Below are positions 1 through 64,000 of a stretch of DNA of 64,000 nt, piece by piece. Origin of the DNA: Terriglobia bacterium (GTDB taxonomy: Bacteria; Acidobacteriota; Terriglobia; UBA7540). The notes beneath the pieces are model-generated. The model saw nothing but the letters and a program-made list of their open reading frames with translations. It did no database searches and was not told where the DNA came from. The translations under genes and the position numbers were made by a program. Positions within the stretch are counted from its first letter, which is position 1, and each line of letters starts with the position of its first letter. The stretch is from positions 62,001 through 126,000 of the forward strand of contig DASTAW010000041.1 in assembly GCA_035712365.1 (NCBI GenBank), in the 5' to 3' direction.

Positions 1-114
1 AGCCCGATGCTCAATTCCCGCGCGGCGGAAGAAATCCGGCGACAGTTGCAAGCCTGGATTGCCTCCCGCTGCCCCGACCATTTGGGGCCCATACTCAAGA
101 CGAGCATGAATTGA
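1..114 (+). CDS. C-terminal end of an unidentified protein (truncated by window edge)
   Basis: An open frame runs from base 1 to a TGA at 112-114 and gives 37 residues ending in ILKTSMN. The start lies outside the window. Nothing in this tail identifies a family. In other genomes dnaK or grpE can precede dnaJ, but this tail does not look like either, so no function is assigned. A 172-base gap separates it from dnaJ. It could also be a chance open frame. Confidence 0.45.
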   Translation, partial: SPMLNSRAAEEIRRQLQAWIASRCPDHLGPILKTSMN

Positions 115-286
115 TGCGGGTATTTCCGGCTGAGGCGTGGCTGGAGCGCAGGACAGACTACCGGTCCAACTCCAGCCTCTGAGCCAGTCCATTTGGCCCC
201 TGATTTTTCATCAAATTTCCTTCCACAGAAAAGCTACTGCCGCAGTCATCAGCGTGGCGGGGCAGCCTTACCAGAGGGGAATAAGC

Positions 287-1483
287 ATGCCGGCGGGAAC
301 CAAACAGAAGGATTATTATGGCGATTTGGGAGTAGACCGCGCCGCCAAGGCTGACCAGATCCGGAAAGCTTACCGTCGGCTTGCCAGAAAGCACCATCCT
401 GATGTGAACCCAGGTAATAAGCAGGCGGAAGAAAAATTCAAAGAAATCCAGGAAGCGTACAACGTTCTCAGCGACGAAAAAAAACGGAAGATTTACGATC
501 AGTATGGATTCTACTCCGATAATATTCCAGCCGACGCTTACGAGGCTTATGCGAGAGGCCCCGTGGAGGACGCCAAAAATGGTCCGCGCGTCGATTTCTC
601 CGGCTTCGATTTCTCTGATTTCACTCCCCAGGAAGAGCGCCCGGCGGGGTTTGGTTCAACTTTTCGCGACATCTTCTCCCAAATTTTCACGCGCGGAGGC
701 GAAGGCCCGGAAGCCGCGGCGGGGCCGGCTCGCGGGCGAGACATCGAGCACCACATGCACCTGGGCTTCTGGGACGCGATACGAGGAACCCAGGTCCGGA
801 TTACCATCGGCAGGGAAGAAGTTTGCGCCGCCTGCAACGGTAAGGGAACCCAGGCAGGCCCGGCGGTGACCTGCCCGGCCTGCGGCGGCAGCGGAAAAGT
901 CCAGCGGACCGCGGGGGCAATGCGCTTTTCGACGACCTGTCCGCAGTGCGGCGGCACAGGACGGCAACAGAGCCCCTGCCCCTCATGCAAAGGAACGGGA
1001 CATATCCGCAAGCCGGAGACGTTTGACGTGAGAATCCCGCCGGGTGTCGACTCGGGATCGCGGGTCCGCGTACCGGGAAAGGGCAACGCTGGCGCTAACG
1101 GCGGACCGCCGGGCGACCTGTATATTCTGACCGACGTCGAGCCTCATCCATATTTCGAACGCAAGGGAGATAACTTTTACGTCAAGGTGCCGATCAGCGT
1201 CACCGAGGCCGCGCTGGGCACAAAAGTTGAGGTGCCAACCATCGACGGGCCCACGACCATTCGGATTCCTCCCGGCACTCAGGGCGGACAAAAGCTCCGC
1301 ATCCGCGGGAAAGGCGCGCCCTCGCTGCGGGCGAGTCAGCGCGGCGATCAGTTCGTGGAAGTTGAGATCAAGATCCCGCGAGTGGCCGACGAGCGCAGCA
1401 AGGAAATCCTGAAAGAACTTGACCGGCTGAATCCGTCAGATCTTCGCAGCGACTTGCGGAAGTACTTCAAGGTCCCGATGTAG
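287..1483 (+). CDS. dnaJ: Chaperone protein DnaJ (type I Hsp40)
   Basis: This is the co-chaperone that stimulates DnaK ATPase activity and delivers unfolded substrates in the cytoplasm. The 398-residue product has an N-terminal J domain (about residues 8-73) with the HPD motif at 37-39. A linker rich in Phe, Gly and Asp follows. Next comes a zinc-binding region with four CxxCxGxG repeats (C180-C183, C196-C199, C218-C221, C231-C234), then the two beta-sandwich substrate domains. The ATG at 287 was chosen over an upstream in-frame start at 137 because it follows an AGAGGGGA-type ribosome site and begins right before the J domain. hspR follows 37 bases downstream, which suggests co-transcription. 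No dnaK or grpE lies in the window. The full set of domains makes the call firm. Confidence 0.95.
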
Positions 1484-1520
1484 AGGCGGGCTGCCCGGAT
1501 GCGGGCAGTCTGAAAAATTC

Positions 1521-1919
1521 ATGGCAAAACGAGGCAGAAAACCCCGGGGCAAAGCAGGCTACATGATCAGCGCCGTGGCGGAAATGTATAGCATCCATCC
1601 GCAGACGCTGCGCCTTTACGAGCGCGAAGGTCTGCTGATTCCTTCGCGGAGTGAAGGCAACACGCGTTTTTATACTGGTGAGGACCTGGAGGCGCTCGAA
1701 ACCATTCTGAGCCTGACCCGTGACCTGGGCGTCAACCTGGCAGGTGTGGAAATCATTTTGAACATGCGAAAACGCATGGAGGAAATGGGAAAAGAAATGC
1801 AGGAGTTCGTCAAATATGTGGAGAAGGAAGTTATCACCCGAACCGGCGAGCCCCCCGAAGAGATGCAGAACGCGCTTGTCCGGGTCATCCCGCCTTACCT
1901 GATCCGGATGCGCCGCTGA
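1521..1919 (+). CDS. hspR: MerR-family transcriptional regulator, HspR-like
   Basis: The 132-residue protein has a winged-helix DNA-binding domain of MerR type starting near residue 14. It carries the HPQTLRLYEREGLL stretch typical of HspR, the repressor of dnaK/dnaJ heat-shock operons. A coiled-coil helix follows at about residues 80-105 (methionine- and glutamate-rich). The C terminus is short and basic, with no effector-binding domain. Its place 37 bases after dnaJ matches the known dnaJ-hspR arrangement, so autoregulation of a heat-shock operon is the likely role. No complete HAIR operator (CTTGAGT-N7-ACTCAAG) was found in the window. The ribosome site before the ATG is weak, which fits translation coupled to dnaJ. 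Confidence 0.85.
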   Translation: MAKRGRKPRGKAGYMISAVAEMYSIHPQTLRLYEREGLLIPSRSEGNTRFYTGEDLEALETILSLTRDLGVNLAGVEIILNMRKRMEEMGKEMQEFVKYVEKEVITRTGEPPEEMQNALVRVIPPYLIRMRR

Positions 1920-2052
1920 AACGAAAGCCTTGCTGTGCAACCCGCGACGAAGCCTTCAGCGCCAAGCCGGGTCCGGAACTTTAACCACGCCCCAGGTCTT
2001 ATTCCCTTCCGGTTTTCCCCCAAGTGATTTAGAATCGGCTAAAGGTTATTCA

Positions 2053-2835
2053 ATGGCCAGAAAAGACTGCCCTCACTGCGAAGGGACCGGCTGGAGGCCG
2101 GTCGAGACCGACGGAGTCAGGCGTGTGGCGCGGTGCGAGTGCGAAAAGTCTCAACGTTACGATTCGTTGCTGAAATCGGCCCAAATCCCGCGCCGGTACG
2201 AGCACTGCAATTTGGAAAATTTTGACGTCCGCAAGGACTCGCGCACACGCGAGCCTAATCCCAGCCTGGACGCTGCCAGGATGTATTCGAAAAAACTGGT
2301 GCAGGAATATCCCACGGACTTCGGCTTGTTGTTCGTGGGACCTACAGGCGTGGGCAAGACCCACCTGGGCGTCGCAGTGTTGCGCGGCCTGATGGAAAAG
2401 AAAGGCGTTCCGTGCCTGTATTATGACTTTCTCAAACTGCTGAAGGACATCCGGGACAGCTACAATCCGGTTTCGCACACTTCTGAAATGCGAGTGCTGG
2501 GACCGGTTCTGGACGTGGAAGTACTGATGCTGGACGATCTGGGCGCCTTTGACCCCACTGATTGGGTCCGCGAGACCCTTACTCACATCGTCAATTCGCG
2601 GTACAACGAAAAAAGAGTTACACTGATCACCACAACACTTGCATCCGGGAATTCAAAGCGGCGGGAAGTCCGCGCGCCATCCGGCGATCCTATCCCGGAT
2701 GTGGACCGCTCGCTGGCGCAGTTGGGCCCCACGCTTTCGTCGCGGCTCTATGAGATGTGCAAGGTGGTTGAAATCAAGTCGGATGATTACCGCAAAGGCA
2801 TCAAACAGAAAGGCGTCCGGTTCGAGACTGAATAA
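2053..2835 (+). CDS. DnaC/IstB-like ATP-binding protein (putative helicase loader)
   Basis: The 260-residue AAA+ ATPase resembles DnaC/DnaI helicase loaders and IstB. Walker A is GPTGVGKT at residues 96-103 and Walker B is VLMLDDLG at 157-164, with a sensor-like LITTT segment near 191. The N terminus carries cysteines C6, C9, C28 and C30 in a CPHCEGTGW...RCEC context, a probable small zinc-binding module. DnaC/DnaI proteins load the replicative helicase at origins or restart sites, and that is the inferred role here. No transposase gene is adjacent, so IstB of an IS21 element is unlikely. The ATG at 2053 was preferred to an upstream start at 1930 because the cysteine module begins immediately after it. 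Confidence 0.75.
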   Translation: MARKDCPHCEGTGWRPVETDGVRRVARCECEKSQRYDSLLKSAQIPRRYEHCNLENFDVRKDSRTREPNPSLDAARMYSKKLVQEYPTDFGLLFVGPTGVGKTHLGVAVLRGLMEKKGVPCLYYDFLKLLKDIRDSYNPVSHTSEMRVLGPVLDVEVLMLDDLGAFDPTDWVRETLTHIVNSRYNEKRVTLITTTLASGNSKRREVRAPSGDPIPDVDRSLAQLGPTLSSRLYEMCKVVEIKSDDYRKGIKQKGVRFETE

Positions 2836-2867
2836 AGCTGAGCAGTAAACAGTTGCAGTAACTTGGT

Positions 2868-2897
2868 TTGACTTCGCTTTTCGGGGGACGGTAAAAT
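2868..2897 (+). promoter_or_regulatory. Putative sigma-70-type promoter for rpsA
   Basis: A TTGACT box (2868-2873) and a TAAAAT box (2892-2897) are separated by 18 bases and lie about 50 bases before the rpsA start. Each box matches five of six consensus positions. This is a pattern call only. Confidence 0.55.
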
Positions 2898-2945
2898 ACA
2901 GTCTCAGTCGGAGTTGCGTCGGGGCATGGGCAGGGAGGTAAGTCA

Positions 2946-5006
2946 ATGTCGTCCCAAGAGAAAGACCTCAACTCGGGTGAGTTCATTGCCTCACCGGAGG
3001 CGCAGAGCGGCGGGGAGGCTGCTGTGCGCAGGGATACGGCTGAATCTGCCGACAACCCGCTCCAGGCCCAACCCAAAGAAGACGATCTGCAAGCACTGGC
3101 GGTGAATGATGGCAACGGTGCCAGCAATTCTTCCGTCAAGTACGAAGCCGCGCCTGATGCCGGGGCGGCGGACATAACTGCACCCGCTGAAAACGGCCAT
3201 CCATCGGCGTCTGAAGCCGAAGCGCCAACCCTTGCCGCCAGTACGGGACACGATCTTGAACTGTCTGCGGCCGATGCCGAACCCGAGGACCAAATGCTTG
3301 GAATGGCCGAGGTAGAGGGCCTGATGGAGAGCATGGAAGCGGCTCCCACTCTTTCCGTAGGCGAGATCGTCCAGGGCCATATTGTGAATATCACCGGCGA
3401 GGAAGTGGTGGTTGACCTGGGCTTGAAATTCGAAGCCGTCATCCCCCGCATCGAGTTCGCAGCCGCGGATGGCGAAATCAATGCTGAACCCGGCCAGACC
3501 GTCAGAGTCATGGTTGAAAAGTTCGATGAGCTGACAGGAACGGCAGTGGTGTCGCGCCGCAGGGCAGTTCAGGAAGATTTGTGGGAAGAAATTGAACGCG
3601 CCTTCTATGAAGAAAAGCCCATTCACGGGCGCGTGGTCCAGCGGGTCAAAGGCGGCCTCGAAGTCAACATCGGTGTCCATGCTTTTATGCCGGCCTCGCA
3701 GGCTGACCTGAAACCCCATCCAACGCTCGACGAGTGGATAGGCCAGGAAATCGATTGCAAAGTCATCAAGCTGAATCGCAAACGCGACAATGTTGTGGTC
3801 AGCCGCCGAAAAGCTCTGGAGGAAGAAAATAACCAGAGAAAGGCCCTGCTGCTGGAACACCTTGTTGAAGGTGCGGTCCTGAAAGGCCGCGTGAAAAACC
3901 TGACGGATTATGGAGCGTTCGTGGACCTCGGAGGCATCGACGGCCTGCTGCACATGACCGACATTTCATGGACGCGTGTGGCGCATCCTTCTGAGGTGGT
4001 GCAGCCAGGGCAGGAAGTGGAAGTGAAAGTCCTCAAATTTGACCGGGAGAAGGAGCGGGTTTCTCTGGGGATGAAACAACTGGCGCCTGACCCATGGGAA
4101 GCTGCCACTTCGCAGTTTCACGTTGGCGACCACGTCACCGGGAAAGTTGTAACTGTGACCGATTACGGCGCCTTCGTGGAACTACAGCCGGGAGTCGAGG
4201 GGTTGATCCACATCTCCGAAATGAGCTGGACCAGGCGGCTGCGACACCCTTCGAAGATTTTGAAGCCCGGCGACATGGCAGAAGTGGCCATCCTGGATAT
4301 TAATCCCGAGCAGCGGCGAATATCACTGAGCCTGCGGCAAGCGTTGCCCGATCCCTGGGAAGGCCTCAGCGAGCGAATGGGCGCGGGGACCGTGGTCAAG
4401 GGCCGCGTCCGGCATTTTACGGACTTCGGGGCTTTTATCGAAGTGGAAGAAGGCGTGGACGGACTGGTCCACGTTTCGAATCTTTCCTGGACGCGGAATG
4501 TGAAACATCCTTCCGAAATGCTGCGCAAGGGCCAGGAAATTGAGGCCGTTGTTCTGAACGTGGACACGGAAAACCGGCGCCTTTCGCTGGGGCTGAAACA
4601 GCTCCAGCCCGACGCCTGGGAAAGTTTCTTTGCCAAAACCAGCGTGGGTGACACGGTGCGGGCCAAAGTCACGCGGCGGACTTCTTTCGGGGTCTTTGCC
4701 GAAATCGAAGAAGGCATCGAAGGGCTTTGTCACGTTTCGGAAATCGAAAACAGCCATCGTGGCAACGATGCAGGAATACCCAAAGTTGGTGATGAGCTGG
4801 AGTTTCGTGTCGTCCGGCTGAATCCGGAAGAAAAAAAGATCAGCCTGAGTCTGAGGGCCGAAAACTGGAAACCAACCCGCGAGCGGGAGAAAGCTCCCGA
4901 ACCCGTAGGGCTTTCCAGAATGGCCGAAGCGTTCTCTTCTGCGGGTATCACGACCCCCGCCATGGCGCGCGCGAGCGCATCGGGGGATCGAAGTAATTCG
5001 CACTAG
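2946..5006 (+). CDS. rpsA: 30S ribosomal protein S1 with long acidic N-terminal extension
   Basis: S1 binds mRNA and the small ribosomal subunit during initiation. The 686-residue product has six S1 (OB-fold) repeats, at about residues 136-205, 222-290, 307-375, 394-462, 481-549 and 566-640. The central repeats show the usual TDYGAFV or TDFGAFI and GL(I/L/V)H motifs followed by SW. The first about 130 residues are low complexity, rich in Ala, Glu, Asp and Pro, and are absent from the compact E. coli protein of about 557 residues. The start at 2946 follows a GGGAGG ribosome site. An IHF/HU gene lies 90 bases downstream, as in the rpsA-ihfB order of Proteobacteria. The repeats make the S1 call firm; the role of the extension is unknown. 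Confidence 0.93.
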   Translation: MSSQEKDLNSGEFIASPEAQSGGEAAVRRDTAESADNPLQAQPKEDDLQALAVNDGNGASNSSVKYEAAPDAGAADITAPAENGHPSASEAEAPTLAASTGHDLELSAADAEPEDQMLGMAEVEGLMESMEAAPTLSVGEIVQGHIVNITGEEVVVDLGLKFEAVIPRIEFAAADGEINAEPGQTVRVMVEKFDELTGTAVVSRRRAVQEDLWEEIERAFYEEKPIHGRVVQRVKGGLEVNIGVHAFMPASQADLKPHPTLDEWIGQEIDCKVIKLNRKRDNVVVSRRKALEEENNQRKALLLEHLVEGAVLKGRVKNLTDYGAFVDLGGIDGLLHMTDISWTRVAHPSEVVQPGQEVEVKVLKFDREKERVSLGMKQLAPDPWEAATSQFHVGDHVTGKVVTVTDYGAFVELQPGVEGLIHISEMSWTRRLRHPSKILKPGDMAEVAILDINPEQRRISLSLRQALPDPWEGLSERMGAGTVVKGRVRHFTDFGAFIEVEEGVDGLVHVSNLSWTRNVKHPSEMLRKGQEIEAVVLNVDTENRRLSLGLKQLQPDAWESFFAKTSVGDTVRAKVTRRTSFGVFAEIEEGIEGLCHVSEIENSHRGNDAGIPKVGDELEFRVVRLNPEEKKISLSLRAENWKPTREREKAPEPVGLSRMAEAFSSAGITTPAMARASASGDRSNSH

Positions 5007-5010
5007 AAGT

Positions 5011-5055
5011 AACCGGTGGTGAAACCCCTCCGGAGGGGACCGATAGCCGCCGGTT
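5011..5055 (+). terminator. Inverted repeat between rpsA and the IHF/HU gene
   Basis: CCCCTCCGGAGGGG (5025-5038) is a perfect palindrome, nested inside AACCGG (5011-5016) and CCGGTT (5050-5055). No T-run follows, so it may be an attenuating or mRNA-stabilising structure rather than a classical terminator. Confidence 0.3.
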
Positions 5056-5095
5056 GGGGATGCCCGGGTCAAAATTTTAGCCTGAGGAGTCGAGC

Positions 5096-5461
5096 ATGAC
5101 CAAAGCTGACTTGATCGAAGACGTTGCTCGAAAGACAGAATTGAGCCGCAAGGATTCTGAGGTGATCGTCGATACCATTTTCGAGGGTATCGTCAAGTCC
5201 CTGCGCGGCGGAGATAAGATTGAAATTCGCGGGTTTGGAAGCTTCAGGACGCGGCACCGGAACTCTCGGGTGGGAAGAAATCCGAAGACCGGCGAGCGCG
5301 TGGAGGTTCCCGCCAAAGATATCCCATACTTTAAGCCCAGCAAAGAGTTGAAGGACCTGGTCAACAGTGGCCACGAAGCGCCACAGCCGATTCCAGCAGC
5401 TTCGACGGCAGAGCAGCCGGCGAGCGAGGCGCCTTCCAAGCCGTCCTTTCCTGTTGAGTAA
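5096..5461 (+). CDS. ihfB: HU/IHF-family DNA-bending protein (IHF beta-like)
   Basis: The 121-residue protein has the complete HU/IHF fold. Helical N terminus MTKADLIEDVARKTELSRKD is followed by the core GDKIEIRGFGSF and the DNA-binding arm with GRNPKTGE. It would bend DNA as a dimer and organise the nucleoid. Its position after rpsA favours the IHF-beta branch, but sequence alone does not separate IHF beta from HU with certainty. A tail of about 30 residues after the normal end (rich in Pro, Ala and Ser, no fold seen) is longer than in E. coli IHF (about 94 residues). The ATG follows a GAGGAG ribosome site. A HIT gene starts 25 bases after its stop. Confidence 0.85.
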   Translation: MTKADLIEDVARKTELSRKDSEVIVDTIFEGIVKSLRGGDKIEIRGFGSFRTRHRNSRVGRNPKTGERVEVPAKDIPYFKPSKELKDLVNSGHEAPQPIPAASTAEQPASEAPSKPSFPVE

Positions 5462-5486
5462 CTCTTCCAGCAGCAGGTCTAGATCA

Positions 5487-5975
5487 ATGGACTATTTGTG
5501 GACCCCGTGGCGGTTTCAGTACGTCAGCGCGGGAGCCCGGAACCAGGAGTGTATCTTCTGCGAAAGGGCATCTGCCGACCCCGCAGGCGACAGGGAGCAC
5601 CTCGTCCTTTACCGGGGCCGTTCGAACTTTGTCATGCTGAACCTTTACCCCTATACGGTGGGTCACGCGATGATTGTTCCCTATACCCATGTGGCGGAGC
5701 TGGTTGATGTCCGGTCTGAAATACTGGCAGAGATGATGACGCTGGCCCAGCAGTTCCAGCAAGCACTCAAGGATGTCTACCGTCCGGAAGGTTATAACCT
5801 GGGGTTGAACATGGGACGTTGCGCGGGGGCCGGCGTCGAGCACCACGTCCATCTGCACATCCTCCCGCGATGGATCGGGGATTCAAATTTTATGACCGTG
5901 GTGGGAGAAACACGCGTTGAGCCGGAGGACCTTACCTCGACCTATGACAAGCTGGCCGGCCATTTCCAAAGATAG
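5487..5975 (+). CDS. HIT-family nucleotide hydrolase/phosphorylase
   Basis: The 162-residue protein carries the histidine triad as HVHLH at residues 120-124, within GVEHHVHLHILPRW. The N-terminal CIFC pair (C22, C25) with histidines near 68 and 119 probably binds zinc, as in bacterial Ap4A phosphorylase-like HIT proteins. HIT proteins hydrolyse or transfer nucleotidyl groups from substrates such as Ap4A or adenylated compounds; the exact substrate cannot be told here. The start at 5487 was chosen because MDYLWTPWRFQYV is the usual beginning of this subfamily. It may be co-transcribed with the IHF/HU gene just upstream. Confidence 0.85.
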   Translation: MDYLWTPWRFQYVSAGARNQECIFCERASADPAGDREHLVLYRGRSNFVMLNLYPYTVGHAMIVPYTHVAELVDVRSEILAEMMTLAQQFQQALKDVYRPEGYNLGLNMGRCAGAGVEHHVHLHILPRWIGDSNFMTVVGETRVEPEDLTSTYDKLAGHFQR

Positions 5976-6154
5976 GTCTCGGCCGGGCCGTGCGCGCGCT
6001 CCCGAATTTCCAGCCGTATCTCAGGACCTCCGAATCTGTTCCGAGCCACAGCCAGATGTTCCTTTCGGCAAGCATCCCAGCGCATCGGCGCCGGCCATCG
6101 CCGAAGGCTGACCGGCCTTGACCGGCTTTTGCTCGCAACTTAAAATCGGTTCAA

Positions 6155-7303
6155 GTGCCGGTAAGAATCATGCGACTTGAAAACTCGCTGGAGTTCGACG
6201 CCAGTGCGGAAGGCGGTCCGTTTTTCGAGCAATTCGAACGCCGGCCCGGCGTGTTTGCGCTCTTTGCGGATTCGAGCGCTGGGCCTGGCGCTGCGCCGTA
6301 CATAGGCCGCAGCCGCGACCTGCAACGGCGGCTGACACGGCTTCTGCGAAAACCTGAAGGCAATTCCAGGTTCTTGAATCTTCGAGAAATCACCCGCCGG
6401 ATCGAATATCAATATGCCGGGTCGGGTTTCGAGATGCAGTGGCTAATCTACGAACTTAATCGCGACTATTATCCGCGCCAATACCGTGCGCGCTTGAGGT
6501 TGAAGGCCCCGGCGATGCTCAAGCTCAATCTCCGAAACCGGTTTCCGCGCCTCTACCCCACCCGGCGCATCGCAAACGACGGCTCGCTCTATTACGGTCC
6601 ATTCCCTTCCCGTGCGGGCGCCGAACGGTTTGCGGGAGAATTTCTCGATCTGTTCAAGATCCGCCGTTGCGTTGAGGACCTCGTTCCCGATCCCGCCCAT
6701 CCCGGATGCATCTACTCGCAGATGCACATGTGCATGGCCCCGTGCTTCCAGGGTTGCAGCGACGGGGAGTACCAGAAGGAAGTGGAACGCGTCATCGAGG
6801 TCCTGGACGGCGAGGGCCAGTCGTTGACGCGTGGCCTGCAGGCCCAACGAGACCAGGCTTCCGATAATCTCGACTTCGAGCATGCCGCGCAACTGCATCG
6901 CAAAGTTGAAAGAATCCGCGACGCATTAACACTTAGGCCGGAGCCGGTCCGGAACGTAAACCAACTTCACGCGGCCCTCGTTTTGCCCGCCGCCCTGCCC
7001 AGGACCGTTTGCTTTTTTCTGATGTGCTCGGGCAAGCTGCACGGGCCCGGCTATCTCGAACTGGGAGAGAACGTCTCTTCGCCGCTTTCGCTCGACGAAC
7101 GTTTTCGCCAGCTATTTGATGGCCTGCTCAGCCATGCAGAAGATTTGCCCGGCGCATCTTCCTGGGAGCATCTGACCCTGTTCGCCCGGTGGTACTACAG
7201 CAGTTTCCGGCAGGGTGAAGTCGTGATGCTTTCCTCACCGTCCCAGATTCCGCACGCAAGGCTAATCCGCATCTGCCGCAAAATGGTTTCCCCCGCCTCC
7301 TGA
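6155..7303 (+). CDS. Short UvrC-like protein: GIY-YIG nuclease, cysteine cluster and UVR motif, no C-terminal nuclease
   Basis: The 382-residue protein resembles the N-terminal half of excinuclease subunit UvrC. It has a GIY-YIG-type domain at about residues 29-110 (GVFALF, PYIGRS, and a catalytic-type Glu in FEMQWLIYELNRDYYP). A four-cysteine cluster follows (RRCVED, PGCIY, MCMAPC), matching the iron-sulfur cysteines reported for UvrC. A UVR motif lies near residues 235-265 (DNLDFEHAAQLHRK). UvrC is normally about 600 residues with an RNase H-like 5' nuclease and helix-hairpin-helix repeats; both are absent, and the frame ends at a clean TGA. The architecture recalls Cho-type incision proteins, so 3' incision without 5' incision is inferred. 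Start is GTG 6155; ATG 6170 is an alternative. Confidence 0.8.
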   Translation: MPVRIMRLENSLEFDASAEGGPFFEQFERRPGVFALFADSSAGPGAAPYIGRSRDLQRRLTRLLRKPEGNSRFLNLREITRRIEYQYAGSGFEMQWLIYELNRDYYPRQYRARLRLKAPAMLKLNLRNRFPRLYPTRRIANDGSLYYGPFPSRAGAERFAGEFLDLFKIRRCVEDLVPDPAHPGCIYSQMHMCMAPCFQGCSDGEYQKEVERVIEVLDGEGQSLTRGLQAQRDQASDNLDFEHAAQLHRKVERIRDALTLRPEPVRNVNQLHAALVLPAALPRTVCFFLMCSGKLHGPGYLELGENVSSPLSLDERFRQLFDGLLSHAEDLPGASSWEHLTLFARWYYSSFRQGEVVMLSSPSQIPHARLIRICRKMVSPAS

Positions 7304-7437
7304 TGCCCGGTATTGCCACGGGCGTGCTGCGCGATGGCCAAGGGCGGCACGTCCGCGGAACGAAAAGGCTGTGCTGCATCTTCGTTTGACTGGCCTCAGG
7401 AGTGGCCCTAGAATTGGGTGTTGAGGCAAGCACCCCT

Positions 7438-9876
7438 ATGGATGGTCGCCAACCGCAGCCTCCGAAGACCCGCATTCCCGGGGGCGTAGCACCGCTGCTG
7501 GGAAGTCGAAGGTTCCTTGGCCAGGTCGTTCTAGTCATTCTGGTGGTTCTCGCCGCCGGAGCCGGCGTTCTGGGGGGACTTCTCTTCGTCTATTCGTCTG
7601 ACCTGCCGCAGGTTCGACAGCTCGAGGATTACCGGCCTGACGTCATGACGGAAGTTTTTGCTGATGACGGCACGCCCATCGCGCGCTTTGCGATGCAACA
7701 CCGCGTGCTGGTGACCTACGACCAGATTCCTCCTCTCATGCGCAACGCCGTTATTTCCGTCGAAGATCGTAATTTCGAGAGTCACTGGGGGATCGACGTT
7801 TTCAGAACGGTCCGGGCTGCAATCACGGACATTCTGGAGTTGCGCTACGCTCAGGGCGCCAGCACCTTGACACAGCAATTGGCCCGCATGCTCTTCCTGA
7901 CCCCCGAAAAAAGCCCTCGGCGTAAGATCCAGGAAGCTCTGCTGGCCATTCAAATTGAACGCCGGTTTACAAAGCCGCAAATTTTTACCATGTATGCGAA
8001 CCAGGTTCCCATGGGTTACGGGAACTACGGTTTCGCTGCGGCTGCTGAGTTCTACTTTGGGAAAAGCCTGCAGCAGCTCACGCTTCCGGAGGCTGCCGTT
8101 CTTGCCGGCATGGCCCGCGGTCCCATCTACTGGCCGATTCTTCATCCGCGCTATGCGCTGTTTCGCCGTAATGAAGTGTTGAAGGCCATGCTGAGCAATG
8201 ACAAAATCAGCAAGCCTGAGTATCAGGCGGCCATCAAAATGCCTCTGGACCTGCACGTGCGAAGCTGGCATGAGAACATCGCTCCTTATTTCGTTGAGGA
8301 CATCCGGCAGTTTCTCCAGAAGAAGTATGGACTGGAGGCGGTACAGCAGAAGGGTCTGCGAGTTTACACGACCCTCAACATCCCCATGCAGCGTGCGGCC
8401 CAGGAGTGCCTCAGGAATGGGTTGCGTGCTGACGATAAGCGGCGTGGATGGCGAGGTCCAGAGCGCAACATTTTGAAAAGCCCTGTCCGACTGTCAGGCG
8501 GCGGGCAGGCAACTCTCAAGAGCTTTGAGGACCCCGACTGGTCTGACCCGCTGGAGGCGGGCAACCTGATTCACGGGATTGTCATGTCTGTCAATCCGCG
8601 CTATGCGGAGGTGCGATTTGCCAACCTGACGGCGCAGATCAAACCTGCCGATTTCAAATGGACACGGCGGACGGACCCTCGCCAGGTGTTCAGCCCGGGC
8701 GATGTGGACTTGTTCAAGATCGAGGAAGCTAAGGGCGCCACCGCCCACGCCACGCTTGACCAGACGCCTGACGTTCAAGGCGCAATACTGGCCATCAACA
8801 ACTCGACGGGCGAAATTAAGGCGATGGTGGGCGGCTACGACTACGAAGAAAGCCAGTTTAACCGGGCGGTACAGGCTTACCGCCAGGTAGGATCATCGTT
8901 CAAAGTATACGTCTACGCGCAGGCCCTGCTGGACGGCATTGGGCCTTTCGATACCATCATGGATACTCCAGTGACTTTCCCCAGCGCAGCCGGCCTGTGG
9001 GCGCCCCACAACTATGACGGTAAGTTTGACGGGAGCATGTCGCTGCTGCACGCGCTGGCGCTGTCAAAAAACGTCCCGGCGGTTAAGCTGCTTGCCAAGG
9101 TAGGCATCGATAATGTCATTAAGCTTTGCCGCAGGTTCGGTATAGAATCGCGGCTCGTTCCCAACCTGCCCCTGGCTCTCGGTGCTTCTGACCTGACGCT
9201 CCTGGAACACACTTCGGCCTTTTCAACTTTTCCCGACGACGGCGTTCACATCGCCCCGCGTGAAATTCTCCGGGTTACCGATTACAACGGCCGGGTGATC
9301 GACGAATTCCCTCCCCAGGTGAGCGATGTGTTGCCCGCCGGAATTGCGCGCATCGAAACTTCGATGCTGCGAGAGGTTTTCAATTCAGGAACGGCAATTG
9401 CCAGCAGACCGCTGGCGATGAAGTATGACCTGGCAGGCAAGACCGGGACCACCAACGACTTTACGGACGCCTGGTTTATGGGATTTTCGCCCTCAATCAC
9501 CGCAGGCGTCTGGGTTGGATTTGATGATCATCGTCCCTTGGGGCGCGGGGAGGAAGGCTCACGCGTCGCACTGCCCATCTGGTCGGACTTCATGGCCCAA
9601 GTCCTCAAGGATAAGCCGGTGGAGCGATTTCCGGGCTCGCCGCTGCTGTCAACTCCAGAACAGGTGCAGCAAATTCTGGCCAGCGCAGGATCGGGCAATG
9701 TGCTGGCCGGTGATTCGAATCTCAGCGCGTTTGCAGCAAGCCTCTCGGAGTCACGACCCGTGTCCTCCATCCAGCAGGTCCCGGCCACGGCCAGACCAGT
9801 TGCCAATCCATTCCCGGCCCCTCGGCCCCCGGCCTTGATAACTCCCGACCCGCCGCCCGCGACACATGCCAACTAG
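7438..9876 (+). CDS. Class A penicillin-binding protein (PBP1A family, transglycosylase/transpeptidase)
   Basis: This bifunctional peptidoglycan synthase polymerises and cross-links glycan strands in the periplasm. The 812-residue product has a cytoplasmic N-terminal segment, one membrane helix at about residues 27-51, and a GT51 domain with EDRNFESHWGID (catalytic Glu near 109) and STLTQQLARMLF. An insert region precedes the transpeptidase domain, whose SxxK motif is S486-K489, SxN is S543-K-N545 and KTG starts at K668. A Pro-rich C-terminal tail follows. ATG 7438 was chosen because GAGG lies 11 bases upstream; an in-frame GTG at 7402 is an alternative that would add 12 residues. All catalytic motifs are intact. 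Confidence 0.93.
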   Translation: MDGRQPQPPKTRIPGGVAPLLGSRRFLGQVVLVILVVLAAGAGVLGGLLFVYSSDLPQVRQLEDYRPDVMTEVFADDGTPIARFAMQHRVLVTYDQIPPLMRNAVISVEDRNFESHWGIDVFRTVRAAITDILELRYAQGASTLTQQLARMLFLTPEKSPRRKIQEALLAIQIERRFTKPQIFTMYANQVPMGYGNYGFAAAAEFYFGKSLQQLTLPEAAVLAGMARGPIYWPILHPRYALFRRNEVLKAMLSNDKISKPEYQAAIKMPLDLHVRSWHENIAPYFVEDIRQFLQKKYGLEAVQQKGLRVYTTLNIPMQRAAQECLRNGLRADDKRRGWRGPERNILKSPVRLSGGGQATLKSFEDPDWSDPLEAGNLIHGIVMSVNPRYAEVRFANLTAQIKPADFKWTRRTDPRQVFSPGDVDLFKIEEAKGATAHATLDQTPDVQGAILAINNSTGEIKAMVGGYDYEESQFNRAVQAYRQVGSSFKVYVYAQALLDGIGPFDTIMDTPVTFPSAAGLWAPHNYDGKFDGSMSLLHALALSKNVPAVKLLAKVGIDNVIKLCRRFGIESRLVPNLPLALGASDLTLLEHTSAFSTFPDDGVHIAPREILRVTDYNGRVIDEFPPQVSDVLPAGIARIETSMLREVFNSGTAIASRPLAMKYDLAGKTGTTNDFTDAWFMGFSPSITAGVWVGFDDHRPLGRGEEGSRVALPIWSDFMAQVLKDKPVERFPGSPLLSTPEQVQQILASAGSGNVLAGDSNLSAFAASLSESRPVSSIQQVPATARPVANPFPAPRPPALITPDPPPATHAN

Positions 9877-9918
9877 CTTCCTAACCTCCTGTCTGGTACC
9901 GCTGTACTCAGTGCGACG

Positions 9919-10938
9919 TCACTTTGAGAAATGGTCATAGCCTGCTGGCGCAAAAGGCGAGGCGCCCCCGTTTTCGTGCACCAACAGGAGTTCTCGTGAG
10001 CGGCAGATCCTGCCGATACAGTGGAGCGGAACGCCACACTGCCTTCGCGGTACCTTCGCCAGCCTCACCTTCGGAACTGCGAAGAGCAATTCGTAGTCCT
10101 CGCCCCCGTTGAGAGCAAGCGCCAGGGAGCGTGTCGGTGAAATTGCGGACAGCCGAGGGATGCGCCAGGCGTCGATCTTTGCGCCGGTTCTGCTGGCCTC
10201 GCAAAGGCGTCCCAGATCCGTTGAAAGCCCGTCACTGATGTCCATCATCGCCGAGGGGATGCCGCTTTGCTGAAGCCAATGCCCGAGCTCGCAGCGCGGC
10301 TCCGGGTAAAGGTGAGCTTTCACGGCGGTCGCGGCTTCCGAATTCTCCCGTTGGGATCTTCGGGCCTGCTTGTGGTGTCTTGCTTGCCGCTTCAAAATCT
10401 CGAGCCCGTGGGCTGATTGCCCCAGTCTGCCGCTGACAAAGATCAGGTCACCGGGACGCGCTCCGGAACGCAGCAGTCCCCTTCCGCGAGCGAGTTCACC
10501 CGTGAGCACCACGTCGACCATCGCCGTCTGGTTCACAACCGATGTGTCGCCGCCAATCAGTTCCACGTGGTAACGCGCAGCAAGGTCCAGCACCCCTCGG
10601 TAGAATTCTCCAATCCAGGCCCGCGAAACAGAACGCGGAAAGGCCACGGAAATCAGCGCAAACCGCGGGATACCTCCCATGGCTGCAATGTCGCTCAGAG
10701 AGCGCGCGAGCGCGCGGTGGCCAATGGATCTGGCCGGATGCAGGCCGGTGGTGAAATGGACATCCTCGATCGAGAGATCAGCCGTCAGGACCAAATCACG
10801 GCCACTTCTGACCCGGACCAGGGCCGCGTCATCACCGATGCCCATTCTGACCAGCGGCGACTTTGCTGAAGCCAGGCTGCGAAGCCACCGCACAAATTCG
10901 CCTTCCGATTGAAAGTTCATCTCCGCTGTAGTATACAT
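9919..10938 (-). CDS. thiL: Thiamine-monophosphate kinase
   Basis: ThiL phosphorylates thiamine monophosphate to the active cofactor thiamine diphosphate in the cytoplasm. The 339-residue product shows the AIR-synthase/ThiL fold, with the ATP and magnesium motifs GIGDDAAL, ADLSIEDVHF, ALARSLSDIAAMGG, LIGGDTS and MDISDGLSTDL, and GGEDYELLFAV toward the C terminus. These are diagnostic for ThiL. The gene converges on the penicillin-binding protein gene (42 bases between stops) and diverges from the hydrolase gene. The ATG at 10938 is used; a second ATG at 10920 is possible. No TPP riboswitch-like structure was recognised upstream. Confidence 0.93.
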   Translation of the reverse strand: MYTTAEMNFQSEGEFVRWLRSLASAKSPLVRMGIGDDAALVRVRSGRDLVLTADLSIEDVHFTTGLHPARSIGHRALARSLSDIAAMGGIPRFALISVAFPRSVSRAWIGEFYRGVLDLAARYHVELIGGDTSVVNQTAMVDVVLTGELARGRGLLRSGARPGDLIFVSGRLGQSAHGLEILKRQARHHKQARRSQRENSEAATAVKAHLYPEPRCELGHWLQQSGIPSAMMDISDGLSTDLGRLCEASRTGAKIDAWRIPRLSAISPTRSLALALNGGEDYELLFAVPKVRLAKVPRRQCGVPLHCIGRICRSRELLLVHENGGASPFAPAGYDHFSK

Positions 10939-11063
10939 TCAGGCTTGCTTCCCAGCCGCTTCGTTTGAGGCACGGTTTGCGCGCAAAAAACCGTGGTCTG
11001 CCATGAGCTGTCTGGCTCGTCGCACACCCGGATGCCCGGCTTCTGACTACCTGGAGGACCCTT

Positions 11064-13316
11064 ATGATCACGCGCCGGAAGTTTATTCAGTCCAACCTGC
11101 TGGGGCTAACATTGCCCCTTGCCGGTTTGGAGGGCCCCGCCGCCGTCGCCGGGCCCATGAGCGGGCCAGCAGCTTCACAGGCGCCTGGCGAGGCCGGGCG
11201 TGACTATTGGAATGACTGGCCGGAGTACATGATTTCCCATATGAACGAAGCGCGCGCGCAGCGGCTGGCGCAACTTCGGGCACTGCGCAGCGAGGCCGAT
11301 GTCCACGCCCGCATTGAGAGGGTCCGCTCCACGGTCTGGAAACTTATTGGCGGCCCTTTTGAAAAGACTCCTTTGAACCCGCGCATTACCGGAACCATTG
11401 ATCGCGGAGCATATCGGGTCGAAAAGGTTATTTTTGAAAGCCACCCTGGAGTTTATGTCACTTCCAATCTGTACATTCCAAGTGGCCGCAAGGGGCCCTT
11501 CCCGGCAGTTCTTGCGCCCCTCGGGCATACGACGAACGGGAAGGCATACCGCAACTACGCGTATGTGTACCAGACTTTGGCGCGAAAGGGGTACATGGTG
11601 CTGGCTTTCGATCCTTTCGGCCAGGGCGAGCGATACCAGTATCTTGACCCGCGAACCGGAAAACCCCTCTACGGCCCGACCGGTGAGCATTCACAGGCCG
11701 GACGCCCCATGCTGCTTTTCGGTTCAACTTTCGCGCAGTATCGCGCGTGGGATGCCATCAGGGCCCTCGATTACCTTCTTTCGCGCCCCGAAGTTGATCC
11801 CAACAAGATCGGGCTGACCGGCCAATCCGGCGGCGCTACTATGACAATGTATCTCTGCGCGCTTGAGCCGAGAGTCAGGGTCGCCGTGGAAGTCGATGGA
11901 AACTCTGAGGACCTCGCCGGACCCTCCTACGCGCCGCCTGGCGCGGTGGCCGACGCAGAGCAGAACTTGATCTTCAGCCTGCCTGAAGGCATTGACCGCG
12001 GAGACCTTCTGCTGGCTTTTGCCCCCAAACCCCTGCTCATGATCTATACGCCGATCGATCGCGGGGCCACTTATTCGCCAACCTACATCGAAGGGACAAA
12101 GGAAGTCTACCAGGAAGTCCAAGCTGCCTATCAAATCCTTGGGGCGGCCGAAAAGGCCGGCCTTTTCGCGACCTCGCTGCCACACGATTATGACTTTTTC
12201 AGCCGCCAGGCCGCTTATGGATGGTTCAACCGCTGGCTCGGTCAGGAGGATTGGGGAACCGAAGAAGCGGAATTTGATGAGGCAGCTCCGAGCGAATTGG
12301 ACTGCACAACCACGGGACAAGTACTCACCTCCCTGGGCGGACGCACGGTGGTGCAACTGAACTCCGATCGGCTCAATGAAATAGCCCCGGCCAATTCCCC
12401 AGCAAGCACACTCAGCGACGCCGAGGCTTTCCGTCAGAACGCCAGGAACACACTTCGGAGCCTGCTCGCCCTGCCTTCGGAAAAAAGCCAGCTCGATTCC
12501 GTCACACTCACTTCCCACTCGCGCAAGGGCGTGCAAATCGAGGAGGTCGTTTTCCGATCGGAACCGGCCATTCGAGTGACCGGTTGGTTTCTTAAACCCG
12601 TTCAAGCCCCCGGTCCGGTTCCCACCATCCTTCACGTGTCCGAGAGAGGTAAGGAAGATTCTCCCGAAGAGGAAGGAGAGTTGGTTCGCCTGGCACAGAA
12701 GGGATTTGCAGTCTGTTCAGTCGATTTACGGGGTCTCGGTTTCTCCATTCCTCGACCCGCAGCCGCAGGCCCGGTTTTTTACCATGGGGACAATCTTCAG
12801 GAGGATTACGCGTGGGCAGGCTTCACGCTCGGCAAACCAGTCCTCGGACAGCGCGTTTGGGACTGCCTCCGCTGCCTCGATTATCTGGAATCGAGACCGG
12901 ACGTCGATCGTACTCGGATCCACGGGCTTGGAGAGCAGGGCGGAGCCATTGCCTTGCTGATGGCCGCAGCTCTGGACGATCGTATATCATCCTTAATGCT
13001 TGATTCTATTACCGCTACATACCGATCATTGGTGGAGGCAATGACTTACTCGCTCGAACTGGCCTGGTTCCTCTACGGAATCCTGAAGCACTTCGACCTG
13101 CCCGACCAGGTTGCTGTATTGGCGCCCAGGCCATGTTGGATTCTGAACGCCACGGGACCAGAAGGTCTGCCGCTGCCGGAGACCCAACTGGCCACCATCT
13201 ATCGCGGTGCGCTTGCGGTTTATCGACAAAGAAACGCCGAGGAACGGTTACGATTATTAGTCCACCAAGCCTATGAAAAGTCGAAAGTAGTTGACAATTG
13301 GCTGAAAGCCGCGTAG
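11064..13316 (+). CDS. Tat-exported tandem alpha/beta-hydrolase, second domain degenerate
   Basis: The 750-residue product starts with a twin-arginine signal (MITRRKFIQ followed by a hydrophobic stretch), so export in folded form is expected. Residues about 60-400 form an alpha/beta hydrolase of the acetyl-xylan-esterase or acyl-peptidase type, with nucleophile S255 in GLTGQSGG. Residues about 480-750 form a second hydrolase-like domain, where the matching elbow reads GLGEQGG with Q625 in place of Ser, so this half should be catalytically dead. Similar long secreted hydrolases are common in acidobacterial genomes that degrade plant polymers, but the substrate is unknown. The ATG follows a GGAGG ribosome site. 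It is transcribed divergently from thiL. Confidence 0.8.
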   Translation: MITRRKFIQSNLLGLTLPLAGLEGPAAVAGPMSGPAASQAPGEAGRDYWNDWPEYMISHMNEARAQRLAQLRALRSEADVHARIERVRSTVWKLIGGPFEKTPLNPRITGTIDRGAYRVEKVIFESHPGVYVTSNLYIPSGRKGPFPAVLAPLGHTTNGKAYRNYAYVYQTLARKGYMVLAFDPFGQGERYQYLDPRTGKPLYGPTGEHSQAGRPMLLFGSTFAQYRAWDAIRALDYLLSRPEVDPNKIGLTGQSGGATMTMYLCALEPRVRVAVEVDGNSEDLAGPSYAPPGAVADAEQNLIFSLPEGIDRGDLLLAFAPKPLLMIYTPIDRGATYSPTYIEGTKEVYQEVQAAYQILGAAEKAGLFATSLPHDYDFFSRQAAYGWFNRWLGQEDWGTEEAEFDEAAPSELDCTTTGQVLTSLGGRTVVQLNSDRLNEIAPANSPASTLSDAEAFRQNARNTLRSLLALPSEKSQLDSVTLTSHSRKGVQIEEVVFRSEPAIRVTGWFLKPVQAPGPVPTILHVSERGKEDSPEEEGELVRLAQKGFAVCSVDLRGLGFSIPRPAAAGPVFYHGDNLQEDYAWAGFTLGKPVLGQRVWDCLRCLDYLESRPDVDRTRIHGLGEQGGAIALLMAAALDDRISSLMLDSITATYRSLVEAMTYSLELAWFLYGILKHFDLPDQVAVLAPRPCWILNATGPEGLPLPETQLATIYRGALAVYRQRNAEERLRLLVHQAYEKSKVVDNWLKAA

Positions 13317-13478
13317 GTTGCCTGTCTTACATGTTCTTACGCGGTTGACAAGCCTGCCCTCAGCCAAATAGAATGAGGCAGTTGCTCTCCTGGACGGCCT
13401 TTGGGGACGCTGCCCTTCAAAAAAGGGATGTGGGAAGGCGCCCAAGATTCTACGAAAGGCTAGTGGTGTTTCACGCGC

Positions 13479-14363
13479 ATGAACAACAAGTTCTACACTC
13501 TCCTCATCACGTCCGGCGCCCATGGTAGAGTCCGAAAAATTCAACTTCCTTTCTATATTGTCCCCATAGTCCTTGTCCTCAGCGTTGTTGGTGTTATGAT
13601 GCTGGCCGGACTGGCTACCAGTTACGCGCGAATGCTGATCAAAGTGTCGAACTACAACGCCGTCCGGAGCGAGCGCGAGTCGTTGAAGCAGCAATTCCAA
13701 ACTCTTGAAAGCAAAGTCAGCCGCGCCAATGTCAAACTGAACTCGCTTCAAACACTTGCCGCCGAGGTGGCGGTGACCTACGGGTTCCGAAATGGATCCC
13801 ACCAGCAAATTGCGCCTGATCTGCTGAACCTCGCCCGGCAATCCAGCGTCACCGGCGCGGCCAACGCCTACAACACGCTGTACGCATTGAACGCCATCAG
13901 GACTGTGAGCCTCAACGGCACAGGCGGCAGAATCAGCGCCAGCGCGTTCCCCGGCATGATCGATGACCCGGACGCCATCCCGGCGATCTGGCCAGTCCGG
14001 GGAAGACTGACCGCCGGATTCGGCCAGAGGATGGATCCCTTCAGCGGTGAGGATGCCTTCCATCCAGGCGTGGATATTGCTGACGGTTTCGGTACGGACA
14101 TCGTGGCGACCGGCGACGGCCTGGTGATTGAGGCTGAGCCCGACGCAGGCTACGGCAGAAGCATTATGGTTGACCACGGCGACGGCATCACCACTCTCTA
14201 TGCCCACCTCAGCAGGATTTTCGTAGTGGTTGGAGAAGAGGTCAAGCAGGGGGAGATCATCGGCGCAATCGGCATGAGCGGCCGAACGACGGGGCCTCAT
14301 CTCCACTACGAAGTTCGAATCCACGGCACGCCCGTGAATCCGGGGCGTTTCCTTCGGGAATAA
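13479..14363 (+). CDS. M23-family peptidoglycan metallopeptidase, membrane-anchored
   Basis: The 294-residue protein has one membrane helix at about residues 25-45, a coiled-coil segment at about 60-95, and a LytM/M23 domain at about 170-294. Zinc and catalytic residues are present: H195 and D199 in FHPGVDIAD, H243 in YAH, and H274/H276 in GPHLHYEV. M23 peptidases cut peptide cross-links of peptidoglycan, and members with intact motifs are usually active endopeptidases. The anchored coiled-coil layout resembles the MepM and septal M23 proteins of diderms. The gene stands 162 bases after the hydrolase gene and is probably separately transcribed. Confidence 0.9.
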   Translation: MNNKFYTLLITSGAHGRVRKIQLPFYIVPIVLVLSVVGVMMLAGLATSYARMLIKVSNYNAVRSERESLKQQFQTLESKVSRANVKLNSLQTLAAEVAVTYGFRNGSHQQIAPDLLNLARQSSVTGAANAYNTLYALNAIRTVSLNGTGGRISASAFPGMIDDPDAIPAIWPVRGRLTAGFGQRMDPFSGEDAFHPGVDIADGFGTDIVATGDGLVIEAEPDAGYGRSIMVDHGDGITTLYAHLSRIFVVVGEEVKQGEIIGAIGMSGRTTGPHLHYEVRIHGTPVNPGRFLRE

Positions 14364-14592
14364 AAGCATTCTCCATGATATTGCCGGTGGGGCGAGACAG
14401 GTCGGCTGGATTTGAGTGGCGGCCGCCTGCCCCACAATGGCCACCAACCAGGCCACGGTGCCGTTGACGCTTGACCTGCTCGAACGGCACCAATCCAGTG
14501 AAAAATAGCGGAAACCTTGCCGGTCTCGCTGAAAACCGCATTGACAGCGGGGCTGGTTTTACAGCATCATAGATGTATTAGGGATTGTACGA

Positions 14593-15111
14593 ATGGGCGC
14601 TGAATTACGACCAGAACCTTCGGCCAATTCTTGCCGCTTATTAATAAGAAAGAAACCTGGCCCTCGTGAGATCATACAGTTTGTGGTGGGCGGCATTGAA
14701 ATTGGCCAGCAAATCGTAGTGCTGGCGGGACCCGCGTGGCTCAAGGAGCTTGCTCGAATCCTGGGTGAGCACGGGCTGCGCCCTGAGACCCTTATCCGAA
14801 ACAGCCGCCTGGTGTTTTTGACCGCCCCCGATTGTCTCTCCCGCTTCGCCAAAATGGACCCCTGCAAGCGGCCGATCATCCGCCGGAATGGATCGATGGT
14901 GCGATGGGTCTCCGACTGGTCGTGGGCGTACCGCGCCGAAGCCGACCCCGCAACGATTCTACGCTACCAGTGCCGGATCCACGATTGTATCCACTCGCTT
15001 GCCGATATGTCGATCTGCACGGTCCACTGTGAAAAGATGGAGCGCAGTTCCATGCTGGCGGTCCTGGCCCAGCACCGGCGCGCAACTCGCGCGACCGACC
15101 GCCCCGATTAA
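14593..15111 (+). CDS. MEDS-like (MEthanogen/methylotroph, DcmR Sensory) domain protein
   Basis: The 172-residue soluble protein looks like a MEDS domain, a RecA/KaiC-derived sensory fold. It has a glycine-containing segment VVGGIEIGQQIVVLAGP, a middle part LRPETLIRNSRLVFL, and a later conserved-type part CRIHDCIHSLADMSICTVHC. In other proteins MEDS sits next to DNA-binding or histidine kinase domains; none is fused here and no kinase gene is adjacent. The role is therefore unknown, possibly ligand or redox sensing. It lies between the M23 gene and an SDR gene (58-base gap to the latter). The ATG has no strong ribosome site, so the start is uncertain. Confidence 0.55.
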   Translation: MGAELRPEPSANSCRLLIRKKPGPREIIQFVVGGIEIGQQIVVLAGPAWLKELARILGEHGLRPETLIRNSRLVFLTAPDCLSRFAKMDPCKRPIIRRNGSMVRWVSDWSWAYRAEADPATILRYQCRIHDCIHSLADMSICTVHCEKMERSSMLAVLAQHRRATRATDRPD

Positions 15112-15169
15112 GTTTTTCATCCACGGTATCCAATTCAGACGGTCCTGAACCGGATGAAGAGGTAGAGGC

Positions 15170-15994
15170 ATGTCCAGGTGGCTGGAAGGCCGAATTGCGG
15201 TCGTGACGGGGGCCGCCCGCGGGATTGGGCGCGCCACGGCGGACTTGTTTGCGCGCGAAGGCGCCCGCGTCGTGTTGAATGATATGGATGAACAACAACT
15301 GGCGCGGGCGGTTGAAAGCATTCGTCGTGCCGGCGGCGCTGCGCAGCCGTTTGCGGGGGAGGTGACCGCACCGGGATTTCCGGAAGACCTCCTCGAAGCC
15401 TCGTTCGAGGTCTTCGGCATTCCTGACATCCTGGTCAACAACGCCGGGATCACCTGGGATGGAGCGATTCACAAGATGTCTGATGAGCAGTGGCACTCGG
15501 TGATTGATATCCACCTCACTGCGACCTTCAGGATCCTCCGCGTGCTCGGAGCAGCGATGCGCGAAGCCGCCAAACAGGAGATCGCAGAGCGCGGAGCCGC
15601 CCGCGCCAGAAAAGTGGTCAACATCAGTTCCACTTCCGGCACGCGGGGCAATTTTGGCCAGGCTAACTATGCCGCGGCCAAGGCGGGCATCGTCGGCCTC
15701 ACCCGGACCCTGGCGCGCGAGTGGGGACCCGTGAATATCCAGGTGAACGCCGCAGCGTTCGGCCTGATTGACACCCGCCTGACGGCCCCGAAAGAGGACG
15801 GTGAGAGCATTCAATGGCAGCATGATGAAATCAAGCTCGGCATCCCCGCCAGGATGCGCGAAGCGGCCATCCATGCCATCCCCATGGGCCGTCCGGGAAC
15901 TCCGGAGGAGGCGGCTGGAGTCGTCTTCTTCCTGGCCTCGCCGCTCGCGAATTACGTTTCCGGGCAGGTCGTTGAAGTGACGGGCGGGTTATAA
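15170..15994 (+). CDS. SDR-family oxidoreductase (FabG-like)
   Basis: The 274-residue enzyme is a classical short-chain dehydrogenase/reductase. The NAD(P)-binding motif TGAARGIGRA is near residues 14-23, NNAG lies near 92, and the active site is a Ser in ISSTSGTRG with Y-x3-K in NYAAAKAG. The C-terminal GQVVEVTGG segment is typical of FabG-type 3-oxoacyl reductases. An insert around residues 133-147 (AKQEIAERGAARARKV) is slightly longer than in E. coli FabG. Substrate cannot be assigned from sequence; fatty-acid or sugar/alcohol oxidoreduction are all possible. It begins after an AAGAGG ribosome site. Confidence 0.85.
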   Translation: MSRWLEGRIAVVTGAARGIGRATADLFAREGARVVLNDMDEQQLARAVESIRRAGGAAQPFAGEVTAPGFPEDLLEASFEVFGIPDILVNNAGITWDGAIHKMSDEQWHSVIDIHLTATFRILRVLGAAMREAAKQEIAERGAARARKVVNISSTSGTRGNFGQANYAAAKAGIVGLTRTLAREWGPVNIQVNAAAFGLIDTRLTAPKEDGESIQWQHDEIKLGIPARMREAAIHAIPMGRPGTPEEAAGVVFFLASPLANYVSGQVVEVTGGL

Positions 15995-16060
15995 GCGCCT
16001 GGGAGCACCCCCGCGCGTTTGCCGGCCGAATCTGCCGTGATCCCCGTCCCTCCGTTTAAG

Positions 16061-16116
16061 GCCAGGAGTGGCTGTGCTACTTATCCCGCACCCACAGCCA
16101 GGAGTGGCTGTGCTAC
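16061..16116. repeat. 20-base direct repeat forming a hairpin (intergenic)
   Basis: GCCAGGAGTGGCTGTGCTAC occurs exactly at 16061-16080 and again at 16097-16116. The second copy, with its left flank, folds as CACAGCC / GGCTGTG around a short loop. It lies between the convergent SDR and matrixin genes. Confidence 0.7.
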
Positions 16117-16193
16117 GTTCGCTCCGTAGCGCCGGCACTCTTGCCGGTGTTGGGGTCGTTCCACCACAGTCGACACGATCATCCCGTAACAGG

Positions 16194-17297
16194 CTAATGG
16201 TAGCGGCCCGTGTAGCTGGTGAGATTCTGGGGCGCATTTTTACATCCCGAATCAGCATACCCACACTCCCACCCGGAAAAGTTGTCAATGGACAGCACAC
16301 CGGAATCCGAATTGCCGGCCAGGGGCAGGGCCAGAACGTAGTAAAGTCCCGGAGGAACTCCAGTCAGCGTATACGTCCCATTCGGCGTCGTCAGGCCATC
16401 GATCACGGCATTGCCGGTATTGGCATCGACGGCCACCACATGCGCGCCAAAAATACCGGACCCGCTCAGGGTAACGTGTCCGGAAACGACTCCCGTCGCC
16501 GTGGCAAAATTGGCGCTGGGGTAGAGGAAAGAAATCCCGATGGCGTCGTCGGCTGCAAGTTGCGTCTGCTGGCCTGCGGCAGTGGAATCGCCGTAGGGAA
16601 ACATCACGGTGTGGCCAATCCCGCTGTGGTCGAGACCCAGCATGTGGCCCTCCTCGTGAGTCGCCACCGATTGCAGGCTGAAAGTTCCCGAAGGTGGCGT
16701 GAGCGAGGTCGTGAAGTTCACGCTGGGATTGAATTCCATGTCGGCGCCCCCGATGCAATCATCAAAGTTGCATACCTTGGCTGTCCCGCCGTTGCACTGG
16801 TACTGGAAGGGCCCGGATGTTCCGGGCTGCCGCGTAACGGTTGCAACCTCTGTAAAGGCGATCGTCCCGGTCGAGAAATCGCTGCTCGTCGTGTCGGAAA
16901 ACCCAATCACGTTCTTGCAGTCGTTGAAAACAGGCATGGTCAGCGTGGACGTCCCCGCAAATTGCGCGGACACAGTGGTCAGGTCCTGCCCGGCAACCGT
17001 GGCATTTGTCCACGTGGTGAAACCTGCTGTAAGCGATTGCTGAATGCAGGTGGCGGAGCCGGAGGTGGGTGAGCAGCCCGGCGTCGCGACGTTGCTCTTA
17101 GGCGTATCGGGGTTCAGCATCCAGGCCAGAGGCATGGAATTCCAGCGGGCCACAACGGGAACGGGCGCGGTCACTGTGCCAAGGTTGTCCTGAAACGGGT
17201 TATAGCCGAATAGCAGGACGGCGGAAAACATCGCGGCTGCGGCCGCTGCGCATGCCGCTATCCGTCTTATTCGACGTGCACCTTGTTCCAGACTCAT
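16194..17297 (-). CDS. Secreted matrixin-type zinc metalloprotease with C-terminal regulatory-like domain
   Basis: The 367-residue product has an N-terminal hydrophobic export segment (about residues 13-30). Its catalytic domain holds the metzincin motif HEEGHMLGLDHS, with zinc ligands H214, H218 and H224, followed by the Met-turn candidate HTVMFP. The last about 85 residues form a beta-sandwich of carboxypeptidase-regulatory type (GVVSGHVTLSGSGIFGAHV, NGTYTLTGVPPGLY). Cysteines are abundant (CSPTSG, CIQQS, CNFDDC, CGYADSGC), suggesting extracellular disulfides. ATG 17297 was chosen over an upstream start at 17423 because GAGGTG lies 8 bases before it and the export segment follows. It is the last gene of a three-gene operon (5-base gap to the gene upstream). 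The substrate is unknown. Confidence 0.85.
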   Translation of the reverse strand: MSLEQGARRIRRIAACAAAAAAMFSAVLLFGYNPFQDNLGTVTAPVPVVARWNSMPLAWMLNPDTPKSNVATPGCSPTSGSATCIQQSLTAGFTTWTNATVAGQDLTTVSAQFAGTSTLTMPVFNDCKNVIGFSDTTSSDFSTGTIAFTEVATVTRQPGTSGPFQYQCNGGTAKVCNFDDCIGGADMEFNPSVNFTTSLTPPSGTFSLQSVATHEEGHMLGLDHSGIGHTVMFPYGDSTAAGQQTQLAADDAIGISFLYPSANFATATGVVSGHVTLSGSGIFGAHVVAVDANTGNAVIDGLTTPNGTYTLTGVPPGLYYVLALPLAGNSDSGVLSIDNFSGWECGYADSGCKNAPQNLTSYTGRYH

Positions 17298-17302
17298 TGA
17301 TT

Positions 17303-18136
17303 TCACCTCGTCTGAATCATCATGGACTGGCCCTTCAGGCCTTCCGCTTCCGGGACCTCGCTGACGGCAGAGAGATGGGCCTGGCTGCCGCGCAGGGAAA
17401 CGGAATTCCAGTAGATTACCCATTTCGTCCCTGCGCGCTGCGCATTGCCAACCACCTGGCTGCCGGCGGGGATGACCAACGCTTTGCTGGGAAACAGGTC
17501 AGAAGTTGTCCTGGCCACGACGACAGCCTGCCCCGCGCCCTGAAACTCGGTCGAGACGATGACCACTGGCAACAAGGTCCCGACGGGGATGAGGATCGGC
17601 GCTGCAATGGCGCTCGAAATCGTCATCTGGAATTCCCCAAGGGAAGGAGACTGGCTCAGTGTCGCGGCCTCGCTCCCGGTGGTGAGCGCGCCGAGCGGGA
17701 GATTTACGTGAAGCTCTGCCCGGTTTCTTTCCCGATAAACTCGAAAAGCGCCCTGCATCATGCCCACGGTGTGGAAAGTCTCGTTGCTGCCCGTCACCGG
17801 TTCCAGAAACAGGACGTATTGCGTCTGGGGCCTTAAAGATGCCGATCCGGGCACGTGTACGTGAACGTTGCCGACTGTCCCGCCCGGTTGCTCGATAATA
17901 ATCGTCGCGGGAGGCTGCCCCTTAAGGGCCTTCTCAACCTGCACGGTGGTGTAGGTCATGATGCGGGTGTGGCTGGTATTCACACGAGCTGTCTGAGCGA
18001 TGACTTCGCCCTGCACGATGACGCTGGATGCCTGCACAAGCTGGCGCAGACTCATCCGCACCAGCGATGTCGCGCCGGCCTGCGGCGCCAGCCAGAAAAC
18101 CAATACGACGGCAAGAGGCATCGCCCGAAGCTTCAT
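17303..18136 (-). CDS. Exported protein of unknown function in the matrixin operon
   Basis: The 277-residue protein begins with a signal peptide ending near APQAGA. The next part (SLVRMSLRQLVQASSVIVQGEVI) resembles proteins often encoded beside predicted extracellular metalloproteases, with a beta-rich body and a conserved-looking VEKALKGQPP...IEQPGG region. No catalytic motif was recognised. It sits 10 bases after the lipoprotein gene and 5 bases before the matrixin gene, so the three are almost certainly co-transcribed. An accessory, inhibitor or targeting role for the protease is only an inference from position. Confidence 0.7.
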   Translation of the reverse strand: MKLRAMPLAVVLVFWLAPQAGATSLVRMSLRQLVQASSVIVQGEVIAQTARVNTSHTRIMTYTTVQVEKALKGQPPATIIIEQPGGTVGNVHVHVPGSASLRPQTQYVLFLEPVTGSNETFHTVGMMQGAFRVYRERNRAELHVNLPLGALTTGSEAATLSQSPSLGEFQMTISSAIAAPILIPVGTLLPVVIVSTEFQGAGQAVVVARTTSDLFPSKALVIPAGSQVVGNAQRAGTKWVIYWNSVSLRGSQAHLSAVSEVPEAEGLKGQSMMIQTR

Positions 18137-18146
18137 AAGATTTCAC

Positions 18147-18992
18147 TCAAGGTGTAATGTCCACTGCGCCGGCAAAGGAAGTAAATTCATTGCCCGAATT
18201 TCTCACCACCAGGTTTCGTGGCCCTGGCGCCGCTCCAGGAAGTACGGCAACCTGGAAATAGACCGCAGGGGTGCCATCATTCGTCGTTTGGAACTGACCG
18301 TCGAGAGGCGGGGTAACCACCACATCGGTCCCACTTCCGCTTGTACAGTCGGCGCCGCTGCCGCTGATGCAGTATTCCGTGCCGGGTCGGATTCCGAAAC
18401 CCGCAACGAACAGGAAGACGGTCTGGCCTTGCGAAATCTCAGTCCCCGTGCTGCCAGCCGAACAGCTCAGTTGGGTCGCCGTGGTCTGCGTACACTGGCC
18501 GACGGCCAGGATCGACAGTCCGGTAAGCGTTACGGTAGCGGATGCCGACTTCAAGCTCTCGGCCTGGCTGGTGGCGGTCACGGTTACCGAATCGACAGAG
18601 TTCAGGGCCGGCACCGTGACATCAGTGTTCTGGAGGTTGCTTCCGGCGTTGACCGTAACAAGCTGGGCGGCGGATGCTGCGGATACTGCGGCGGCCGCTG
18701 GAGCGCTATAAAGCCCGGAACTCGAAACGGAGCCAATCTGGCTGCTGCTACTGCCGGCGGAACTGGATACGCTCCAGGTGACGGCGGTGTTTCCGGCGCC
18801 GGCCACTGTCGCCTTGAACTGCTGGGCGGCGCCATAACCCACGGTTGAGCTGGCAGGCGAGATAGTGACGCTCACGTTCGACGGAGGCGGGCTTGTCGAA
18901 CCGTTGTTATCGCCGCTGCCGCCACCGCATCCCGCAGCCGCTAAGGCCAGGAGGACCGCTCCCGCAAGCCCAACCCTTCCGCTGGATCTCAT
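18147..18992 (-). CDS. Lipoprotein with bacterial Ig-like domain
   Basis: The 281-residue product has a lipobox LAAAGC after a signal peptide, so lipid attachment at that Cys is expected. A Gly/Ser/Asn/Pro-rich linker is followed by an Ig-like (Big_2-type) domain with VSVTISPASSTVGYGAAQQF and TAVTWSVSS...GLYSAP, a pattern common in acidobacterial surface proteins. The remainder is Thr/Ser/Val-rich beta structure with a few cysteines. It is the first gene of the three-gene operon. ATG 18992 was chosen because the signal peptide starts there; an in-frame ATG at 19034 would add 14 residues. Binding or scaffold roles are likely; no enzymatic motif was seen. Confidence 0.75.
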   Translation of the reverse strand: MRSSGRVGLAGAVLLALAAAGCGGGSGDNNGSTSPPPSNVSVTISPASSTVGYGAAQQFKATVAGAGNTAVTWSVSSSAGSSSSQIGSVSSSGLYSAPAAAAVSAASAAQLVTVNAGSNLQNTDVTVPALNSVDSVTVTATSQAESLKSASATVTLTGLSILAVGQCTQTTATQLSCSAGSTGTEISQGQTVFLFVAGFGIRPGTEYCISGSGADCTSGSGTDVVVTPPLDGQFQTTNDGTPAVYFQVAVLPGAAPGPRNLVVRNSGNEFTSFAGAVDITP

Positions 18993-19270
18993 AGTTTCCC
19001 GCTCGCACGCCAGGCAGCCAGAGACGCTTATCATCAGCTCCCTGGCGTAAGCGAAGCCTGTCTTGATAGCCCCCCGCCGGCGCTCTGGCCCAAAGTATTA
19101 TATCGGAGCGTCAAGCCAGCAGCGCCAGCATGGCCTCAATCATTGACTCGATACCCATGGGCTCGGGTGGCAGGGGAACCTGAATGGATGTTCCCCAAGG
19201 GCGTGCTCAGGGTTGCAGGCGGCGCTGCTGAAGGTTGAATTAAGCATGAGAGGTCGGATTGACGATCTAA

Positions 19271-19458
19271 TGTTTTCAATAACATGGCCCGCTTCGTTTT
19301 CCGGTTCGTTCCGGTTTGTTTTTTCCACAGCTACGTGTTTTCAATAACTTCTCCGCTTTGTTTTAGGTTCGTTTCCGGTTCGTTTTTTGGCAATTTTCCT
19401 TTGTTTTCAACAACCTCTCCGGTTCGTTTTTCAAAAAACGTGTTTTTTTGTCCCATTT
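19271..19458. repeat. Dispersed three-module repeat, copy A
   Basis: Units begin with TGTTTTCAAYAAC at 19271, 19336 and 19402 (spacings 65 and 66). Each continues with tandem-like GTTTG/GTTCG and CCGGTT words. The third unit ends in a T-rich block with TTTTTCAAAAAACGTG. The same arrangement recurs at 62079-62266, and bases 19416-19458 are identical to 62224-62266. Confidence 0.9.
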
Positions 19459-19685
19459 GCCTCAAAACCAGCGCGAAAAATGGCTTTTTGAGGACTGCAA
19501 AAATTCGCGCGTTACTGACACGCATTCGTCACCCGCCACTGCGAAAACCGCCGGGCCAACCATGGATCGTGCGCTACAAACACCGCGTTTCATTCCCTGA
19601 TCCTGCGCCTAAACCTTCGCTGTTGAACAAGGCTACCACAGCTAGCCTACTAAGTCAAGCAAAATCGGCGGGAGGGGAGGGGCTG

Positions 19686-19771
19686 GAAGTCAGGAATCAG
19701 AAGCCAGAAGTCAGGAGCGGCGGCGGGTCAGCACTGTAGATTTTGCCGATGATTGCTTCAGCGGCTGAAGC
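19686..19771. repeat. Short intergenic repeats
   Basis: GAAGTCAGGA is repeated at 19686-19695 and 19707-19716 (21-base offset). The palindrome GCTTCAGC-G-GCTGAAGC lies at 19755-19771. Both are non-coding. Confidence 0.55.
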
Positions 19772-19904
19772 CCGCTGGATCGCGGAGTCTGACAAGTGTC
19801 GGAGTTGAAGATCCGAACTCCCGGGGAAGGAAGATCGTGGCATCACAATAGCCCTTAAATTTTGGGGACTGTCCTTTTTCCCTTTGCGGCGCCAGGGCAC
19901 GCCG

Positions 19905-20816
19905 TCACTGATTGGAATTGCCGCCAAACATCGAGCCGGGCTGGGAGGGCTGGCCGGGCTGGCTGGGATTGAGGTGGAACCCTCCGTCTGAATTCGGCTG
20001 CGGTCCGTTCCCGGGCGGTTGAGATTGTCCGGGCTGCCCTCCAATGACGGGAATAGCGCCTGCGCCCGCCCTGATGGGTGCGCCGGGAGCGCCCGGGATG
20101 CCCAAAAATTCCCATAGGTCGTATTCGGTGCGCTTGTCGAAAGTGGCGATTGACTGGTGGTTGCTGGTGCTGGCAACGCCGACGATGAAGGCCCCCATGA
20201 TCTGGTTCTGGCCAAAAAATGAAGAGTTATTGGGTGACTGCTGGCCCGGGGTGGAATTCTGCCCGGAGTTTGGCAGGGAAAAGCTTCCCATGCTGAAGCC
20301 GCCCTGTTGAGAACTTCCCTGGCCCGTCTGGGGGTTGATTTGCGTCCCGGTAGATTCAGGCTGCGAACCTGTGCTGCCGTTGTTGTCGCCCAGCGGCTTG
20401 TTCTGCTGCTTGCCGGGCGGCGCAAGGACCTTGGAATCGAGGATTACACCGGAGGCCGTGGCATGGATAAAGCGCCACTTGCCGCTGCGTGTCATGGGGT
20501 CCGGGTAAGCCTGGCGCAAAAAGCTGAGGTTGTTGGTGTGGAGAAGTTCCTTCACCGAGGTGGGATAACGCTTGAACTGCTCATGGAAAAGTATAATGGC
20601 GCGGGCATACTGTTCGCCGCGAAAGATCAGCTCCTTTTCCTTCTCCCGCTGGCCCTCAACATAAATGCTGGGCAGCGCCGCCGCCAGAGAGATGAGCAGC
20701 AGCGTGGCCATCATCATCACGATCAGCAGGATATAGCCCGCTTCCGGGCCGTCCCTGCGCGGGCGCCGGACGCGCGGCCTACTGGACCACCGGGATGGGC
20801 AATTGAGCTTTTTCAC
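19905..20816 (-). CDS. Prepilin-like secretion protein with Gln/Asn/Gly/Pro-rich insert and tail
   Basis: This is the last gene of the secretion/pilus operon. The 303-residue product has a basic N terminus, then GPEAGYILLIVMMMATLLL, a prepilin-type hydrophobic helix after a Gly that could be the leader-peptidase site, although the usual Phe and Glu of pilins are not evident. A GspG-like part follows (YARAIILFHEQFKRYPTSVKEL...YPDPMT). The middle of the protein is a long low-complexity stretch rich in Gln, Asn, Ser and Gly, and the C terminus is again Gln/Pro/Gly-rich. GTG 20816 was chosen because GGAG lies about 10 bases upstream; it overlaps the previous gene by 38 bases. Function in assembly is inferred from context. 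Confidence 0.7.
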   Translation of the reverse strand: MKKLNCPSRWSSRPRVRRPRRDGPEAGYILLIVMMMATLLLISLAAALPSIYVEGQREKEKELIFRGEQYARAIILFHEQFKRYPTSVKELLHTNNLSFLRQAYPDPMTRSGKWRFIHATASGVILDSKVLAPPGKQQNKPLGDNNGSTGSQPESTGTQINPQTGQGSSQQGGFSMGSFSLPNSGQNSTPGQQSPNNSSFFGQNQIMGAFIVGVASTSNHQSIATFDKRTEYDLWEFLGIPGAPGAPIRAGAGAIPVIGGQPGQSQPPGNGPQPNSDGGFHLNPSQPGQPSQPGSMFGGNSNQ

Positions 20817-21366
20817 CTGAAGCTCCGTCCTGGACCTCAACGTTAGTCGAAGTAATCTTGAGGATTCTGAACCGGTTCGAGAGAAGATCGCCATCGTGGA
20901 CGACGTAAACCTCGTCATTATCCATCAGATAGGCTTCCGGCCCCGCGCCGCCTCTTTCGGAGTACCCGATGGCCCGCAACGGGATGGGCGGCGGCCCCGC
21001 GGTTGTGCTGGCCGTCATGGCGCCACCGCCAGCGGCCCGGGCGGCCTGCGTGGCTTTCTGAGCAGGGGTGAGCGGCGGCGCGCCGAAATTAAAAGGATTG
21101 CGGCTGAGGTCCGGGAGCGCTTTCGGCCGGTACTCGTCCAGCGGCCGCACTTGCATTGGGGAAGCGGATTTTTGGGAAGCGGTTGCCTTCCTGGCGGTGT
21201 CCGTTTGCGGCGTGGGCTTCGGGACCTGCGCGGAACCGGCTGTGACTGATTGCGCGCCTTCGGCAGGATTGCCCCTGAATTCCGAGATCAGCTTGAAAAC
21301 CAGAAACACGCAGAGCACTGCCAGGGCGGCAATTCCGATCTTTTCGACGTTCTTACGGTTCTTCAT
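20779..21366 (-). CDS. GspC/PilP-like inner-membrane clamp protein
   Basis: The 195-residue protein has one membrane helix at about residues 9-27, a Pro/Thr/Ser linker, the segment LPDLSRNPFNFG (compare the RDPF region of PilP), and a C-terminal homology-region-like beta domain (IPLRAIGYSERG, YVVHDGDLLSNRFRILKI). GspC and PilP connect the inner-membrane platform to the secretin in type II secretion and type IV pili. Its start overlaps the PilO-like gene stop by four bases, indicating translational coupling. The family call rests on topology, motif and position. Confidence 0.65.
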   Translation of the reverse strand: MKNRKNVEKIGIAALAVLCVFLVFKLISEFRGNPAEGAQSVTAGSAQVPKPTPQTDTARKATASQKSASPMQVRPLDEYRPKALPDLSRNPFNFGAPPLTPAQKATQAARAAGGGAMTASTTAGPPPIPLRAIGYSERGGAGPEAYLMDNDEVYVVHDGDLLSNRFRILKITSTNVEVQDGASGEKAQLPIPVVQ

Positions 21367-21911
21367 GGCGTCAAATAGAGGACCCCGCCAACCCGCAGAT
21401 TGACCGTGCTTCCCTGCCCTGCCGCGAATGAGAAGTTTCTGACCAGAATAAGGTCGTCCGTTGTTTCGAGCGAATGCGCAAAATTCAGCAGATTTGAAAA
21501 CGGGCCTTCCACCGAGACATCCAGGCCCAGTTGATCAAACGGTTCGCCCTTTGCCGAGCTCAGCTTATAGCTGACATTGTCCAGTTGTACGCCGCTCTTC
21601 ACGGTGAGCGCCGTGACCAGGCGCAAAGCGTCTGAAAAAACCCGCTGCCGCGACGGAACATGGTCACTGAGATAATCCTTCAGCTTGACGTTCGCGGCGG
21701 GGAGGTCTGCCTGAAACTTTTCGAGTCGCGCCACATTGGCCTTCTCGAGTTGCAACCGCCGCAATGTTTGATTGTAGGCATCCTCAGCCTGGAGGGCGCT
21801 TGCCCGCTGCGGCCGGACCACTCCAAAGTAGACGGCCAGGTCTATGGCGACCACCGCGACGGCGGCGGTTTCAAGAATCCGGAAGATTTTCTTTCGACGC
21901 TCTCTTCTCAT
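21363..21911 (-). CDS. PilO-like (GspM-like) inner-membrane assembly protein
   Basis: The 182-residue product has a basic cytoplasmic start (MRRERRKKIFR), a membrane helix at about residues 13-29, a coiled coil (QAEDAYNQTLRRLQLEKANVARLEK) and a ferredoxin-like domain with VSVEGPFSNLLNFAHSLET. This is the usual PilO layout, where PilO dimerises with PilN below the secretin. It lies 7 bases after the PilN-like gene. No catalytic activity is expected. Confidence 0.75.
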   Translation of the reverse strand: MRRERRKKIFRILETAAVAVVAIDLAVYFGVVRPQRASALQAEDAYNQTLRRLQLEKANVARLEKFQADLPAANVKLKDYLSDHVPSRQRVFSDALRLVTALTVKSGVQLDNVSYKLSSAKGEPFDQLGLDVSVEGPFSNLLNFAHSLETTDDLILVRNFSFAAGQGSTVNLRVGGVLYLTP

Positions 21912-21918
21912 GCTGAAA

Positions 21919-22509
21919 TCAGTTGCCTGATGGCGATGCTAATCCAACGTATTTTGCCGTACAGACCAATGCCATTTCCTGCGGGCCGCCGCCGCTTCCG
22001 CCCCGAACACCCTGGCTCTTGATGAGCACATCACTGAAGTCCTTCGACCCTTCCAGGTTGGACAGGAACGTTTCAATGGCCTGCGTGTCCTTTCCCATTA
22101 CGACAAACTGCACTTCCGGCTTCTCCGCCGATGCGGAGGCAAGGGCAAGGCCACTCAGGCGGGCGGCAGGAGGCAGCAAGCTGCTGACCTTCGATGTGAG
22201 GTCCGTAAGCGAAAACTGCCTTTGGCTGATCAATTCATTTACGAATTCGGTCTTCTGGACCAGGGTCCTGTACTCAGGGCGGTCAAGCTGGCGGCGCAGG
22301 TCCGCTTCCTTTGATCTCAAGGCGGCTTCCTGCGTCTCGAGGCCCGCGAGCGACTTTTCCGCCCGGTGCGCCCGGCCGATATAACGGAGGGATGAACCCG
22401 CAAACCAGAGCAGCACAAGCAGAGCTATGACCAGCGTGGGAACGGCCCAGGCAAGCGCATAGCGCTCACGGCGTTCAGAAGCAACGGCAAGATTGAAATA
22501 AACTTTCAT
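21919..22509 (-). CDS. PilN-like (GspL C-terminal-like) assembly protein
   Basis: The 196-residue product starts with the PilN-type MKVYFNLA segment, has a membrane helix near residues 24-40, a coiled coil (about 48-80) and a C-terminal ferredoxin-like fold (VQFVVMGKDTQAIETFLSNLE). PilN anchors PilM to the membrane and pairs with PilO. It starts 2 bases after the PilM-like gene stop. Assignment rests on the N-terminal motif, topology and gene order. Confidence 0.75.
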   Translation of the reverse strand: MKVYFNLAVASERRERYALAWAVPTLVIALLVLLWFAGSSLRYIGRAHRAEKSLAGLETQEAALRSKEADLRRQLDRPEYRTLVQKTEFVNELISQRQFSLTDLTSKVSSLLPPAARLSGLALASASAEKPEVQFVVMGKDTQAIETFLSNLEGSKDFSDVLIKSQGVRGGSGGGPQEMALVCTAKYVGLASPSGN

Positions 22510-22511
22510 GA

Positions 22512-23513
22512 TTAAGCTGCATTCACCAGCAGTCCCGAGACCGTGGCGCCGAACTCATTAAAAATCTGTCCTTCTTCTTCCGTAAGTTTCATTCGGACGG
22601 GCAGGCCGTGCGAAACGACGCTGCCAACCTTCCGTCCCAGTCTCTTTTCAAGGTCAGTGATCCAAGTCCGGGGCACAGCCGGGCGCGCGCAGATCGAGAC
22701 CCGGCTGATTTCGAGCTTGAGGTGGTCAACCGAAGCAGCCAGGGTCCGAGTGGCCTCCTCGGCAACCGCCTCCAACTCGCCGTCCAGTGATTTTCCATGC
22801 ATCGGCTGGTTTCTCCACAGCCGGATTTGCCCGCCTTTGGCGACAACCGCCGTCAGGTAGCTGGGGGAAACGCTCAGCAGCATTTCGCCCCCCTCGGCGT
22901 TTTCGTTGAGCAGGGGCAGCAGCGCCGCCGTGGCCGGCAGCACCAGATTAACATCGCCATTCAGAGTGTTTAGAACGGATTCATACTCCGCCAGCACCGG
23001 CTTGCGCACAGCCATAACCACCGCTTCCAGACCTTCCGGCTCTTTTGGCGCAACCTCGAAGCTGAGGCGGGCCTCTTCCAGCGGAAAGGGCAGCAAAGGC
23101 TTCATCTTCCACCGCACCAGCGACGCCTGCTCCTTGTGGTCGGAGGGCAGCGTCTGAAATTCCAGAATGCTCACGCGCACCGCCGCGTCGGGCAGCAACA
23201 GACCGAATGGCCCCCTCTCCGTGCCGAGAGCGCTTGCCACGCCGCGCGCTTTTCGAGCAACTTCGTCCATCTTCACGAAGTTGGGACGGCCCAGAACAGG
23301 CGCCAGCGCGCCGGCATCGAGCGCTCCCACGGCCACGCTGGCTACCCTGCGGAATGACCTGAAGATACGCGCGCCCAGAATATATTCCGGCTGGAACTCA
23401 AAGACGGTTGCGGGCAGCACAATCTTCCGCTTCGCGGGGGCGCGGAACGGCCTCGGCTTCCCGGCAGGATTTTTTCCAGATAAAAAGTGGCCCAGTGATG
23501 ATTTATTCGACAA
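22512..23513 (-). CDS. PilM-like actin-fold protein of pilus/secretion machinery
   Basis: The 333-residue cytoplasmic protein resembles PilM/GspL (actin-like ATPase fold). It includes GPFGLLLPDAAVRVSILEFQ, a RWKMKPLLPFPLEEA segment matching the PilM stretch preceding the lysis-like lP-f-lee motif, and a C-terminal LVNAA. The first about 50 residues are basic and Pro-rich, which is atypical. The start is TTG 23513, preceded by AAGGT and overlapping the GspE-like gene by 11 bases. PilM recruits PilN at the inner membrane and touches the motor ATPase. The actin-type phosphate motifs are diverged, so ATP binding is uncertain. Confidence 0.7.
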   Translation of the reverse strand: MSNKSSLGHFLSGKNPAGKPRPFRAPAKRKIVLPATVFEFQPEYILGARIFRSFRRVASVAVGALDAGALAPVLGRPNFVKMDEVARKARGVASALGTERGPFGLLLPDAAVRVSILEFQTLPSDHKEQASLVRWKMKPLLPFPLEEARLSFEVAPKEPEGLEAVVMAVRKPVLAEYESVLNTLNGDVNLVLPATAALLPLLNENAEGGEMLLSVSPSYLTAVVAKGGQIRLWRNQPMHGKSLDGELEAVAEEATRTLAASVDHLKLEISRVSICARPAVPRTWITDLEKRLGRKVGSVVSHGLPVRMKLTEEEGQIFNEFGATVSGLLVNAA

Positions 23514-25125
23514 ATGTGACCTTATTGATTTCCTTCAGTGTTGTGACTCCCTGGCGGACCTTGTCGACCGCGGCCTCGCGCAATGTCTTCATACCCTCGT
23601 CGCGGGCCGCCTGGCGGATCTCCGACGACGGGCGCTTATCCAGAATCAGTTCGCGAATCCTGTCCGAAAGCGCCAGAAGCTCTCCAATGGCGGTCCGGCC
23701 GCGGAACCCCGTCTGGCTGCAATGCTGGCAACCTGCTCCTTCGTAGAAAACGACCCCCTGCCAGTTGATGGGATCAATCCCGGACTCTTCAAAAAGCTGG
23801 CGGGGAACTTCAACCGGGCGCTTGCACTGCTCGCAAATCATGCGCAGGAGGCGCTGCGCAAGGATGCAATTGAGCGCCGAAACAAAATTGTAGGGTTCCA
23901 CGCCCATGTTCAAAAACCGGCCCAGTACGTCAACCACGTTGTTAGCGTGGACGGTGGTGAACACCAGGTGCCCGGTCAGGGCCGACTGAATGGCAATCTG
24001 CGCGGTCTCGTTGTCGCGGATTTCGCCTACCATGATCTTGTCCGGGTCGTGCCGCAAAATCGACCTCAGCCCGCGGGCAAAGGTGAGCCCCTTTTTCTCG
24101 TTCACAGGAATCTGGGTGATGCCGCGAATCTGGTATTCGACCGGGTCTTCAATGGTAATGATCTTGTCTTCATCCGTCTTGATTTCCGACACTGCCGCAT
24201 AGAGGGTGGTGGTCTTGCCGCTGCCAGTGGGCCCCGTGACCAGCACCATTCCGTAGGGTTCACGGATGAAACGGCGCAGACGTTTGATCTCGCGGTCCGA
24301 AAAGCCCAGAATGTCCAGACGAAGCTGGCGAAACTTCTCGTGCAGCGATTCCTTGTCGAGAATACGCAGCACAGCGTCCTCGCCGTGGATGGACGGCATG
24401 ATGGAGACGCGGAAGTCAATGGGGCGCCCGCGGTAGCTGACTCTGAAACGGCCATCCTGTGGCACGCGCCTTTCAGCAATATCGAGGTCTGCCATCACCT
24501 TGATGCGGCTGATCACGTTGGACTGATGCTCGTACGACAGTGGATTCATGGCCTGCTGGAGGGCTCCGTCGATGCGGTATTTCACCACCATCGAGTTGTC
24601 ACGGCTCTCGAGGTGGATGTCACTGGCGCGCCGTTCCAGCCCCGCAAAAACAATCGAATCCACCAGCCGGATGACCGGGCTGACGTTGTGCTCGCCGACC
24701 AGTTGCTCAAGCGAAAGATCTTCATGCCCGTTTTCTTCTTCGCGGATGACGTCCAGGCGAAACTCGACAGTGGCCTCGTCCAGTACGCGCTGCGAGGGAT
24801 CGGTTTTGCTGAGGAATTCCCTCACCTGACTGGGAGCCGCCACCTTGACCACGAGCTGGCGGTCCAGCCGCATCGCCAATTCGTCCAGGCGGGCCAGATT
24901 GGAAGGATCGCCCACGGCAATCGAAAGCTCTCCGTTGCGGGCCTCGATCGGCAGGAACTGGTAATCCAACATCACGTCCAGCGGGATAGACCGCAGCACG
25001 TCGGGGTCGGGGCGCAAGTCGCGCAGGTCAACAAACTCGAAGCAGTAACGCTCGGCGGCACGCCGGGCCGTCGCAAGCTCCTCTTCAGGATCGATGACCA
25101 TTCCGGAAAGCGGATTTTCTTCCAT
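23503..25125 (-). CDS. GspE/PilB-family assembly ATPase
   Basis: This is the cytoplasmic motor that powers pseudopilin or pilin assembly. The 540-residue product has an N-terminal GspE-N domain, a Walker A GPTGSGKT with K304, an Asp box (IITIEDPVEY), Walker B-type HDPDKIMVGEIRD and a His box (TGHLVFTTVHAN). A zinc-binding four-cysteine module follows (CEQCKRPVEV...CQHCSQTG). ATG 25125 overlaps the GspF stop as TGATG; a TTG three bases earlier is also in frame. GspE and PilB are close relatives; the neighbouring PilM/N/O-like genes and pseudopilins leave the exact type mixed. Confidence 0.92.
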   Translation of the reverse strand: MEENPLSGMVIDPEEELATARRAAERYCFEFVDLRDLRPDPDVLRSIPLDVMLDYQFLPIEARNGELSIAVGDPSNLARLDELAMRLDRQLVVKVAAPSQVREFLSKTDPSQRVLDEATVEFRLDVIREEENGHEDLSLEQLVGEHNVSPVIRLVDSIVFAGLERRASDIHLESRDNSMVVKYRIDGALQQAMNPLSYEHQSNVISRIKVMADLDIAERRVPQDGRFRVSYRGRPIDFRVSIMPSIHGEDAVLRILDKESLHEKFRQLRLDILGFSDREIKRLRRFIREPYGMVLVTGPTGSGKTTTLYAAVSEIKTDEDKIITIEDPVEYQIRGITQIPVNEKKGLTFARGLRSILRHDPDKIMVGEIRDNETAQIAIQSALTGHLVFTTVHANNVVDVLGRFLNMGVEPYNFVSALNCILAQRLLRMICEQCKRPVEVPRQLFEESGIDPINWQGVVFYEGAGCQHCSQTGFRGRTAIGELLALSDRIRELILDKRPSSEIRQAARDEGMKTLREAAVDKVRQGVTTLKEINKVTFVE

Positions 25126-26330
25126 CAATGCACCTGGGCCGCCAGTGAAAACAGCGGCAAATAAAAGGCAACGAGCACAAACAAGACCACAATCGCGATG
25201 GCAGCGATCATGATGGGATCCACCATGGCCACCAGCGTCGAAAGGTCGATGTTAACGTCTTCTTCAAAAAACTCAGCAACCGACTCCAGCATATTCGAAA
25301 GGGCGCCCGTGGTTTCGCCCACCTCGATCATGTCCAAGGCCATGGGCGGGAAAAAGCCGGTCATGCGGAGGCTTTCACTCAGCGGACGGCCCCCCATCAC
25401 CTCTATTCTAGCCTTCTCTAGCCCTGCTGCCAGCAGGGGACTCGATACGGACCCTGCGGAGTTCTGCAGGGCGGAAACAATGGGAAGTCCGCCCTGCAGC
25501 AAAGTCGAAAGCGTCCGCACGAACTCGGCGACGGAAAATTTGAGGAGCAATTTCCCTGCCACGGGAAGCCGAAACTTCAGCTTGTCCCACTGCAAGCGCG
25601 CCGCATGGGAGCGGCCTGCCGCGCGCAGGGCAAGAATGGCAATCACAATCCCGGCCAGCACAAAGACGCCCATCCGTTTGATGGACAAGCCCAGGCTGAT
25701 GACGAACACGGTCAGGGCCGGCATGGGCACTTGCAGCTCGTTATAGAGCTCAGAAAACCTGGGGATGATGAACGTGTCGATCAGGACGATGAGCCCAGCC
25801 AGAAAGATCAGCAGAAAGACCGGATAGATCAGCGCGGAGATAAACTTCTTGCGGAACGAGCGCGCGGTTTTCTGGTAGGTGACGTACTGGCCCAACACCT
25901 TGTCCAGGGTGCCGCTGCGCTCCCCGGCCCGAAGCGTGGCGCAATAAATCTTGGGGAACTTTCCCACCGACTCGAAGGCTTCCGAGAGCAGGGCCCCGCC
26001 GCGGACCCTTTCCTTCACTTCATCCACCGCCGCCCGAAGACTTTCGCTGCGGCTCTGGCGGGCCAGCATTTCCAGCGATTTTTGCAGCGGCAGGCCTGAC
26101 TTGGAGAGCGTCATGAACTGCTGATTGAAGATCAGCAGGTCATCCTCTTTGATCTTGCCGCGGCGCGGCGGCCCAACCCGCATGCCGAGAATGGATTTGG
26201 GCCGGACGGAAAAAACGTAATATCCCTGCGAGGCCAGCCGTGCGCGCAGTTCCCCTTCGGATGACGCTTCGTGCGTCTCACTGAGGACCTGACCGGCGCC
26301 TGTCGCAATTCTGCAAACGAATTCGCCCAT
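25125..26330 (-). CDS. GspF/PilC-family inner-membrane platform protein
   Basis: The 401-residue polytopic protein is the inner-membrane platform on which the ATPase acts. It has two repeated cytoplasmic GspF domains (for example FNQQFMTLSKSGLPLQKSLE and FVRTLSTLLQGGLPIVSALQ), each with the characteristic G-L-P, and three membrane segments (about residues 165-190, 215-235 and 370-395). The ATG at 26330 is used, after GGTAGG; a TTG at 26339 is in frame. The stop shares bases with the GspE start. Confidence 0.9.
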   Translation of the reverse strand: MGEFVCRIATGAGQVLSETHEASSEGELRARLASQGYYVFSVRPKSILGMRVGPPRRGKIKEDDLLIFNQQFMTLSKSGLPLQKSLEMLARQSRSESLRAAVDEVKERVRGGALLSEAFESVGKFPKIYCATLRAGERSGTLDKVLGQYVTYQKTARSFRKKFISALIYPVFLLIFLAGLIVLIDTFIIPRFSELYNELQVPMPALTVFVISLGLSIKRMGVFVLAGIVIAILALRAAGRSHAARLQWDKLKFRLPVAGKLLLKFSVAEFVRTLSTLLQGGLPIVSALQNSAGSVSSPLLAAGLEKARIEVMGGRPLSESLRMTGFFPPMALDMIEVGETTGALSNMLESVAEFFEEDVNIDLSTLVAMVDPIMIAAIAIVVLFVLVAFYLPLFSLAAQVH

Positions 26331-26332
26331 GC

Positions 26333-26788
26333 CTACCAACTGCTGTACGCGGAGCCATCCAGCGATTCCGCGCTGGATCCGCTGTGAACGTCCACCACGC
26401 CCGGGACTGTCTGTTCCGGGCTCAAAGGAACTTCTTCAACATCAACTTGCCAGGTCTGGTTGGACCCGGTAAAAGGATCCACCGGCAGCCCTCCTCGCAA
26501 ATAGCCGGCCTGCACGAGATCGTCGAGCGATTCCGGCGGCTGGTTCTTGTCCAGCGTGTACTGGTCAATCAGCTTTCGCATCGTGAACAGGTCATCGTGC
26601 AGCACCGTTTCACGGGCGCGGACGATGGCCACCCGATAGCCCGGAGCGGCCATTGCCGCCAGGATCAGGATCAGCACCAGCACGACCATCAGTTCAATGA
26701 GCGTGAAGCCCTTCTTCGCCTCCGCGCCGCCCCGAATGAATGCTGGCGCACGACCGAAAGAACTACCAGTCCGCATAAGGGGTCCCAT
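26333..26788 (-). CDS. Type II secretion/type IV pseudopilin (GspG/H-like)
   Basis: The 151-residue product carries the prepilin cleavage and methylation motif KKGFTLIELMVVLVL, with a leader of about 27 residues, longer than usual. A hydrophobic helix and a small globular region with a DPFTG segment (compare the GspG C-terminal domain) follow. It would be processed by a prepilin peptidase, not found in this window, and inserted into the pseudopilus. It overlaps the upstream pseudopilin gene by 26 bases. A later in-frame ATG at 26776 is possible. Confidence 0.85.
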   Translation of the reverse strand: MGPLMRTGSSFGRAPAFIRGGAEAKKGFTLIELMVVLVLILILAAMAAPGYRVAIVRARETVLHDDLFTMRKLIDQYTLDKNQPPESLDDLVQAGYLRGGLPVDPFTGSNQTWQVDVEEVPLSPEQTVPGVVDVHSGSSAESLDGSAYSSW

Positions 26789-27254
26789 TCATGCCCACTC
26801 CCTGGCTCTTCGAAAAAACGTCAAAAACATCCTGGCCGCCCCAGCTCTGCGAACCCGAGTCGTCCTGCATGGAGCGCATTCCCCAGTCCGCAGTGCCCGT
26901 CATCGGATCAACCGGAATCTTTCTGAGGAATTTATACTTGTCCTTGCTGCCTTTCAAGGGGACGCCCTTGACCAGGGTCTCCAGCGTGGGTGGATAGCCA
27001 AAGGTATCCATTTCCGTGGGGATCATGCCGCTGTCGGCAAAGTCCTTATACCGGTCGATGGCATTCCGCATGGTCCTGAGGTCCTCTTTCAATTCCGCTT
27101 CCTTCTGCCGCCTGACCACAACACCGGCCACAGGCAGAGCGACCGTGGTGAGCAGCAGCATAATCGTCATGGCAGCAATCAACTCCACCAGGGTAAAGCC
27201 CGGGGCGGCGCCCTGCAACTTCAACCGATTTCGAACTGAGCGTACCATTAACAT
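26763..27254 (-). CDS. Type II secretion/type IV pseudopilin (GspG-like)
   Basis: The 163-residue product has the motif APGFTLVELIAAMTIMLLLT, so a leader of about 18 residues is removed after Gly and the Phe is methylated. The C-terminal part KIPVDPMTGTADWGMRSM resembles the GspG major pseudopilin (DPW/DPMTG region). It directly follows the secretin gene, with stop and start sharing one base (TAATG). Two adjacent pseudopilin genes, with a third prepilin-like gene at the operon end, support a pseudopilus. Confidence 0.87.
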   Translation of the reverse strand: MLMVRSVRNRLKLQGAAPGFTLVELIAAMTIMLLLTTVALPVAGVVVRRQKEAELKEDLRTMRNAIDRYKDFADSGMIPTEMDTFGYPPTLETLVKGVPLKGSKDKYKFLRKIPVDPMTGTADWGMRSMQDDSGSQSWGGQDVFDVFSKSQGVGMNGTPYADW

Positions 27255-29059
27255 TACTGCTGCGGTGTCGTTTCCGAAGGCGGAGGTTCAGGGCTGGGCG
27301 AAATGGGCATGGCAGGATGCGCAGGCGCTGAAGTGTTAGGGGTTGATGTAACAGGCTGCGCAGGATTTTGCGTGGCAGCAGATTCCATAGAGGATTCCGG
27401 CAGACGGATAATCCGTGGAGTCAGCATGATCAGCACATCCGTTTGCAGCTTTTCGTGTTTGGTGGAGCTGAACAAGTACTTCAGACCTGGGATCTCGCCG
27501 AGTCCGGGCACGCCCGAAACCGTCGTCGTGTCCGTGGATTGCAGCAAGCCGCCCAGCACACTGGTTTCTCCTTCTTCTAACCGAATATCGTGCTCAATCT
27601 GCCGTTGGCCGAAAGTCGGCTCATTGACGCCGGCGATGCTGACCGACGGCTGCACCGATGAAATCTCAATCTTCGCGTGGATAGCAATCTCGCCGTCGGG
27701 CAGCAGGTGCGGCGTCAGGTCCACGTTGACACCGACGTCCTGAAACTGAAATTGCGTGTTGGTGACCAACCCCCCAAATCCCCCGTTTTGGTTCCCTCCC
27801 GGTGTCACCGCCGTTGGCAAACCGAAGCTGCCGGTGGCGTAGGGTACCCGGCTTCCGATTCGCAGGGTAGCGGTCTCTCCGTCCGTCACGCGAACCTCGG
27901 GATTCTCCATGATGTGGGTTGACGAATCGTTCAGGATAGCCGTGGCAATAGCGCTCGGCACCACCAGTCCATAATTATTTACTCCAAAGTGTCCGCCCAG
28001 CGTGGCCGAACTTCCCGGGGCGAATATCGCCGCGCCCTGGAGCCCATTCGTTATCGAACCCGAGGCAGGGTTGACCGTCGCCGGCGTCAGCCCCAGTTCT
28101 CGCACCCGGTCAGCGTCAGCTTCAAGCACCGTAACGTCCACCATAATCTCGGCCTTGCCGTGGTCCAGGTCGCGGATCAGGTTAACAGCTTCCTCGACTT
28201 TATCAGGTGTGTCGCGGACGATGATGGCGTTGGCGCCTGGATTGTCGATGATCCGCTGAATTCCCAGGATCTGCTTCAAGGCTGTGGTAATCGCCGTCCG
28301 GTCGGCAGGCTTGAGTGAGTTGTCCAGATAGACCGTCCTCATCACTTCAGTTTGATAATCGCGCCGGTTGGCTGGATTGTCAGGAACAACCAGGATGGTG
28401 TTTGAAGTAACCACTCTCCAGAATGTGTGGGTCTGCAGGGCGAGGATGTGCAGAGCGTTCTCGATGGTTACATTGTTGAGGTCCAGTGAAACCGGTTGGA
28501 CCTGAAAATCAGACGTGAAAGCAACATTGAGTCCGGCAAGCTTGCAGAGGGTTTCATAAACCCGCTTGCTGTCGGCGCTGATCCGAAAATGAGTTAATGG
28601 CTCCGCAGGCAGGGGCTTTAATTCATCGCTTGCAGCTTGCTCCTGGCGCTGGCTGGCCTTGATGGCCTCTTTAAGGTCCTTTTCGCGCTCCTGCCTGGCA
28701 GTGATTTGTTTCGACAACAGCCGGGCCAGTTCCTGTTTTGCGGCCTGATTGCTGGGGTCGATGCTGGCGGCCTTCTGGAATTCTCCAATGGCTTCCGGGG
28801 TCCGCTGTTGCTCCAGAAGTTTTCTTCCCCGGTCCAGATGATACTGCGATGCCTCCATGCGTGCATGGGTCTCGCGCAGTTGATACTCGGCGTTCGCTGG
28901 ACGTGATTGCACGGCCCGCTGATAATTGATCAACGCCGTGTCCCAGTCTTTCGTGAGTTCCGCTTTGCGTCCTTTCTGGAAATACACGTTACCAGGTGCA
29001 CAAGCCATGCAAACAAGCAGACCCGTCAGCGCCGATGCTCTTGCCAACCGCCGCTTCAT
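27254..29059 (-). CDS. Secretin (GspD/PilQ-like outer-membrane channel) with N-terminal TPR repeats
   Basis: The 601-residue product begins with a lipoprotein-type signal (LLVCMAC), then TPR-like helices (about residues 35-125) and secretin N-domains (FRISADSKRVYETLCKLAGL, IIDNPGANAIIVRDTPDKV). The secretin beta-barrel domain follows, with VTVLEADADRVRELG and GETSVLGGLLQ...VPGLGEIPGLKYLFSS, the diagnostic secretin signature. A Pro/Ser/Thr-rich tail ends the protein. It would form the ring-shaped outer-membrane channel. ATG 29059 was chosen because GGGGAAG precedes it and the lipobox follows; an upstream start at 29188 is in frame. It is the first gene of the operon. Confidence 0.9.
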   Translation of the reverse strand: MKRRLARASALTGLLVCMACAPGNVYFQKGRKAELTKDWDTALINYQRAVQSRPANAEYQLRETHARMEASQYHLDRGRKLLEQQRTPEAIGEFQKAASIDPSNQAAKQELARLLSKQITARQEREKDLKEAIKASQRQEQAASDELKPLPAEPLTHFRISADSKRVYETLCKLAGLNVAFTSDFQVQPVSLDLNNVTIENALHILALQTHTFWRVVTSNTILVVPDNPANRRDYQTEVMRTVYLDNSLKPADRTAITTALKQILGIQRIIDNPGANAIIVRDTPDKVEEAVNLIRDLDHGKAEIMVDVTVLEADADRVRELGLTPATVNPASGSITNGLQGAAIFAPGSSATLGGHFGVNNYGLVVPSAIATAILNDSSTHIMENPEVRVTDGETATLRIGSRVPYATGSFGLPTAVTPGGNQNGGFGGLVTNTQFQFQDVGVNVDLTPHLLPDGEIAIHAKIEISSVQPSVSIAGVNEPTFGQRQIEHDIRLEEGETSVLGGLLQSTDTTTVSGVPGLGEIPGLKYLFSSTKHEKLQTDVLIMLTPRIIRLPESSMESAATQNPAQPVTSTPNTSAPAHPAMPISPSPEPPPSETTPQQ

Positions 29060-29241
29060 GAACACTTCCCCACGGGCATCCCAATCATAGGTAGAGTGTA
29101 TTATCCGCGAAGTAGTTGTCTGAAGCAAGTGAACTGACGCAAAACCCGCCTTATGGACAGGTTTCGAAGGAATTAACCAGTTAGGCAACAGATCGTGCTA
29201 GAATTGTGGCTTGGGCACAACAAAGACATAAGGAGGTCGAA

Positions 29242-29424
29242 GTGGGTAAGGTATTGCGATGTCGTGACTTGGGCACCAACTGCCCCAAGGAAATCCGGGC
29301 CGATAACGAAGAAGAACTCATGAAGCTGGCGGCCGAGCACGCCGAAAAAGACCACGGAATCAGTACAGCAAATCTCCCGCCAACGATGGTCCAATTGGTG
29401 AAAGCCGCTATCAAAGACGAGTGA
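29242..29424 (+). CDS. DUF1059-type small protein
   Basis: The 60-residue protein starts with GTG at 29242 after an AAGGAGGTC ribosome site, which decides the start over an upstream GTG at 29206. It carries a DUF1059-like pattern, VLRCRDLGTNCPKEI followed by a helical AEHAEKDHGI segment. DUF1059 proteins are small and have been predicted to bind metal, but this is untested; only two cysteines and two histidines are present. It stands alone between the secretion and ccm regions on the plus strand. Confidence 0.75.
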   Translation: MGKVLRCRDLGTNCPKEIRADNEEELMKLAAEHAEKDHGISTANLPPTMVQLVKAAIKDE

Positions 29425-29491
29425 ATGACGTAAGACCATTCCAACCGCAAATTCCAGACAGGGGCTGTATGCTTGGATCCTACAAAAGGGA

Positions 29492-29522
29492 AAGCCCCCG
29501 CCGGCTGACCGGCAGGGGCTTG
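29492..29522 (-). terminator. GC-rich stem-loop, likely terminator for the Lys-rich gene
   Basis: AAGCCCC-C-GCCGG / CCGGC-A-GGGGCTT forms a long stem with a four-base loop. Read on the minus strand it is followed by TCCCTTTTG, a moderate T-run. It lies 20 bases after the stop of the minus-strand gene and could also stop plus-strand transcription. Confidence 0.7.
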
Positions 29523-29542
29523 ATTTCCAATTACGCAGAAGG

Positions 29543-29752
29543 TTACTGACCCGAAGGTTCTGTTGATTCCATCTTCTTCTTCGACTTCTTTTCCTTCTTC
29601 TTGGAAGTGTGCTTCTTCTTCGATTCTTTCTTCGCAGGTGCGGATTGAGGAGCAGATTCAGCGGGAGCTTGCTGTGCGTCCTGCGCGAATGCGGGCATCG
29701 ACAGGCAAGCAGCAATCGCCAGCGTTGCGAACAGTGTCAAAAGCTTTTTCAT
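29543..29752 (-). CDS. Small exported Lys-rich protein
   Basis: The 69-residue product has a clear signal peptide (MKKLLTLFATLAIAACLSMP...AFA), followed by an Ala/Gln/Pro region and a very basic tail (KKESKKKHTSKKKEKKSKKK). ATG 29752 was chosen because the signal begins there and GGAGG-type sequence precedes it. No family is recognised; secreted Lys-rich peptides of this kind are frequent in Acidobacteriota. It could bind nucleic acid or envelope polyanions, which is only a guess from charge. Confidence 0.65.
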   Translation of the reverse strand: MKKLLTLFATLAIAACLSMPAFAQDAQQAPAESAPQSAPAKKESKKKHTSKKKEKKSKKKMESTEPSGQ

Positions 29753-29921
29753 ACTGGGAGGTTCCTCCTTAGAGATTGGGTCTTGCACTGGTTGCTAAGA
29801 GCACGAGTGAGGCCAAACCTGCATGCCCTCAAGCCAGACCGCACCGCGATGATTCGCAAGGGCTTCCAGGACTGCCGGGATTTACACGGGAAAAATGTTC
29901 GCCAGTAACGCCCGCTGGTAT

Positions 29922-29966
29922 ACGGGTTGGTGCAAACGTATACCAACCCGTGTAGAAGCCTTCTAC
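29922..29966. repeat. Two adjacent inverted repeats
   Basis: ACGGGTTGGT (29922-29931) pairs with ACCAACCCGT (29942-29951). Immediately after, GTAGAAG-C-CTTCTAC (29952-29966) is a near-perfect palindrome. Confidence 0.65.
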
Positions 29967-30099
29967 GTTGGGACCCGCGGTACGTCCAACCAGTTTGGCT
30001 TCCACAACCGCCGAAGCTACCTGTAAGAAATGAGGGGCGAGCGAGACCATCAGGTGGTGGCCCAGTTTGGTTGCTGTCTTGTGGCACATCCATCCTGGC

Positions 30100-30138
30100 C
30101 GTGCCATTCCACGGAAGCACGGGCGAGGAGGCCCGTGC
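30100..30138. repeat. Double hairpin
   Basis: GCACGGGC (30117-30124) pairs with GCCCGTGC (30131-30138) with a six-base loop. Just upstream CCGTG and CACGG around CCATTC form a smaller stem near 30100-30115. Confidence 0.6.
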
Positions 30139-30177
30139 CGCGAATCGAACCGGGTCACTACCAACCCTCAAATAACA

Positions 30178-30206
30178 TTGACTAGAATTGTGCGACAGTG
30201 CAGAAT
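30178..30206 (+). promoter_or_regulatory. Putative promoter of the ccm operon
   Basis: TTGACT (30178-30183), 17 bases, then CAGAAT (30201-30206) lies about 75 bases before the ccmE start. The -35 box is strong, the -10 box moderate. This is a pattern call only. Confidence 0.5.
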
Positions 30207-30280
30207 TAAGGGTTAAAAAACCATCGGAGGACACCCTAGCGGAAAGTGCATGGCGTTGCCCGAGAGGAAGGTCATCGCTC

Positions 30281-30724
30281 ATGGCGAGCAAGAGTAAGAA
30301 GCTAAAATTTGGAATCGGGATAGCGATTATCCTAGCCGCGGTGGGCTGGGAGGCAGTGTCCGGGTTCCAACAGTCCAAGACGTATTACGTGACCGTCAAG
30401 GAGCTGACCAGCGGCAAATCTGCGCACCAGCACGTGCGTGTGGGGGGCGTTATCGTGCCCGGCTCGATCCACCGGAGCGGGCAGATCCTGACCTTCCGCA
30501 TCTCCCAGGAAGCCCTGTCGCTCCCTATCACCTATGTTGGCACGGATGCCTTGCCGGACGATTTCAAGGGTGGGGCCAATGCAATTGTCGAAGGGGATTA
30601 CCAGGCAGACGGCACGTTCCGAGCACAACAGGTCCAGGCGAAGTGCGCTTCCAAATACCAGGCTGCGCCTGCGGCGCCGAAGGAGGCGAACTCGGCATCC
30701 AAAGTAGCTTCCTACGGTGAATGA
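30281..30724 (+). CDS. ccmE: Cytochrome c maturation protein CcmE, cysteine (CxxxY) variant
   Basis: CcmE is the membrane-anchored periplasmic heme chaperone that receives heme from CcmC and passes it to CcmF. The 147-residue product has one N-terminal membrane helix (about residues 10-26), followed by the OB-fold (HVRVGGVIVPGSI, YVGTDALPDDFKGG, AIVEGDYQADGTFRAQQV). The usual heme-binding HxxxY is replaced by C122-A-S-K-Y126 in QAKCASKY. Cysteine-type CcmE proteins have been described in Desulfovibrio and archaea. ATG 30281 was chosen because the helix starts there; an in-frame ATG at 30188 exists. It is the first gene of the operon. Confidence 0.9.
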   Translation: MASKSKKLKFGIGIAIILAAVGWEAVSGFQQSKTYYVTVKELTSGKSAHQHVRVGGVIVPGSIHRSGQILTFRISQEALSLPITYVGTDALPDDFKGGANAIVEGDYQADGTFRAQQVQAKCASKYQAAPAAPKEANSASKVASYGE

Positions 30725-30816
30725 GCATTGAGGTCAACCACTTTTTTTCCCACCGCGATCAACCACCCACCCGAAGCAGCCGTATCGAATTTGGAACAAG
30801 GGGGAATTGAGCAGCC

Positions 30817-32841
30817 ATGAATCAAGTCGGAGCTGTCGGACTTATCGCCGCACTGGTATTTGCAATCTACGGGATGATCTCTGGCGCCATCGCCGGAAAA
30901 TTTCGAAGTCCTCGAATGCTGAAGAGCGCGCAGCGCGCCGTGCTGGGCTTTTTTGCAATGACCACGCTGGCAGTGGTCTCCCTCGAGTACCTTGCGCTCA
31001 CGAACGACTTCCACAACTCCTACGTCGCATCCCACTCCAGCCTCGCACTCCCCCTGGTCTATAAGATTCCTGTTCTGTGGGCGGGGCAGCAAGGCTCGCT
31101 GCTGTTCTGGACCTGGCTGCTCTCGATTTATGTCGCGCTGGCCGTCCTGCTGAACCGCAAGAAGAACCGGCAGTTGATGCCTTACATCATCGCCATCTGC
31201 ATGGGCGTGGGAACATTCTTCTCTCTGATCACATTCTGGGTTGCAAACCCCTTCGATCAGCTTTCGCTGGCAACAGCAACAGGCATTACACCCTATGCGC
31301 CCCCGGATGGAAACGGCATGGCTCCATCCCTGCAATACCATTCGATGGTGATACACCCGCCGATGCTTTATCTCGGTTACGTCGGGATGGCCATCCCGTT
31401 TGCCTTTGCCATGTCGGCGCTGCTGACGAAACAACTGGGTGACAACTGGATTCGCGTTACCCGCCGCTGGGTCATGGTGCCCTGGATGTTCCTGGGCACC
31501 GGCATCGTGCTGGGCGGACATTGGGCCTACCACGTACTCGGCTGGGGCGGATACTGGGCCTGGGACCCGGTGGAAAACGCCTCGCTGCTGCCGTGGTTGG
31601 CGGGCACAGCGTTTCTCCATTCGGTCATGATTCAGGAAAAGCGCGGCATGCTGAAAGTCTGGAACGTGGTCCTGATCATCCTGACTTTCTTCCTGTCCAT
31701 CTTTGGAACGTTCCTGACCCGCAGCGGCATCATCTCTTCCGTCCACGCATTCGCGCAGTCCAATATAGGCCCATGGTTCTCCGTATTTCTAGCCATCATC
31801 GCGGCGTTTTCGCTGACGGCGCTTTTCCTGCGCCTGGACTTCCTGAAAACCGAGAACCGGCTGGACTCTGTCGCCTCGCGCGAAAGCGGATTCCTGTTTA
31901 ACAACTGGATCTTGCTGGCCGCCGTGCTTGCGGTGCTATGGGGCACTATCTTTCCGATCGTCTCCAAAGCCATTCAGGGCGTCACCGTGACCGTCGGACC
32001 GCCTTTCTTCAACAAGGTGATGGTCCCTATCGGATTGCTGCTGTTGTTCCTGACGGGTGCCGGACCGCTGCTGGCCTGGAGGAAAACCTCGTTCCAGAGC
32101 ATCAAGCGCAATTTCACCGTTCCCCTGATTTTTGCGGCCATAGTGGGCGGAATCCTGTTTTTCGCGGGCGTTCATCGCCTCTACACGTGGATGTCTCTCT
32201 TCCTGTGCGCTTTTGTTGCCGCAAGCATCGTCGGCGAGTTTTACAAAGGCGCCCGCACGCGAATGAAATCCACTCGGGAGAATTTTTTTGCCTCCGTCTA
32301 CAACCTGACCATGCGGAACACGCGCCGTTACGGCGGATACATCGTCCACTTCGGCATCGTTTTAATCTTTGTGGGGTTCGCCGGACAGGCCTTCCGGTTT
32401 GAAACGCAGGGGCTGATGGGCCCCGGTGATCTGTTGAGGGCAAAGGATTATCTGCTCCGGTGTGAAAGCATCGACACCGGTCAGAAGGCAAACTACCAAT
32501 ATGAGACCGTTGCGTTGAGTGTGACGAAAGACGGGCACGCCTTGACCGTGATGCATCCGCAAAAACGCTTCTTCCTTGCGGAGCAGGAATCGCTCAGCCA
32601 TGTTGCGTTGCATTCCACCCTGGCGCAGGACCTTTACGTTGTCATGGCGGGCCAGGACCCGGGTTCGGACAAGGCTATCATCCACGTCATCATCAACCCT
32701 CTGGTGCAGTGGGTGTGGATAGGCGGCATCATCGTCCTTCTGGGGACCCTGTTGGCCCTGGTACCGAGCAGCATTGAACGCCAAATGGCCGATCTCCACA
32801 AAGGTCGGGAGGAACTTGCCGAAGCGCATCATGTCAGCTAA
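30817..32841 (+). CDS. ccmF: Cytochrome c maturation heme lyase CcmF
   Basis: CcmF takes heme from CcmE and attaches it to apocytochrome c in the periplasm. The 674-residue polytopic protein carries the heme-handling WWD domain as WGGYWAWDPVENAS near residues 244-258, conserved histidines (HSMVIHPPMLYLGY, GGHWAYHVLG) and about 15 predicted membrane segments. Length and motifs are typical. The stop overlaps the ccmH start (ATGTCAGCTAA), which supports translational coupling. Confidence 0.94.
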   Translation: MNQVGAVGLIAALVFAIYGMISGAIAGKFRSPRMLKSAQRAVLGFFAMTTLAVVSLEYLALTNDFHNSYVASHSSLALPLVYKIPVLWAGQQGSLLFWTWLLSIYVALAVLLNRKKNRQLMPYIIAICMGVGTFFSLITFWVANPFDQLSLATATGITPYAPPDGNGMAPSLQYHSMVIHPPMLYLGYVGMAIPFAFAMSALLTKQLGDNWIRVTRRWVMVPWMFLGTGIVLGGHWAYHVLGWGGYWAWDPVENASLLPWLAGTAFLHSVMIQEKRGMLKVWNVVLIILTFFLSIFGTFLTRSGIISSVHAFAQSNIGPWFSVFLAIIAAFSLTALFLRLDFLKTENRLDSVASRESGFLFNNWILLAAVLAVLWGTIFPIVSKAIQGVTVTVGPPFFNKVMVPIGLLLLFLTGAGPLLAWRKTSFQSIKRNFTVPLIFAAIVGGILFFAGVHRLYTWMSLFLCAFVAASIVGEFYKGARTRMKSTRENFFASVYNLTMRNTRRYGGYIVHFGIVLIFVGFAGQAFRFETQGLMGPGDLLRAKDYLLRCESIDTGQKANYQYETVALSVTKDGHALTVMHPQKRFFLAEQESLSHVALHSTLAQDLYVVMAGQDPGSDKAIIHVIINPLVQWVWIGGIIVLLGTLLALVPSSIERQMADLHKGREELAEAHHVS

Positions 32842-33310
32842 GCGGCTTGTGAAAATTCTTGTGCTGAGTTTCGCTCTGGTCAATGTGGCCATGGCCGCTC
32901 AGAGCTCTGCGGACATTGAGAAGGGCATCGGGGACCAGGTTTACTGCATGTGTGGCGGGTGCGTCACCAGCCTGAACACTTGCCCTATGCAGTTTTGCGA
33001 AGTGAAGGAGGGAATGCACTCAATCATACGGGCGGATCTGGAGCAAGGCAAGACAGAGCCGGAGATCCTCCAGGACCTTGTCAACCGCTACGGAGAAAAG
33101 GTGCTGGCAGCTCCGCCCGCGCGCGGCTTTAATCTGGCGGCATGGCTCCTTCCGGGCGTAGGACTCCTGATTGGCCTGTTTCTGGCCATCACCGTTGTCC
33201 GAAGATGGCGCAGGCCGGCGGCCGAGGCAGCGGCTCCGGCGGGAGCGCCTCCAGTGGATGAAAACATCCTTAGCGCAGTTGAAGAGGAAATGAAGAAGTA
33301 CGCCGACTGA
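32831..33310 (+). CDS. ccmH: CcmH-like thiol protein with CxCxxC motif
   Basis: CcmH normally holds apocytochrome c thiols reduced, through an LRCxxC motif. The 159-residue product has a signal or anchor helix (about residues 5-22), then C39-M-C41-G-G-C44, with extra cysteines C51 and C56, and a second membrane helix near 108-130. The EPEILQDLVNRYGEKVLAAP segment matches the CcmH family. The overlapping CxCxxC arrangement with two more cysteines differs from the canonical motif. ATG 32831 overlaps the ccmF stop. A single domain is present; the C-terminal CcmI part is a separate gene here. Confidence 0.85.
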   Translation: MSAKRLVKILVLSFALVNVAMAAQSSADIEKGIGDQVYCMCGGCVTSLNTCPMQFCEVKEGMHSIIRADLEQGKTEPEILQDLVNRYGEKVLAAPPARGFNLAAWLLPGVGLLIGLFLAITVVRRWRRPAAEAAAPAGAPPVDENILSAVEEEMKKYAD

Positions 33311-33352
33311 TCTGCTGTTCCCGGTTGACCGTCGAAGGGCGAAGGTAACAAA

Positions 33353-33805
33353 GTGGAATTGGGAGTTGCAATCCTGCTAGTGATCGGCCTGGCCGTGTTT
33401 ACGGTCACGCCTTTGCTTGCTCCAGACGGCCCCTCCGAAGACGCCTTGCCCATCGATGTCACACCGCTCGCCGACTTGAAACGCCGCCGGATGGTGGTCT
33501 ATGAAAACATCAAGGACCTGGAGTTTGAATATAAGGCCGGAAAAGTTTCGAACGAGGATTACAACACCCTCCGGGAAAATCACCTGGCTGAAGCCGCACA
33601 GTTGATGCTGGCTTCTCAGGAGCAGGAAGAAATCACGGAACACGATCTGATGATCGAGAGGCAGGTTGCGGAGCGGCGCGCACAGAAGAAGGCTCGGCAT
33701 CCGGACCCCTACGTCTGCCCTGAATGCGAGTTCGAAAACCCGCTGCCGGTGAAATTCTGCGGGAACTGCGGCAAAGAACTCCCCAAGCGGACTCGTGGAA
33801 AGTAG
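33353..33805 (+). CDS. CcmI-like protein with zinc ribbon
   Basis: The 150-residue product has an N-terminal membrane helix (about residues 3-22), a helical region with DLEFEYKAGKVSNEDY (about residues 56-71), and a C-terminal zinc ribbon (CPEC...CGNC). The helical part with the preceding helix recalls CcmI and SHOCT-like hairpins. Position after ccmH supports a CcmI-like role in presenting apocytochrome, but the zinc ribbon is not part of classical CcmI. Start is GTG 33353 after a GAAGG ribosome site. Function is inferred from context. Confidence 0.65.
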   Translation: MELGVAILLVIGLAVFTVTPLLAPDGPSEDALPIDVTPLADLKRRRMVVYENIKDLEFEYKAGKVSNEDYNTLRENHLAEAAQLMLASQEQEEITEHDLMIERQVAERRAQKKARHPDPYVCPECEFENPLPVKFCGNCGKELPKRTRGK

Positions 33806-33863
33806 GCGGGCCCGAATTGCCGGTTCGTCCCCGGCGCCTTGCAGAGTGGAATCCTTGCACAAA

Positions 33864-35114
33864 ATGAAAAGAAGAACGACATTTACTGGCCTGATGGTCC
33901 TGGCAGTACTCTGCGTGCTTTCAAGTGCTTCCATCCCATGTTTCGCCGTCAGGATTCAGGGGCAGGTCTCGAACGGCACAACCCAGCGGCCGCTGGCGCG
34001 CCAGAAGGTGCAGATGATCAGCCCGCGAGGCGGCATGGCTGTGGTGGGTGAAGCCACCACCGACGCAACCGGCCATTTTGCAATCGACGACAGTCAGCTT
34101 GGCGCCAACGGGTTTTATCTGATTCAGGCGACCTTCCAGGGCGTGGACTACCACGCGCCGGTGCAGTTCGGTCCCAACGGAGATGCAGTCGTCAACATTA
34201 CGGCCTATGAATCTACCGGCAAAGAACCTGAGCTTCGAATCCATTCCGCGCGTGTTATTGTTCGCGCGGAAGGCCCGCAGGCGCACATTCAGGAACTCTA
34301 TGCGGTCGATAACCCGGCCCGGAAAGCTTATACAAATTCCAAGGGGACCTTCAGGTTCCACATCGCACCCGGGGTGGGCAGCCCGACCGTTGCCGCCGTC
34401 GGGTTGATGAACATGCCCCTGCCCCAGAACCCTGAGAAGGGGAAGCAGCCAGGCGATTTCTATATCACTTACGCCTTGAAGCCGGGCAGGAATGTGATAA
34501 TGGTGGCGTATGATGCGGATTACGGTGGGAAGCAGCTTAATCTGGATGACAGCGTTGCGTATCCAATTGCGCAGATGCAGCTCTTTGTGGTTCCCGCTAC
34601 CCTGACCGTAAACTCCAAGCTGTTCACTGCCGCCGGCCAGGATTCCGAGACTGGCGCGCAGATCTATGAAGCGAGCGATTTGAAGGCCAGCTCCGCGTTC
34701 GCAGCACAACTGGCCGGAGAACCCGCAGCGGGCACTGAGGAGGCCGCCGCCGACCAGCCGCAGCAACAAACCCAGGTCAAGACCGTTCCAGATTCGATTA
34801 CGTCGGTAGGCGTCCCTCTCCTGCTCTGCTTCTTGCTGGTCTTATTGTGGGCGCTGGGAATTCGAGCATCCAAGGAATGGCCCCGCTGGAAAGCCAGGCA
34901 ACAGGGCAGTCCTGTACAGAAGCAGTTTCGAGCCAGGTTGGACACTTTGATAAACTCCATTGCGGATCTCGACGAACTGTATGCCTCCGGCAAAGTACCG
35001 GAAAAGCAATACTGGAAGGAACGCCTGGAACTGAAAGCGAAGGCAGTGGCTATCCTGAAAGCAGGACCTTCCGCGAAATCCAAGCCTTATGTCTCCCGGG
35101 GATCACGTCAATAA
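33864..35114 (+). CDS. Exported protein with carboxypeptidase-regulatory domain, C-terminal membrane helix and CcmI-like hairpin
   Basis: The 416-residue product has a signal peptide, then a carboxypeptidase-regulatory/Ig-like beta domain (VRIQGQVSNGTTQRPL...GHFAID), a longer beta region (about residues 110-270), a Gln/Ala/Glu-rich linker, and a membrane helix near residues 315-340. The cytoplasmic tail has DLDELYASGKVPEKQY, strikingly like DLEFEYKAGKVSNEDY of the preceding CcmI-like protein. The gene is unknown in classical ccm operons. Its stop overlaps the ccmA start by 26 bases, so it belongs to the operon. Start ATG 33864 follows GAGTGGAA. A role in cytochrome c maturation is inferred only from position. 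Confidence 0.7.
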   Translation: MKRRTTFTGLMVLAVLCVLSSASIPCFAVRIQGQVSNGTTQRPLARQKVQMISPRGGMAVVGEATTDATGHFAIDDSQLGANGFYLIQATFQGVDYHAPVQFGPNGDAVVNITAYESTGKEPELRIHSARVIVRAEGPQAHIQELYAVDNPARKAYTNSKGTFRFHIAPGVGSPTVAAVGLMNMPLPQNPEKGKQPGDFYITYALKPGRNVIMVAYDADYGGKQLNLDDSVAYPIAQMQLFVVPATLTVNSKLFTAAGQDSETGAQIYEASDLKASSAFAAQLAGEPAAGTEEAAADQPQQQTQVKTVPDSITSVGVPLLLCFLLVLLWALGIRASKEWPRWKARQQGSPVQKQFRARLDTLINSIADLDELYASGKVPEKQYWKERLELKAKAVAILKAGPSAKSKPYVSRGSRQ

Positions 35115-35823
35115 GCCGGCGCTGGAAGTCCGCAACGTTACGAAGTTCTTTGGCGACCTTGCTGCCCTGAAGGAAGTCACACTGGGCATCCGTTGCGGCG
35201 AGTCATCTCTGCTTTACGGCCCGAATGGCGCAGGCAAAACCACTCTTCTGCGCATGCTGGCCTCACTCGCGCGACCCAGTTCCGGCGAGGTCCTCTTTGC
35301 CGGCAAAAACATCGAGCATGACGGAGCAGGCGCCAAAGCGGCGATCGGATTTGTTTCGCATGCCACGTTTCTTTATGGAGAGCTGACGGTCCGTGAAAAC
35401 CTGAGGTTTTTTGGAAGGCTGTTCAGTTTGAGCGATCTTGAAAAGCGCATTGACGCTGCGCTCGAGATATTTGACATGCGGCCGCGTGAGAATGTTTTTG
35501 CTCGAGATCTTTCTCGCGGGCTGCAGCAGCGGGCATCGTTGGCGCGCGCCTTTCTCCACGACCCGGACTTTGTTATTCTCGACGAACCGTTCACGGGCCT
35601 GGATCATGAGTCGGTGAAGAAGCTCGAGGAGCTGCTTCTGCGCCTGCCGGAACAGGGGAAGGCCCTGCTTTTTTCCACACACGATTTCGAGCAGGGGGCC
35701 GCGCTGGCTACACGTCTGATATCGCTCAAGGCGGGCCGCGTTCGCTATAACGGCCCTCTCGGCGAAGCGCCGTTCAAGGCCCTTGGGATCATGCGGGCCA
35801 GCGGGCCGGGTGGCGATGAATAG
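35089..35823 (+). CDS. ccmA: Cytochrome c maturation ABC ATPase CcmA
   Basis: CcmA is the ATPase of the CcmABCD complex that releases holo-CcmE. The 244-residue product has Walker A GPNGAGKTT near residues 44-52, the ABC signature DLSRGLQQRASLARAFLHDP with Walker B FVILDEPFTGLD, and an H-loop STHDFEQG. Motifs are intact. The start overlaps the preceding gene; the stop overlaps the ccmB start (GATGAATAG). The sequence fits CcmA best because of its position beside ccmB and ccmC. Confidence 0.92.
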   Translation: MSPGDHVNKPALEVRNVTKFFGDLAALKEVTLGIRCGESSLLYGPNGAGKTTLLRMLASLARPSSGEVLFAGKNIEHDGAGAKAAIGFVSHATFLYGELTVRENLRFFGRLFSLSDLEKRIDAALEIFDMRPRENVFARDLSRGLQQRASLARAFLHDPDFVILDEPFTGLDHESVKKLEELLLRLPEQGKALLFSTHDFEQGAALATRLISLKAGRVRYNGPLGEAPFKALGIMRASGPGGDE

Positions 35824-36493
35824 CCTGACCATCATCTGGAGTATTGTGCTCAAAGACCTTCGCGTGGAGTGGAGAAACCGTGAGACTCTGGCCTCCATGT
35901 GCGTTTTTGGCCTGCTCATCATCTTCCTTTTCAATTTTGCTTTTGAAACCGCGCGCGAAGAGACGCTGCGGTTGCTGCCAGCCGTGCTGTGGGTGGCGAT
36001 TGCCTTTGCGGGAGTGCTGGGGTTTAACCGGTCGTTCGCTTCGGAGCGCGAAAACTCCTGCCTGGAAGGCATGACGCTGGCCCCTGTAGACCCCAGCATG
36101 ATTTTCGTGGGCAAGATGCTGGCCAACCTGCTTTTCCTGGGGATTGCCGAAGTGGTGATGGCGTTCGCAGCCACTCTATGGTTCAACTTTTCTTTTTTGC
36201 CGGCCCTCGGCCAGTTGCTGCTGATTGCTTTCTTCGGGACGCTGGGCTACGCGGCGCTCGGGACCATCTTTGGGGCCATCGCAGCCAACACGCGCATGCG
36301 TGAAGTGATGCTGACCGTGCTCCAGTTTCCCGTCGCTTTCTGGATTCTGATGCTTTCCATCGACTCGACCAGCAGCGCCATGCGCGGTGATCCGGGCGGC
36401 AACTGGGTTGGCGGCGTGGCCAGAGTGGCAGGCATCAGCGTGGTCTTCACGGTTGCCTCATTCCTGCTTTTTGAATACGTTCTGGAGGAGTAG
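35816..36493 (+). CDS. ccmB: Cytochrome c maturation membrane protein CcmB
   Basis: The 225-residue protein has about six membrane helices and the CcmB-like segments VLKDLRVEWRNRETL near the start and VLQFPVAFWIL. CcmB is the membrane partner of CcmA. ATG 35816 overlaps ccmA by eight bases; an upstream in-frame GTG at 35810 is also possible. The 48-base gap to ccmC still suggests one transcript. Confidence 0.88.
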   Translation: MNSLTIIWSIVLKDLRVEWRNRETLASMCVFGLLIIFLFNFAFETAREETLRLLPAVLWVAIAFAGVLGFNRSFASERENSCLEGMTLAPVDPSMIFVGKMLANLLFLGIAEVVMAFAATLWFNFSFLPALGQLLLIAFFGTLGYAALGTIFGAIAANTRMREVMLTVLQFPVAFWILMLSIDSTSSAMRGDPGGNWVGGVARVAGISVVFTVASFLLFEYVLEE

Positions 36494-36541
36494 GCTGTTC
36501 GATGCGTGGCCGATGAGGATAACGAGTTACAGGGACTTTGA

Positions 36542-37240
36542 ATGATCAGAAAATTTCCATTGCGTCTGCATTCCGCGCTCACATTTGCAGGCCTGGTTGT
36601 GGCGCTCTACATGATCTTTCTCTATGCCCCGGAAGAAATGACCATGGGAGAAGTGCAGAGGATCTTCTATATTCACGTTCCCGCGGCCTGGGTATCTTTG
36701 ATGGGATTCTCGATTATTTTCGTAGCCAGCATCGTCTACCTGTGGAAGCGCGCCCAGTTTGCGGATGAATTGGCCCATGCCACGGCTGAAGTGGGATTCA
36801 TATTCTGCACCTGCGTGCTGGTGACCGGTCCGTTGTGGGCCAAGCCGGCCTGGGGCATCTGGTGGACGTGGGATCCGCGTCTGACATTGACTTTCCTTCT
36901 CTGGCTGCTCTATGTGGCTTACCTAATGCTGAGAAGTTATCTGGTCAACCCCGGGCGGGCGGCCAACCTTTGCGCCGTGGTGGGGATTATCGGTTTCGTG
37001 GACGTGCTCATCGATTATATGGCCATCCGGTGGTGGCGGACGCAGCACCCACAGCCGGTTATTCTGGGTGGGCCCGGGTCAGGACTGGATCCCCGCATGC
37101 TGGCCACTCTCCTGGTTAGCTTAGGAACATTTACGCTTCTGTTCTTTCTGCTGGTCCGCATTCGCCTGGGCCTGGCGGGGTTACGAAGGGAGCTCAGCGA
37201 GATTCGCCGCACTCTGGCTTTTAGAACTTCGGAGGATTAG
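36542..37240 (+). CDS. ccmC: Heme exporter/handling protein CcmC
   Basis: CcmC binds heme through its WWD domain and loads it onto CcmE. The 232-residue protein has about six membrane helices, the WWD domain WGIWWTWDPRLT near residues 104-115, and conserved histidines in FYIHVPAAW and HATAEVG. A longer basic C-terminal tail is present (LRRELSEIRRTLAFR). It starts with ATG 36542 and is followed by ccmD within 3 bases. Confidence 0.92.
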   Translation: MIRKFPLRLHSALTFAGLVVALYMIFLYAPEEMTMGEVQRIFYIHVPAAWVSLMGFSIIFVASIVYLWKRAQFADELAHATAEVGFIFCTCVLVTGPLWAKPAWGIWWTWDPRLTLTFLLWLLYVAYLMLRSYLVNPGRAANLCAVVGIIGFVDVLIDYMAIRWWRTQHPQPVILGGPGSGLDPRMLATLLVSLGTFTLLFFLLVRIRLGLAGLRRELSEIRRTLAFRTSED

Positions 37241-37242
37241 CC

Positions 37243-37413
37243 GTGGTTAACAAATACCTCTTTCTGGCATATGCGTTTGTCTGGCTGATTTTCATGCTGT
37301 ACGCGTGGAACCTGAGCCGGCGGCAGGATCGCCTGAAAAGAGAGCTGGACGAAGTGAAGAACAAGGTTGCCGAATCCACTCCCGCTGCCGCCTCAGGGAA
37401 TTCAACTTCCTGA
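37243..37413 (+). CDS. ccmD: CcmD-like small membrane protein
   Basis: This 56-residue protein begins with GTG at 37243, after GGAGGATTAGCC. It has a single membrane helix (KYLFLAYAFVWLIFMLYAWN) followed by a basic amphipathic helix (LSRRQDRLKRELDEVKNK). This topology and position directly after ccmC match CcmD, which stabilises CcmABC and aids release of holo-CcmE. It is easily missed by gene finders because of its size and GTG start. Confidence 0.8.
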   Translation: MVNKYLFLAYAFVWLIFMLYAWNLSRRQDRLKRELDEVKNKVAESTPAAASGNSTS

Positions 37414-37603
37414 TCCCCGTCGCACTGCCCCTTCTCCACCTGATGATCGAGGGCCGAACCTCTTCGGTCCGGCAGCCTTTGCGCGCGTCACTGCACTTAC
37501 TGGGCGGAATGCTGGCACGGCGTCATTGTCCAGGTTCCAAGGCCATAGTTGCAGCAGGGGCGCATGCCTCGTACGCCCCTTCTGCAGAATAAGCCATCCA
37601 TTC

Positions 37604-38335
37604 CTATTGCGCAGTGAACGAGGCCGGAGCGGTCAGTTTGAACGTTATTGCGGTTTCGGCCGGAAGTTTAATCTCTTGCTTCCCGGTAGCGTATGCCGCC
37701 CCGGTACCGCCCGCTGCTCCGGCCAGGCCCCCGATAGCGGCACCCTTGCCTCCGCCAGCAATTCCCCCGATCAGAGCTCCCACGCCAGCGCCGCCGCCGC
37801 CCATTAGAATATTCCGTTTTTTGTGAGATTTCCCGGCGACGCCCCAGGTCTGGGTAGAGACCGAAACCTGCTGGCCCCCGGTCGGAGTGATGGACGTCAG
37901 CATCAGGGATATTTCCGCAGGCCGCTTGAGCCGTCCTGAGCTCACCACATTGGTTACACGGCCGCCAACCGAGCTTCCCTGGGGCGCAACGGTAACGCCG
38001 TTGACCGCCAGTGGCTCCGCCAGCGTTCCACTAAAAGTGCTGCCAGGAGCCGTCGTGCCCGTATTGAGCCCTGTGGAGAGCAGGATGTGGACTGAAGTGC
38101 CGGCGGGAACTGTAACCGTCTTAGGGGCGGCAGCAGCTTGCGCAGCTTCGCCCGATTGCGAAGTTGCGCGCCGATGTTTAAGCGGGCTCGGTTGTGCCGG
38201 CTGGCCCGAAGCTGCTGCTGTGCTCTCCTGGGCGGGTTCGGAATTGTCCGTCTGGTTAGTGGCGGATTGGCAGCCAACCATGACAGCGAGTGTGAACGCA
38301 ATGGCCAGGGTTTGGATCGTTCTTTTGGTGTTCAA
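37604..38335 (-). CDS. Lipoprotein with Gly-rich (glycine-zipper-like) segment, TTG start
   Basis: The 243-residue product starts with TTG 38335, chosen because a GGAGG lies just upstream (38341-38346 on the plus strand) and the signal IQTLAIAFTLAVMVGC follows with a lipobox. A Gln/Ser/Ala-rich linker leads to a beta domain (VTVPAGTSVHILLSTGLNTG...GTLAEPLAVNGVTVAPQG) and a Gly/Ala-rich segment resembling glycine zippers (GGGGAGVGALIGGIAGGGKG), then a short C-terminal strand. It is probably an outer-membrane-associated envelope protein. Convergent with the ccm operon; function unknown. Confidence 0.75.
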   Translation of the reverse strand: MNTKRTIQTLAIAFTLAVMVGCQSATNQTDNSEPAQESTAAASGQPAQPSPLKHRRATSQSGEAAQAAAAPKTVTVPAGTSVHILLSTGLNTGTTAPGSTFSGTLAEPLAVNGVTVAPQGSSVGGRVTNVVSSGRLKRPAEISLMLTSITPTGGQQVSVSTQTWGVAGKSHKKRNILMGGGGAGVGALIGGIAGGGKGAAIGGLAGAAGGTGAAYATGKQEIKLPAETAITFKLTAPASFTAQ

Positions 38336-38641
38336 TTGATTCCTCCAACACAGGCTTGCGGCCTGCTTTGTTTGGCGTCTTTGGCGTCCCCTCCGCATGA
38401 GGCCAACTTCCTCATACCGGCTCAGATACTTCACGAAAGGGTAAACAATTGGTCGAAAAAAAGCAAGCACCTGAGGATTTCCTTTGATTCCACAAGCGCT
38501 TGCCGGCGCAGTAGGTCATGCGTTATGTTTGCCTCACAATGCTCAGCGCCCAAAGGCATCGACGGATACCGGCTCTGCGTGTTAGGCTAAATGAGTTGCG
38601 AATTCCGCTTCGAATCCAGACAAGCGGTTTCATGACATTTT
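38336..38641. other. 306-base intergenic region between lipoprotein and SRP RNA
   Basis: It must hold the promoters for the minus-strand lipoprotein gene and the SRP RNA. No good -35/-10 pair was found and no conserved structure was recognised. No gene is called. Confidence 0.5.
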
Positions 38642-38745
38642 CAGACTTCGGGCCCTGTGCAACGGATGTTCGTGAACCCCGCCAGGTCCGGAAGGAAGCA
38701 ACGGTAGCGAGCCGCTCTGTGTGCCGCAGATCAACCCGAAGTCTG
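38642..38745 (+). ncRNA. ffs: Signal recognition particle RNA (4.5S-type)
   Basis: The 104-base RNA contains the universally conserved apical region GTGAACCCCGCCAGG, followed by GGAAGGAAGCAACGGTAGC. The ends CAGACTTCGGG (38642-38652) and CCCGAAGTCTG (38735-38745) pair to form the basal stem. It would bind Ffh to target membrane proteins. Its position just before dnaX is common in bacteria. Confidence 0.95.
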
Positions 38746-38832
38746 ACCAATGCTCTGGACCAGGGACGCGGACGCCGCCGAGTGAGCTAAGGGTCCCCAA
38801 ATTATCATCCTCTGGCCTCAACCTCAGTTGTT

Positions 38833-40581
38833 ATGTCTTACCAGGTGATAGCCCGCAAATACCGGCCTCAGGTTTTCGACGACGTTGCCGGGCAGCGTCT
38901 GATCACTGACACCCTGAAGAACGCCGTCACCAAGCAGCGGGTGGCGCACGGATACATCTTTTCCGGCGCGCGGGGCGTGGGCAAAACCACCACGGCCCGA
39001 ATCCTGGCCAAGTCACTCAACTGTATCAAGGGACCGACGGTCACCCCCTGCGGCGAGTGTCCCTCCTGTCAGGAAATCGCGCAGGGAAATTCGGTAGACG
39101 TTTTTGAAATCGACGCTGCGTCGAACCGTGGCATCGATGAGATCCGCGAACTGCGAGAAACGGTCCGCTATCTCCCGGCCCGCGATCTTTACAAGATCTT
39201 CATCATTGACGAAGCGCATATGCTGACCACCGAGGCATTCAACGCGTTGTTGAAGACCCTGGAAGAGCCGCCGCCGCGGTCGCTGTTCGTCCTTTGCACC
39301 ACCGAAGCCCACAAGCTGCCGACCACCATCCAGTCGCGCTGCCAGCATTTCTCCTTCCGCCTGCTGGATTACTCAGAAATACTCAACCGGCTGGAGTGGG
39401 TGATGAAACAGGAGCAGTTGGATGCCGATGAGGGCGCTTTGAGCGCCGTGGCCGAAGCCGCTGAAGGCAGCCTCCGCGACGCTCTCTCGCTGCTCGATCA
39501 GGCCATCGCATCGAGTGCCGAAGGCCTTGAAGAGGCCCACGTTCGGCAGTTGCTGGGCGTGGTTCCGAGCCAGGTCCTTACCGAACTGGTGGAATCCATC
39601 GATGCCGGTGACGCGGGAAAGGTCCTCCAGATTGTGGAGCGGGTCGCCTCGGAGGGCTACGAGCTGAACCATTTTTGCGGCGAGTTCACCCGCTACATCC
39701 GTAACCTGACGGTTGCCAAAAGCTGCGGAGCGGAAAGTCCTCTGCTTCAACTGCCAGCCAGCCAGCGCGCCGTGCTGGGCGGCCTTTGCGGGCAGTTCAG
39801 CGAGGAGGACCTCGCACGCTTCTTTCAGATCCTGGTGCGCACTGAGAACGACATGCGCTATGCGTTGAATCCCCGCTTCCAACTCGAACTTGGATTAATC
39901 AAAATGGTCCAGGCCGGCAAGCTGGGACCGCTGGAAAACCTTCTGGCTGAACTGAGCGGGCCCCGTCCGGCGTCATCCGCCCGGCCGGCAACCGGGCCCT
40001 CCGCCAGCATGTCTACTTCCGACCCTGCCAGCGGAAGCGGGTCGCAGATCATTCCGCGTTCGGTTTCCCCAGCGCCAATGTCCGCCCGACAGACGGAACC
40101 GCCTCGCAAACCGGAGAAATTTTCCGAGCAGGTTGCAAGGCCCGTCAGTTCCCTCCCGCCGCAGGCACCCTCCGCCAAGCCTACGGCGCAAGCTGTGTCA
40201 TTGGAGGTTCCCGGGGACCCGCGCCTGACCAGGATCAAGAGTCTGGCTTTCGGGCAATCAAAACTTCTGAGCAGTTGCCTTGATCCGGTCTCGGGCTGGC
40301 GGTTTGAGGACGGTGAGGTCCGCTTCATTTTCTCGAAGAGCGACTCCTGGGCGGCGGACCTGTTAAACTCGCGCGAGCAGCAGGAAAAGCTCCAGGCGCT
40401 GTGCGCGGAGGTGCTGGGGCAACCCGTAAAAATTTGTGTTACACTCGATAGCGAGGAAAGGCTGGGGATCAAGGACCGTCGCAGCGTTCGCGAACGCGCC
40501 GAAAGCGACGGAGGGGTTGAAGCGCTGGTAAAGAAATTCCGATGCACCCTGGTTGACGTAATCGATCTGAGCCGGGAGTGA
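38833..40581 (+). CDS. dnaX: DNA polymerase III subunit gamma/tau
   Basis: DnaX is the motor of the clamp loader. The 582-residue product has Walker A GARGVGKT at residues 45-52, a zinc module with C64, C73, C76 and C79, Walker B (DEAH at 126-129) and an arginine-finger-type QSRCQHF. After the AAA+ core is a Pro/Ser/Ala-rich linker (about 375-455) and a C-terminal tau-like domain. No slippery A-AAA-AAG heptamer was noticed, so only the full-length form is predicted. YbaB follows 3 bases after the stop. Confidence 0.95.
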   Translation: MSYQVIARKYRPQVFDDVAGQRLITDTLKNAVTKQRVAHGYIFSGARGVGKTTTARILAKSLNCIKGPTVTPCGECPSCQEIAQGNSVDVFEIDAASNRGIDEIRELRETVRYLPARDLYKIFIIDEAHMLTTEAFNALLKTLEEPPPRSLFVLCTTEAHKLPTTIQSRCQHFSFRLLDYSEILNRLEWVMKQEQLDADEGALSAVAEAAEGSLRDALSLLDQAIASSAEGLEEAHVRQLLGVVPSQVLTELVESIDAGDAGKVLQIVERVASEGYELNHFCGEFTRYIRNLTVAKSCGAESPLLQLPASQRAVLGGLCGQFSEEDLARFFQILVRTENDMRYALNPRFQLELGLIKMVQAGKLGPLENLLAELSGPRPASSARPATGPSASMSTSDPASGSGSQIIPRSVSPAPMSARQTEPPRKPEKFSEQVARPVSSLPPQAPSAKPTAQAVSLEVPGDPRLTRIKSLAFGQSKLLSSCLDPVSGWRFEDGEVRFIFSKSDSWAADLLNSREQQEKLQALCAEVLGQPVKICVTLDSEERLGIKDRRSVRERAESDGGVEALVKKFRCTLVDVIDLSRE

Positions 40582-40584
40582 TCC

Positions 40585-40899
40585 ATGAAAAACCTTCAAC
40601 AGGTACAGCAAATGCTTAAGCAGGTCCAGCAGTTCCAGGAACAGCTTCAGAAACAACTGGATGACCTGGTGGTGGAATCTTCCACGGGCGGCGGCATGGT
40701 GACCGTCAAGATGAATGGCCAAAAACACCTGGTCGCCGTCCACATCGACCCGGAGGTCTACAAGTCGGGTGACATCGAAATGCTGCAGGACTTGCTGCTG
40801 GCTGCCGTCAATGAATCGGCCAGGAAAGTTGATGAGCAAGTTGCCAGCCAGATGGGCTCGCTGGCGGGCGGCCTCAATCTGCCAGGGCTCGGCCTTTAA
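40585..40899 (+). CDS. ybaB: YbaB/EbfC nucleoid-associated protein
   Basis: The 104-residue protein has the helical N terminus ([19 protein letters not shown]) and the beta region [18 protein letters not shown], ending in a Gly/Leu-rich tail. YbaB dimers bind DNA and associate with the nucleoid. It sits between dnaX and recR in the widespread dnaX-ybaB-recR operon, which supports the call. Confidence 0.92.
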
Positions 40900-40937
40900 C
40901 AGGTTCCTTCCGCGCCACAACTCAGGACATCCGTACA

Positions 40938-41537
40938 ATGAACGAATATGCCGCGCCTCTTGCGCGCCTCATCGATGAATTGAAGCGCCTGCCGGGGATC
41001 GGCCAGAAGTCTGCCCAGCGAATCGCGTTCCATCTTGAACGCGCGCCGCGCGAAGACGTTCAGCGGCTGGCCGAATCGCTGCTCGACGCCAAGGACAAGA
41101 TCCGGCTCTGCAGCGTGTGCAACAATCTGACGGAAGCAGACCCATGCGAATATTGTTCCGATCCCAGGCGTGACCCGGAACTTCTGTGCGTAGTGGAAAC
41201 TCCCTATAACGTAATTTCGGTTGAAAAGGCGCATGAGTTTCGCGGCCGGTATCACGTGCTGCATGGCGCGCTTTCGCCGCTTCAGGGGATCGGCCCCGAA
41301 CAACTCAAGCTAAAGAACTTGATCGACCGCCTCAAAGACGGCACGGTGCGTGAAATGATCGTAGCAACCAGCCCGACGGTCGAGGGCGAAGCCACCGCCG
41401 TTTACCTGGCCAGGCTGGTCAAGCCGCTGGGAGTCAAAGTCAGCCGCATTGCCATGGGCATCCCCGTCGGCTCAGACCTCGAGTTCGCCGACGAAGTCAC
41501 CATGCTCCGCGCACTAGAAGGGCGCCGCGAGATGTAG
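40938..41537 (+). CDS. recR: Recombination protein RecR
   Basis: RecR acts with RecO and RecF to load RecA at gaps. The 199-residue product has the N-terminal helix-hairpin-helix ([20 protein letters not shown]), a four-cysteine zinc finger ([16 protein letters not shown]) and a Toprim domain ([13 protein letters not shown]...[13 protein letters not shown]). Length is normal. It ends convergently with the korB gene, 103 bases away. Confidence 0.95.
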
Positions 41538-41640
41538 GTCCCGCGGCGGGTTCAAGTTCGAAGGGTTCCGGGCCGCGACAAGCCGGGGGCCATTGATCAC
41601 GTCCCGGCTAGCGTTCAGCCTCTTGGGCGGCACTGCACGA

Positions 41641-42690
41641 CTATTTCAGGCTGTCCATCACTTCGTCGAGCACTTTCTTTGGCGGGCGCACGGAAGATTC
41701 AGGAAGGGTCGCCAGGGGCTCATCGACAAAGTTCAGCAGCTCCATGAAGTTGGGCTTTTGAGTATCCAGATAGAACAGTCCGGTCAAAATTTCTCCCTTT
41801 TCGTGCGCTTCCATCAGCACTTTCAGAGTTTCCGTCCGGTTTGTGGGGTCGAAATCAGCATTTAACTTCTTCAGAAACAGCCGGGAACCGTCGTGAAGAG
41901 TGATTTCGGTCGTCGTTCCAGGGTCATAGTCAACTGTGATGTCTTCAAAGAAGGGAATATAACTCACCTCCCCCAACGGGGCATCGTGGTCGCGGACGTA
42001 GCTATAGCTCTTCGTGGACCCCACGTGATCGTTAAAGGTGACGCAAGGCGAAATTACGTCCAGCATTACGGTTCCGCGATGGCCGAGCGCCCCCTGCAGC
42101 AAGGCCATCAGTTGCTTCTTATCGCCGGAGAATGACCGGGCCACGTACGTTGCTCCCAGCATAATGGCAAGCGCGCAGGTATCGATGGGCGGAAGATCGT
42201 TGATCACTCCGTTCTTCAATTTTGATCCCAGGTCGGCCGTCGCTGAAAACTGGCCCTTGGTGAGTCCGTAGACCCCGTTATCCTCAATAATGTAAATCAT
42301 GGGAAGATTGCGGCGCATCAGATGGACAAACTGCCCAACTCCAATGGAAGCCGTATCGCCATCTCCGCTGATGCCGATGGAGATCAGGTTACGGTTGGCC
42401 AGCATGGTGCCGGTGGCAATCGACGGCATTCGGCCGTGGACCGAATTGAACCCGTGCGAGCTGGCCAGAAAATAGGCCGGGCTTTTCGAAGAGCATCCGA
42501 TTCCTGACAGCTTGGCCACGCGGTGCGGTTCAACGCCCAGCTCAAAACACGCCTCGATGATGCGCTCAGAGATGGCGTTGTGGCCGCAGCCGGCGCATAG
42601 GGTGCTCTTGTTGCCCTTGTAGTCGGAAGGCTCCAGGCCGATTCGGTTCAATTTTTGCGGCGGGGATGGTGGAACGGCAGTCGTAGACAT
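41641..42690 (-). CDS. korB: 2-oxoacid:ferredoxin oxidoreductase, beta subunit
   Basis: This is the thiamine-diphosphate and iron-sulfur subunit that decarboxylates a 2-oxoacid (2-oxoglutarate most likely) and passes electrons to ferredoxin. The 349-residue product has the N-terminal CAGCGHNAISERI iron-sulfur region and the ThDP motif GISGDGDTASIGVGQFVHL, with N in the RRNLPMIYIIEDN part. It starts 2 bases after the alpha gene stop. Pyruvate or branched-chain 2-oxoacid specificity cannot be excluded. Confidence 0.88.
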   Translation of the reverse strand: MSTTAVPPSPPQKLNRIGLEPSDYKGNKSTLCAGCGHNAISERIIEACFELGVEPHRVAKLSGIGCSSKSPAYFLASSHGFNSVHGRMPSIATGTMLANRNLISIGISGDGDTASIGVGQFVHLMRRNLPMIYIIEDNGVYGLTKGQFSATADLGSKLKNGVINDLPPIDTCALAIMLGATYVARSFSGDKKQLMALLQGALGHRGTVMLDVISPCVTFNDHVGSTKSYSYVRDHDAPLGEVSYIPFFEDITVDYDPGTTTEITLHDGSRLFLKKLNADFDPTNRTETLKVLMEAHEKGEILTGLFYLDTQKPNFMELLNFVDEPLATLPESSVRPPKKVLDEVMDSLK

Positions 42691-42692
42691 GA

Positions 42693-44540
42693 TTACTTCT
42701 TGCCCTCCCTGGAAATGATTTCGTCCGTTACGCTACGAGCATCGATCGGGAGTCCCTTGTAGTGGCGGATGCTGTGAATTTTGGGAATATCCTCCGCGTC
42801 AGACTCGATTCGCAACAGCTCATACACCTGGCCATCGCGATTCTGTTCCACCACATAGACCCGCTGGTGCCGGCGAATAAAGTCCAAGACCTGCTGGGAG
42901 AATGGAAACGCGCGAATACGGCAATAACTGACCGGCAATTCGTATTCCTGCCTCAACTGATCGAGCGATTCCACGATGGCCCAGTGCGTTGATCCGTATG
43001 CGATGATGCCGATTTCCGTCCCGTCTGATTCCTGAAGCAACGGACCGGGAACGCGCTTTCGCGCCGTTTCAAACTTTTTGGACAGCCGGTCCATGTTGTT
43101 CACATAATCTTCCGGCCGCTCGCTATAAATGGCCCGCTCATTGTGTCCGCTTCCGCGGGTAAAATAAGCGGCCCTGGAATGCTTGGTGCCGGGCAGTGTC
43201 CGGTAGCCGATGCCATCGCCGTCAACGTCGCGGTAACGCGCGAATCCCCCCAGGCGGTCCAAATCTTCCGCGCTCAGGACTTTGCCACGGTCCATGTGTT
43301 TCTTCGGGTAAGGAAATGGGTCGGACATCCAGTTGTTCATGCCCAGGTCAAGATCGCTCATCACGAAGACCGGCGTTTGGAATTCCTCCGCCAGGTCGAA
43401 TGCCTCGATGGCCATGCTGAAGCATTCTTCCACAGAAGCAGGCATGAGCATCAGGTGCCTTGTGTCGCCATGCGAGAGAAAAGCGTTTTTGAGGATATCG
43501 CCCTGTTGCGTACGGGTTGGAAGGCCCGTGGACGGACCGGTGCGCTGGACGTCAAAAATCACCGCCGGAATTTCCGCATAATAGCCCAGGCCGACAAACT
43601 CCGCCATGAGAGAAATGCCCGGCCCGGAGGTCGCCGTCATGGCGCGGGCGCCCGCCCACCCGGCTCCCATCACCATGCCGATGGCCGCAAGCTCATCCTC
43701 TGCCTGCACGATCGCGAAAGTGGCCTTGCCGGTTTCAGGGTCCATCCGGTAGCGCCGCATGTAACCCGTCAATGATTCCGCAAGCGATGAGGAAGGCGTA
43801 ATGGGGTACCATGTGCAGACCGTAACACCGGCAAACATCGCGCCGAGCGCGGCGGCAGCGTTGCCATCGATAATGATTTTCCCTCGCGTCGCGTCCATCG
43901 GTTCCAGGTAAAATCGTCCGCGTTTGGGAAGGTTCTTTTCAGTGTATTCGTAGCCCACCTGAGCAGCGTTGAAGTTGAGGTCAACGGCACTCGGTTTTTT
44001 CCGGAAATGCTGCTCCAGCGCTCCGTGAATCTCTGCCATGGGGATGCCCAGCAGTTTGGCCAGCACCCCGTCATAGATCATGTTCCTGACAAGCTTCCGC
44101 AGCTTTGCATTCGGGCAGACCGGGGCCACCAGCACATCAAAAGGCACGGGGTAAAAAATCACGTCATCCCGGAGATGCTGCAGCTTTAACTTCTCATCAA
44201 ACACCACGCTTGCACCAGGTCCCAGCGATATCACGTCTTCCTCGGCCGTCTCGGGATTCATCGCAACCAGGAAGTCGATCTCCTTGCGCCGGGCGATATA
44301 ACCGTTCTTCGACGCGCGGATCGTATACCACGTGGGCAGCCCGGCAATGTTCGACGGAAAGAGGTTCTTTCCCGAGACCGGAATCCCCATCCGGAAAATG
44401 GACCGCAGCAGGACGGTGTTGGCGCTCTGGCTGCCGGAACCATTCACGGTGGCCACCTGGATACTCAAATCATTGATAACCTTTTCCTGTCGCGAAGAAG
44501 TAGCGGCAGCTTCCTTGACGGCGAGGTCAGCAGTTCCCAT
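42693..44540 (-). CDS. korA: 2-oxoacid:ferredoxin oxidoreductase, fused gamma-alpha subunit
   Basis: The 615-residue product joins a gamma domain (about residues 25-195, with VNGSGSQSANTVLLRS) to an alpha domain (about 220-610, with YPITPSSSLAE and TATSGPGISLM). This gamma-alpha fusion is typical of two-subunit 2-oxoglutarate:ferredoxin oxidoreductases. It provides the pyrimidine and CoA-binding parts of the enzyme. In aerobic Acidobacteriota such an enzyme can replace the 2-oxoglutarate dehydrogenase step. ATG 44540 follows GAGGAC. The pair forms an operon with no other gene. Confidence 0.88.
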   Translation of the reverse strand: MGTADLAVKEAAATSSRQEKVINDLSIQVATVNGSGSQSANTVLLRSIFRMGIPVSGKNLFPSNIAGLPTWYTIRASKNGYIARRKEIDFLVAMNPETAEEDVISLGPGASVVFDEKLKLQHLRDDVIFYPVPFDVLVAPVCPNAKLRKLVRNMIYDGVLAKLLGIPMAEIHGALEQHFRKKPSAVDLNFNAAQVGYEYTEKNLPKRGRFYLEPMDATRGKIIIDGNAAAALGAMFAGVTVCTWYPITPSSSLAESLTGYMRRYRMDPETGKATFAIVQAEDELAAIGMVMGAGWAGARAMTATSGPGISLMAEFVGLGYYAEIPAVIFDVQRTGPSTGLPTRTQQGDILKNAFLSHGDTRHLMLMPASVEECFSMAIEAFDLAEEFQTPVFVMSDLDLGMNNWMSDPFPYPKKHMDRGKVLSAEDLDRLGGFARYRDVDGDGIGYRTLPGTKHSRAAYFTRGSGHNERAIYSERPEDYVNNMDRLSKKFETARKRVPGPLLQESDGTEIGIIAYGSTHWAIVESLDQLRQEYELPVSYCRIRAFPFSQQVLDFIRRHQRVYVVEQNRDGQVYELLRIESDAEDIPKIHSIRHYKGLPIDARSVTDEIISREGKK

Positions 44541-45167
44541 GAATGTCCTCGATGAAAAATATGGATGGTTTGAAACTAACCTTCATTCCAATTTGCCTTC
44601 TACCTCGATTCGGCCCAGTGAGGCCAATAAAAGGGTCGAGCTTCTCGAAGAGGGCTGGGGATGTAAGTCGAATCGTGGCGGGGCCTCTACCTGATTTTCG
44701 TCCGGCTCTCTCAGCCAACGCGAGGCTTCGTAAGCTCTCACAGAAATCATAGCACAATTAGGCGACGCGTAAACACCGTCACACCCTGTCAAACCGCATT
44801 GCGCAACCACCATCGGTTCCATCCAGCCGGTGGATAAGAATACACCGCAACACCTCATGCCCACAATACCTGAGCTAGTCTTGTCAAGCCTTTCCAGGAG
44901 CGTTGTATCAAAGCTCTTTCGAAATGTCACCCTGGTTAACTCATTAAAAATGTCCCCATTGGTGTTGGCGTTTTTTCTTTCTGCGGTTTTATTTTGTCGT
45001 TTCTCATGGGCCTTGCACGGAGCGCGGCCGTTCGCGACCGCAGGGCGGGCGGTCTGCGGAAGTCGCCTCCCGCCCATCAAAAACATACAGCTTGACACGG
45101 GTCTTCTACTGGTTGCACTTTGCAGATTAGGGAGGTCTTTTCTGTAAATCGCACGCCAGGGGCGGAC
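44541..45167. other. 627-base gene-free region with possible IS remnant and REP-like hairpin
   Basis: It lies between the divergent korA and fused-ligase genes and should hold both promoters. A minus-strand open frame over part of it has no recognisable domain and is not called. It contains two related words, AAATGTCACC (44922-44931) and AAATGTCCCC (44948-44957), 26 bases apart, reminiscent of multiple terminal repeats of some IS elements, and a hairpin at 45038-45075. Confidence 0.45.
45038..45075. repeat. REP-like hairpin
   Basis: CCGCAG (45038-45043) pairs with CTGCGG (45054-45059), and the overlapping GGGCGGG (45043-45049) pairs with CCCGCCC (45069-45075). The two stems are mutually exclusive. 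Confidence 0.5.
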
Positions 45168-47831
45168 ATGTCGATCTCAGCCGAAGAGAACGTACCGTCG
45201 CTCTCCTCCTACATCCTGCGAATGGGGAAGTACAAGGAGCAGACGGCGTTGATCGAACAGGGTGTTTATCGCTCGAATATATACAGCTACGGCCTGGTAG
45301 TGCAGCGGGCGTTGGCTTTTTCCGAATGGCTGCGCCGAAGGCGTCTGGGGGCGATGGCTGGGCACGAGGCCCCGCGCGTGGTTTTGTGGGCAATCCCCAG
45401 CGCCCGATGGGCTATGGCCTTCTACGGATGCGTCCTGGCAGGGGCAACGGTGGTCCCGGTCGATGCAGGCTTTTCTCCAGAATTTCTAGACCGCATCATC
45501 AAACACAGCGGCGCTTCGCTGCTCATCACTGACCGCTCCCGGCAGCGTGCGACAGGGCAGGCTCAAGCGGACGAAATTGAACAGTTCTTTATTCAAGAGA
45601 TTGATGGAGTGCCTCCGGCCCCGGCACGCGCTGGCCAAGATCTAGCCATCGACGGCGATGCTGTTGCCGAGATCGTGTACACTTCCGGGACAACAGCCGA
45701 GCCGCGCGGCGTGATCGTCACGCACGGCAACCTGCTGGCCAATCTTGTGCCGATCGAGCGCGAGATACAGCGGCATGAGAAGCTCAGCATTCCTTTCCGT
45801 CCCATTCGGTTTGTCCACCTGATTCCACTCAGCCATCTGTTCGGGCAAGTAACGGCGCTCTTTATTCCGCAGCTTTTGCGGGGCGTGGTCATCTTTCCTG
45901 AGAGCCAGTCGCCGGCCATGTTGGCACGCACCATCAAAGACCGGCGCGCGTCTGTTTTAGTCTCCGTGCCGCAGCAGCTCGAAGCGATGGGCGGTTGGGC
46001 CAAAGTGCGGCTTGCCGAAGATGGATATGAAGACCCCGACGCAGCGATTGGGCAAGCTGGGAAGGCCCATTGGTCGATTCCCAGGCGCTGGTGGAAGTTT
46101 CGCCGCATGCACAGCCGCCTAGGCTGGAAGATGTGGGCCTTTGTGGTGGGCGGAGCGACGCTTCCGGCGGAACTTGAGCAGTTCTGGAACGGGCTGGGAT
46201 ACGCTGTCATCCAGGGTTATGGACTGACGGAAACGGCCCCCGCAATCACCATCACGCACCCATTCAGGATTCGCCGCGGCAGCGTCGGCAAGCCTCTGCC
46301 CGGAGTGGAAACTCGCATAGCCGAAGATGGTGAAATTCTCGTGCGAGGAGCCAACATTTCGCCGGGCTATTACCAGGACGCCGAATCGACACGGGAAAGC
46401 TTTGCGGGTGGATGGCTGCACACCGGTGACCTGGGCCGATTCGACGAGGACGGCAATCTGCTGTATCTTGGCCGCAAGAAGGACGTGATCGTGACCGCGG
46501 AAGGATTAAACGTTTACCCTGACGACGTCGAAAAGGCGCTCCGCAATCACGCCCAGGTCCAGGATGCCGCGGTTGTGGGCAAGGAAGCCGGGATCGGGCC
46601 GACGCGTGTCAACCGGACCGTCGTGCACGCCGTGCTGGTGCCGAAGCCGGGCGCAACCGTGAGCGATCTCGAAGGCGCGGTCCAGACAGCGAACGCCATG
46701 CTTGAACCCCACCAACGGGTGCGTGGCTTTTCCGTATGGCCGGAGGCTTCCCTGCCCCGGACGCTAAGCACTTCAAAACTTCAACGCAGCACGGTGGCCA
46801 GATGGGTAAGCTCCGGGAACGCCGAAGCGAGGCCACCGTCCGCCCGTGCCGGAAAGCCGAGTGACTGGCGAGACTTCCTTGCCCGGCTTGGCGCCCCGAT
46901 TGAAAGAGCGCAGCCGGAGTCGCGCCTGGCCGAGGATTTGGGGTTGTCTTCGCTTGACCGCGTGGAGCTGCTGACCTGGCTCGAAACGCGCGGCTATTCA
47001 TTCGACGAACAGGAACTGGCGCGCGCGCAAACGGTGGGAGACATCGAGAAACTTCTTCAGACGACCTCCGCGACTGCCCCGCCGCCCACTGCTTTTCGTC
47101 CTTCCGAAAGGACCGGAAGCCTGCCGGAGGTTCAGCAGCCATACGCAACGCACGAAGCTATTCCAAGGATCGCTCGCCCGACCGAGCCTCGCTGGCCCCT
47201 TTCGCGCGCTGCTGCGGTCGGTCGAGAGGCGCTTCAGATGCTGCTGGCATTTCCGCTGCTCCGCTATTACGTCAAGACGGTGGTCCATGGAGGCGAAAAG
47301 CTACGGCAACTTAGAGGACCCGTGTTGTTTGTGTCAAATCACCAGAGCCTGATTGATCCGCCGGTAATCCTGCGATCGCTTCCACCGCGGATTCGCCGCC
47401 GGGTGGCTCCCGCGATGGGAGAAGCTGCGTTGCGCGGCCATTCGAAAGCCGCACTCTTCTGGGCACGTCTGGCGTTTAATGTGTACCTGATTTCAGACGA
47501 GCCCAGCCGCGCACAGGAGGCACTGCGGTACGCAGGCAGGTTGGCTGACCGTGGATATTCCACGCTGCTTTTTCCCGAGGGTGAGCGAACCGGGGACGGC
47601 CGCCTGCTTCCGTTCCGGCCCGGCGTTGGCGTCATGGCGGAGCGGCTCCAGTTGCCCGTTGTCCCCTTGATGATTCAAGGGCTCTTTCAGATCTGGCCCC
47701 GCACGCAGGACCGTCCCCTTCGAGGGAAGGCGCACCTGTGGATTGGCGATTTGATCAAGATGATGCCGGGCGAATCCGCAGGGGATTTTGCACGACGGTT
47801 GGAAGACTACTACCGCACGTGGCGCCCCTGA
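45168..47831 (+). CDS. Adenylation (AMP-binding) - ACP - acyltransferase fusion
   Basis: The 887-residue protein has three parts. Residues about 10-555 are an AMP-binding ligase (YTSGTTAEPRGV at 171-182, GYGLTETAPA, GWLHTGDLGRFDEDGNL). Residues about 570-640 are an acyl carrier domain with DLGLSSLDRVEL and attachment Ser S595. Residues about 690-887 are a PlsC-type acyltransferase with H725-x4-D730 (NHQSLID) and FPEGERTGDG. It likely activates a fatty acid, loads it on its own carrier and transfers it to a lysophospholipid or another acceptor. E. coli Aas has acyltransferase and ligase domains in the opposite order and no ACP. Start ATG 45168 is preferred; a TTG at 45120 is in frame. Confidence 0.85.
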   Translation: MSISAEENVPSLSSYILRMGKYKEQTALIEQGVYRSNIYSYGLVVQRALAFSEWLRRRRLGAMAGHEAPRVVLWAIPSARWAMAFYGCVLAGATVVPVDAGFSPEFLDRIIKHSGASLLITDRSRQRATGQAQADEIEQFFIQEIDGVPPAPARAGQDLAIDGDAVAEIVYTSGTTAEPRGVIVTHGNLLANLVPIEREIQRHEKLSIPFRPIRFVHLIPLSHLFGQVTALFIPQLLRGVVIFPESQSPAMLARTIKDRRASVLVSVPQQLEAMGGWAKVRLAEDGYEDPDAAIGQAGKAHWSIPRRWWKFRRMHSRLGWKMWAFVVGGATLPAELEQFWNGLGYAVIQGYGLTETAPAITITHPFRIRRGSVGKPLPGVETRIAEDGEILVRGANISPGYYQDAESTRESFAGGWLHTGDLGRFDEDGNLLYLGRKKDVIVTAEGLNVYPDDVEKALRNHAQVQDAAVVGKEAGIGPTRVNRTVVHAVLVPKPGATVSDLEGAVQTANAMLEPHQRVRGFSVWPEASLPRTLSTSKLQRSTVARWVSSGNAEARPPSARAGKPSDWRDFLARLGAPIERAQPESRLAEDLGLSSLDRVELLTWLETRGYSFDEQELARAQTVGDIEKLLQTTSATAPPPTAFRPSERTGSLPEVQQPYATHEAIPRIARPTEPRWPLSRAAAVGREALQMLLAFPLLRYYVKTVVHGGEKLRQLRGPVLFVSNHQSLIDPPVILRSLPPRIRRRVAPAMGEAALRGHSKAALFWARLAFNVYLISDEPSRAQEALRYAGRLADRGYSTLLFPEGERTGDGRLLPFRPGVGVMAERLQLPVVPLMIQGLFQIWPRTQDRPLRGKAHLWIGDLIKMMPGESAGDFARRLEDYYRTWRP

Positions 47832-47899
47832 GCTTGCTTGACGTAGCAATTCTGTGTCCCGTAGACTAATTGTTGATTTATTTAAGGTAACGCTTCAAT

Positions 47900-49771
47900 A
47901 TGCGATTCCGTAAGTGCATCGCCGCCGCGGCGCTCGTGCTGCTGGCAGCTTCCGCTCTCCGGGCCCAAAGCCAGGACCAGTTCTTTCCGCTCAGCGGTAT
48001 CCGGCCGGGGCTTAAAGGCGTTGGCCGGACGGTGTTCCAGGGCAATAAAGTTCAGGAATTTCAGGTTGAGTTTCTGGGTGTGCTCAAGAACCTTCTGGCG
48101 CCGAAGCACGACGTGATCCTGGTGCGCCTGTCGGGCGGGCCGCTGGCCGAGACTGGCGTGATTGCTGGGATGAGTGGAAGTCCGATATACGTTGACGGCA
48201 AGCTGGTTGGGGCGGTGGCCCTGGCTTTCCCCTTCGCCAAAGAGGCGATCGCGGGCGTAACGCCCATCCAGGAGATGCTGGACGTAGTTCCCAAGCCGCC
48301 GAAGGCTGCCAATGCAGAACAGGCCACCCGCGCGCCTGCGAGCCTGCCCTTCAAGATTGCAGGCACAGCACTCCATCCTGACGGCTCAGCGCGGCTGATT
48401 CCCGATGAGGCTCCGGACGCTACAAGCATAAACAACCTGATGAAGCGTCTGCCCCCGGCGAGCAATAATGGCGGGCTCATGGACCTGCTGCTGCCGCTTC
48501 GCTTTGGCGGCTTCTCAGCCGAAGCCATGCAGACCTATGCTCCGCTATTCAACCGGATGGGCTTTCAGCCGATGCAAGGGGCGGGGATTTCCAGCAGCCC
48601 CGAGGCCCAACAGGCTGGTCCCAAGGGACCCGAGCCGGGAACAATGGTCAGCCTGTCGCTGGTGAGGGGCGATTTGAATCTGAACGTCGACTGCACGGTA
48701 ACCTATCGGAGGGAAAATGATATTTATGCCTGCGGCCACCGCTTCCTAATGGTGGGGCCAACGAAGATACCTTTCTCCGAGTCGCACGTACTGGCGTCAG
48801 TTCCGAGCGTCGCGAGTTCGTTCAAGATCGACGTGCCGGGGCCGGAAGTGGGCACCATTCGGCAGGACCGTTTTGGAGCGGTTTACGGCGTGCTGGGCGA
48901 GAGGGCGCCCATGATCCCGGTCCATATCCATTTAGATTCAAGCCTGAATACGAAAACAGATTACAACTTCGACATCGTCGAGCAGTCATTCCTCTCGCCC
49001 TTGTTGTTAAACTTGGGCGTTATTTCTACTCTGGGCGGCACGGAGAGAAGCCTGGGGCCTTCCACGCTGGACCTGCAAGGGAACATTTACCTGGAGGGGG
49101 GCGAGACCGTCACGGTTGAGGACGTGGCGTCCGGTGAAATCAACACAGCGGCCCTGGCCGGCGCCTCGGTTTCATCCCCGCTCAATTATCTTCTGGGTGG
49201 CGATTTCCCAGGCTTGAGGATCCAGCGAATTGACCTGAAGATCGTTTCCAGGGATGAAAAACGCGTGGCCGTCTTGGAGCAGGTCTGGAGCACCAAGTCA
49301 CAGGTGAGTCCTGGAGACCATATCGAAGTAACCGGGCTGCTGCGCACATCCTCGGGGGAGACGGAGGTCGAGAAAATTCCTGTCGATATTCCGGAAAGCA
49401 TTAGCGACAAAAGGCTCTCTCTGGTTGTAGGGAGCGGTGCGAGCCTCAACGCAATTCAGAATCGTCTGACCCCCATCGGCACAACTCCGCGCGACCTGCA
49501 GCAACTGGTGCGGGCGCTCAACAGGATGCGCAGAAATAATCGACTTTATGCGCTTCTGATGACGCCGCAACGCTCCCTGACCCTGCAGGGCGAAGAGTAC
49601 CCGTCACCTCCGCCGTCACTTGTGCAGACCTTCCTGGCCGACCCGGCCGTTTCCAACAGCGTCATCTACGGCAATGCTTCGGTTGTTGGTGACTACCAGA
49701 CGAAGCCGACGCAGTATACGATCGAAGGACAAAAGACACTGTACTTGAACGTGGAAAACGTAGGGAACTGA
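47900..49771 (+). CDS. SpoIVB-type (S55) serine peptidase domain protein, exported
   Basis: The 623-residue product has a signal peptide (ending near ALRA) and an S55-type protease domain with the Ser motif GMSGSPIY (S92/S94) followed by VDGKLVGAVALAFPFAKEA. In Bacillus SpoIVB this domain is a regulatory serine protease in spore signalling; this gene is in a non-spore-forming-looking diderm. The rest of the protein (about residues 230-620) is beta-rich and lacks a PDZ-like match that could be recognised. It overlaps the next gene by one base (TGATG), so the two are co-translated. Activity and target are unknown. Confidence 0.8.
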   Translation: MRFRKCIAAAALVLLAASALRAQSQDQFFPLSGIRPGLKGVGRTVFQGNKVQEFQVEFLGVLKNLLAPKHDVILVRLSGGPLAETGVIAGMSGSPIYVDGKLVGAVALAFPFAKEAIAGVTPIQEMLDVVPKPPKAANAEQATRAPASLPFKIAGTALHPDGSARLIPDEAPDATSINNLMKRLPPASNNGGLMDLLLPLRFGGFSAEAMQTYAPLFNRMGFQPMQGAGISSSPEAQQAGPKGPEPGTMVSLSLVRGDLNLNVDCTVTYRRENDIYACGHRFLMVGPTKIPFSESHVLASVPSVASSFKIDVPGPEVGTIRQDRFGAVYGVLGERAPMIPVHIHLDSSLNTKTDYNFDIVEQSFLSPLLLNLGVISTLGGTERSLGPSTLDLQGNIYLEGGETVTVEDVASGEINTAALAGASVSSPLNYLLGGDFPGLRIQRIDLKIVSRDEKRVAVLEQVWSTKSQVSPGDHIEVTGLLRTSSGETEVEKIPVDIPESISDKRLSLVVGSGASLNAIQNRLTPIGTTPRDLQQLVRALNRMRRNNRLYALLMTPQRSLTLQGEEYPSPPPSLVQTFLADPAVSNSVIYGNASVVGDYQTKPTQYTIEGQKTLYLNVENVGN

Positions 49772-52119
49772 TGGAGCCCCTTATCGTCGCGAAAACGGTG
49801 AGGCTTAGAATCCATCCCAAGAGCGTGTTCATGAAATTCATGGCGAAATTGCTTTTACTTGTTCCGATAGTTGCCCTGGTGGCCCCGCTGCCGATTGCGG
49901 GCGTGGAAACCTCCACCTGGCAGGTGAGTGACTTCAAAGAATTCCTCAAAGGAAGGCTGACGGGCGTTTCCATCAACATGGATGGCCAACTGGGCCTGGC
50001 TCCTCAGGCGAAGATGGTGTTCAACCCCGATGAGGCCCTGGCGCTTTCGCTTGTTGCCGATCGTCAGCACAATATTTATGTCGGCACCGGACACCAGGGC
50101 AAAGTTTTTCGGGTAACCGCCGCCGGCAAGTCATCGCTGTTCTTCAAGACCCAGGAGCCTGACGTTTTTGCTCTGGCGGTGGGTCCCGATGGCGACCTCT
50201 ACGTCGGAAGTTCTCCCGAAGGCAAGATCTACCGGGTTGATGCGGACGGCAAGTCGTCGGTTTTCTATGATCCCAATACCAAGTACATCTGGGCAATGGT
50301 GTTCGACTCCGAAGGCCGTCTCTACGTCGCCACGGGCGACCAGGGCCAGATTCTGCAAGTTGACCGGTCAGGCAAGGGCAAAGTTTTCTTTGACAGTAAC
50401 CAGACCCACATCATGTGCCTGACATTTGACCAACATCACAACCTGCTGGCAGGAAGCGTACCGGATGGGCTGGTCTATCGGATTGCTCCTGACGGCAAGG
50501 CATTCGTGATCTATCAGGCGGACCTTCCGGAAATTCACGACCTGGCAGTTGACACGCAGGGAAACATTTACGCCTCAGCCTTGGGGTCGCCGGGACAAAG
50601 AGGCGTGCCGATGATGCTGATGCCGCAGACGCCGGAGATGGCCCTCCCGGCGCAGGTTGTCACCGTAACGGCTGATACACAGAATGACGTAGCGGCGGAT
50701 AACCAGGTGCCTGAGCAAAATCCCGGGAAACCGGCGCCGCCTACGGAAAAGAAACGCGCTGCTCCCAGCTTCATCCGTCCGGGGCCAGGGGTGGCGGCGC
50801 CTGGCGGCCTCACTATGCCGCGGGGCAAAGGGGAACTGGTCCGCATTTCTCCCGCCTCGGCCGTCGAGACCCTGTGGAATTCCAACAGCGAAAGCGCCTA
50901 CGGTTTGGCGGTGGTGGGGAAAAAGATCATCTTTTCCACCGACTCAGATGGCCAGATTTTTGAGCTGGACCCATCACAATTCGGCGAGAACCTCACCCTC
51001 CTGACCGAAACGCATGAATCTGTTGCCACGCGACTGATGAGCGAGGAAAACAATCTGTACATTGCCACCAGTAATGTTGCAAAGCTCTTCAGGATGAGTG
51101 ATACATCAGAGCGCGAAGGGACATACGAATCGCCCGTGAACGACACCAGTTTTATCTCGCGCTGGGGCGTCATCAGTTGGAGAGCCGATGTACCTGCGGG
51201 AAGTTCGATTGAACTCTATACGCGGAGCGGAAACTTTAAGCGGCCCGATCAAACCTGGAGCGACTGGGTCGGCCCTTATCGCAACCAGGACGGGAGCCGG
51301 ATCACCAGCCCGGCGGCCCGCTATGTCCAGTGGAAAGCACTCTTTCGAGGGACGGCGACCGCGCGGCCCTCGCTGGATGAGGTTTCAGTTGCCTATCTAA
51401 ACCAGAACCTCCCGCCCGAAATCGAATCGTTTAACGTCAGTAACGCCGGTGAGCGGACCAGCACCGGCAGCAGCGTCTCATCTGCAACTGTTTCCGCTGT
51501 CAGCGTGACGGCGGTGCCGCAGATCACCTATGCGGACCCGTCGCAGACGGCCCAGAGTACCACAAAGAACCCGGTGACGCTAACCTGGAAGGCGTCAGAC
51601 CCCAACGGTGACAACCTGGAATATTCCCTCTATCTCAAATCGTCCGATGAAACCAGGTGGCACCTCGTGAAGGACAAGATCAAGGCGAGCAGCTACACCC
51701 TGGACCATTCCACACTGGCCGACGGCCAATATACGGCGATGCTGGTCGCGACCGATGACCTGTCAAACCCCCCGGCTACGGCCCGGGAAGATCGGATGTT
51801 GAGCACACCGTTCTGGATTGACAATACTCCGCCGGTGGTGAGTGTGGCACACAGCGAAGTCACGGGGAAACACGCGGTGGTCCAGTTCCGGGTCGAAGAC
51901 ACGACCTCGCCGCTGCATAAAGCCCAGAGCTCCGCGGGAGGCAACGGCTGGCACGAGATCAATTCCGATGACGGAATCATCGACTCCCAAATCGAGACCT
52001 TTACGGTAAGAACAGGTGATCTCAGCCCTGGCGAGCATGTTATAACCTTGCGGGCCTATGACATGGCGGGAAACGTGGGCGTCGGCAAAGCCATTGTGGA
52101 GGTTCCAGGAAGCCAGTAA
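49771..52119 (+). CDS. Exported beta-propeller protein, partner of the S55 gene
   Basis: The 782-residue product has a signal-like helix (FMAKLLLLVPIVALVAPLP) and repeated NHL/SMP30-like blades (about residues 80-290) of the form IYVGTGHQGKVFRVTAAG, LYVGSSPEGKIYRVDADG and LYVATGDQGQILQVDRSG. A Pro-rich linker, further blade-like units (to about residue 460), an Ig-like domain near 600-680 and a C-terminal beta domain follow. Start is ATG 49771 overlapping the S55 stop with GTAGGGAA upstream; ATG 49831 gives a shorter signal peptide and is equally plausible. Binding of polysaccharide or protein ligands is likely from the fold; nothing catalytic was seen. Confidence 0.75.
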   Translation: MEPLIVAKTVRLRIHPKSVFMKFMAKLLLLVPIVALVAPLPIAGVETSTWQVSDFKEFLKGRLTGVSINMDGQLGLAPQAKMVFNPDEALALSLVADRQHNIYVGTGHQGKVFRVTAAGKSSLFFKTQEPDVFALAVGPDGDLYVGSSPEGKIYRVDADGKSSVFYDPNTKYIWAMVFDSEGRLYVATGDQGQILQVDRSGKGKVFFDSNQTHIMCLTFDQHHNLLAGSVPDGLVYRIAPDGKAFVIYQADLPEIHDLAVDTQGNIYASALGSPGQRGVPMMLMPQTPEMALPAQVVTVTADTQNDVAADNQVPEQNPGKPAPPTEKKRAAPSFIRPGPGVAAPGGLTMPRGKGELVRISPASAVETLWNSNSESAYGLAVVGKKIIFSTDSDGQIFELDPSQFGENLTLLTETHESVATRLMSEENNLYIATSNVAKLFRMSDTSEREGTYESPVNDTSFISRWGVISWRADVPAGSSIELYTRSGNFKRPDQTWSDWVGPYRNQDGSRITSPAARYVQWKALFRGTATARPSLDEVSVAYLNQNLPPEIESFNVSNAGERTSTGSSVSSATVSAVSVTAVPQITYADPSQTAQSTTKNPVTLTWKASDPNGDNLEYSLYLKSSDETRWHLVKDKIKASSYTLDHSTLADGQYTAMLVATDDLSNPPATAREDRMLSTPFWIDNTPPVVSVAHSEVTGKHAVVQFRVEDTTSPLHKAQSSAGGNGWHEINSDDGIIDSQIETFTVRTGDLSPGEHVITLRAYDMAGNVGVGKAIVEVPGSQ

Positions 52120-52266
52120 CCCCACTGCCGAGACGGATTTTCGAAACTCGGTCGGGCGGTAAAAAGAAGGCCCCTGACCCCCTTTTGAACTGCACTTTGG
52201 AGACAACTCCGATTTTCGTCACCGCATCATAAGATCGAGTCTAGGTGCGGCATCGAGTGTGAACTG

Positions 52267-52905
52267 TTGAGTCCACAGAAACCTGCGGCGCCACCGGCCG
52301 CTACAGAGACTCAGTTGATCGCGCGCGCCCAGCAAGGCGACGAGGAGGCATTCGCAGCGCTCTTCGAGGCCCACAAGAGGCGTGTTTATTCGCTATGCCT
52401 TCGCATGCTCGGCAATCCGACGGAAGCGGAAGATCTGACGCAAGAAGCATTTTTGCAGCTTTTTCGAAAGATCAGTACCTTTCGAGGCGAATCTGCCTTT
52501 TCCACATGGCTGCATCGCCTGTCGGTGAACGTCGTCTTGATGCACCTGCGGAAAAAGGGGATAAACCAGATTTCGTTGGACGAAACGGAGAATTCTCAGG
52601 GAGAACCGGTCAAACGGGATTATGGCGACGACGACCGCCGCCTGGTCGGGTCCATTGACCGCATCGGGATCAACCGGGCCATCGCGGAACTTCCTCCAGG
52701 TTACCGGACCGTCTTCATATTGCATGATGTGGAAGGTTATGAACATAATGAAATCGCTGAAATTATGAATTGCTCCATCGGCAACTCGAAGTCTCAACTC
52801 CACAAAGCCCGTCTGAAACTTCGCGAGTGGTTCCAGCAGCGTCAGCGGCAACAGGAAAGGAGCTCGCCTGCACAGGTGGCGAGAGAGGCGAGAGAGGAGC
52901 AGTAA
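52267..52905 (+). CDS. RNA polymerase ECF sigma factor
   Basis: The 212-residue protein has sigma region 2 ([39 protein letters not shown]) and region 4 ([40 protein letters not shown]). The start is TTG 52267; no better in-frame start was seen upstream, so the exact N terminus is uncertain. An anti-sigma gene follows 4 bases after the stop, which supports an ECF sigma controlled by envelope signals. Its operon partner DUF4097 gene lies next. Confidence 0.9.
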
Positions 52906-52909
52906 GGCC

Positions 52910-53608
52910 ATGGCAGAAGAGAGTCAGAAGCAGACGGAAAATTTTGGATGCCAGGAATTTAACGCGTCCCTGGCGGAGTATCTGGAAGGCGAAGCCAGTC
53001 TCGATGTTCGTCTCCACGCCGAGCGATGTTCGTCCTGCGGCTCGCTTCTGGATGACCTCGAATTAATCCGGCTTACTGCAAGAGACCTGCCCCTGGAGTC
53101 TCCTTCGCCTCGTGTCTGGAGCAACATCAGGTCGGCGCTGGCCCAGGAGGGTGTGATCCGTGAGAGGGCGAAGTTCTGGCAACGATGGATACCCTCGGTC
53201 CCGTTCGTACCCCGCACAGCCCCTGCCGCTGTCCTGGCATTTGCCCTGATGCTGGCGGTCATCATGGTTTTTAAGGGTGACATTCAGAACCGTGAAAGCC
53301 GGAACCCGGCTGTAACCTCGGCCACCGCTTCGAGCGCGCGCCAAGCGGACCTGCTCGGCGTACAATCGAAGCTCGTGCGAACTGTACGGGAGATGGAAGA
53401 AGACTATAGGGCCCATGAAGCATCGATGGACCCCTCAGCCCAAAGGGTCTATCAGGCTGGGCTGACTTCACTGAACAATTCCATTCAGGAATGCCTTGAT
53501 TCGCTTCAAAAGCAACCCCAGAATACCCTCGTGCGCGATTACCTGATGCAAGCCTATGCCCAGAAGGCAGAAGTGCTTGCTTCGGCTTTGGAGTATGGCG
53601 GTCGGTGA
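52910..53608 (+). CDS. Membrane anti-sigma factor with zinc-finger domain
   Basis: The 232-residue protein has an N-terminal ZAS-type zinc finger (HAERCSSCG with an upstream CQEFNASLAEYLEGE), one membrane helix near residues 102-122 (PAAVLAFALMLAVIMVF), and a C-terminal periplasmic coiled region. It would sequester the ECF sigma factor encoded immediately upstream. The stop overlaps the next gene start (GTGA). Confidence 0.85.
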   Translation: MAEESQKQTENFGCQEFNASLAEYLEGEASLDVRLHAERCSSCGSLLDDLELIRLTARDLPLESPSPRVWSNIRSALAQEGVIRERAKFWQRWIPSVPFVPRTAPAAVLAFALMLAVIMVFKGDIQNRESRNPAVTSATASSARQADLLGVQSKLVRTVREMEEDYRAHEASMDPSAQRVYQAGLTSLNNSIQECLDSLQKQPQNTLVRDYLMQAYAQKAEVLASALEYGGR

Positions 53609-54519
53609 TTGGTGAGAGGAAAGTCAACACGGTGCTTAGATTGAAGAAATTCCGAATCAACAGCGGCGCAAAAGCCGTCGGAGCGATGTTACTGATTCCT
53701 GCCGGGCTGCTGATGGCGCAGGGAACAGGGCAATCTGAAAAGACTATTTCAACGACCGCCACCCCGCGGGTAAGCATTTCGAACCTGGCGGGCAAAGTTA
53801 TGGTAAGAGGCTGGGACCGCTTGCAGGTCCACGTGGCTTACACAATCGCATCACCAAAGGTTGCAGTCGACACAGAACAGGTCCCCGCTCAGGGCCCCGC
53901 AGACAAGCTCCACTTCACATCGTATCTGATTCACCGTTCGGAGGCGGTCCCGAATCCGGTTGTGGACTACGTTGTTCAGGTCCCCTCCGGCGCCAGCCTG
54001 GATATCCATGACCCACAGGGGACCATCAACATAGAATCCATTAAAGGCGACACGTCGGTTGACTCGCTTGGAGGGACGATTTCGGTTGCCGATGCAGAAG
54101 GCCATTTGTCGATTCGCTCCGTGGGCGGCAACATCGAAATCATCCGTAGCTCAGGGCGCGTGGAGGCCTATTCCATCAACGGCAATCTTCACTTCGTGAG
54201 TCCCGCGAGCACCCGCCTGCATGGTACAACGACTTCGGGCACAATCTTGTACGAGGGCGACTTTGCGCCTGGAGGAGATTACGTCCTCTCTGATTACAGT
54301 GGCGACATTACCGTGATTTGTCCCTCCAGCGCTTCCTTCGAACTTGACGCCAAAACCGTACGCGGAAAACTGGACAATCAGTTTCCTCTGGTATCGCGCG
54401 GACCTTCGTCGCAGTCGTTTCATCCACCCGGAAACAGTATTTTCGGCACTCAGGGCAGTGGGCAGGCCACCTTGGAGGTGACCTCGTTCAGCGGCACCAT
54501 TCGCGTTCGTCAGCAGTAA
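53605..54519 (+). CDS. DUF4097-type exported beta-helix protein
   Basis: The 304-residue product has a basic start, a signal-like helix (AVGAMLLIPAGLLMAQG) and a repetitive beta structure (STTATPRVSISNLAGKVMV, SVDSLGGTISVADAEGHLSI, RSVGGNIEII) typical of DUF4097 adhesin-like proteins. Start is GTG 53605, which overlaps the anti-sigma stop. GTG 53632 with GAGAGGAAAG upstream is a good alternative. In Acidobacteriota such proteins often follow sigma/anti-sigma pairs and may report or modify envelope state; function is unproven. Confidence 0.8.
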   Translation: MIGERKVNTVLRLKKFRINSGAKAVGAMLLIPAGLLMAQGTGQSEKTISTTATPRVSISNLAGKVMVRGWDRLQVHVAYTIASPKVAVDTEQVPAQGPADKLHFTSYLIHRSEAVPNPVVDYVVQVPSGASLDIHDPQGTINIESIKGDTSVDSLGGTISVADAEGHLSIRSVGGNIEIIRSSGRVEAYSINGNLHFVSPASTRLHGTTTSGTILYEGDFAPGGDYVLSDYSGDITVICPSSASFELDAKTVRGKLDNQFPLVSRGPSSQSFHPPGNSIFGTQGSGQATLEVTSFSGTIRVRQQ

Positions 54520-54716
54520 GCAGTCGCCCGGTGCGAGTGTTTCCCTCCATATTGCGGTCGTATCGGAGGCCGGGGGCTTCTCGTTGCCTTCCCATTAAAT
54601 TCATGCCATGATCTCGCCTCCCCCGGCGCCTGCCGGACGGGACCAAACCAAACCACCCTCAGTTGCGAAATCCTCAAATCGCCTCCTATAATTGCACACG
54701 GGGATTTTCCTCCAGT

Positions 54717-55229
54717 ATGAACAATCACCGGCAACAATTGATTTACCTGGTCGGATTCATGGGGGCCGGTAAGTCTTCAGTCGGCACGGTTCTGGCGCAG
54801 CGGATGCGGTGGCCATTTGTGGACCTGGACACAGTGATCGAGGCAGGACAGGGGGCGACGATTCGCCAGATCTTTGAGCATGCCGGGGAGCCTTTCTTTC
54901 GCCAGTTAGAGCGCGCCGCCCTGGTGGAAGTCGCAAAGGCGCCCCCAGCCGTCATAGCCTTAGGCGGAGGGACTTTTGTGCAGAGGCCGAATTTTGAACT
55001 GGTTCGGCAGTCCCACGGCGCCATCATCTGGCTGGACTGCCCCATCGAGGAACTCTGGCAGCGATGTTCCGTCATGGACAATCGCCCCTTGTTCCGCGAT
55101 CGAGACAGCTTCTTTGAACTGTTTGAACAACGCCTCCCCTTCTACCGGCAGGCAGACTTTAGAATAGCGACCGGCGGGCGCTCTCCCGAAGAGATCGTGG
55201 AGGAAATTCTGCGCCTGGGATTGTTCTGA
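54717..55229 (+). CDS. aroK: Shikimate kinase
   Basis: This enzyme phosphorylates shikimate at the 3-hydroxyl in the aromatic amino acid pathway. The 170-residue product has Walker A GFMGAGKS (residues 13-20), the DLD motif (D36, D38) for magnesium and shikimate, the ALGGGT shikimate-binding motif, and the lid NRPLFRDR. ATG 54717 was chosen because the kinase fold begins right after; an upstream ATG at 54663 is in frame. It stands alone, with 197 bases before it. Confidence 0.93.
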   Translation: MNNHRQQLIYLVGFMGAGKSSVGTVLAQRMRWPFVDLDTVIEAGQGATIRQIFEHAGEPFFRQLERAALVEVAKAPPAVIALGGGTFVQRPNFELVRQSHGAIIWLDCPIEELWQRCSVMDNRPLFRDRDSFFELFEQRLPFYRQADFRIATGGRSPEEIVEEILRLGLF

Positions 55230-55249
55230 CGGTCGGAAGGATCATCACT

Positions 55250-56650
55250 TCAGAGGCCGGAGGTTTCAGGCTTCTGGGTCTCTTGTCTGGGTTCAATGCA
55301 GGCGGCCTTGTATCCCACCCCCAGAATCGCAGCGAAGATCATGGCATTGGCGGGGACCTGCAAGTTGAAGTCTGTCAGGCTGTGCGTCAACAGTGCGAGA
55401 GTGCTTCCTATGCACCCCAGCAGGATGGCGCTACGGTAACGCCGATGGTCCCTGAGAAAAGAGATGATCATCCGCACCAGGAGATAAAAAATGGGAACGA
55501 ACAGAAGGACGAAACCGATCAGGCCTGTTTCCGACGCAAACTCCAGATAATCATTGTGGGCATGATCGACTGTCAAATTGACAAGATGGGTCTGGAAAGG
55601 ACGCAAGGCGTCTTGATAAGTTCCCAGCCCCGTGCCCAGGATGGGATTATGACGAAAAAGTTGTACAGTATCGCTCCACATCATACTTCGTCGTAACGTC
55701 CCCTCGTACTCGGCGTGACTCATATTTACGAATCGATGAAGGATACTTCCCATTCCAATCCAGAGGCAAAACGCCGCCGCCAGAGTAACAAGTCCTGCGA
55801 TTACGAGCCCCCAACTCCTGCGCCGAACCTTCAGGAGCGTCAGGACCGACAACACAATCAAGGCCAGGGACACGGAGATGATGCCTCCGCGGGAATTGGA
55901 AAAGACGACGCCCATCACCATAATGACAACCAGGAAAAGATAGAAGACGATCCGAAACTCAAGGGGGCTTTCACCGCCGGACCTTGTGGAAGCTATGCGG
56001 CGCTGGGGGTCCGACCAGAGTTGATAAGAGTCAAATGCGGACGCGAAGGCGAGCGGAAATGTAAGGTCCATTAATCCGGCAAAGTGATTGCGATTGATAT
56101 AGGTGCCGAACGCGACCCAGGAATCATAAGGGTTGGTTATGCCAAAGATCTTATTCCAACCCAGCAGGTACTGGAGAATTCCATAGCCTGCTTCCAGGCA
56201 CCCTAAAGCAATCAAGACTGTCAGCATCGTGCTTTTCCGCTTGCCGGAGTCAAACATCTGGGTGGCAAGAAAAAAAACGCCGAGATAGGCAAGGACCTTG
56301 AAAAAACCCAGGATGGTCGCAGCAGGGGAAATACTCAGGGCGCTCCAGGAACCGGCGCTCTGGATCGGTGCAAGCCAGGCCTGCGTCACTTGGCGCGCCG
56401 GCGACACTGCAGCCAGCAAGGATTGCGGAAGGGGAAGCAACTGAAGCGCTACAAACAGCACAAACAGGAGAGGCCAAACCGGCAAAGCCAGGCTGATTCT
56501 CCCTTGCCGCGTCTGGCTCCAGAGGAACAGAACGACGACGGCGAACACCGATATTTCGGCCAACGAATAAGCAATCGGCTGGACTCCGCCGAAGGCAAAC
56601 GAAGTCCCAACGAGAATAAGGGCCAGAACGATTTCCAGTTTTCTTGTCAT
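55250..56650 (-). CDS. O-antigen ligase/polymerase-type membrane protein (Wzy/WaaL-like)
   Basis: The 466-residue polytopic protein has about 11-12 membrane helices, with a large periplasmic loop near residues 190-220 and 330-380 that includes GTGLGTYQDALRPF and VDHAHNDYLEFASETG, the usual O-antigen ligase (PF04932-like) motif. It could polymerise or ligate polysaccharide chains made by the neighbouring transferases. The ATG at 56650 is used; the in-frame TTG just upstream is less likely. It ends convergently with aroK. Confidence 0.85.
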   Translation of the reverse strand: MTRKLEIVLALILVGTSFAFGGVQPIAYSLAEISVFAVVVLFLWSQTRQGRISLALPVWPLLFVLFVALQLLPLPQSLLAAVSPARQVTQAWLAPIQSAGSWSALSISPAATILGFFKVLAYLGVFFLATQMFDSGKRKSTMLTVLIALGCLEAGYGILQYLLGWNKIFGITNPYDSWVAFGTYINRNHFAGLMDLTFPLAFASAFDSYQLWSDPQRRIASTRSGGESPLEFRIVFYLFLVVIMVMGVVFSNSRGGIISVSLALIVLSVLTLLKVRRRSWGLVIAGLVTLAAAFCLWIGMGSILHRFVNMSHAEYEGTLRRSMMWSDTVQLFRHNPILGTGLGTYQDALRPFQTHLVNLTVDHAHNDYLEFASETGLIGFVLLFVPIFYLLVRMIISFLRDHRRYRSAILLGCIGSTLALLTHSLTDFNLQVPANAMIFAAILGVGYKAACIEPRQETQKPETSGL

Positions 56651-56735
56651 CAATGCATTCCGTCCGCAGGTTCTTTCTTTCGACAGCGGCCACTGAGTTT
56701 CTACTGGCTTTACATATTCGTCCGGCGCCGCTTCC

Positions 56736-58109
56736 TCACTGGCTGCCCTGGCGGCCCAGGACGGTCCGGATAGTCCTTAAAACGATTTGGATGTCGAACA
56801 ACAGCGAGAGATGCTGGATGTAGTGCAAATCGTATTTCAACTTTTCCACCGCATCCTTGACCGAAGATCCATAAGGATAATTGATCTGCGCCCATCCGGT
56901 GATGCCAGGACGAACGGCGCTGCGCAAGTTGTAATAAGGAATCTCCCGCCGGTAGAGATCCACCAGCAGGAGGCTTTCTGGCCTCGGCCCTACGAAACTC
57001 ATGTCTCCCCTCAAGACGTTGATGAGTTGAGGGAGTTCATCAAGCCTCGTTAACCTCAAGAAGCGTCCGAAGGGGAATACCCGAGGATCATTCTTCAGGG
57101 TCCAGAGACCCGCAGTGTCCGCACCCACGGACATGGTTCGAAATTTGAAGAGCCGGAAGATTTGGCCGCTCCGTCCCACCCGCTCCTGGATAAAAAGGGC
57201 CGGCCCTTTCGACAGCAGTTTGATGCCCAGCGCGATCAGTGGCAGCAGGGGGGCCGTGATCACGAGAAGCGCAAAGGCCAGACCCAAATCAAGCAATCGC
57301 TTCACCCTCACCGCGATGTTGCTCTCGAAGAATTGAAATCCCTGTGCGCTCAGGAACCATTGGCCGTCCATGTGATTCAGGGGAAGCTTGCCGCTGAGCA
57401 TCTGGAATGCAGTTGGGAAGTCGAGGACGGCAACGCCAGAAAACCGGGCATCGATCAGCGCCCGCGCTGTCCCAGGATCGAGCGGGGCCGAGGGCTCCAG
57501 GACGATAATGTCCGGCCGCAGATTTGCCACAATGTCCTGCAGTTCGCCGGCGCCGTCGTGCAGCGAATGGGTCTCACTCTGAGCGCCAGCCGGTATTGGG
57601 ATACACCTTGCAACCTGCACGTTGACCACCTTGAGCCTGTGTTCGCGCGCAACCATTCCCAACTCCTCGAGCGCCGGGCCATCACCGAGGACCGCTATCG
57701 TAGAGGGGCGAGTCAGCGCGCCGCGAAGGCGAGACCATGCCAGCCGCCCCATCATCACCAGCCCTGGCGTCACCAGGAAAAGACTCACGAAGAAGCTTCT
57801 TCCAAAGCTCCACCGTTGATAGAAATAAAAACTGAGCGTGAGGAACGCCGCGGCCAGCGCGGAGTCCAGCACGACCAGACTGGCGAGCTCATCGCTCTGC
57901 TGATCACGCCGCAGGTTGTAGAGATCTGTAATGTAGAAAAGGAGCGACAGAAAGAACCAGTAACCGACCACAATACTCTTGAATCCCCGCGCCAGCAGGA
58001 GGTATTGCCCGGTACCCAGAAAGATGGCAGCCTGCACAGCCACGAGGATGGCGACTGTGTCGCTTGCCAGCAACGTCAACTGCGACTTGCGAATCTGCCG
58101 TTTTAACAT
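56736..58109 (-). CDS. Polyprenyl glycosylphosphotransferase (exopolysaccharide initiation)
   Basis: The 457-residue product has a membrane N-terminal half (five helices) and a C-terminal bacterial sugar transferase domain with KRLLDLGLAFALLVITAPLL, KGPALFIQERVGR, FKFRTM, LTRLDELPQLINVLRGDMS and VGPRPE, the WcaJ/WbaP/EpsE-type signature. It would transfer a sugar phosphate to undecaprenyl phosphate as the first step of chain assembly. ATG 58109 was chosen; an upstream start at 58181 is in frame. It overlaps the glycosyltransferase gene stop by 7 bases. Confidence 0.92.
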   Translation of the reverse strand: MLKRQIRKSQLTLLASDTVAILVAVQAAIFLGTGQYLLLARGFKSIVVGYWFFLSLLFYITDLYNLRRDQQSDELASLVVLDSALAAAFLTLSFYFYQRWSFGRSFFVSLFLVTPGLVMMGRLAWSRLRGALTRPSTIAVLGDGPALEELGMVAREHRLKVVNVQVARCIPIPAGAQSETHSLHDGAGELQDIVANLRPDIIVLEPSAPLDPGTARALIDARFSGVAVLDFPTAFQMLSGKLPLNHMDGQWFLSAQGFQFFESNIAVRVKRLLDLGLAFALLVITAPLLPLIALGIKLLSKGPALFIQERVGRSGQIFRLFKFRTMSVGADTAGLWTLKNDPRVFPFGRFLRLTRLDELPQLINVLRGDMSFVGPRPESLLLVDLYRREIPYYNLRSAVRPGITGWAQINYPYGSSVKDAVEKLKYDLHYIQHLSLLFDIQIVLRTIRTVLGRQGSQ

Positions 58110-59308
58110 GGCCGCGCTTCGAACCTTTTTTCCGCGAGGTCCTCCAGCATTTGGTCCAACGGGGCCAAAACCTGGTCCCACTGAAAACGCCGCTCGATCA
58201 GTCTCCGGCCTGCCAGTGCCAACTGGCAGCGATACTGCGGGTCATCGAGAACTCTGACAACCAGGTCCGCAAATTCCTGGGGACTTCCCGCGGCAGGCAA
58301 TAGAGAACCTTCGGGGTCCCCAAAAGGTCTTGCCGCAAACGAAGTCGATACCACTGGAATGCCCATCGAGAGTGACTGCAGGACCTTGTTCTGAATTCCT
58401 GCGCCGAACCGGACCGGGGCCACGCTGACCGCCGCGCCAGCCATCTCCCGGCGGATATCCACCACGTTGGCCCGCACCTCGACGCCCGGAATTCCCGCCA
58501 GATCTCGCACGGAGCGGGGCGGATTGAATCCCACCACAGTAAATTGCGCGTCCGGCATTCGTCGCCGCACAAGTGGAAAAATCTCGTTCGCGAAGTAGAG
58601 GGCGGCATCGGCGTTCGGCAGATAGTCCAGCTTGGCGCAATAGATGATGCGCCGGGGCTCGTACGGCCCTTCGTGGAAGGCGAATTCGTCAGGGTCAACT
58701 CCCATCAAGGATTGCGTTAAATTTGTGGCCCCGGACTGTTTTCGGACCCACTCGAGGTCTTCCTCCGTATGGATCAAGACCCTGTCGAACCAGCCTGGAA
58801 CCTCCGCCTCGTAGCGGCGAACTCTGTCGCGATCGATTCGGGCGCCAACCCACTGAGGGTCCCACCAGAATTTGCGCATCCGCGCGTAGTGCTGGTAGAT
58901 CGAGTCGGCCATATCCAGGACACGCGGAAGATGCCGGTAAGGCCGGGCGTACTCCGCCATCCTGATCAAGTGGACAAACAACAAATCATAAGCACCGCTG
59001 CGGATGTCTGAATCCAGCTTTCGCCACAGGTCCGAACACTGGTAGAGGTTAACCTGCAACGGAAGGGAGGAAAAGAAAGCAACTGCACCGTTCCAGGCGA
59101 AAGCAGCCTTCGTCATTTGAAAAGACCTTTTTTCGAGGCCCGGCAAATCAGGTTGATGGCTCCGCCGTCGAGACCATGGGGCTGAAGCCAAGGTGTAGAG
59201 AGTAACTTCATGAGAGCGGAGCAGGTGGCGTAACGTGTAATACACACGAGCTCTGTCCCCTCCGATCGGCGGGAAAGGATACCGGGCTGTGAGATAGGCG
59301 ATCCGCAT
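58103..59308 (-). CDS. GT4-type glycosyltransferase
   Basis: The 401-residue enzyme has the N-terminal GT-B motif TARYPFPPIGGDRARVY and a C-terminal donor domain (NADAALYFANEIFPL, AVSVAPVRFGAGIQNKVLQSL, MGIPVVSTS). It would add a sugar to the lipid-linked chain; the donor is unknown, but GDP-heptose made by neighbouring genes is one option. It resembles the sugar transferases of PEP-CTERM-type exopolysaccharide clusters. Confidence 0.85.
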   Translation of the reverse strand: MRIAYLTARYPFPPIGGDRARVYYTLRHLLRSHEVTLYTLASAPWSRRRSHQPDLPGLEKRSFQMTKAAFAWNGAVAFFSSLPLQVNLYQCSDLWRKLDSDIRSGAYDLLFVHLIRMAEYARPYRHLPRVLDMADSIYQHYARMRKFWWDPQWVGARIDRDRVRRYEAEVPGWFDRVLIHTEEDLEWVRKQSGATNLTQSLMGVDPDEFAFHEGPYEPRRIIYCAKLDYLPNADAALYFANEIFPLVRRRMPDAQFTVVGFNPPRSVRDLAGIPGVEVRANVVDIRREMAGAAVSVAPVRFGAGIQNKVLQSLSMGIPVVSTSFAARPFGDPEGSLLPAAGSPQEFADLVVRVLDDPQYRCQLALAGRRLIERRFQWDQVLAPLDQMLEDLAEKRFEARPC

Positions 59309-59385
59309 AGCGCCTCAGCAGGCGAGCGACACGGCAATCATGTTGAGAGGACTCGAAAAAAATTCCGGGCTCGATGCCGTTTTGT

Positions 59386-59943
59386 TTACCGGGAACCCGC
59401 GCCTGATATCCAGTCTGCCGCTTCCTGAATAGAGGTTGCGCTGAACTCGGCCGGAGGCCGGCTTTCACCACCAAGTCTCTCAGGCCGCAACCAGACTGTT
59501 CTGCAACCGGCCGCGCGGCCGGCCTCGATGTCGCTTGCCGCGTCTCCCACCATCCAGGATTGCTGCAAGTCGATCCCGTGCTCCTCGGCGGCCTGCAACA
59601 GCATTCTGGGGCGGGGCTTCCGGCATTGACAATCTCCGTTTCGGTCGTGCGGGCAATAATAAACCGCATCAATTGTGACGTTTTCCTGGGCAAGATGATT
59701 GACCATTCTCTTGTGGATCAACTCCAGGACATCGACCGCCAGTTGGTTTCTGGAGACGGCGCTTTGGTTGGTCACGACCACCAGCAGAAACCCGCTGCGC
59801 TTCAATTGCCGCAGGGCCTCGGGTATGCCAGGAAGAAATTCCACCTGCTCCCATGCTGTGATGTAATGGTTTTCCGGGGCCTTGCGAATAATGACCCCGT
59901 CACGATCGAGAAATACTGCCCTGCGCAGAACACGCCTCCTCAT
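59386..59943 (-). CDS. gmhB: D-glycero-D-manno-heptose 1,7-bisphosphate 7-phosphatase-like HAD hydrolase
   Basis: The 185-residue protein is a HAD-IIIA phosphatase with FLDRDGV (D-x-D nucleophile region), VVTNQSAVSR and a zinc loop CPHDRNGDCQCRKP, then SWMVGDAASDI. This combination is characteristic of GmhB and histidinol-phosphate phosphatase relatives; the adjacent heptose kinase and guanylyltransferase support GmhB. It removes the 7-phosphate in the heptose pathway. ATG 59943 starts the frame after an in-frame GTG. Confidence 0.85.
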   Translation of the reverse strand: MRRRVLRRAVFLDRDGVIIRKAPENHYITAWEQVEFLPGIPEALRQLKRSGFLLVVVTNQSAVSRNQLAVDVLELIHKRMVNHLAQENVTIDAVYYCPHDRNGDCQCRKPRPRMLLQAAEEHGIDLQQSWMVGDAASDIEAGRAAGCRTVWLRPERLGGESRPPAEFSATSIQEAADWISGAGSR

Positions 59944-59984
59944 CACTCATCAATTTTTCAACCCTGCACGCCGGGACTTGAAAT

Positions 59985-61016
59985 TCACAACGGGGCAGAA
60001 TTGCCATTCACCTTCCAGGTTTGCAGCCCATTAAAATCGAATGCAAAGCCGGTCGGAATTCCGCCAAGTTTGGCCAGCGCTTCAGCCACACGGTGCTTGC
60101 GCTCGAAACTGCAATAAAATAACATGTAGCCACCCCCTCCCGCACCCGTTACTTTTCCGCCGATGGCGCCGGCTTTCCGGGCAGAATCGTACATCTCATC
60201 GATCCTTGGGTTGCTGATTTTGGGCGAAAGCATTTTTTTGGATTGCCAGGCTTCATCCAGGAGTTCGCCGAAATCGTTCAGCCGTCGCTGCATGAGGGCG
60301 TTCTTCATTTCCACGGCAAGCTGCTTCTGGCGCCTGAGCCCGTGGAGAGTGTCCTCGACCCGGTCCTCATAGCGGCCCACCTGGTCCTTGATGATCCCGT
60401 CAGACATGCGTGTTGATCCCGTGTAGCAAAGCACAAGGTTATGCTCCAATTCGTTGATGACCTCCTGTTTGACCCTCAAGGGATTGACAATCACGCGGTC
60501 CCGTTCAAATTCCATGAAATTAAATCCGCCGAAGGTAGCGGCATATTGGTCCTGCAAACCCCCTTTGATCTGCAGCTCATCGCGTTCGATCCGGTATGCG
60601 GCGCGCGCCGTCTCATAATCCGTCATAGGCAGGTTCATGAACTCCTTCATGAGCCCCACCAGACACACCATCAAAGTGGAGGATGAGCCCAGGCCCGAAC
60701 CGGCAGGCGCCTCGCTGTGCAGAAACAGGTCAAAGCCGGCGGATGTATGGCCGCCCAGACTTTGGATTCCGGCCTTGACCAGGTCGAGCTTGCCATCATA
60801 AACGGGATCGGTTTGAGTGTGGTAGTTTACGATGTAACCCAGGTCGCCCGACTCGATGTTGATCAGGCCATCCTCGCGTCTTCGCAGGGTCCCCCAAACG
60901 TAACGGCCGATTGTCGCATTGAGGACACAACCGCCTTCCTGCTCAAAAAACTGTTTAACGTCTGTGCCCCCTCCGGCAAAGCTGATACGGAGAGGCCCTT
61001 TGGCTCGAATCAACAT
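59985..61016 (-). CDS. hddA: GHMP kinase, D-glycero-alpha-D-manno-heptose 7-phosphate kinase-like
   Basis: The 343-residue enzyme has the GHMP motifs: PLRISFAGGGTDV, PAGSGLGSSSTLMV (ATP-binding) and GKVTGAGGGGYMLFY near the C terminus. The group includes heptose kinases of the GDP-heptose pathway as well as fucose and galactose kinases. Its neighbours (GmhB and an HddC-like guanylyltransferase) favour heptose 7-phosphate as substrate. It overlaps the hddC stop by 7 bases. Confidence 0.85.
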   Translation of the reverse strand: MLIRAKGPLRISFAGGGTDVKQFFEQEGGCVLNATIGRYVWGTLRRREDGLINIESGDLGYIVNYHTQTDPVYDGKLDLVKAGIQSLGGHTSAGFDLFLHSEAPAGSGLGSSSTLMVCLVGLMKEFMNLPMTDYETARAAYRIERDELQIKGGLQDQYAATFGGFNFMEFERDRVIVNPLRVKQEVINELEHNLVLCYTGSTRMSDGIIKDQVGRYEDRVEDTLHGLRRQKQLAVEMKNALMQRRLNDFGELLDEAWQSKKMLSPKISNPRIDEMYDSARKAGAIGGKVTGAGGGGYMLFYCSFERKHRVAEALAKLGGIPTGFAFDFNGLQTWKVNGNSAPL

Positions 61017-61741
61017 GCCGTAAACCTCTCCCTCAGTTCAGTGTTGGCCCGCTGGTAGTCTTCGGGAACCCCGATGTCGATAAAATATCCTTTCGAGGGA
61101 AAGCCGTAAAAAGGGCCGCCGATCAGCCGCGGGAAGACTTCCTTCTCGAGGGATACGGCACTTCGCCCGGGAATGTGGCGGAACACAGCCTTGCTCATGA
61201 TGTAAATCCCCCCGCTGATCAACAGCGGCTTTGTGCAGCAGCCTTCACCCGGCAGAGCTGAGGCCATTTTTTCGATAAACGCCCTGATTCGGCCCCGGGC
61301 ATCCAGGACCACCGAGCCGTAACGTCCAGCATCGGGCGGGCTGGCCAGCGCAAGAGTGGTCTGCGCGCGATGTCGGCGATGGAAAGAGAGCATTTCGTGC
61401 AGGTTAACGTCGAAGATCGAATCCCCGTTCAGTACCAGAAACTCTTCGCCCTCGAGCATCGAGCGCAGATTTCTGAGAGCGCCGCCGGTCCCGAGCGGCG
61501 TGGTCTCAACCGAATATCTCAGGCGTACCCCCTCCGGAGCGCGCCCACCGTAATGGCGCACAATGTCCTGTCGCCGATAGCCCACCGCCAGGATGATATC
61601 AGTAACGCCCTGATCTCGAAGCCAGCCTAGCAAATAGCTCAGAAATGGCGCTTGGCCAATCGGCGCCAGACTCTTGGGGAAACCAGACACAGCGTCTCTC
61701 AGTCGGGTCCCCCGCCCTCCCGCCAATACCACAGCTTCCAT
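61010..61741 (-). CDS. hddC: D-glycero-alpha-D-manno-heptose 1-phosphate guanylyltransferase-like nucleotidyltransferase
   Basis: The 243-residue enzyme has the nucleotidyltransferase motif VVLAGGRGTRL (residues 4-14), FPKSLAPIGQAPFL, FLVLNGDSIFD and GTGGALRNLR. In this operon it probably makes GDP-heptose from heptose 1-phosphate. A general NDP-sugar pyrophosphorylase role cannot be excluded. ATG 61741 was chosen because the nucleotide-binding motif begins right after; an upstream start at 61780 is in frame. It is the first gene of the exopolysaccharide operon. Confidence 0.85.
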   Translation of the reverse strand: MEAVVLAGGRGTRLRDAVSGFPKSLAPIGQAPFLSYLLGWLRDQGVTDIILAVGYRRQDIVRHYGGRAPEGVRLRYSVETTPLGTGGALRNLRSMLEGEEFLVLNGDSIFDVNLHEMLSFHRRHRAQTTLALASPPDAGRYGSVVLDARGRIRAFIEKMASALPGEGCCTKPLLISGGIYIMSKAVFRHIPGRSAVSLEKEVFPRLIGGPFYGFPSKGYFIDIGVPEDYQRANTELRERFTAC

Positions 61742-62498
61742 GGTTCTGATGGTGCTACCCTTCTGGCCCCTTGCTACCACAAACAGCGCCGGCGTCAGGT
61801 TGATTCGCTAGGCACAGAGTCGGAACGGCCCGAAGCTTTAGAAAGCCCTAATTATCTGCCAGTCAGCTTTCCATGACAAGCTCTGGCGGCATTTTTCCCG
61901 TCCGCCGGTTGTCATGACTCTTGGGGGGACAACCCTTTGCCCGGCTCTCCGCCTGTTTTGGAGTCTCTTCGAGTCGTGCCTTTCCGGGACTGGAGATGGG
62001 ACAATCGTTGCTGGCGGGGCTACATGGAGGCGGGCATTTTTCTCCGGTTCGATTTCGGCCCGTTTTTTAGCCACCTTTTATTTTCAATGAGATCGGTAGC
62101 TTTGTTTTCGGTTCGTTTCCGGTTTGTTTTTTACACAGGCACGTGTTTTCAACAACTTCTCCGCTTTGTTTTCCGGTTTGTTCCGGTTTGTTTTTGGACT
62201 ATTTCTGCTTGTTTTCAGCAACTTCTCCGGTTCGTTTTTCAAAAAACGTGTTTTTTTGTCCCATTTTGTCTCTTTTAGTCGCAGAAAACTCGACGCGCGC
62301 AGGCACTGTGGAAAGACTACCATGCTAGGCCACAATTTGTCAAGCAAATTCGTCCAGGCGTCGCTGCAAAGTGAGAAGTTCCGGTATGAGCAAAGTAGAA
62401 TGTTCCGGTGGGAGTGGTAGAAGCTTGGGGATGAGAAAAGAGGAACTGAGGTTGGCTCAGCGGGGCGTGGAAGTCGAGCAATGGCTGGACGGTCTGTT
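61742..62498. other. 757-base gene-free stretch holding repeat copy B
   Basis: It lies upstream of hddC and downstream of the VWFA gene (both minus strand) and should contain the exopolysaccharide operon promoter. It holds repeat copy B (62079-62266), a partial extra unit just before it (62042-62078), and a downstream segment similar to copy A flank (62339-62352). Open frames across it read as Asn/Glu/Pro/Lys-rich peptides and are considered spurious. Confidence 0.7.
62079..62266. repeat. Dispersed three-module repeat, copy B
   Basis: Units start at 62079, 62144 and 62210 (spacings 65 and 66, the same as copy A). The first unit begins TATTTTCAATGAG, the other two TGTTTTCAACAAC and TGTTTTCAGCAAC. 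The final 43 bases (62224-62266) are identical to 19416-19458. Confidence 0.9.
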
Positions 62499-63656
62499 TT
62501 ACTGGTCGCCGGTGGCAAAGTATCCCGGTTTGTAGCGGACGGTCACACCCTTGCGTTGCGCGACAACGCGGATCTTGCGGTAGGTCCCGTCGAGTGTGTC
62601 ATCCGCCGGCCTATAGCCGATCAGGTACTGGTTGGTCAACTGCCGCCGGATGGCCTCGAGTGAGTCGGCCAGGGCGATCATTTTCTCGGCGGTATAAATC
62701 CCGGTTTCGGCATTCAGCCCTTTGTTTTGCTCCAGCTTGTCAAACTGGCCGTGAGACAGGTAACCGGTAAGATAGTCCGTGCCGGGAGTCTTCCGTTGCG
62801 GAAAGAACGCCGTGCCCCCTGTGTCTTCCGCCACCCGTTCCAGATATTTTTCGCCAGGATTGTCAAACCCATTGGCGGTGTTTCCGACGGAGTAGATAGC
62901 TGTCTCCGCCCGGTGCGCCATGGAGATTGCCTCTTCCAGCGAATGCTTGCTTCCAACGTCGATGCCATCACTGATGAGGACCAGTACCCTCCTCGTCTGC
63001 TCGCGAGGACCGGCCTTGGTAATAACGTGCTCACAGGCTTCGTAAATGGCGTCATATACGGCTTTGCCGCCGCCGGCCTTCAGCTTTTTCAGCTTCTCGT
63101 TGATATCGTCAGGATTGTTGGTGAAATCCTGAACAACGGAACTGCCGGCGTCAAACGTTTCCAGGAAAACCTGGTTCTTGCTGTTGAGACCGCGCAGCAT
63201 GGTGTAAGCAAATTCGCTGGCCGCGTCTTCTTCGAATTTCAGATCAAAGCGGGCGCTGTTGCTCGTGTCGACCAGCAGGCCGATGCGAAGGGGCGGCATC
63301 GATTCACTGGTGAAGTAGCGGATACTTTGGGCTTTTCCGTCCTCGAATATTCTAAAATCGTTCTGGGTGAGGTCGATCACTGGATTGCCGCGCTTGTCGA
63401 GCACCGTGACGGGAACGTTGACGACTTCTACTTTCACCTTAATACTGCTATTGCCGCCGTTCGCATTATTGGCGGAGCCGAGAGCGCTGCCGGAGTTATT
63501 TTTGGTCCCGGAAGGTGCTGCCCCAGCCGCCTCTGAGGAGCCTTGCTGGCCTCGCACGGCGGAGGAAGCCATGATCAACAGCCCCAGAAAGGCCAGGGGG
63601 AGGAGAGCGGCTGAAAAACCCCACGCCCGGATTGGAAAACCTGTTTCTTTAGCCAT
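62499..63656 (-). CDS. Exported VWFA-domain protein (acidobacterial VWFA type)
   Basis: The 385-residue product has a signal-like hydrophobic N terminus (AALLPLAFLGLLIMASSA), a Ser/Gly/Asn-rich linker, a beta segment (VPVTVLDKRGNPVIDLTQNDFRIFEDG) and a von Willebrand factor A domain with the metal-binding motif DTSNS (LLVDTSNSARFD). Such VWFA-type proteins with the NDF(R)IFEDG segment are widespread in Acidobacteriota and are surface or envelope proteins of unknown role. ATG 63656 was chosen because the export signal follows; an upstream start at 63956 would run through the palindromic element. Confidence 0.85.
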   Translation of the reverse strand: MAKETGFPIRAWGFSAALLPLAFLGLLIMASSAVRGQQGSSEAAGAAPSGTKNNSGSALGSANNANGGNSSIKVKVEVVNVPVTVLDKRGNPVIDLTQNDFRIFEDGKAQSIRYFTSESMPPLRIGLLVDTSNSARFDLKFEEDAASEFAYTMLRGLNSKNQVFLETFDAGSSVVQDFTNNPDDINEKLKKLKAGGGKAVYDAIYEACEHVITKAGPREQTRRVLVLISDGIDVGSKHSLEEAISMAHRAETAIYSVGNTANGFDNPGEKYLERVAEDTGGTAFFPQRKTPGTDYLTGYLSHGQFDKLEQNKGLNAETGIYTAEKMIALADSLEAIRRQLTNQYLIGYRPADDTLDGTYRKIRVVAQRKGVTVRYKPGYFATGDQ

Positions 63657-64000
63657 CTTTCGGCCTCCAGGTCCACAGTCTCTTCTGCACGGCCGGACTG
63701 GGCCCAGAATCGCCCACTCGAAAATTATAATATTAATTGCGGACCGTTTGGAGGAAAAGGAGCAATGCGCTGGCCCGCAGCCCCCTTGTAGCGCGTCGTA
63801 ATCCGCATTACGTATGGCGAAGCCGTTTTTGGAGTGCGGGAGCTTGCTCCCGCCCTCGGCCCGCCGTTTGCCCTTGAGGAGAGGCCAAAAATTGGAGCGC
63901 AAACGAACGGGCCCTGCGCAAAGCGGCGGCAAGCCGCCGCACTCCATGGCCCACAAATACGTAATGGTCCGTTAGACGCACTAACTAGCTCCACTGCCTG
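63657..64000. other. 344-base region upstream of the VWFA gene
   Basis: No gene was seen. It contains the nested palindromic element at 63806-63966 and, closer to the VWFA start, an AT-rich stretch near 63721-63740 (AAAATTATAATATTAAT), which may hold the promoter. Confidence 0.5.
63806..63966. repeat. REPIN/MITE-like nested palindromic element
   Basis: Outer arms CATTACGTAT (63806-63815) and ATACGTAATG (63957-63966) are inverted. Inside, GGAGTGCGG (63831-63839) pairs with CCGCACTCC (63937-63945). Two perfect hairpins sit at the inner ends: GCGGGAGC-TT-GCTCCCGC (63836-63853) and GCGGCGGC-AA-GCCGCCGC (63923-63940). Confidence 0.75.

Follow-up and report, generated by a model that had tools for sequence, protein, structure and literature searches.

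The work of Allen in 2006 and of Goddard in 2010 reportedly dealt with the System I* of Desulfovibrio. System I*, the Cys-type Ccm system for the maturation of cytochrome c, has been described from 2006 onwards for archaea and Desulfovibrio and later for Chloroflexi and Firmicutes, as far as the accessible part of the source goes (PMC3601427). While CcmH was absent in the original description, the available text states that CcmH is kept in approximately one third of System I* bacteria and that its absence is not characteristic (PMC3601427, 2011 review). In the species tested, the Cys and His residues of the two CcmE groups were not interchangeable, and features of both groups that are uncharacterised so far are regarded as likely to matter together with interactions with partner proteins (accessible sections of PMC9084895). 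In literature searches that left most subscription papers uncovered, nothing on point was found for CcmE from Acidobacteriota, and no published account was found of cytochrome c maturation with ccmF in this phylum or of a CcmI protein with a zinc ribbon; a search combining CcmH, CcmE and a CxC motif brought up only work on cytochrome oxidase assembly among the partly accessible sources.

The window, i.e., the whole stretch of 64,000 nucleotides analysed here, contains a ccm operon in the order ccmE-F-H-Z-K-A-B-C-D, all genes of which lie on the forward strand. The first gene, ccmE (positions 30281–30724), runs from an ATG at 30281 to a stop codon ending at 30724 and encodes a heme chaperone of the Cys type with 147 amino acids, matching the Pfam family PF03100 (CcmE) over residues 34–128 with 82.5 bits at a cut-off of 24.6. 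Residues 122–126 read CASKY and thus conform to CxxxY and not to the canonical HxxxY. In an alignment with 13 relatives, ten of the Cys and three of the His type, the heme-attachment column is occupied by Cys122 (TGC, 30644–30646), and Lys121 as well as Tyr126 (codon 30656–30658) are invariant; the matching residue of Escherichia coli CcmE is His130. A structure predicted with AlphaFold from an alignment of 35 sequences (mean pLDDT 87.8) consists of an N-terminal membrane helix and a beta-strand domain, and Foldseek placed CcmE structures at ranks 1, 2, 3 and 5 in the PDB (8ce8, 1lm0 and 1sr3, with 1j6q at rank 5). The preliminary description of this DNA had placed Cys122 at the heme-attachment position within an otherwise normal OB-fold; the first part is borne out by the codon and the alignment column, and the second holds in view of the model and of the CcmE structures that make up three of its four best matches.

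The gene for the heme lyase subunit, ccmF (30817–32841), matches PF16327 and PF01578. Among 149 Cys-type and 84 His-type rows of the CcmF alignment, His268 and His310 are present throughout and His180 in all except one row with a gap. For ccmH (32831–33310; PF03918, 60.3 bits) we chose the ATG at 32831 as the start, the open reading frame itself opening with a TTG at 32774. Its product carries the motif YCMCGGCV (CxCxxC) in place of the canonical [RK]CxxC[QEKM]; Cys39 and Cys44, which delimit CMCGGC (codons 32945–32962), align with the canonical CxxC pair, and the nearest structure to the predicted fold is that of CcmH (2hl7), a weak match with an E value of 0.037. The next gene, termed Z (33353–33805), encodes a homolog of the N-terminus of CcmI (hhalign, 97.2%, E = 3.8e-11) ending in a putative zinc ribbon, the matches for which score below the Pfam cut-offs. 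No TPR family was matched in Z in a scan in which the CcmI protein of locus L079 did match TPR; in canonical System I, a TPR-type CcmI stands next to CcmH. It is followed by K (33795–35114), a protein with a CarboxypepD_reg domain (PF13620, 37.1 bits, cut-off 32.3), by the ABC ATPase gene ccmA (35089–35823; PF00005 and TIGR01189, the latter with 133.3 bits at a cut-off of 131.6), by ccmB (35783–36493; PF03379, 101.3 bits, with TIGR01190 below its cut-off), by ccmC (36542–37240; PF01578, and TIGR01191 with 148.6 bits, below the cut-off of 186) and by a ccmD-like gene for 56 amino acids with a GTG start (37243–37413; TIGR04391, 38.3 bits, cut-off 24). Upstream of ccmE, on the reverse strand (23503–29188), lie genes that resemble, as judged by eye from the translated reading frames, a set for type II secretion or for a pilus, with an ATPase, an inner-membrane protein, two pseudopilins and a secretin.

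The genome from which the window stems comprises 4.67 Mb on 65 contigs with a completeness of 98.9% and a contamination of 2.1%. It yielded one match for CcmE and one for CcmH, both in the window, as well as one protein of the DsbD/CcdA type and 21 matches for the cytochrome c domain PF13442, 19 of these above cut-off, and no match for ResB/CcsB of System II (PF05140). Given the single CcmE, the single CcmH, the lack of a ResB match and the completeness of the assembly, the operon is the sole route of cytochrome c maturation detected in this genome. A second CcmE of the HxxxY type, which would have spoken against the preliminary description, was not found. With CcmABC and CcmF present, a cysteine at the attachment position and no His-type CcmE elsewhere, the operon very probably represents System I*, with heme passing from CcmC to Cys122 of CcmE, on to CcmF and finally to apocytochrome c; the presence of CcmH departs from the original description. 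The complete ccmA-B-C-D-F set and the modified CcmH that had been noted earlier are thus confirmed, and so is their combination with a Cys-type CcmE. The proposal of a variant System I in this phylum stands in these elements and not in its novelty, since System I* is already known and the window adds a further example and not a new system.

With regard to the distribution of the Cys type, CcmE occurs in 186 of 297 genomes of the window's phylum. A comparison across the Acidobacteriota had been suggested in the preliminary description, and the ligand was read in 121 of the 186 genomes, selected largely as single representatives of their genera, with the top-scoring genomes added: 105 have cysteine only, 15 histidine only and one has both, and the resulting 106/121 for cysteine is therefore not the estimate of a random sample. 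CPSKY is found in 82 and CASKY in 20 of the 121 genomes, and all 12 other genomes read from the window's own class have the Cys type with CASKY. Among the genomes read, the Cys-type CcmE is accordingly the common form in this phylum. In a MAG of 83% completeness (G069), CcmE is encoded on two contigs (L129 and L130), once as the Cys and once as the His type, which may reflect contamination. Locus L099 stems from a MAG with the title Deltaproteobacteria, which the tree tool labels Myxococcota; of 118 genomes in its phylum, 18 have a CcmE, 16 being of the Cys type, one of the His type and one with an interrupted frame. An in-frame TAA interrupts the CcmE of a Deltaproteobacteria-titled MAG (L099, L266), and CPSKYE is still encoded behind it. 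In the Chloroflexota, the phylum of L033, 90 of 121 genomes contain CcmE, and 19 of 20 genomes (20 loci out of the 90 CcmE-bearing genomes) have the Cys type. Among 80 named loci, 71, with titles mostly from Pseudomonadota, are of the His type, eight are of the Cys type and one is interrupted. Two Chloroflexota loci (G426:C1:12166-12933 and G439:C101:180-947; L275 and L276) contain two neighboring CcmE genes each, CPSKY being accompanied by CPHSY or CPHRY, and CcmE on a haloarchaeal plasmid (L356, 5685–6140) reads VRAHEGEH where CxxxY or HxxxY would be expected.

CcmH differs widely among the organisms with a Cys-type CcmE. In the 105 genomes of the phylum with cysteine only, 59 have a CcmH of the CxC type (pattern C-x-C-[GPSE]..C), seven have only an APCC type, 28 have none detected, meaning no PF03918 match in the whole genome, and 11 are unread, three of these with an unread PF03918 match and eight undetermined. 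One member of the CxC group, G289, was placed there by eye on account of RLNCDCGCK at the position of the motif, with RCPVCQ further downstream. Canonical [RK]CxxC[QEKM] is present in 10 of the 15 genomes with histidine only, the other five being undetermined; it does not occur among the 66 genomes of the phylum that combine a Cys-type CcmE with a read CcmH motif. Incompleteness does not explain the missing CcmH, because 26 of the 57 genomes of at least 90% completeness lack a match and 31 have one. Outside the phylum other motifs occur, e.g., LKCPVCK next to a Cys-type CcmE in a member of the Dadabacteria (L085), CPVCP in the Dehalococcoidia genome of L080 and CQCGCG, CLCGCN or CYACPGE in loci from the phylum of L099, while two CcmH proteins encoded in Cys-type operons on Bacillota plasmids (L355, 4812–5312; L359, 4809–5306) keep the scaffold and have neither CxxC nor CxC (PPGCTDSMTADYC). 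The question raised earlier, whether the Cys variant always occurs together with a CxCxxC CcmH, is answered in the negative by the 28 genomes of 105 without CcmH, the seven with APCC and the motifs found outside the phylum, and strict pairing is rejected; the association is a tendency that is strongest in the window's phylum. The CcmH-like proteins with vicinal APCC are encoded away from the ccmE region (L314-L318, L322, L339).

CcmF and CcmH share one open reading frame at 22 loci from 21 genomes (L050 and L254 belong to the same genome), all of the Cys type. Such frames span about 825–975 residues from stop to stop in L180-L183, L190, L191, L226, L227, L229 and L232, and the same holds for L233, L235, L237, L050 and L297, likewise from Cys-type systems. 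The fusion of L050, a MAG titled Acidimicrobiia, groups in the tree of CcmF with rows from the phylum of the window, pointing to mis-binning or transfer. A match for Z is present in 52 of 71 Cys-type regions with ccmF (the window counted), 24 of the 52 with a zinc ribbon, and in one of 12 His-type regions with ccmF. On the Metabacillus plasmid the order is E-F-H-Z-(gene at the place of K)-A-B-C-D, and that of Cytobacillus is the same through C; the gene at the place of K is matched to K by position alone, and the Z proteins of both plasmids have 116 residues and no zinc ribbon.

To compare the partner proteins of the two CcmE types, alignment columns with a consensus above 75% within each type were collected from 159 CcmC and 233 CcmF loci. 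One column of CcmC fully separates the types, i.e., the residue after the invariant histidine of loop 5, and no such column exists in CcmF. In the window the pair is His169-Pro170 (codons 37046–37051), equivalent to His184-Gln185 of E. coli. Proline follows the histidine in 92 of 92 loci with a Cys-type and glutamine in 80 of 80 loci with a His-type CcmE, these 172 loci being those with a readable CcmE type, some of which repeat a genome (85 + 76 distinct sequences). CcmC of L099, which falls outside this count on account of its interrupted CcmE frame, also has proline. The rule was set as a prediction in advance for the 20 Chloroflexota genomes and, with the best CcmC match taken from each, proline was found in 19 of the 19 Cys genomes, one of which (G443) keeps the proline while the loop-5 histidine itself reads serine; the sole His genome has glutamine, with a sequence already contained in the first set. 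The plasmids of Metabacillus and Cytobacillus combine cysteine with proline, and those of Pseudonocardia, Xanthomonas, Methylophaga, Sphingomonas and Caballeronia histidine with glutamine. Three CcmC copies from haloarchaeal plasmids (L356, 7962–8708; L357, 7938–8630; L360, 7884–8546) read RLHA or TFHE in place of His-Pro or His-Gln and are outside both classes; they are possibly a third type. We found no mention of CcmC Gln185, looked for mainly in the spelling Q185, in the literature searched, which is weak evidence of absence with subscription papers mostly uncovered, and the link between this signature and the type of CcmE is apparently unreported.

The simplest history is that System I divided once, long ago, into two lineages, the genes of which have since moved mostly as blocks. 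This history has a bearing on the meaning of the linked signatures, since one ancient division into Cys and His lineages suffices to explain them without functional coupling. By this reasoning, the Pro/Gln difference in CcmC and the differences in the CcmH motif would be neutral relics of a single old split of the operon and would play no part in the exchange of the ligand, an explanation to which we give a slight preference. It agrees with the CcmC tree (FastTree, 201 columns, the Pro/Gln column among them), in which all Cys/Pro loci fall on one side and all His/Gln loci on the other with a local support of 98, and with the many forms that the CcmH motif takes in Cys-lineage members of other phyla. 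In two CcmF trees the His rows fall into two groups; a tree that holds all His rows together is nevertheless not rejected (AU 0.575) and has a slightly better score. Repeated independent switches of ligand and partner were considered and are not supported, as at most one independent pair formed (counted on a CcmC tree of a partial set with 32 Cys rows read) and the CcmF tree with one split is not rejected. Against neutrality speak the singularity of column 170 in CcmC, the only one to separate the types fully at the chosen consensus with none in CcmF, and its location: in the E. coli complex His60 and His184 are the heme ligands of CcmC, and CcmE is modelled over the very loop that bears His184 (PMC10457321, accessible part), next to which the Pro/Gln position lies.

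Functional coupling of the CcmC and CcmH signatures to the ligand swap is compatible with a single old split and plausible, and we conjecture that the proline or glutamine beside the heme ligand tunes the site of CcmC to its acceptor, a thiol or an imidazole. A more far-reaching proposal, which we put forward tentatively and regard as possible rather than probable, is that System I exists as two coherent machines, one for each type of CcmE, that do not exchange parts, that residue 185 of CcmC (E. coli numbering, Pro/Gln) helps to decide which chaperone is loaded, and that CcmH of the Cys machine has been freed from the canonical redox motif, becoming a multi-cysteine protein in the window's phylum, and is joined by a small CcmI-like subunit, often with a zinc ribbon. 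What the Pro/Gln rule offers is a single swappable residue beside the heme ligand, with the differences in CcmH and CcmI as further candidates.

In System I* as assigned here, CcmC would pass heme to CcmE, where Cys122 would hold it instead of the textbook histidine, by analogy with Desulfovibrio and Methanosarcina, and Tyr126 is the likely axial ligand; CcmE would then carry the heme to CcmF for attachment to apocytochrome c, an order taken over from published work, and CcmH with its CxCxxC motif and the CcmI-like Z probably assist CcmF. The nature of the bond is a separate matter. Covalent attachment is not assured, because CcmE of D. vulgaris was reported to bind heme non-covalently in NMR work (PMC3884852, accessible part). 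The stability of a thioether bond makes the release of heme hard to explain (PMC3601427, likewise). Both observations fit purely non-covalent binding to the window's CcmE through the thiolate of the cysteine and the tyrosine, with heme released without a covalent bond being made or broken. We nevertheless consider such a mode rather unlikely in view of the accessible reports that the Desulfovibrio protein bound heme covalently when its operon was expressed in E. coli (PMC3601427) and that CcmE of Methanosarcina acetivorans is positive in heme staining and requires its cysteine for heme attachment (PMC9084895). That the cysteine is a sequencing or assembly error masking a histidine and an ordinary System I has a negligible probability: a single read error is excluded because TGC would need two substitutions to become CAT or CAC (CAY), the cysteine is kept in related genomes, as the counts of CASKY and CPSKY given above for the 121 genomes of the phylum illustrate, and the Cys type is also evident in the window's CcmC and CcmH.

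Compared with known systems, the operon of the window shares CcmA, B, C, D, E, F and H and the overall pathway with canonical System I from E. coli and other Proteobacteria, and differs from that of E. coli in having CASKY instead of HDENY in CcmE, His-Pro instead of His184-Gln185 in CcmC, a CxCxxC instead of a [RK]CxxC-type CcmH and a CcmI-like protein with a zinc ribbon instead of a TPR-type CcmI. The archaeal Ccm system of M. acetivorans likewise has a Cys-type CcmE, the cysteine of which is needed there for heme attachment, whereas according to the accessible text it is devoid of CcmD, CcmH and CcmI, its CcmF is split in two and its genes do not form one operon (PMC9084895). System I* of Desulfovibrio also has cysteine in place of the histidine of CcmE, with CPSKY as the commonest motif both there and in the genomes studied here; as far as the available part of the source shows, CcmH and CcmG are missing from the operon of Desulfovibrio, whereas that of the window includes CcmH with a CxCxxC motif (PMC3601427).
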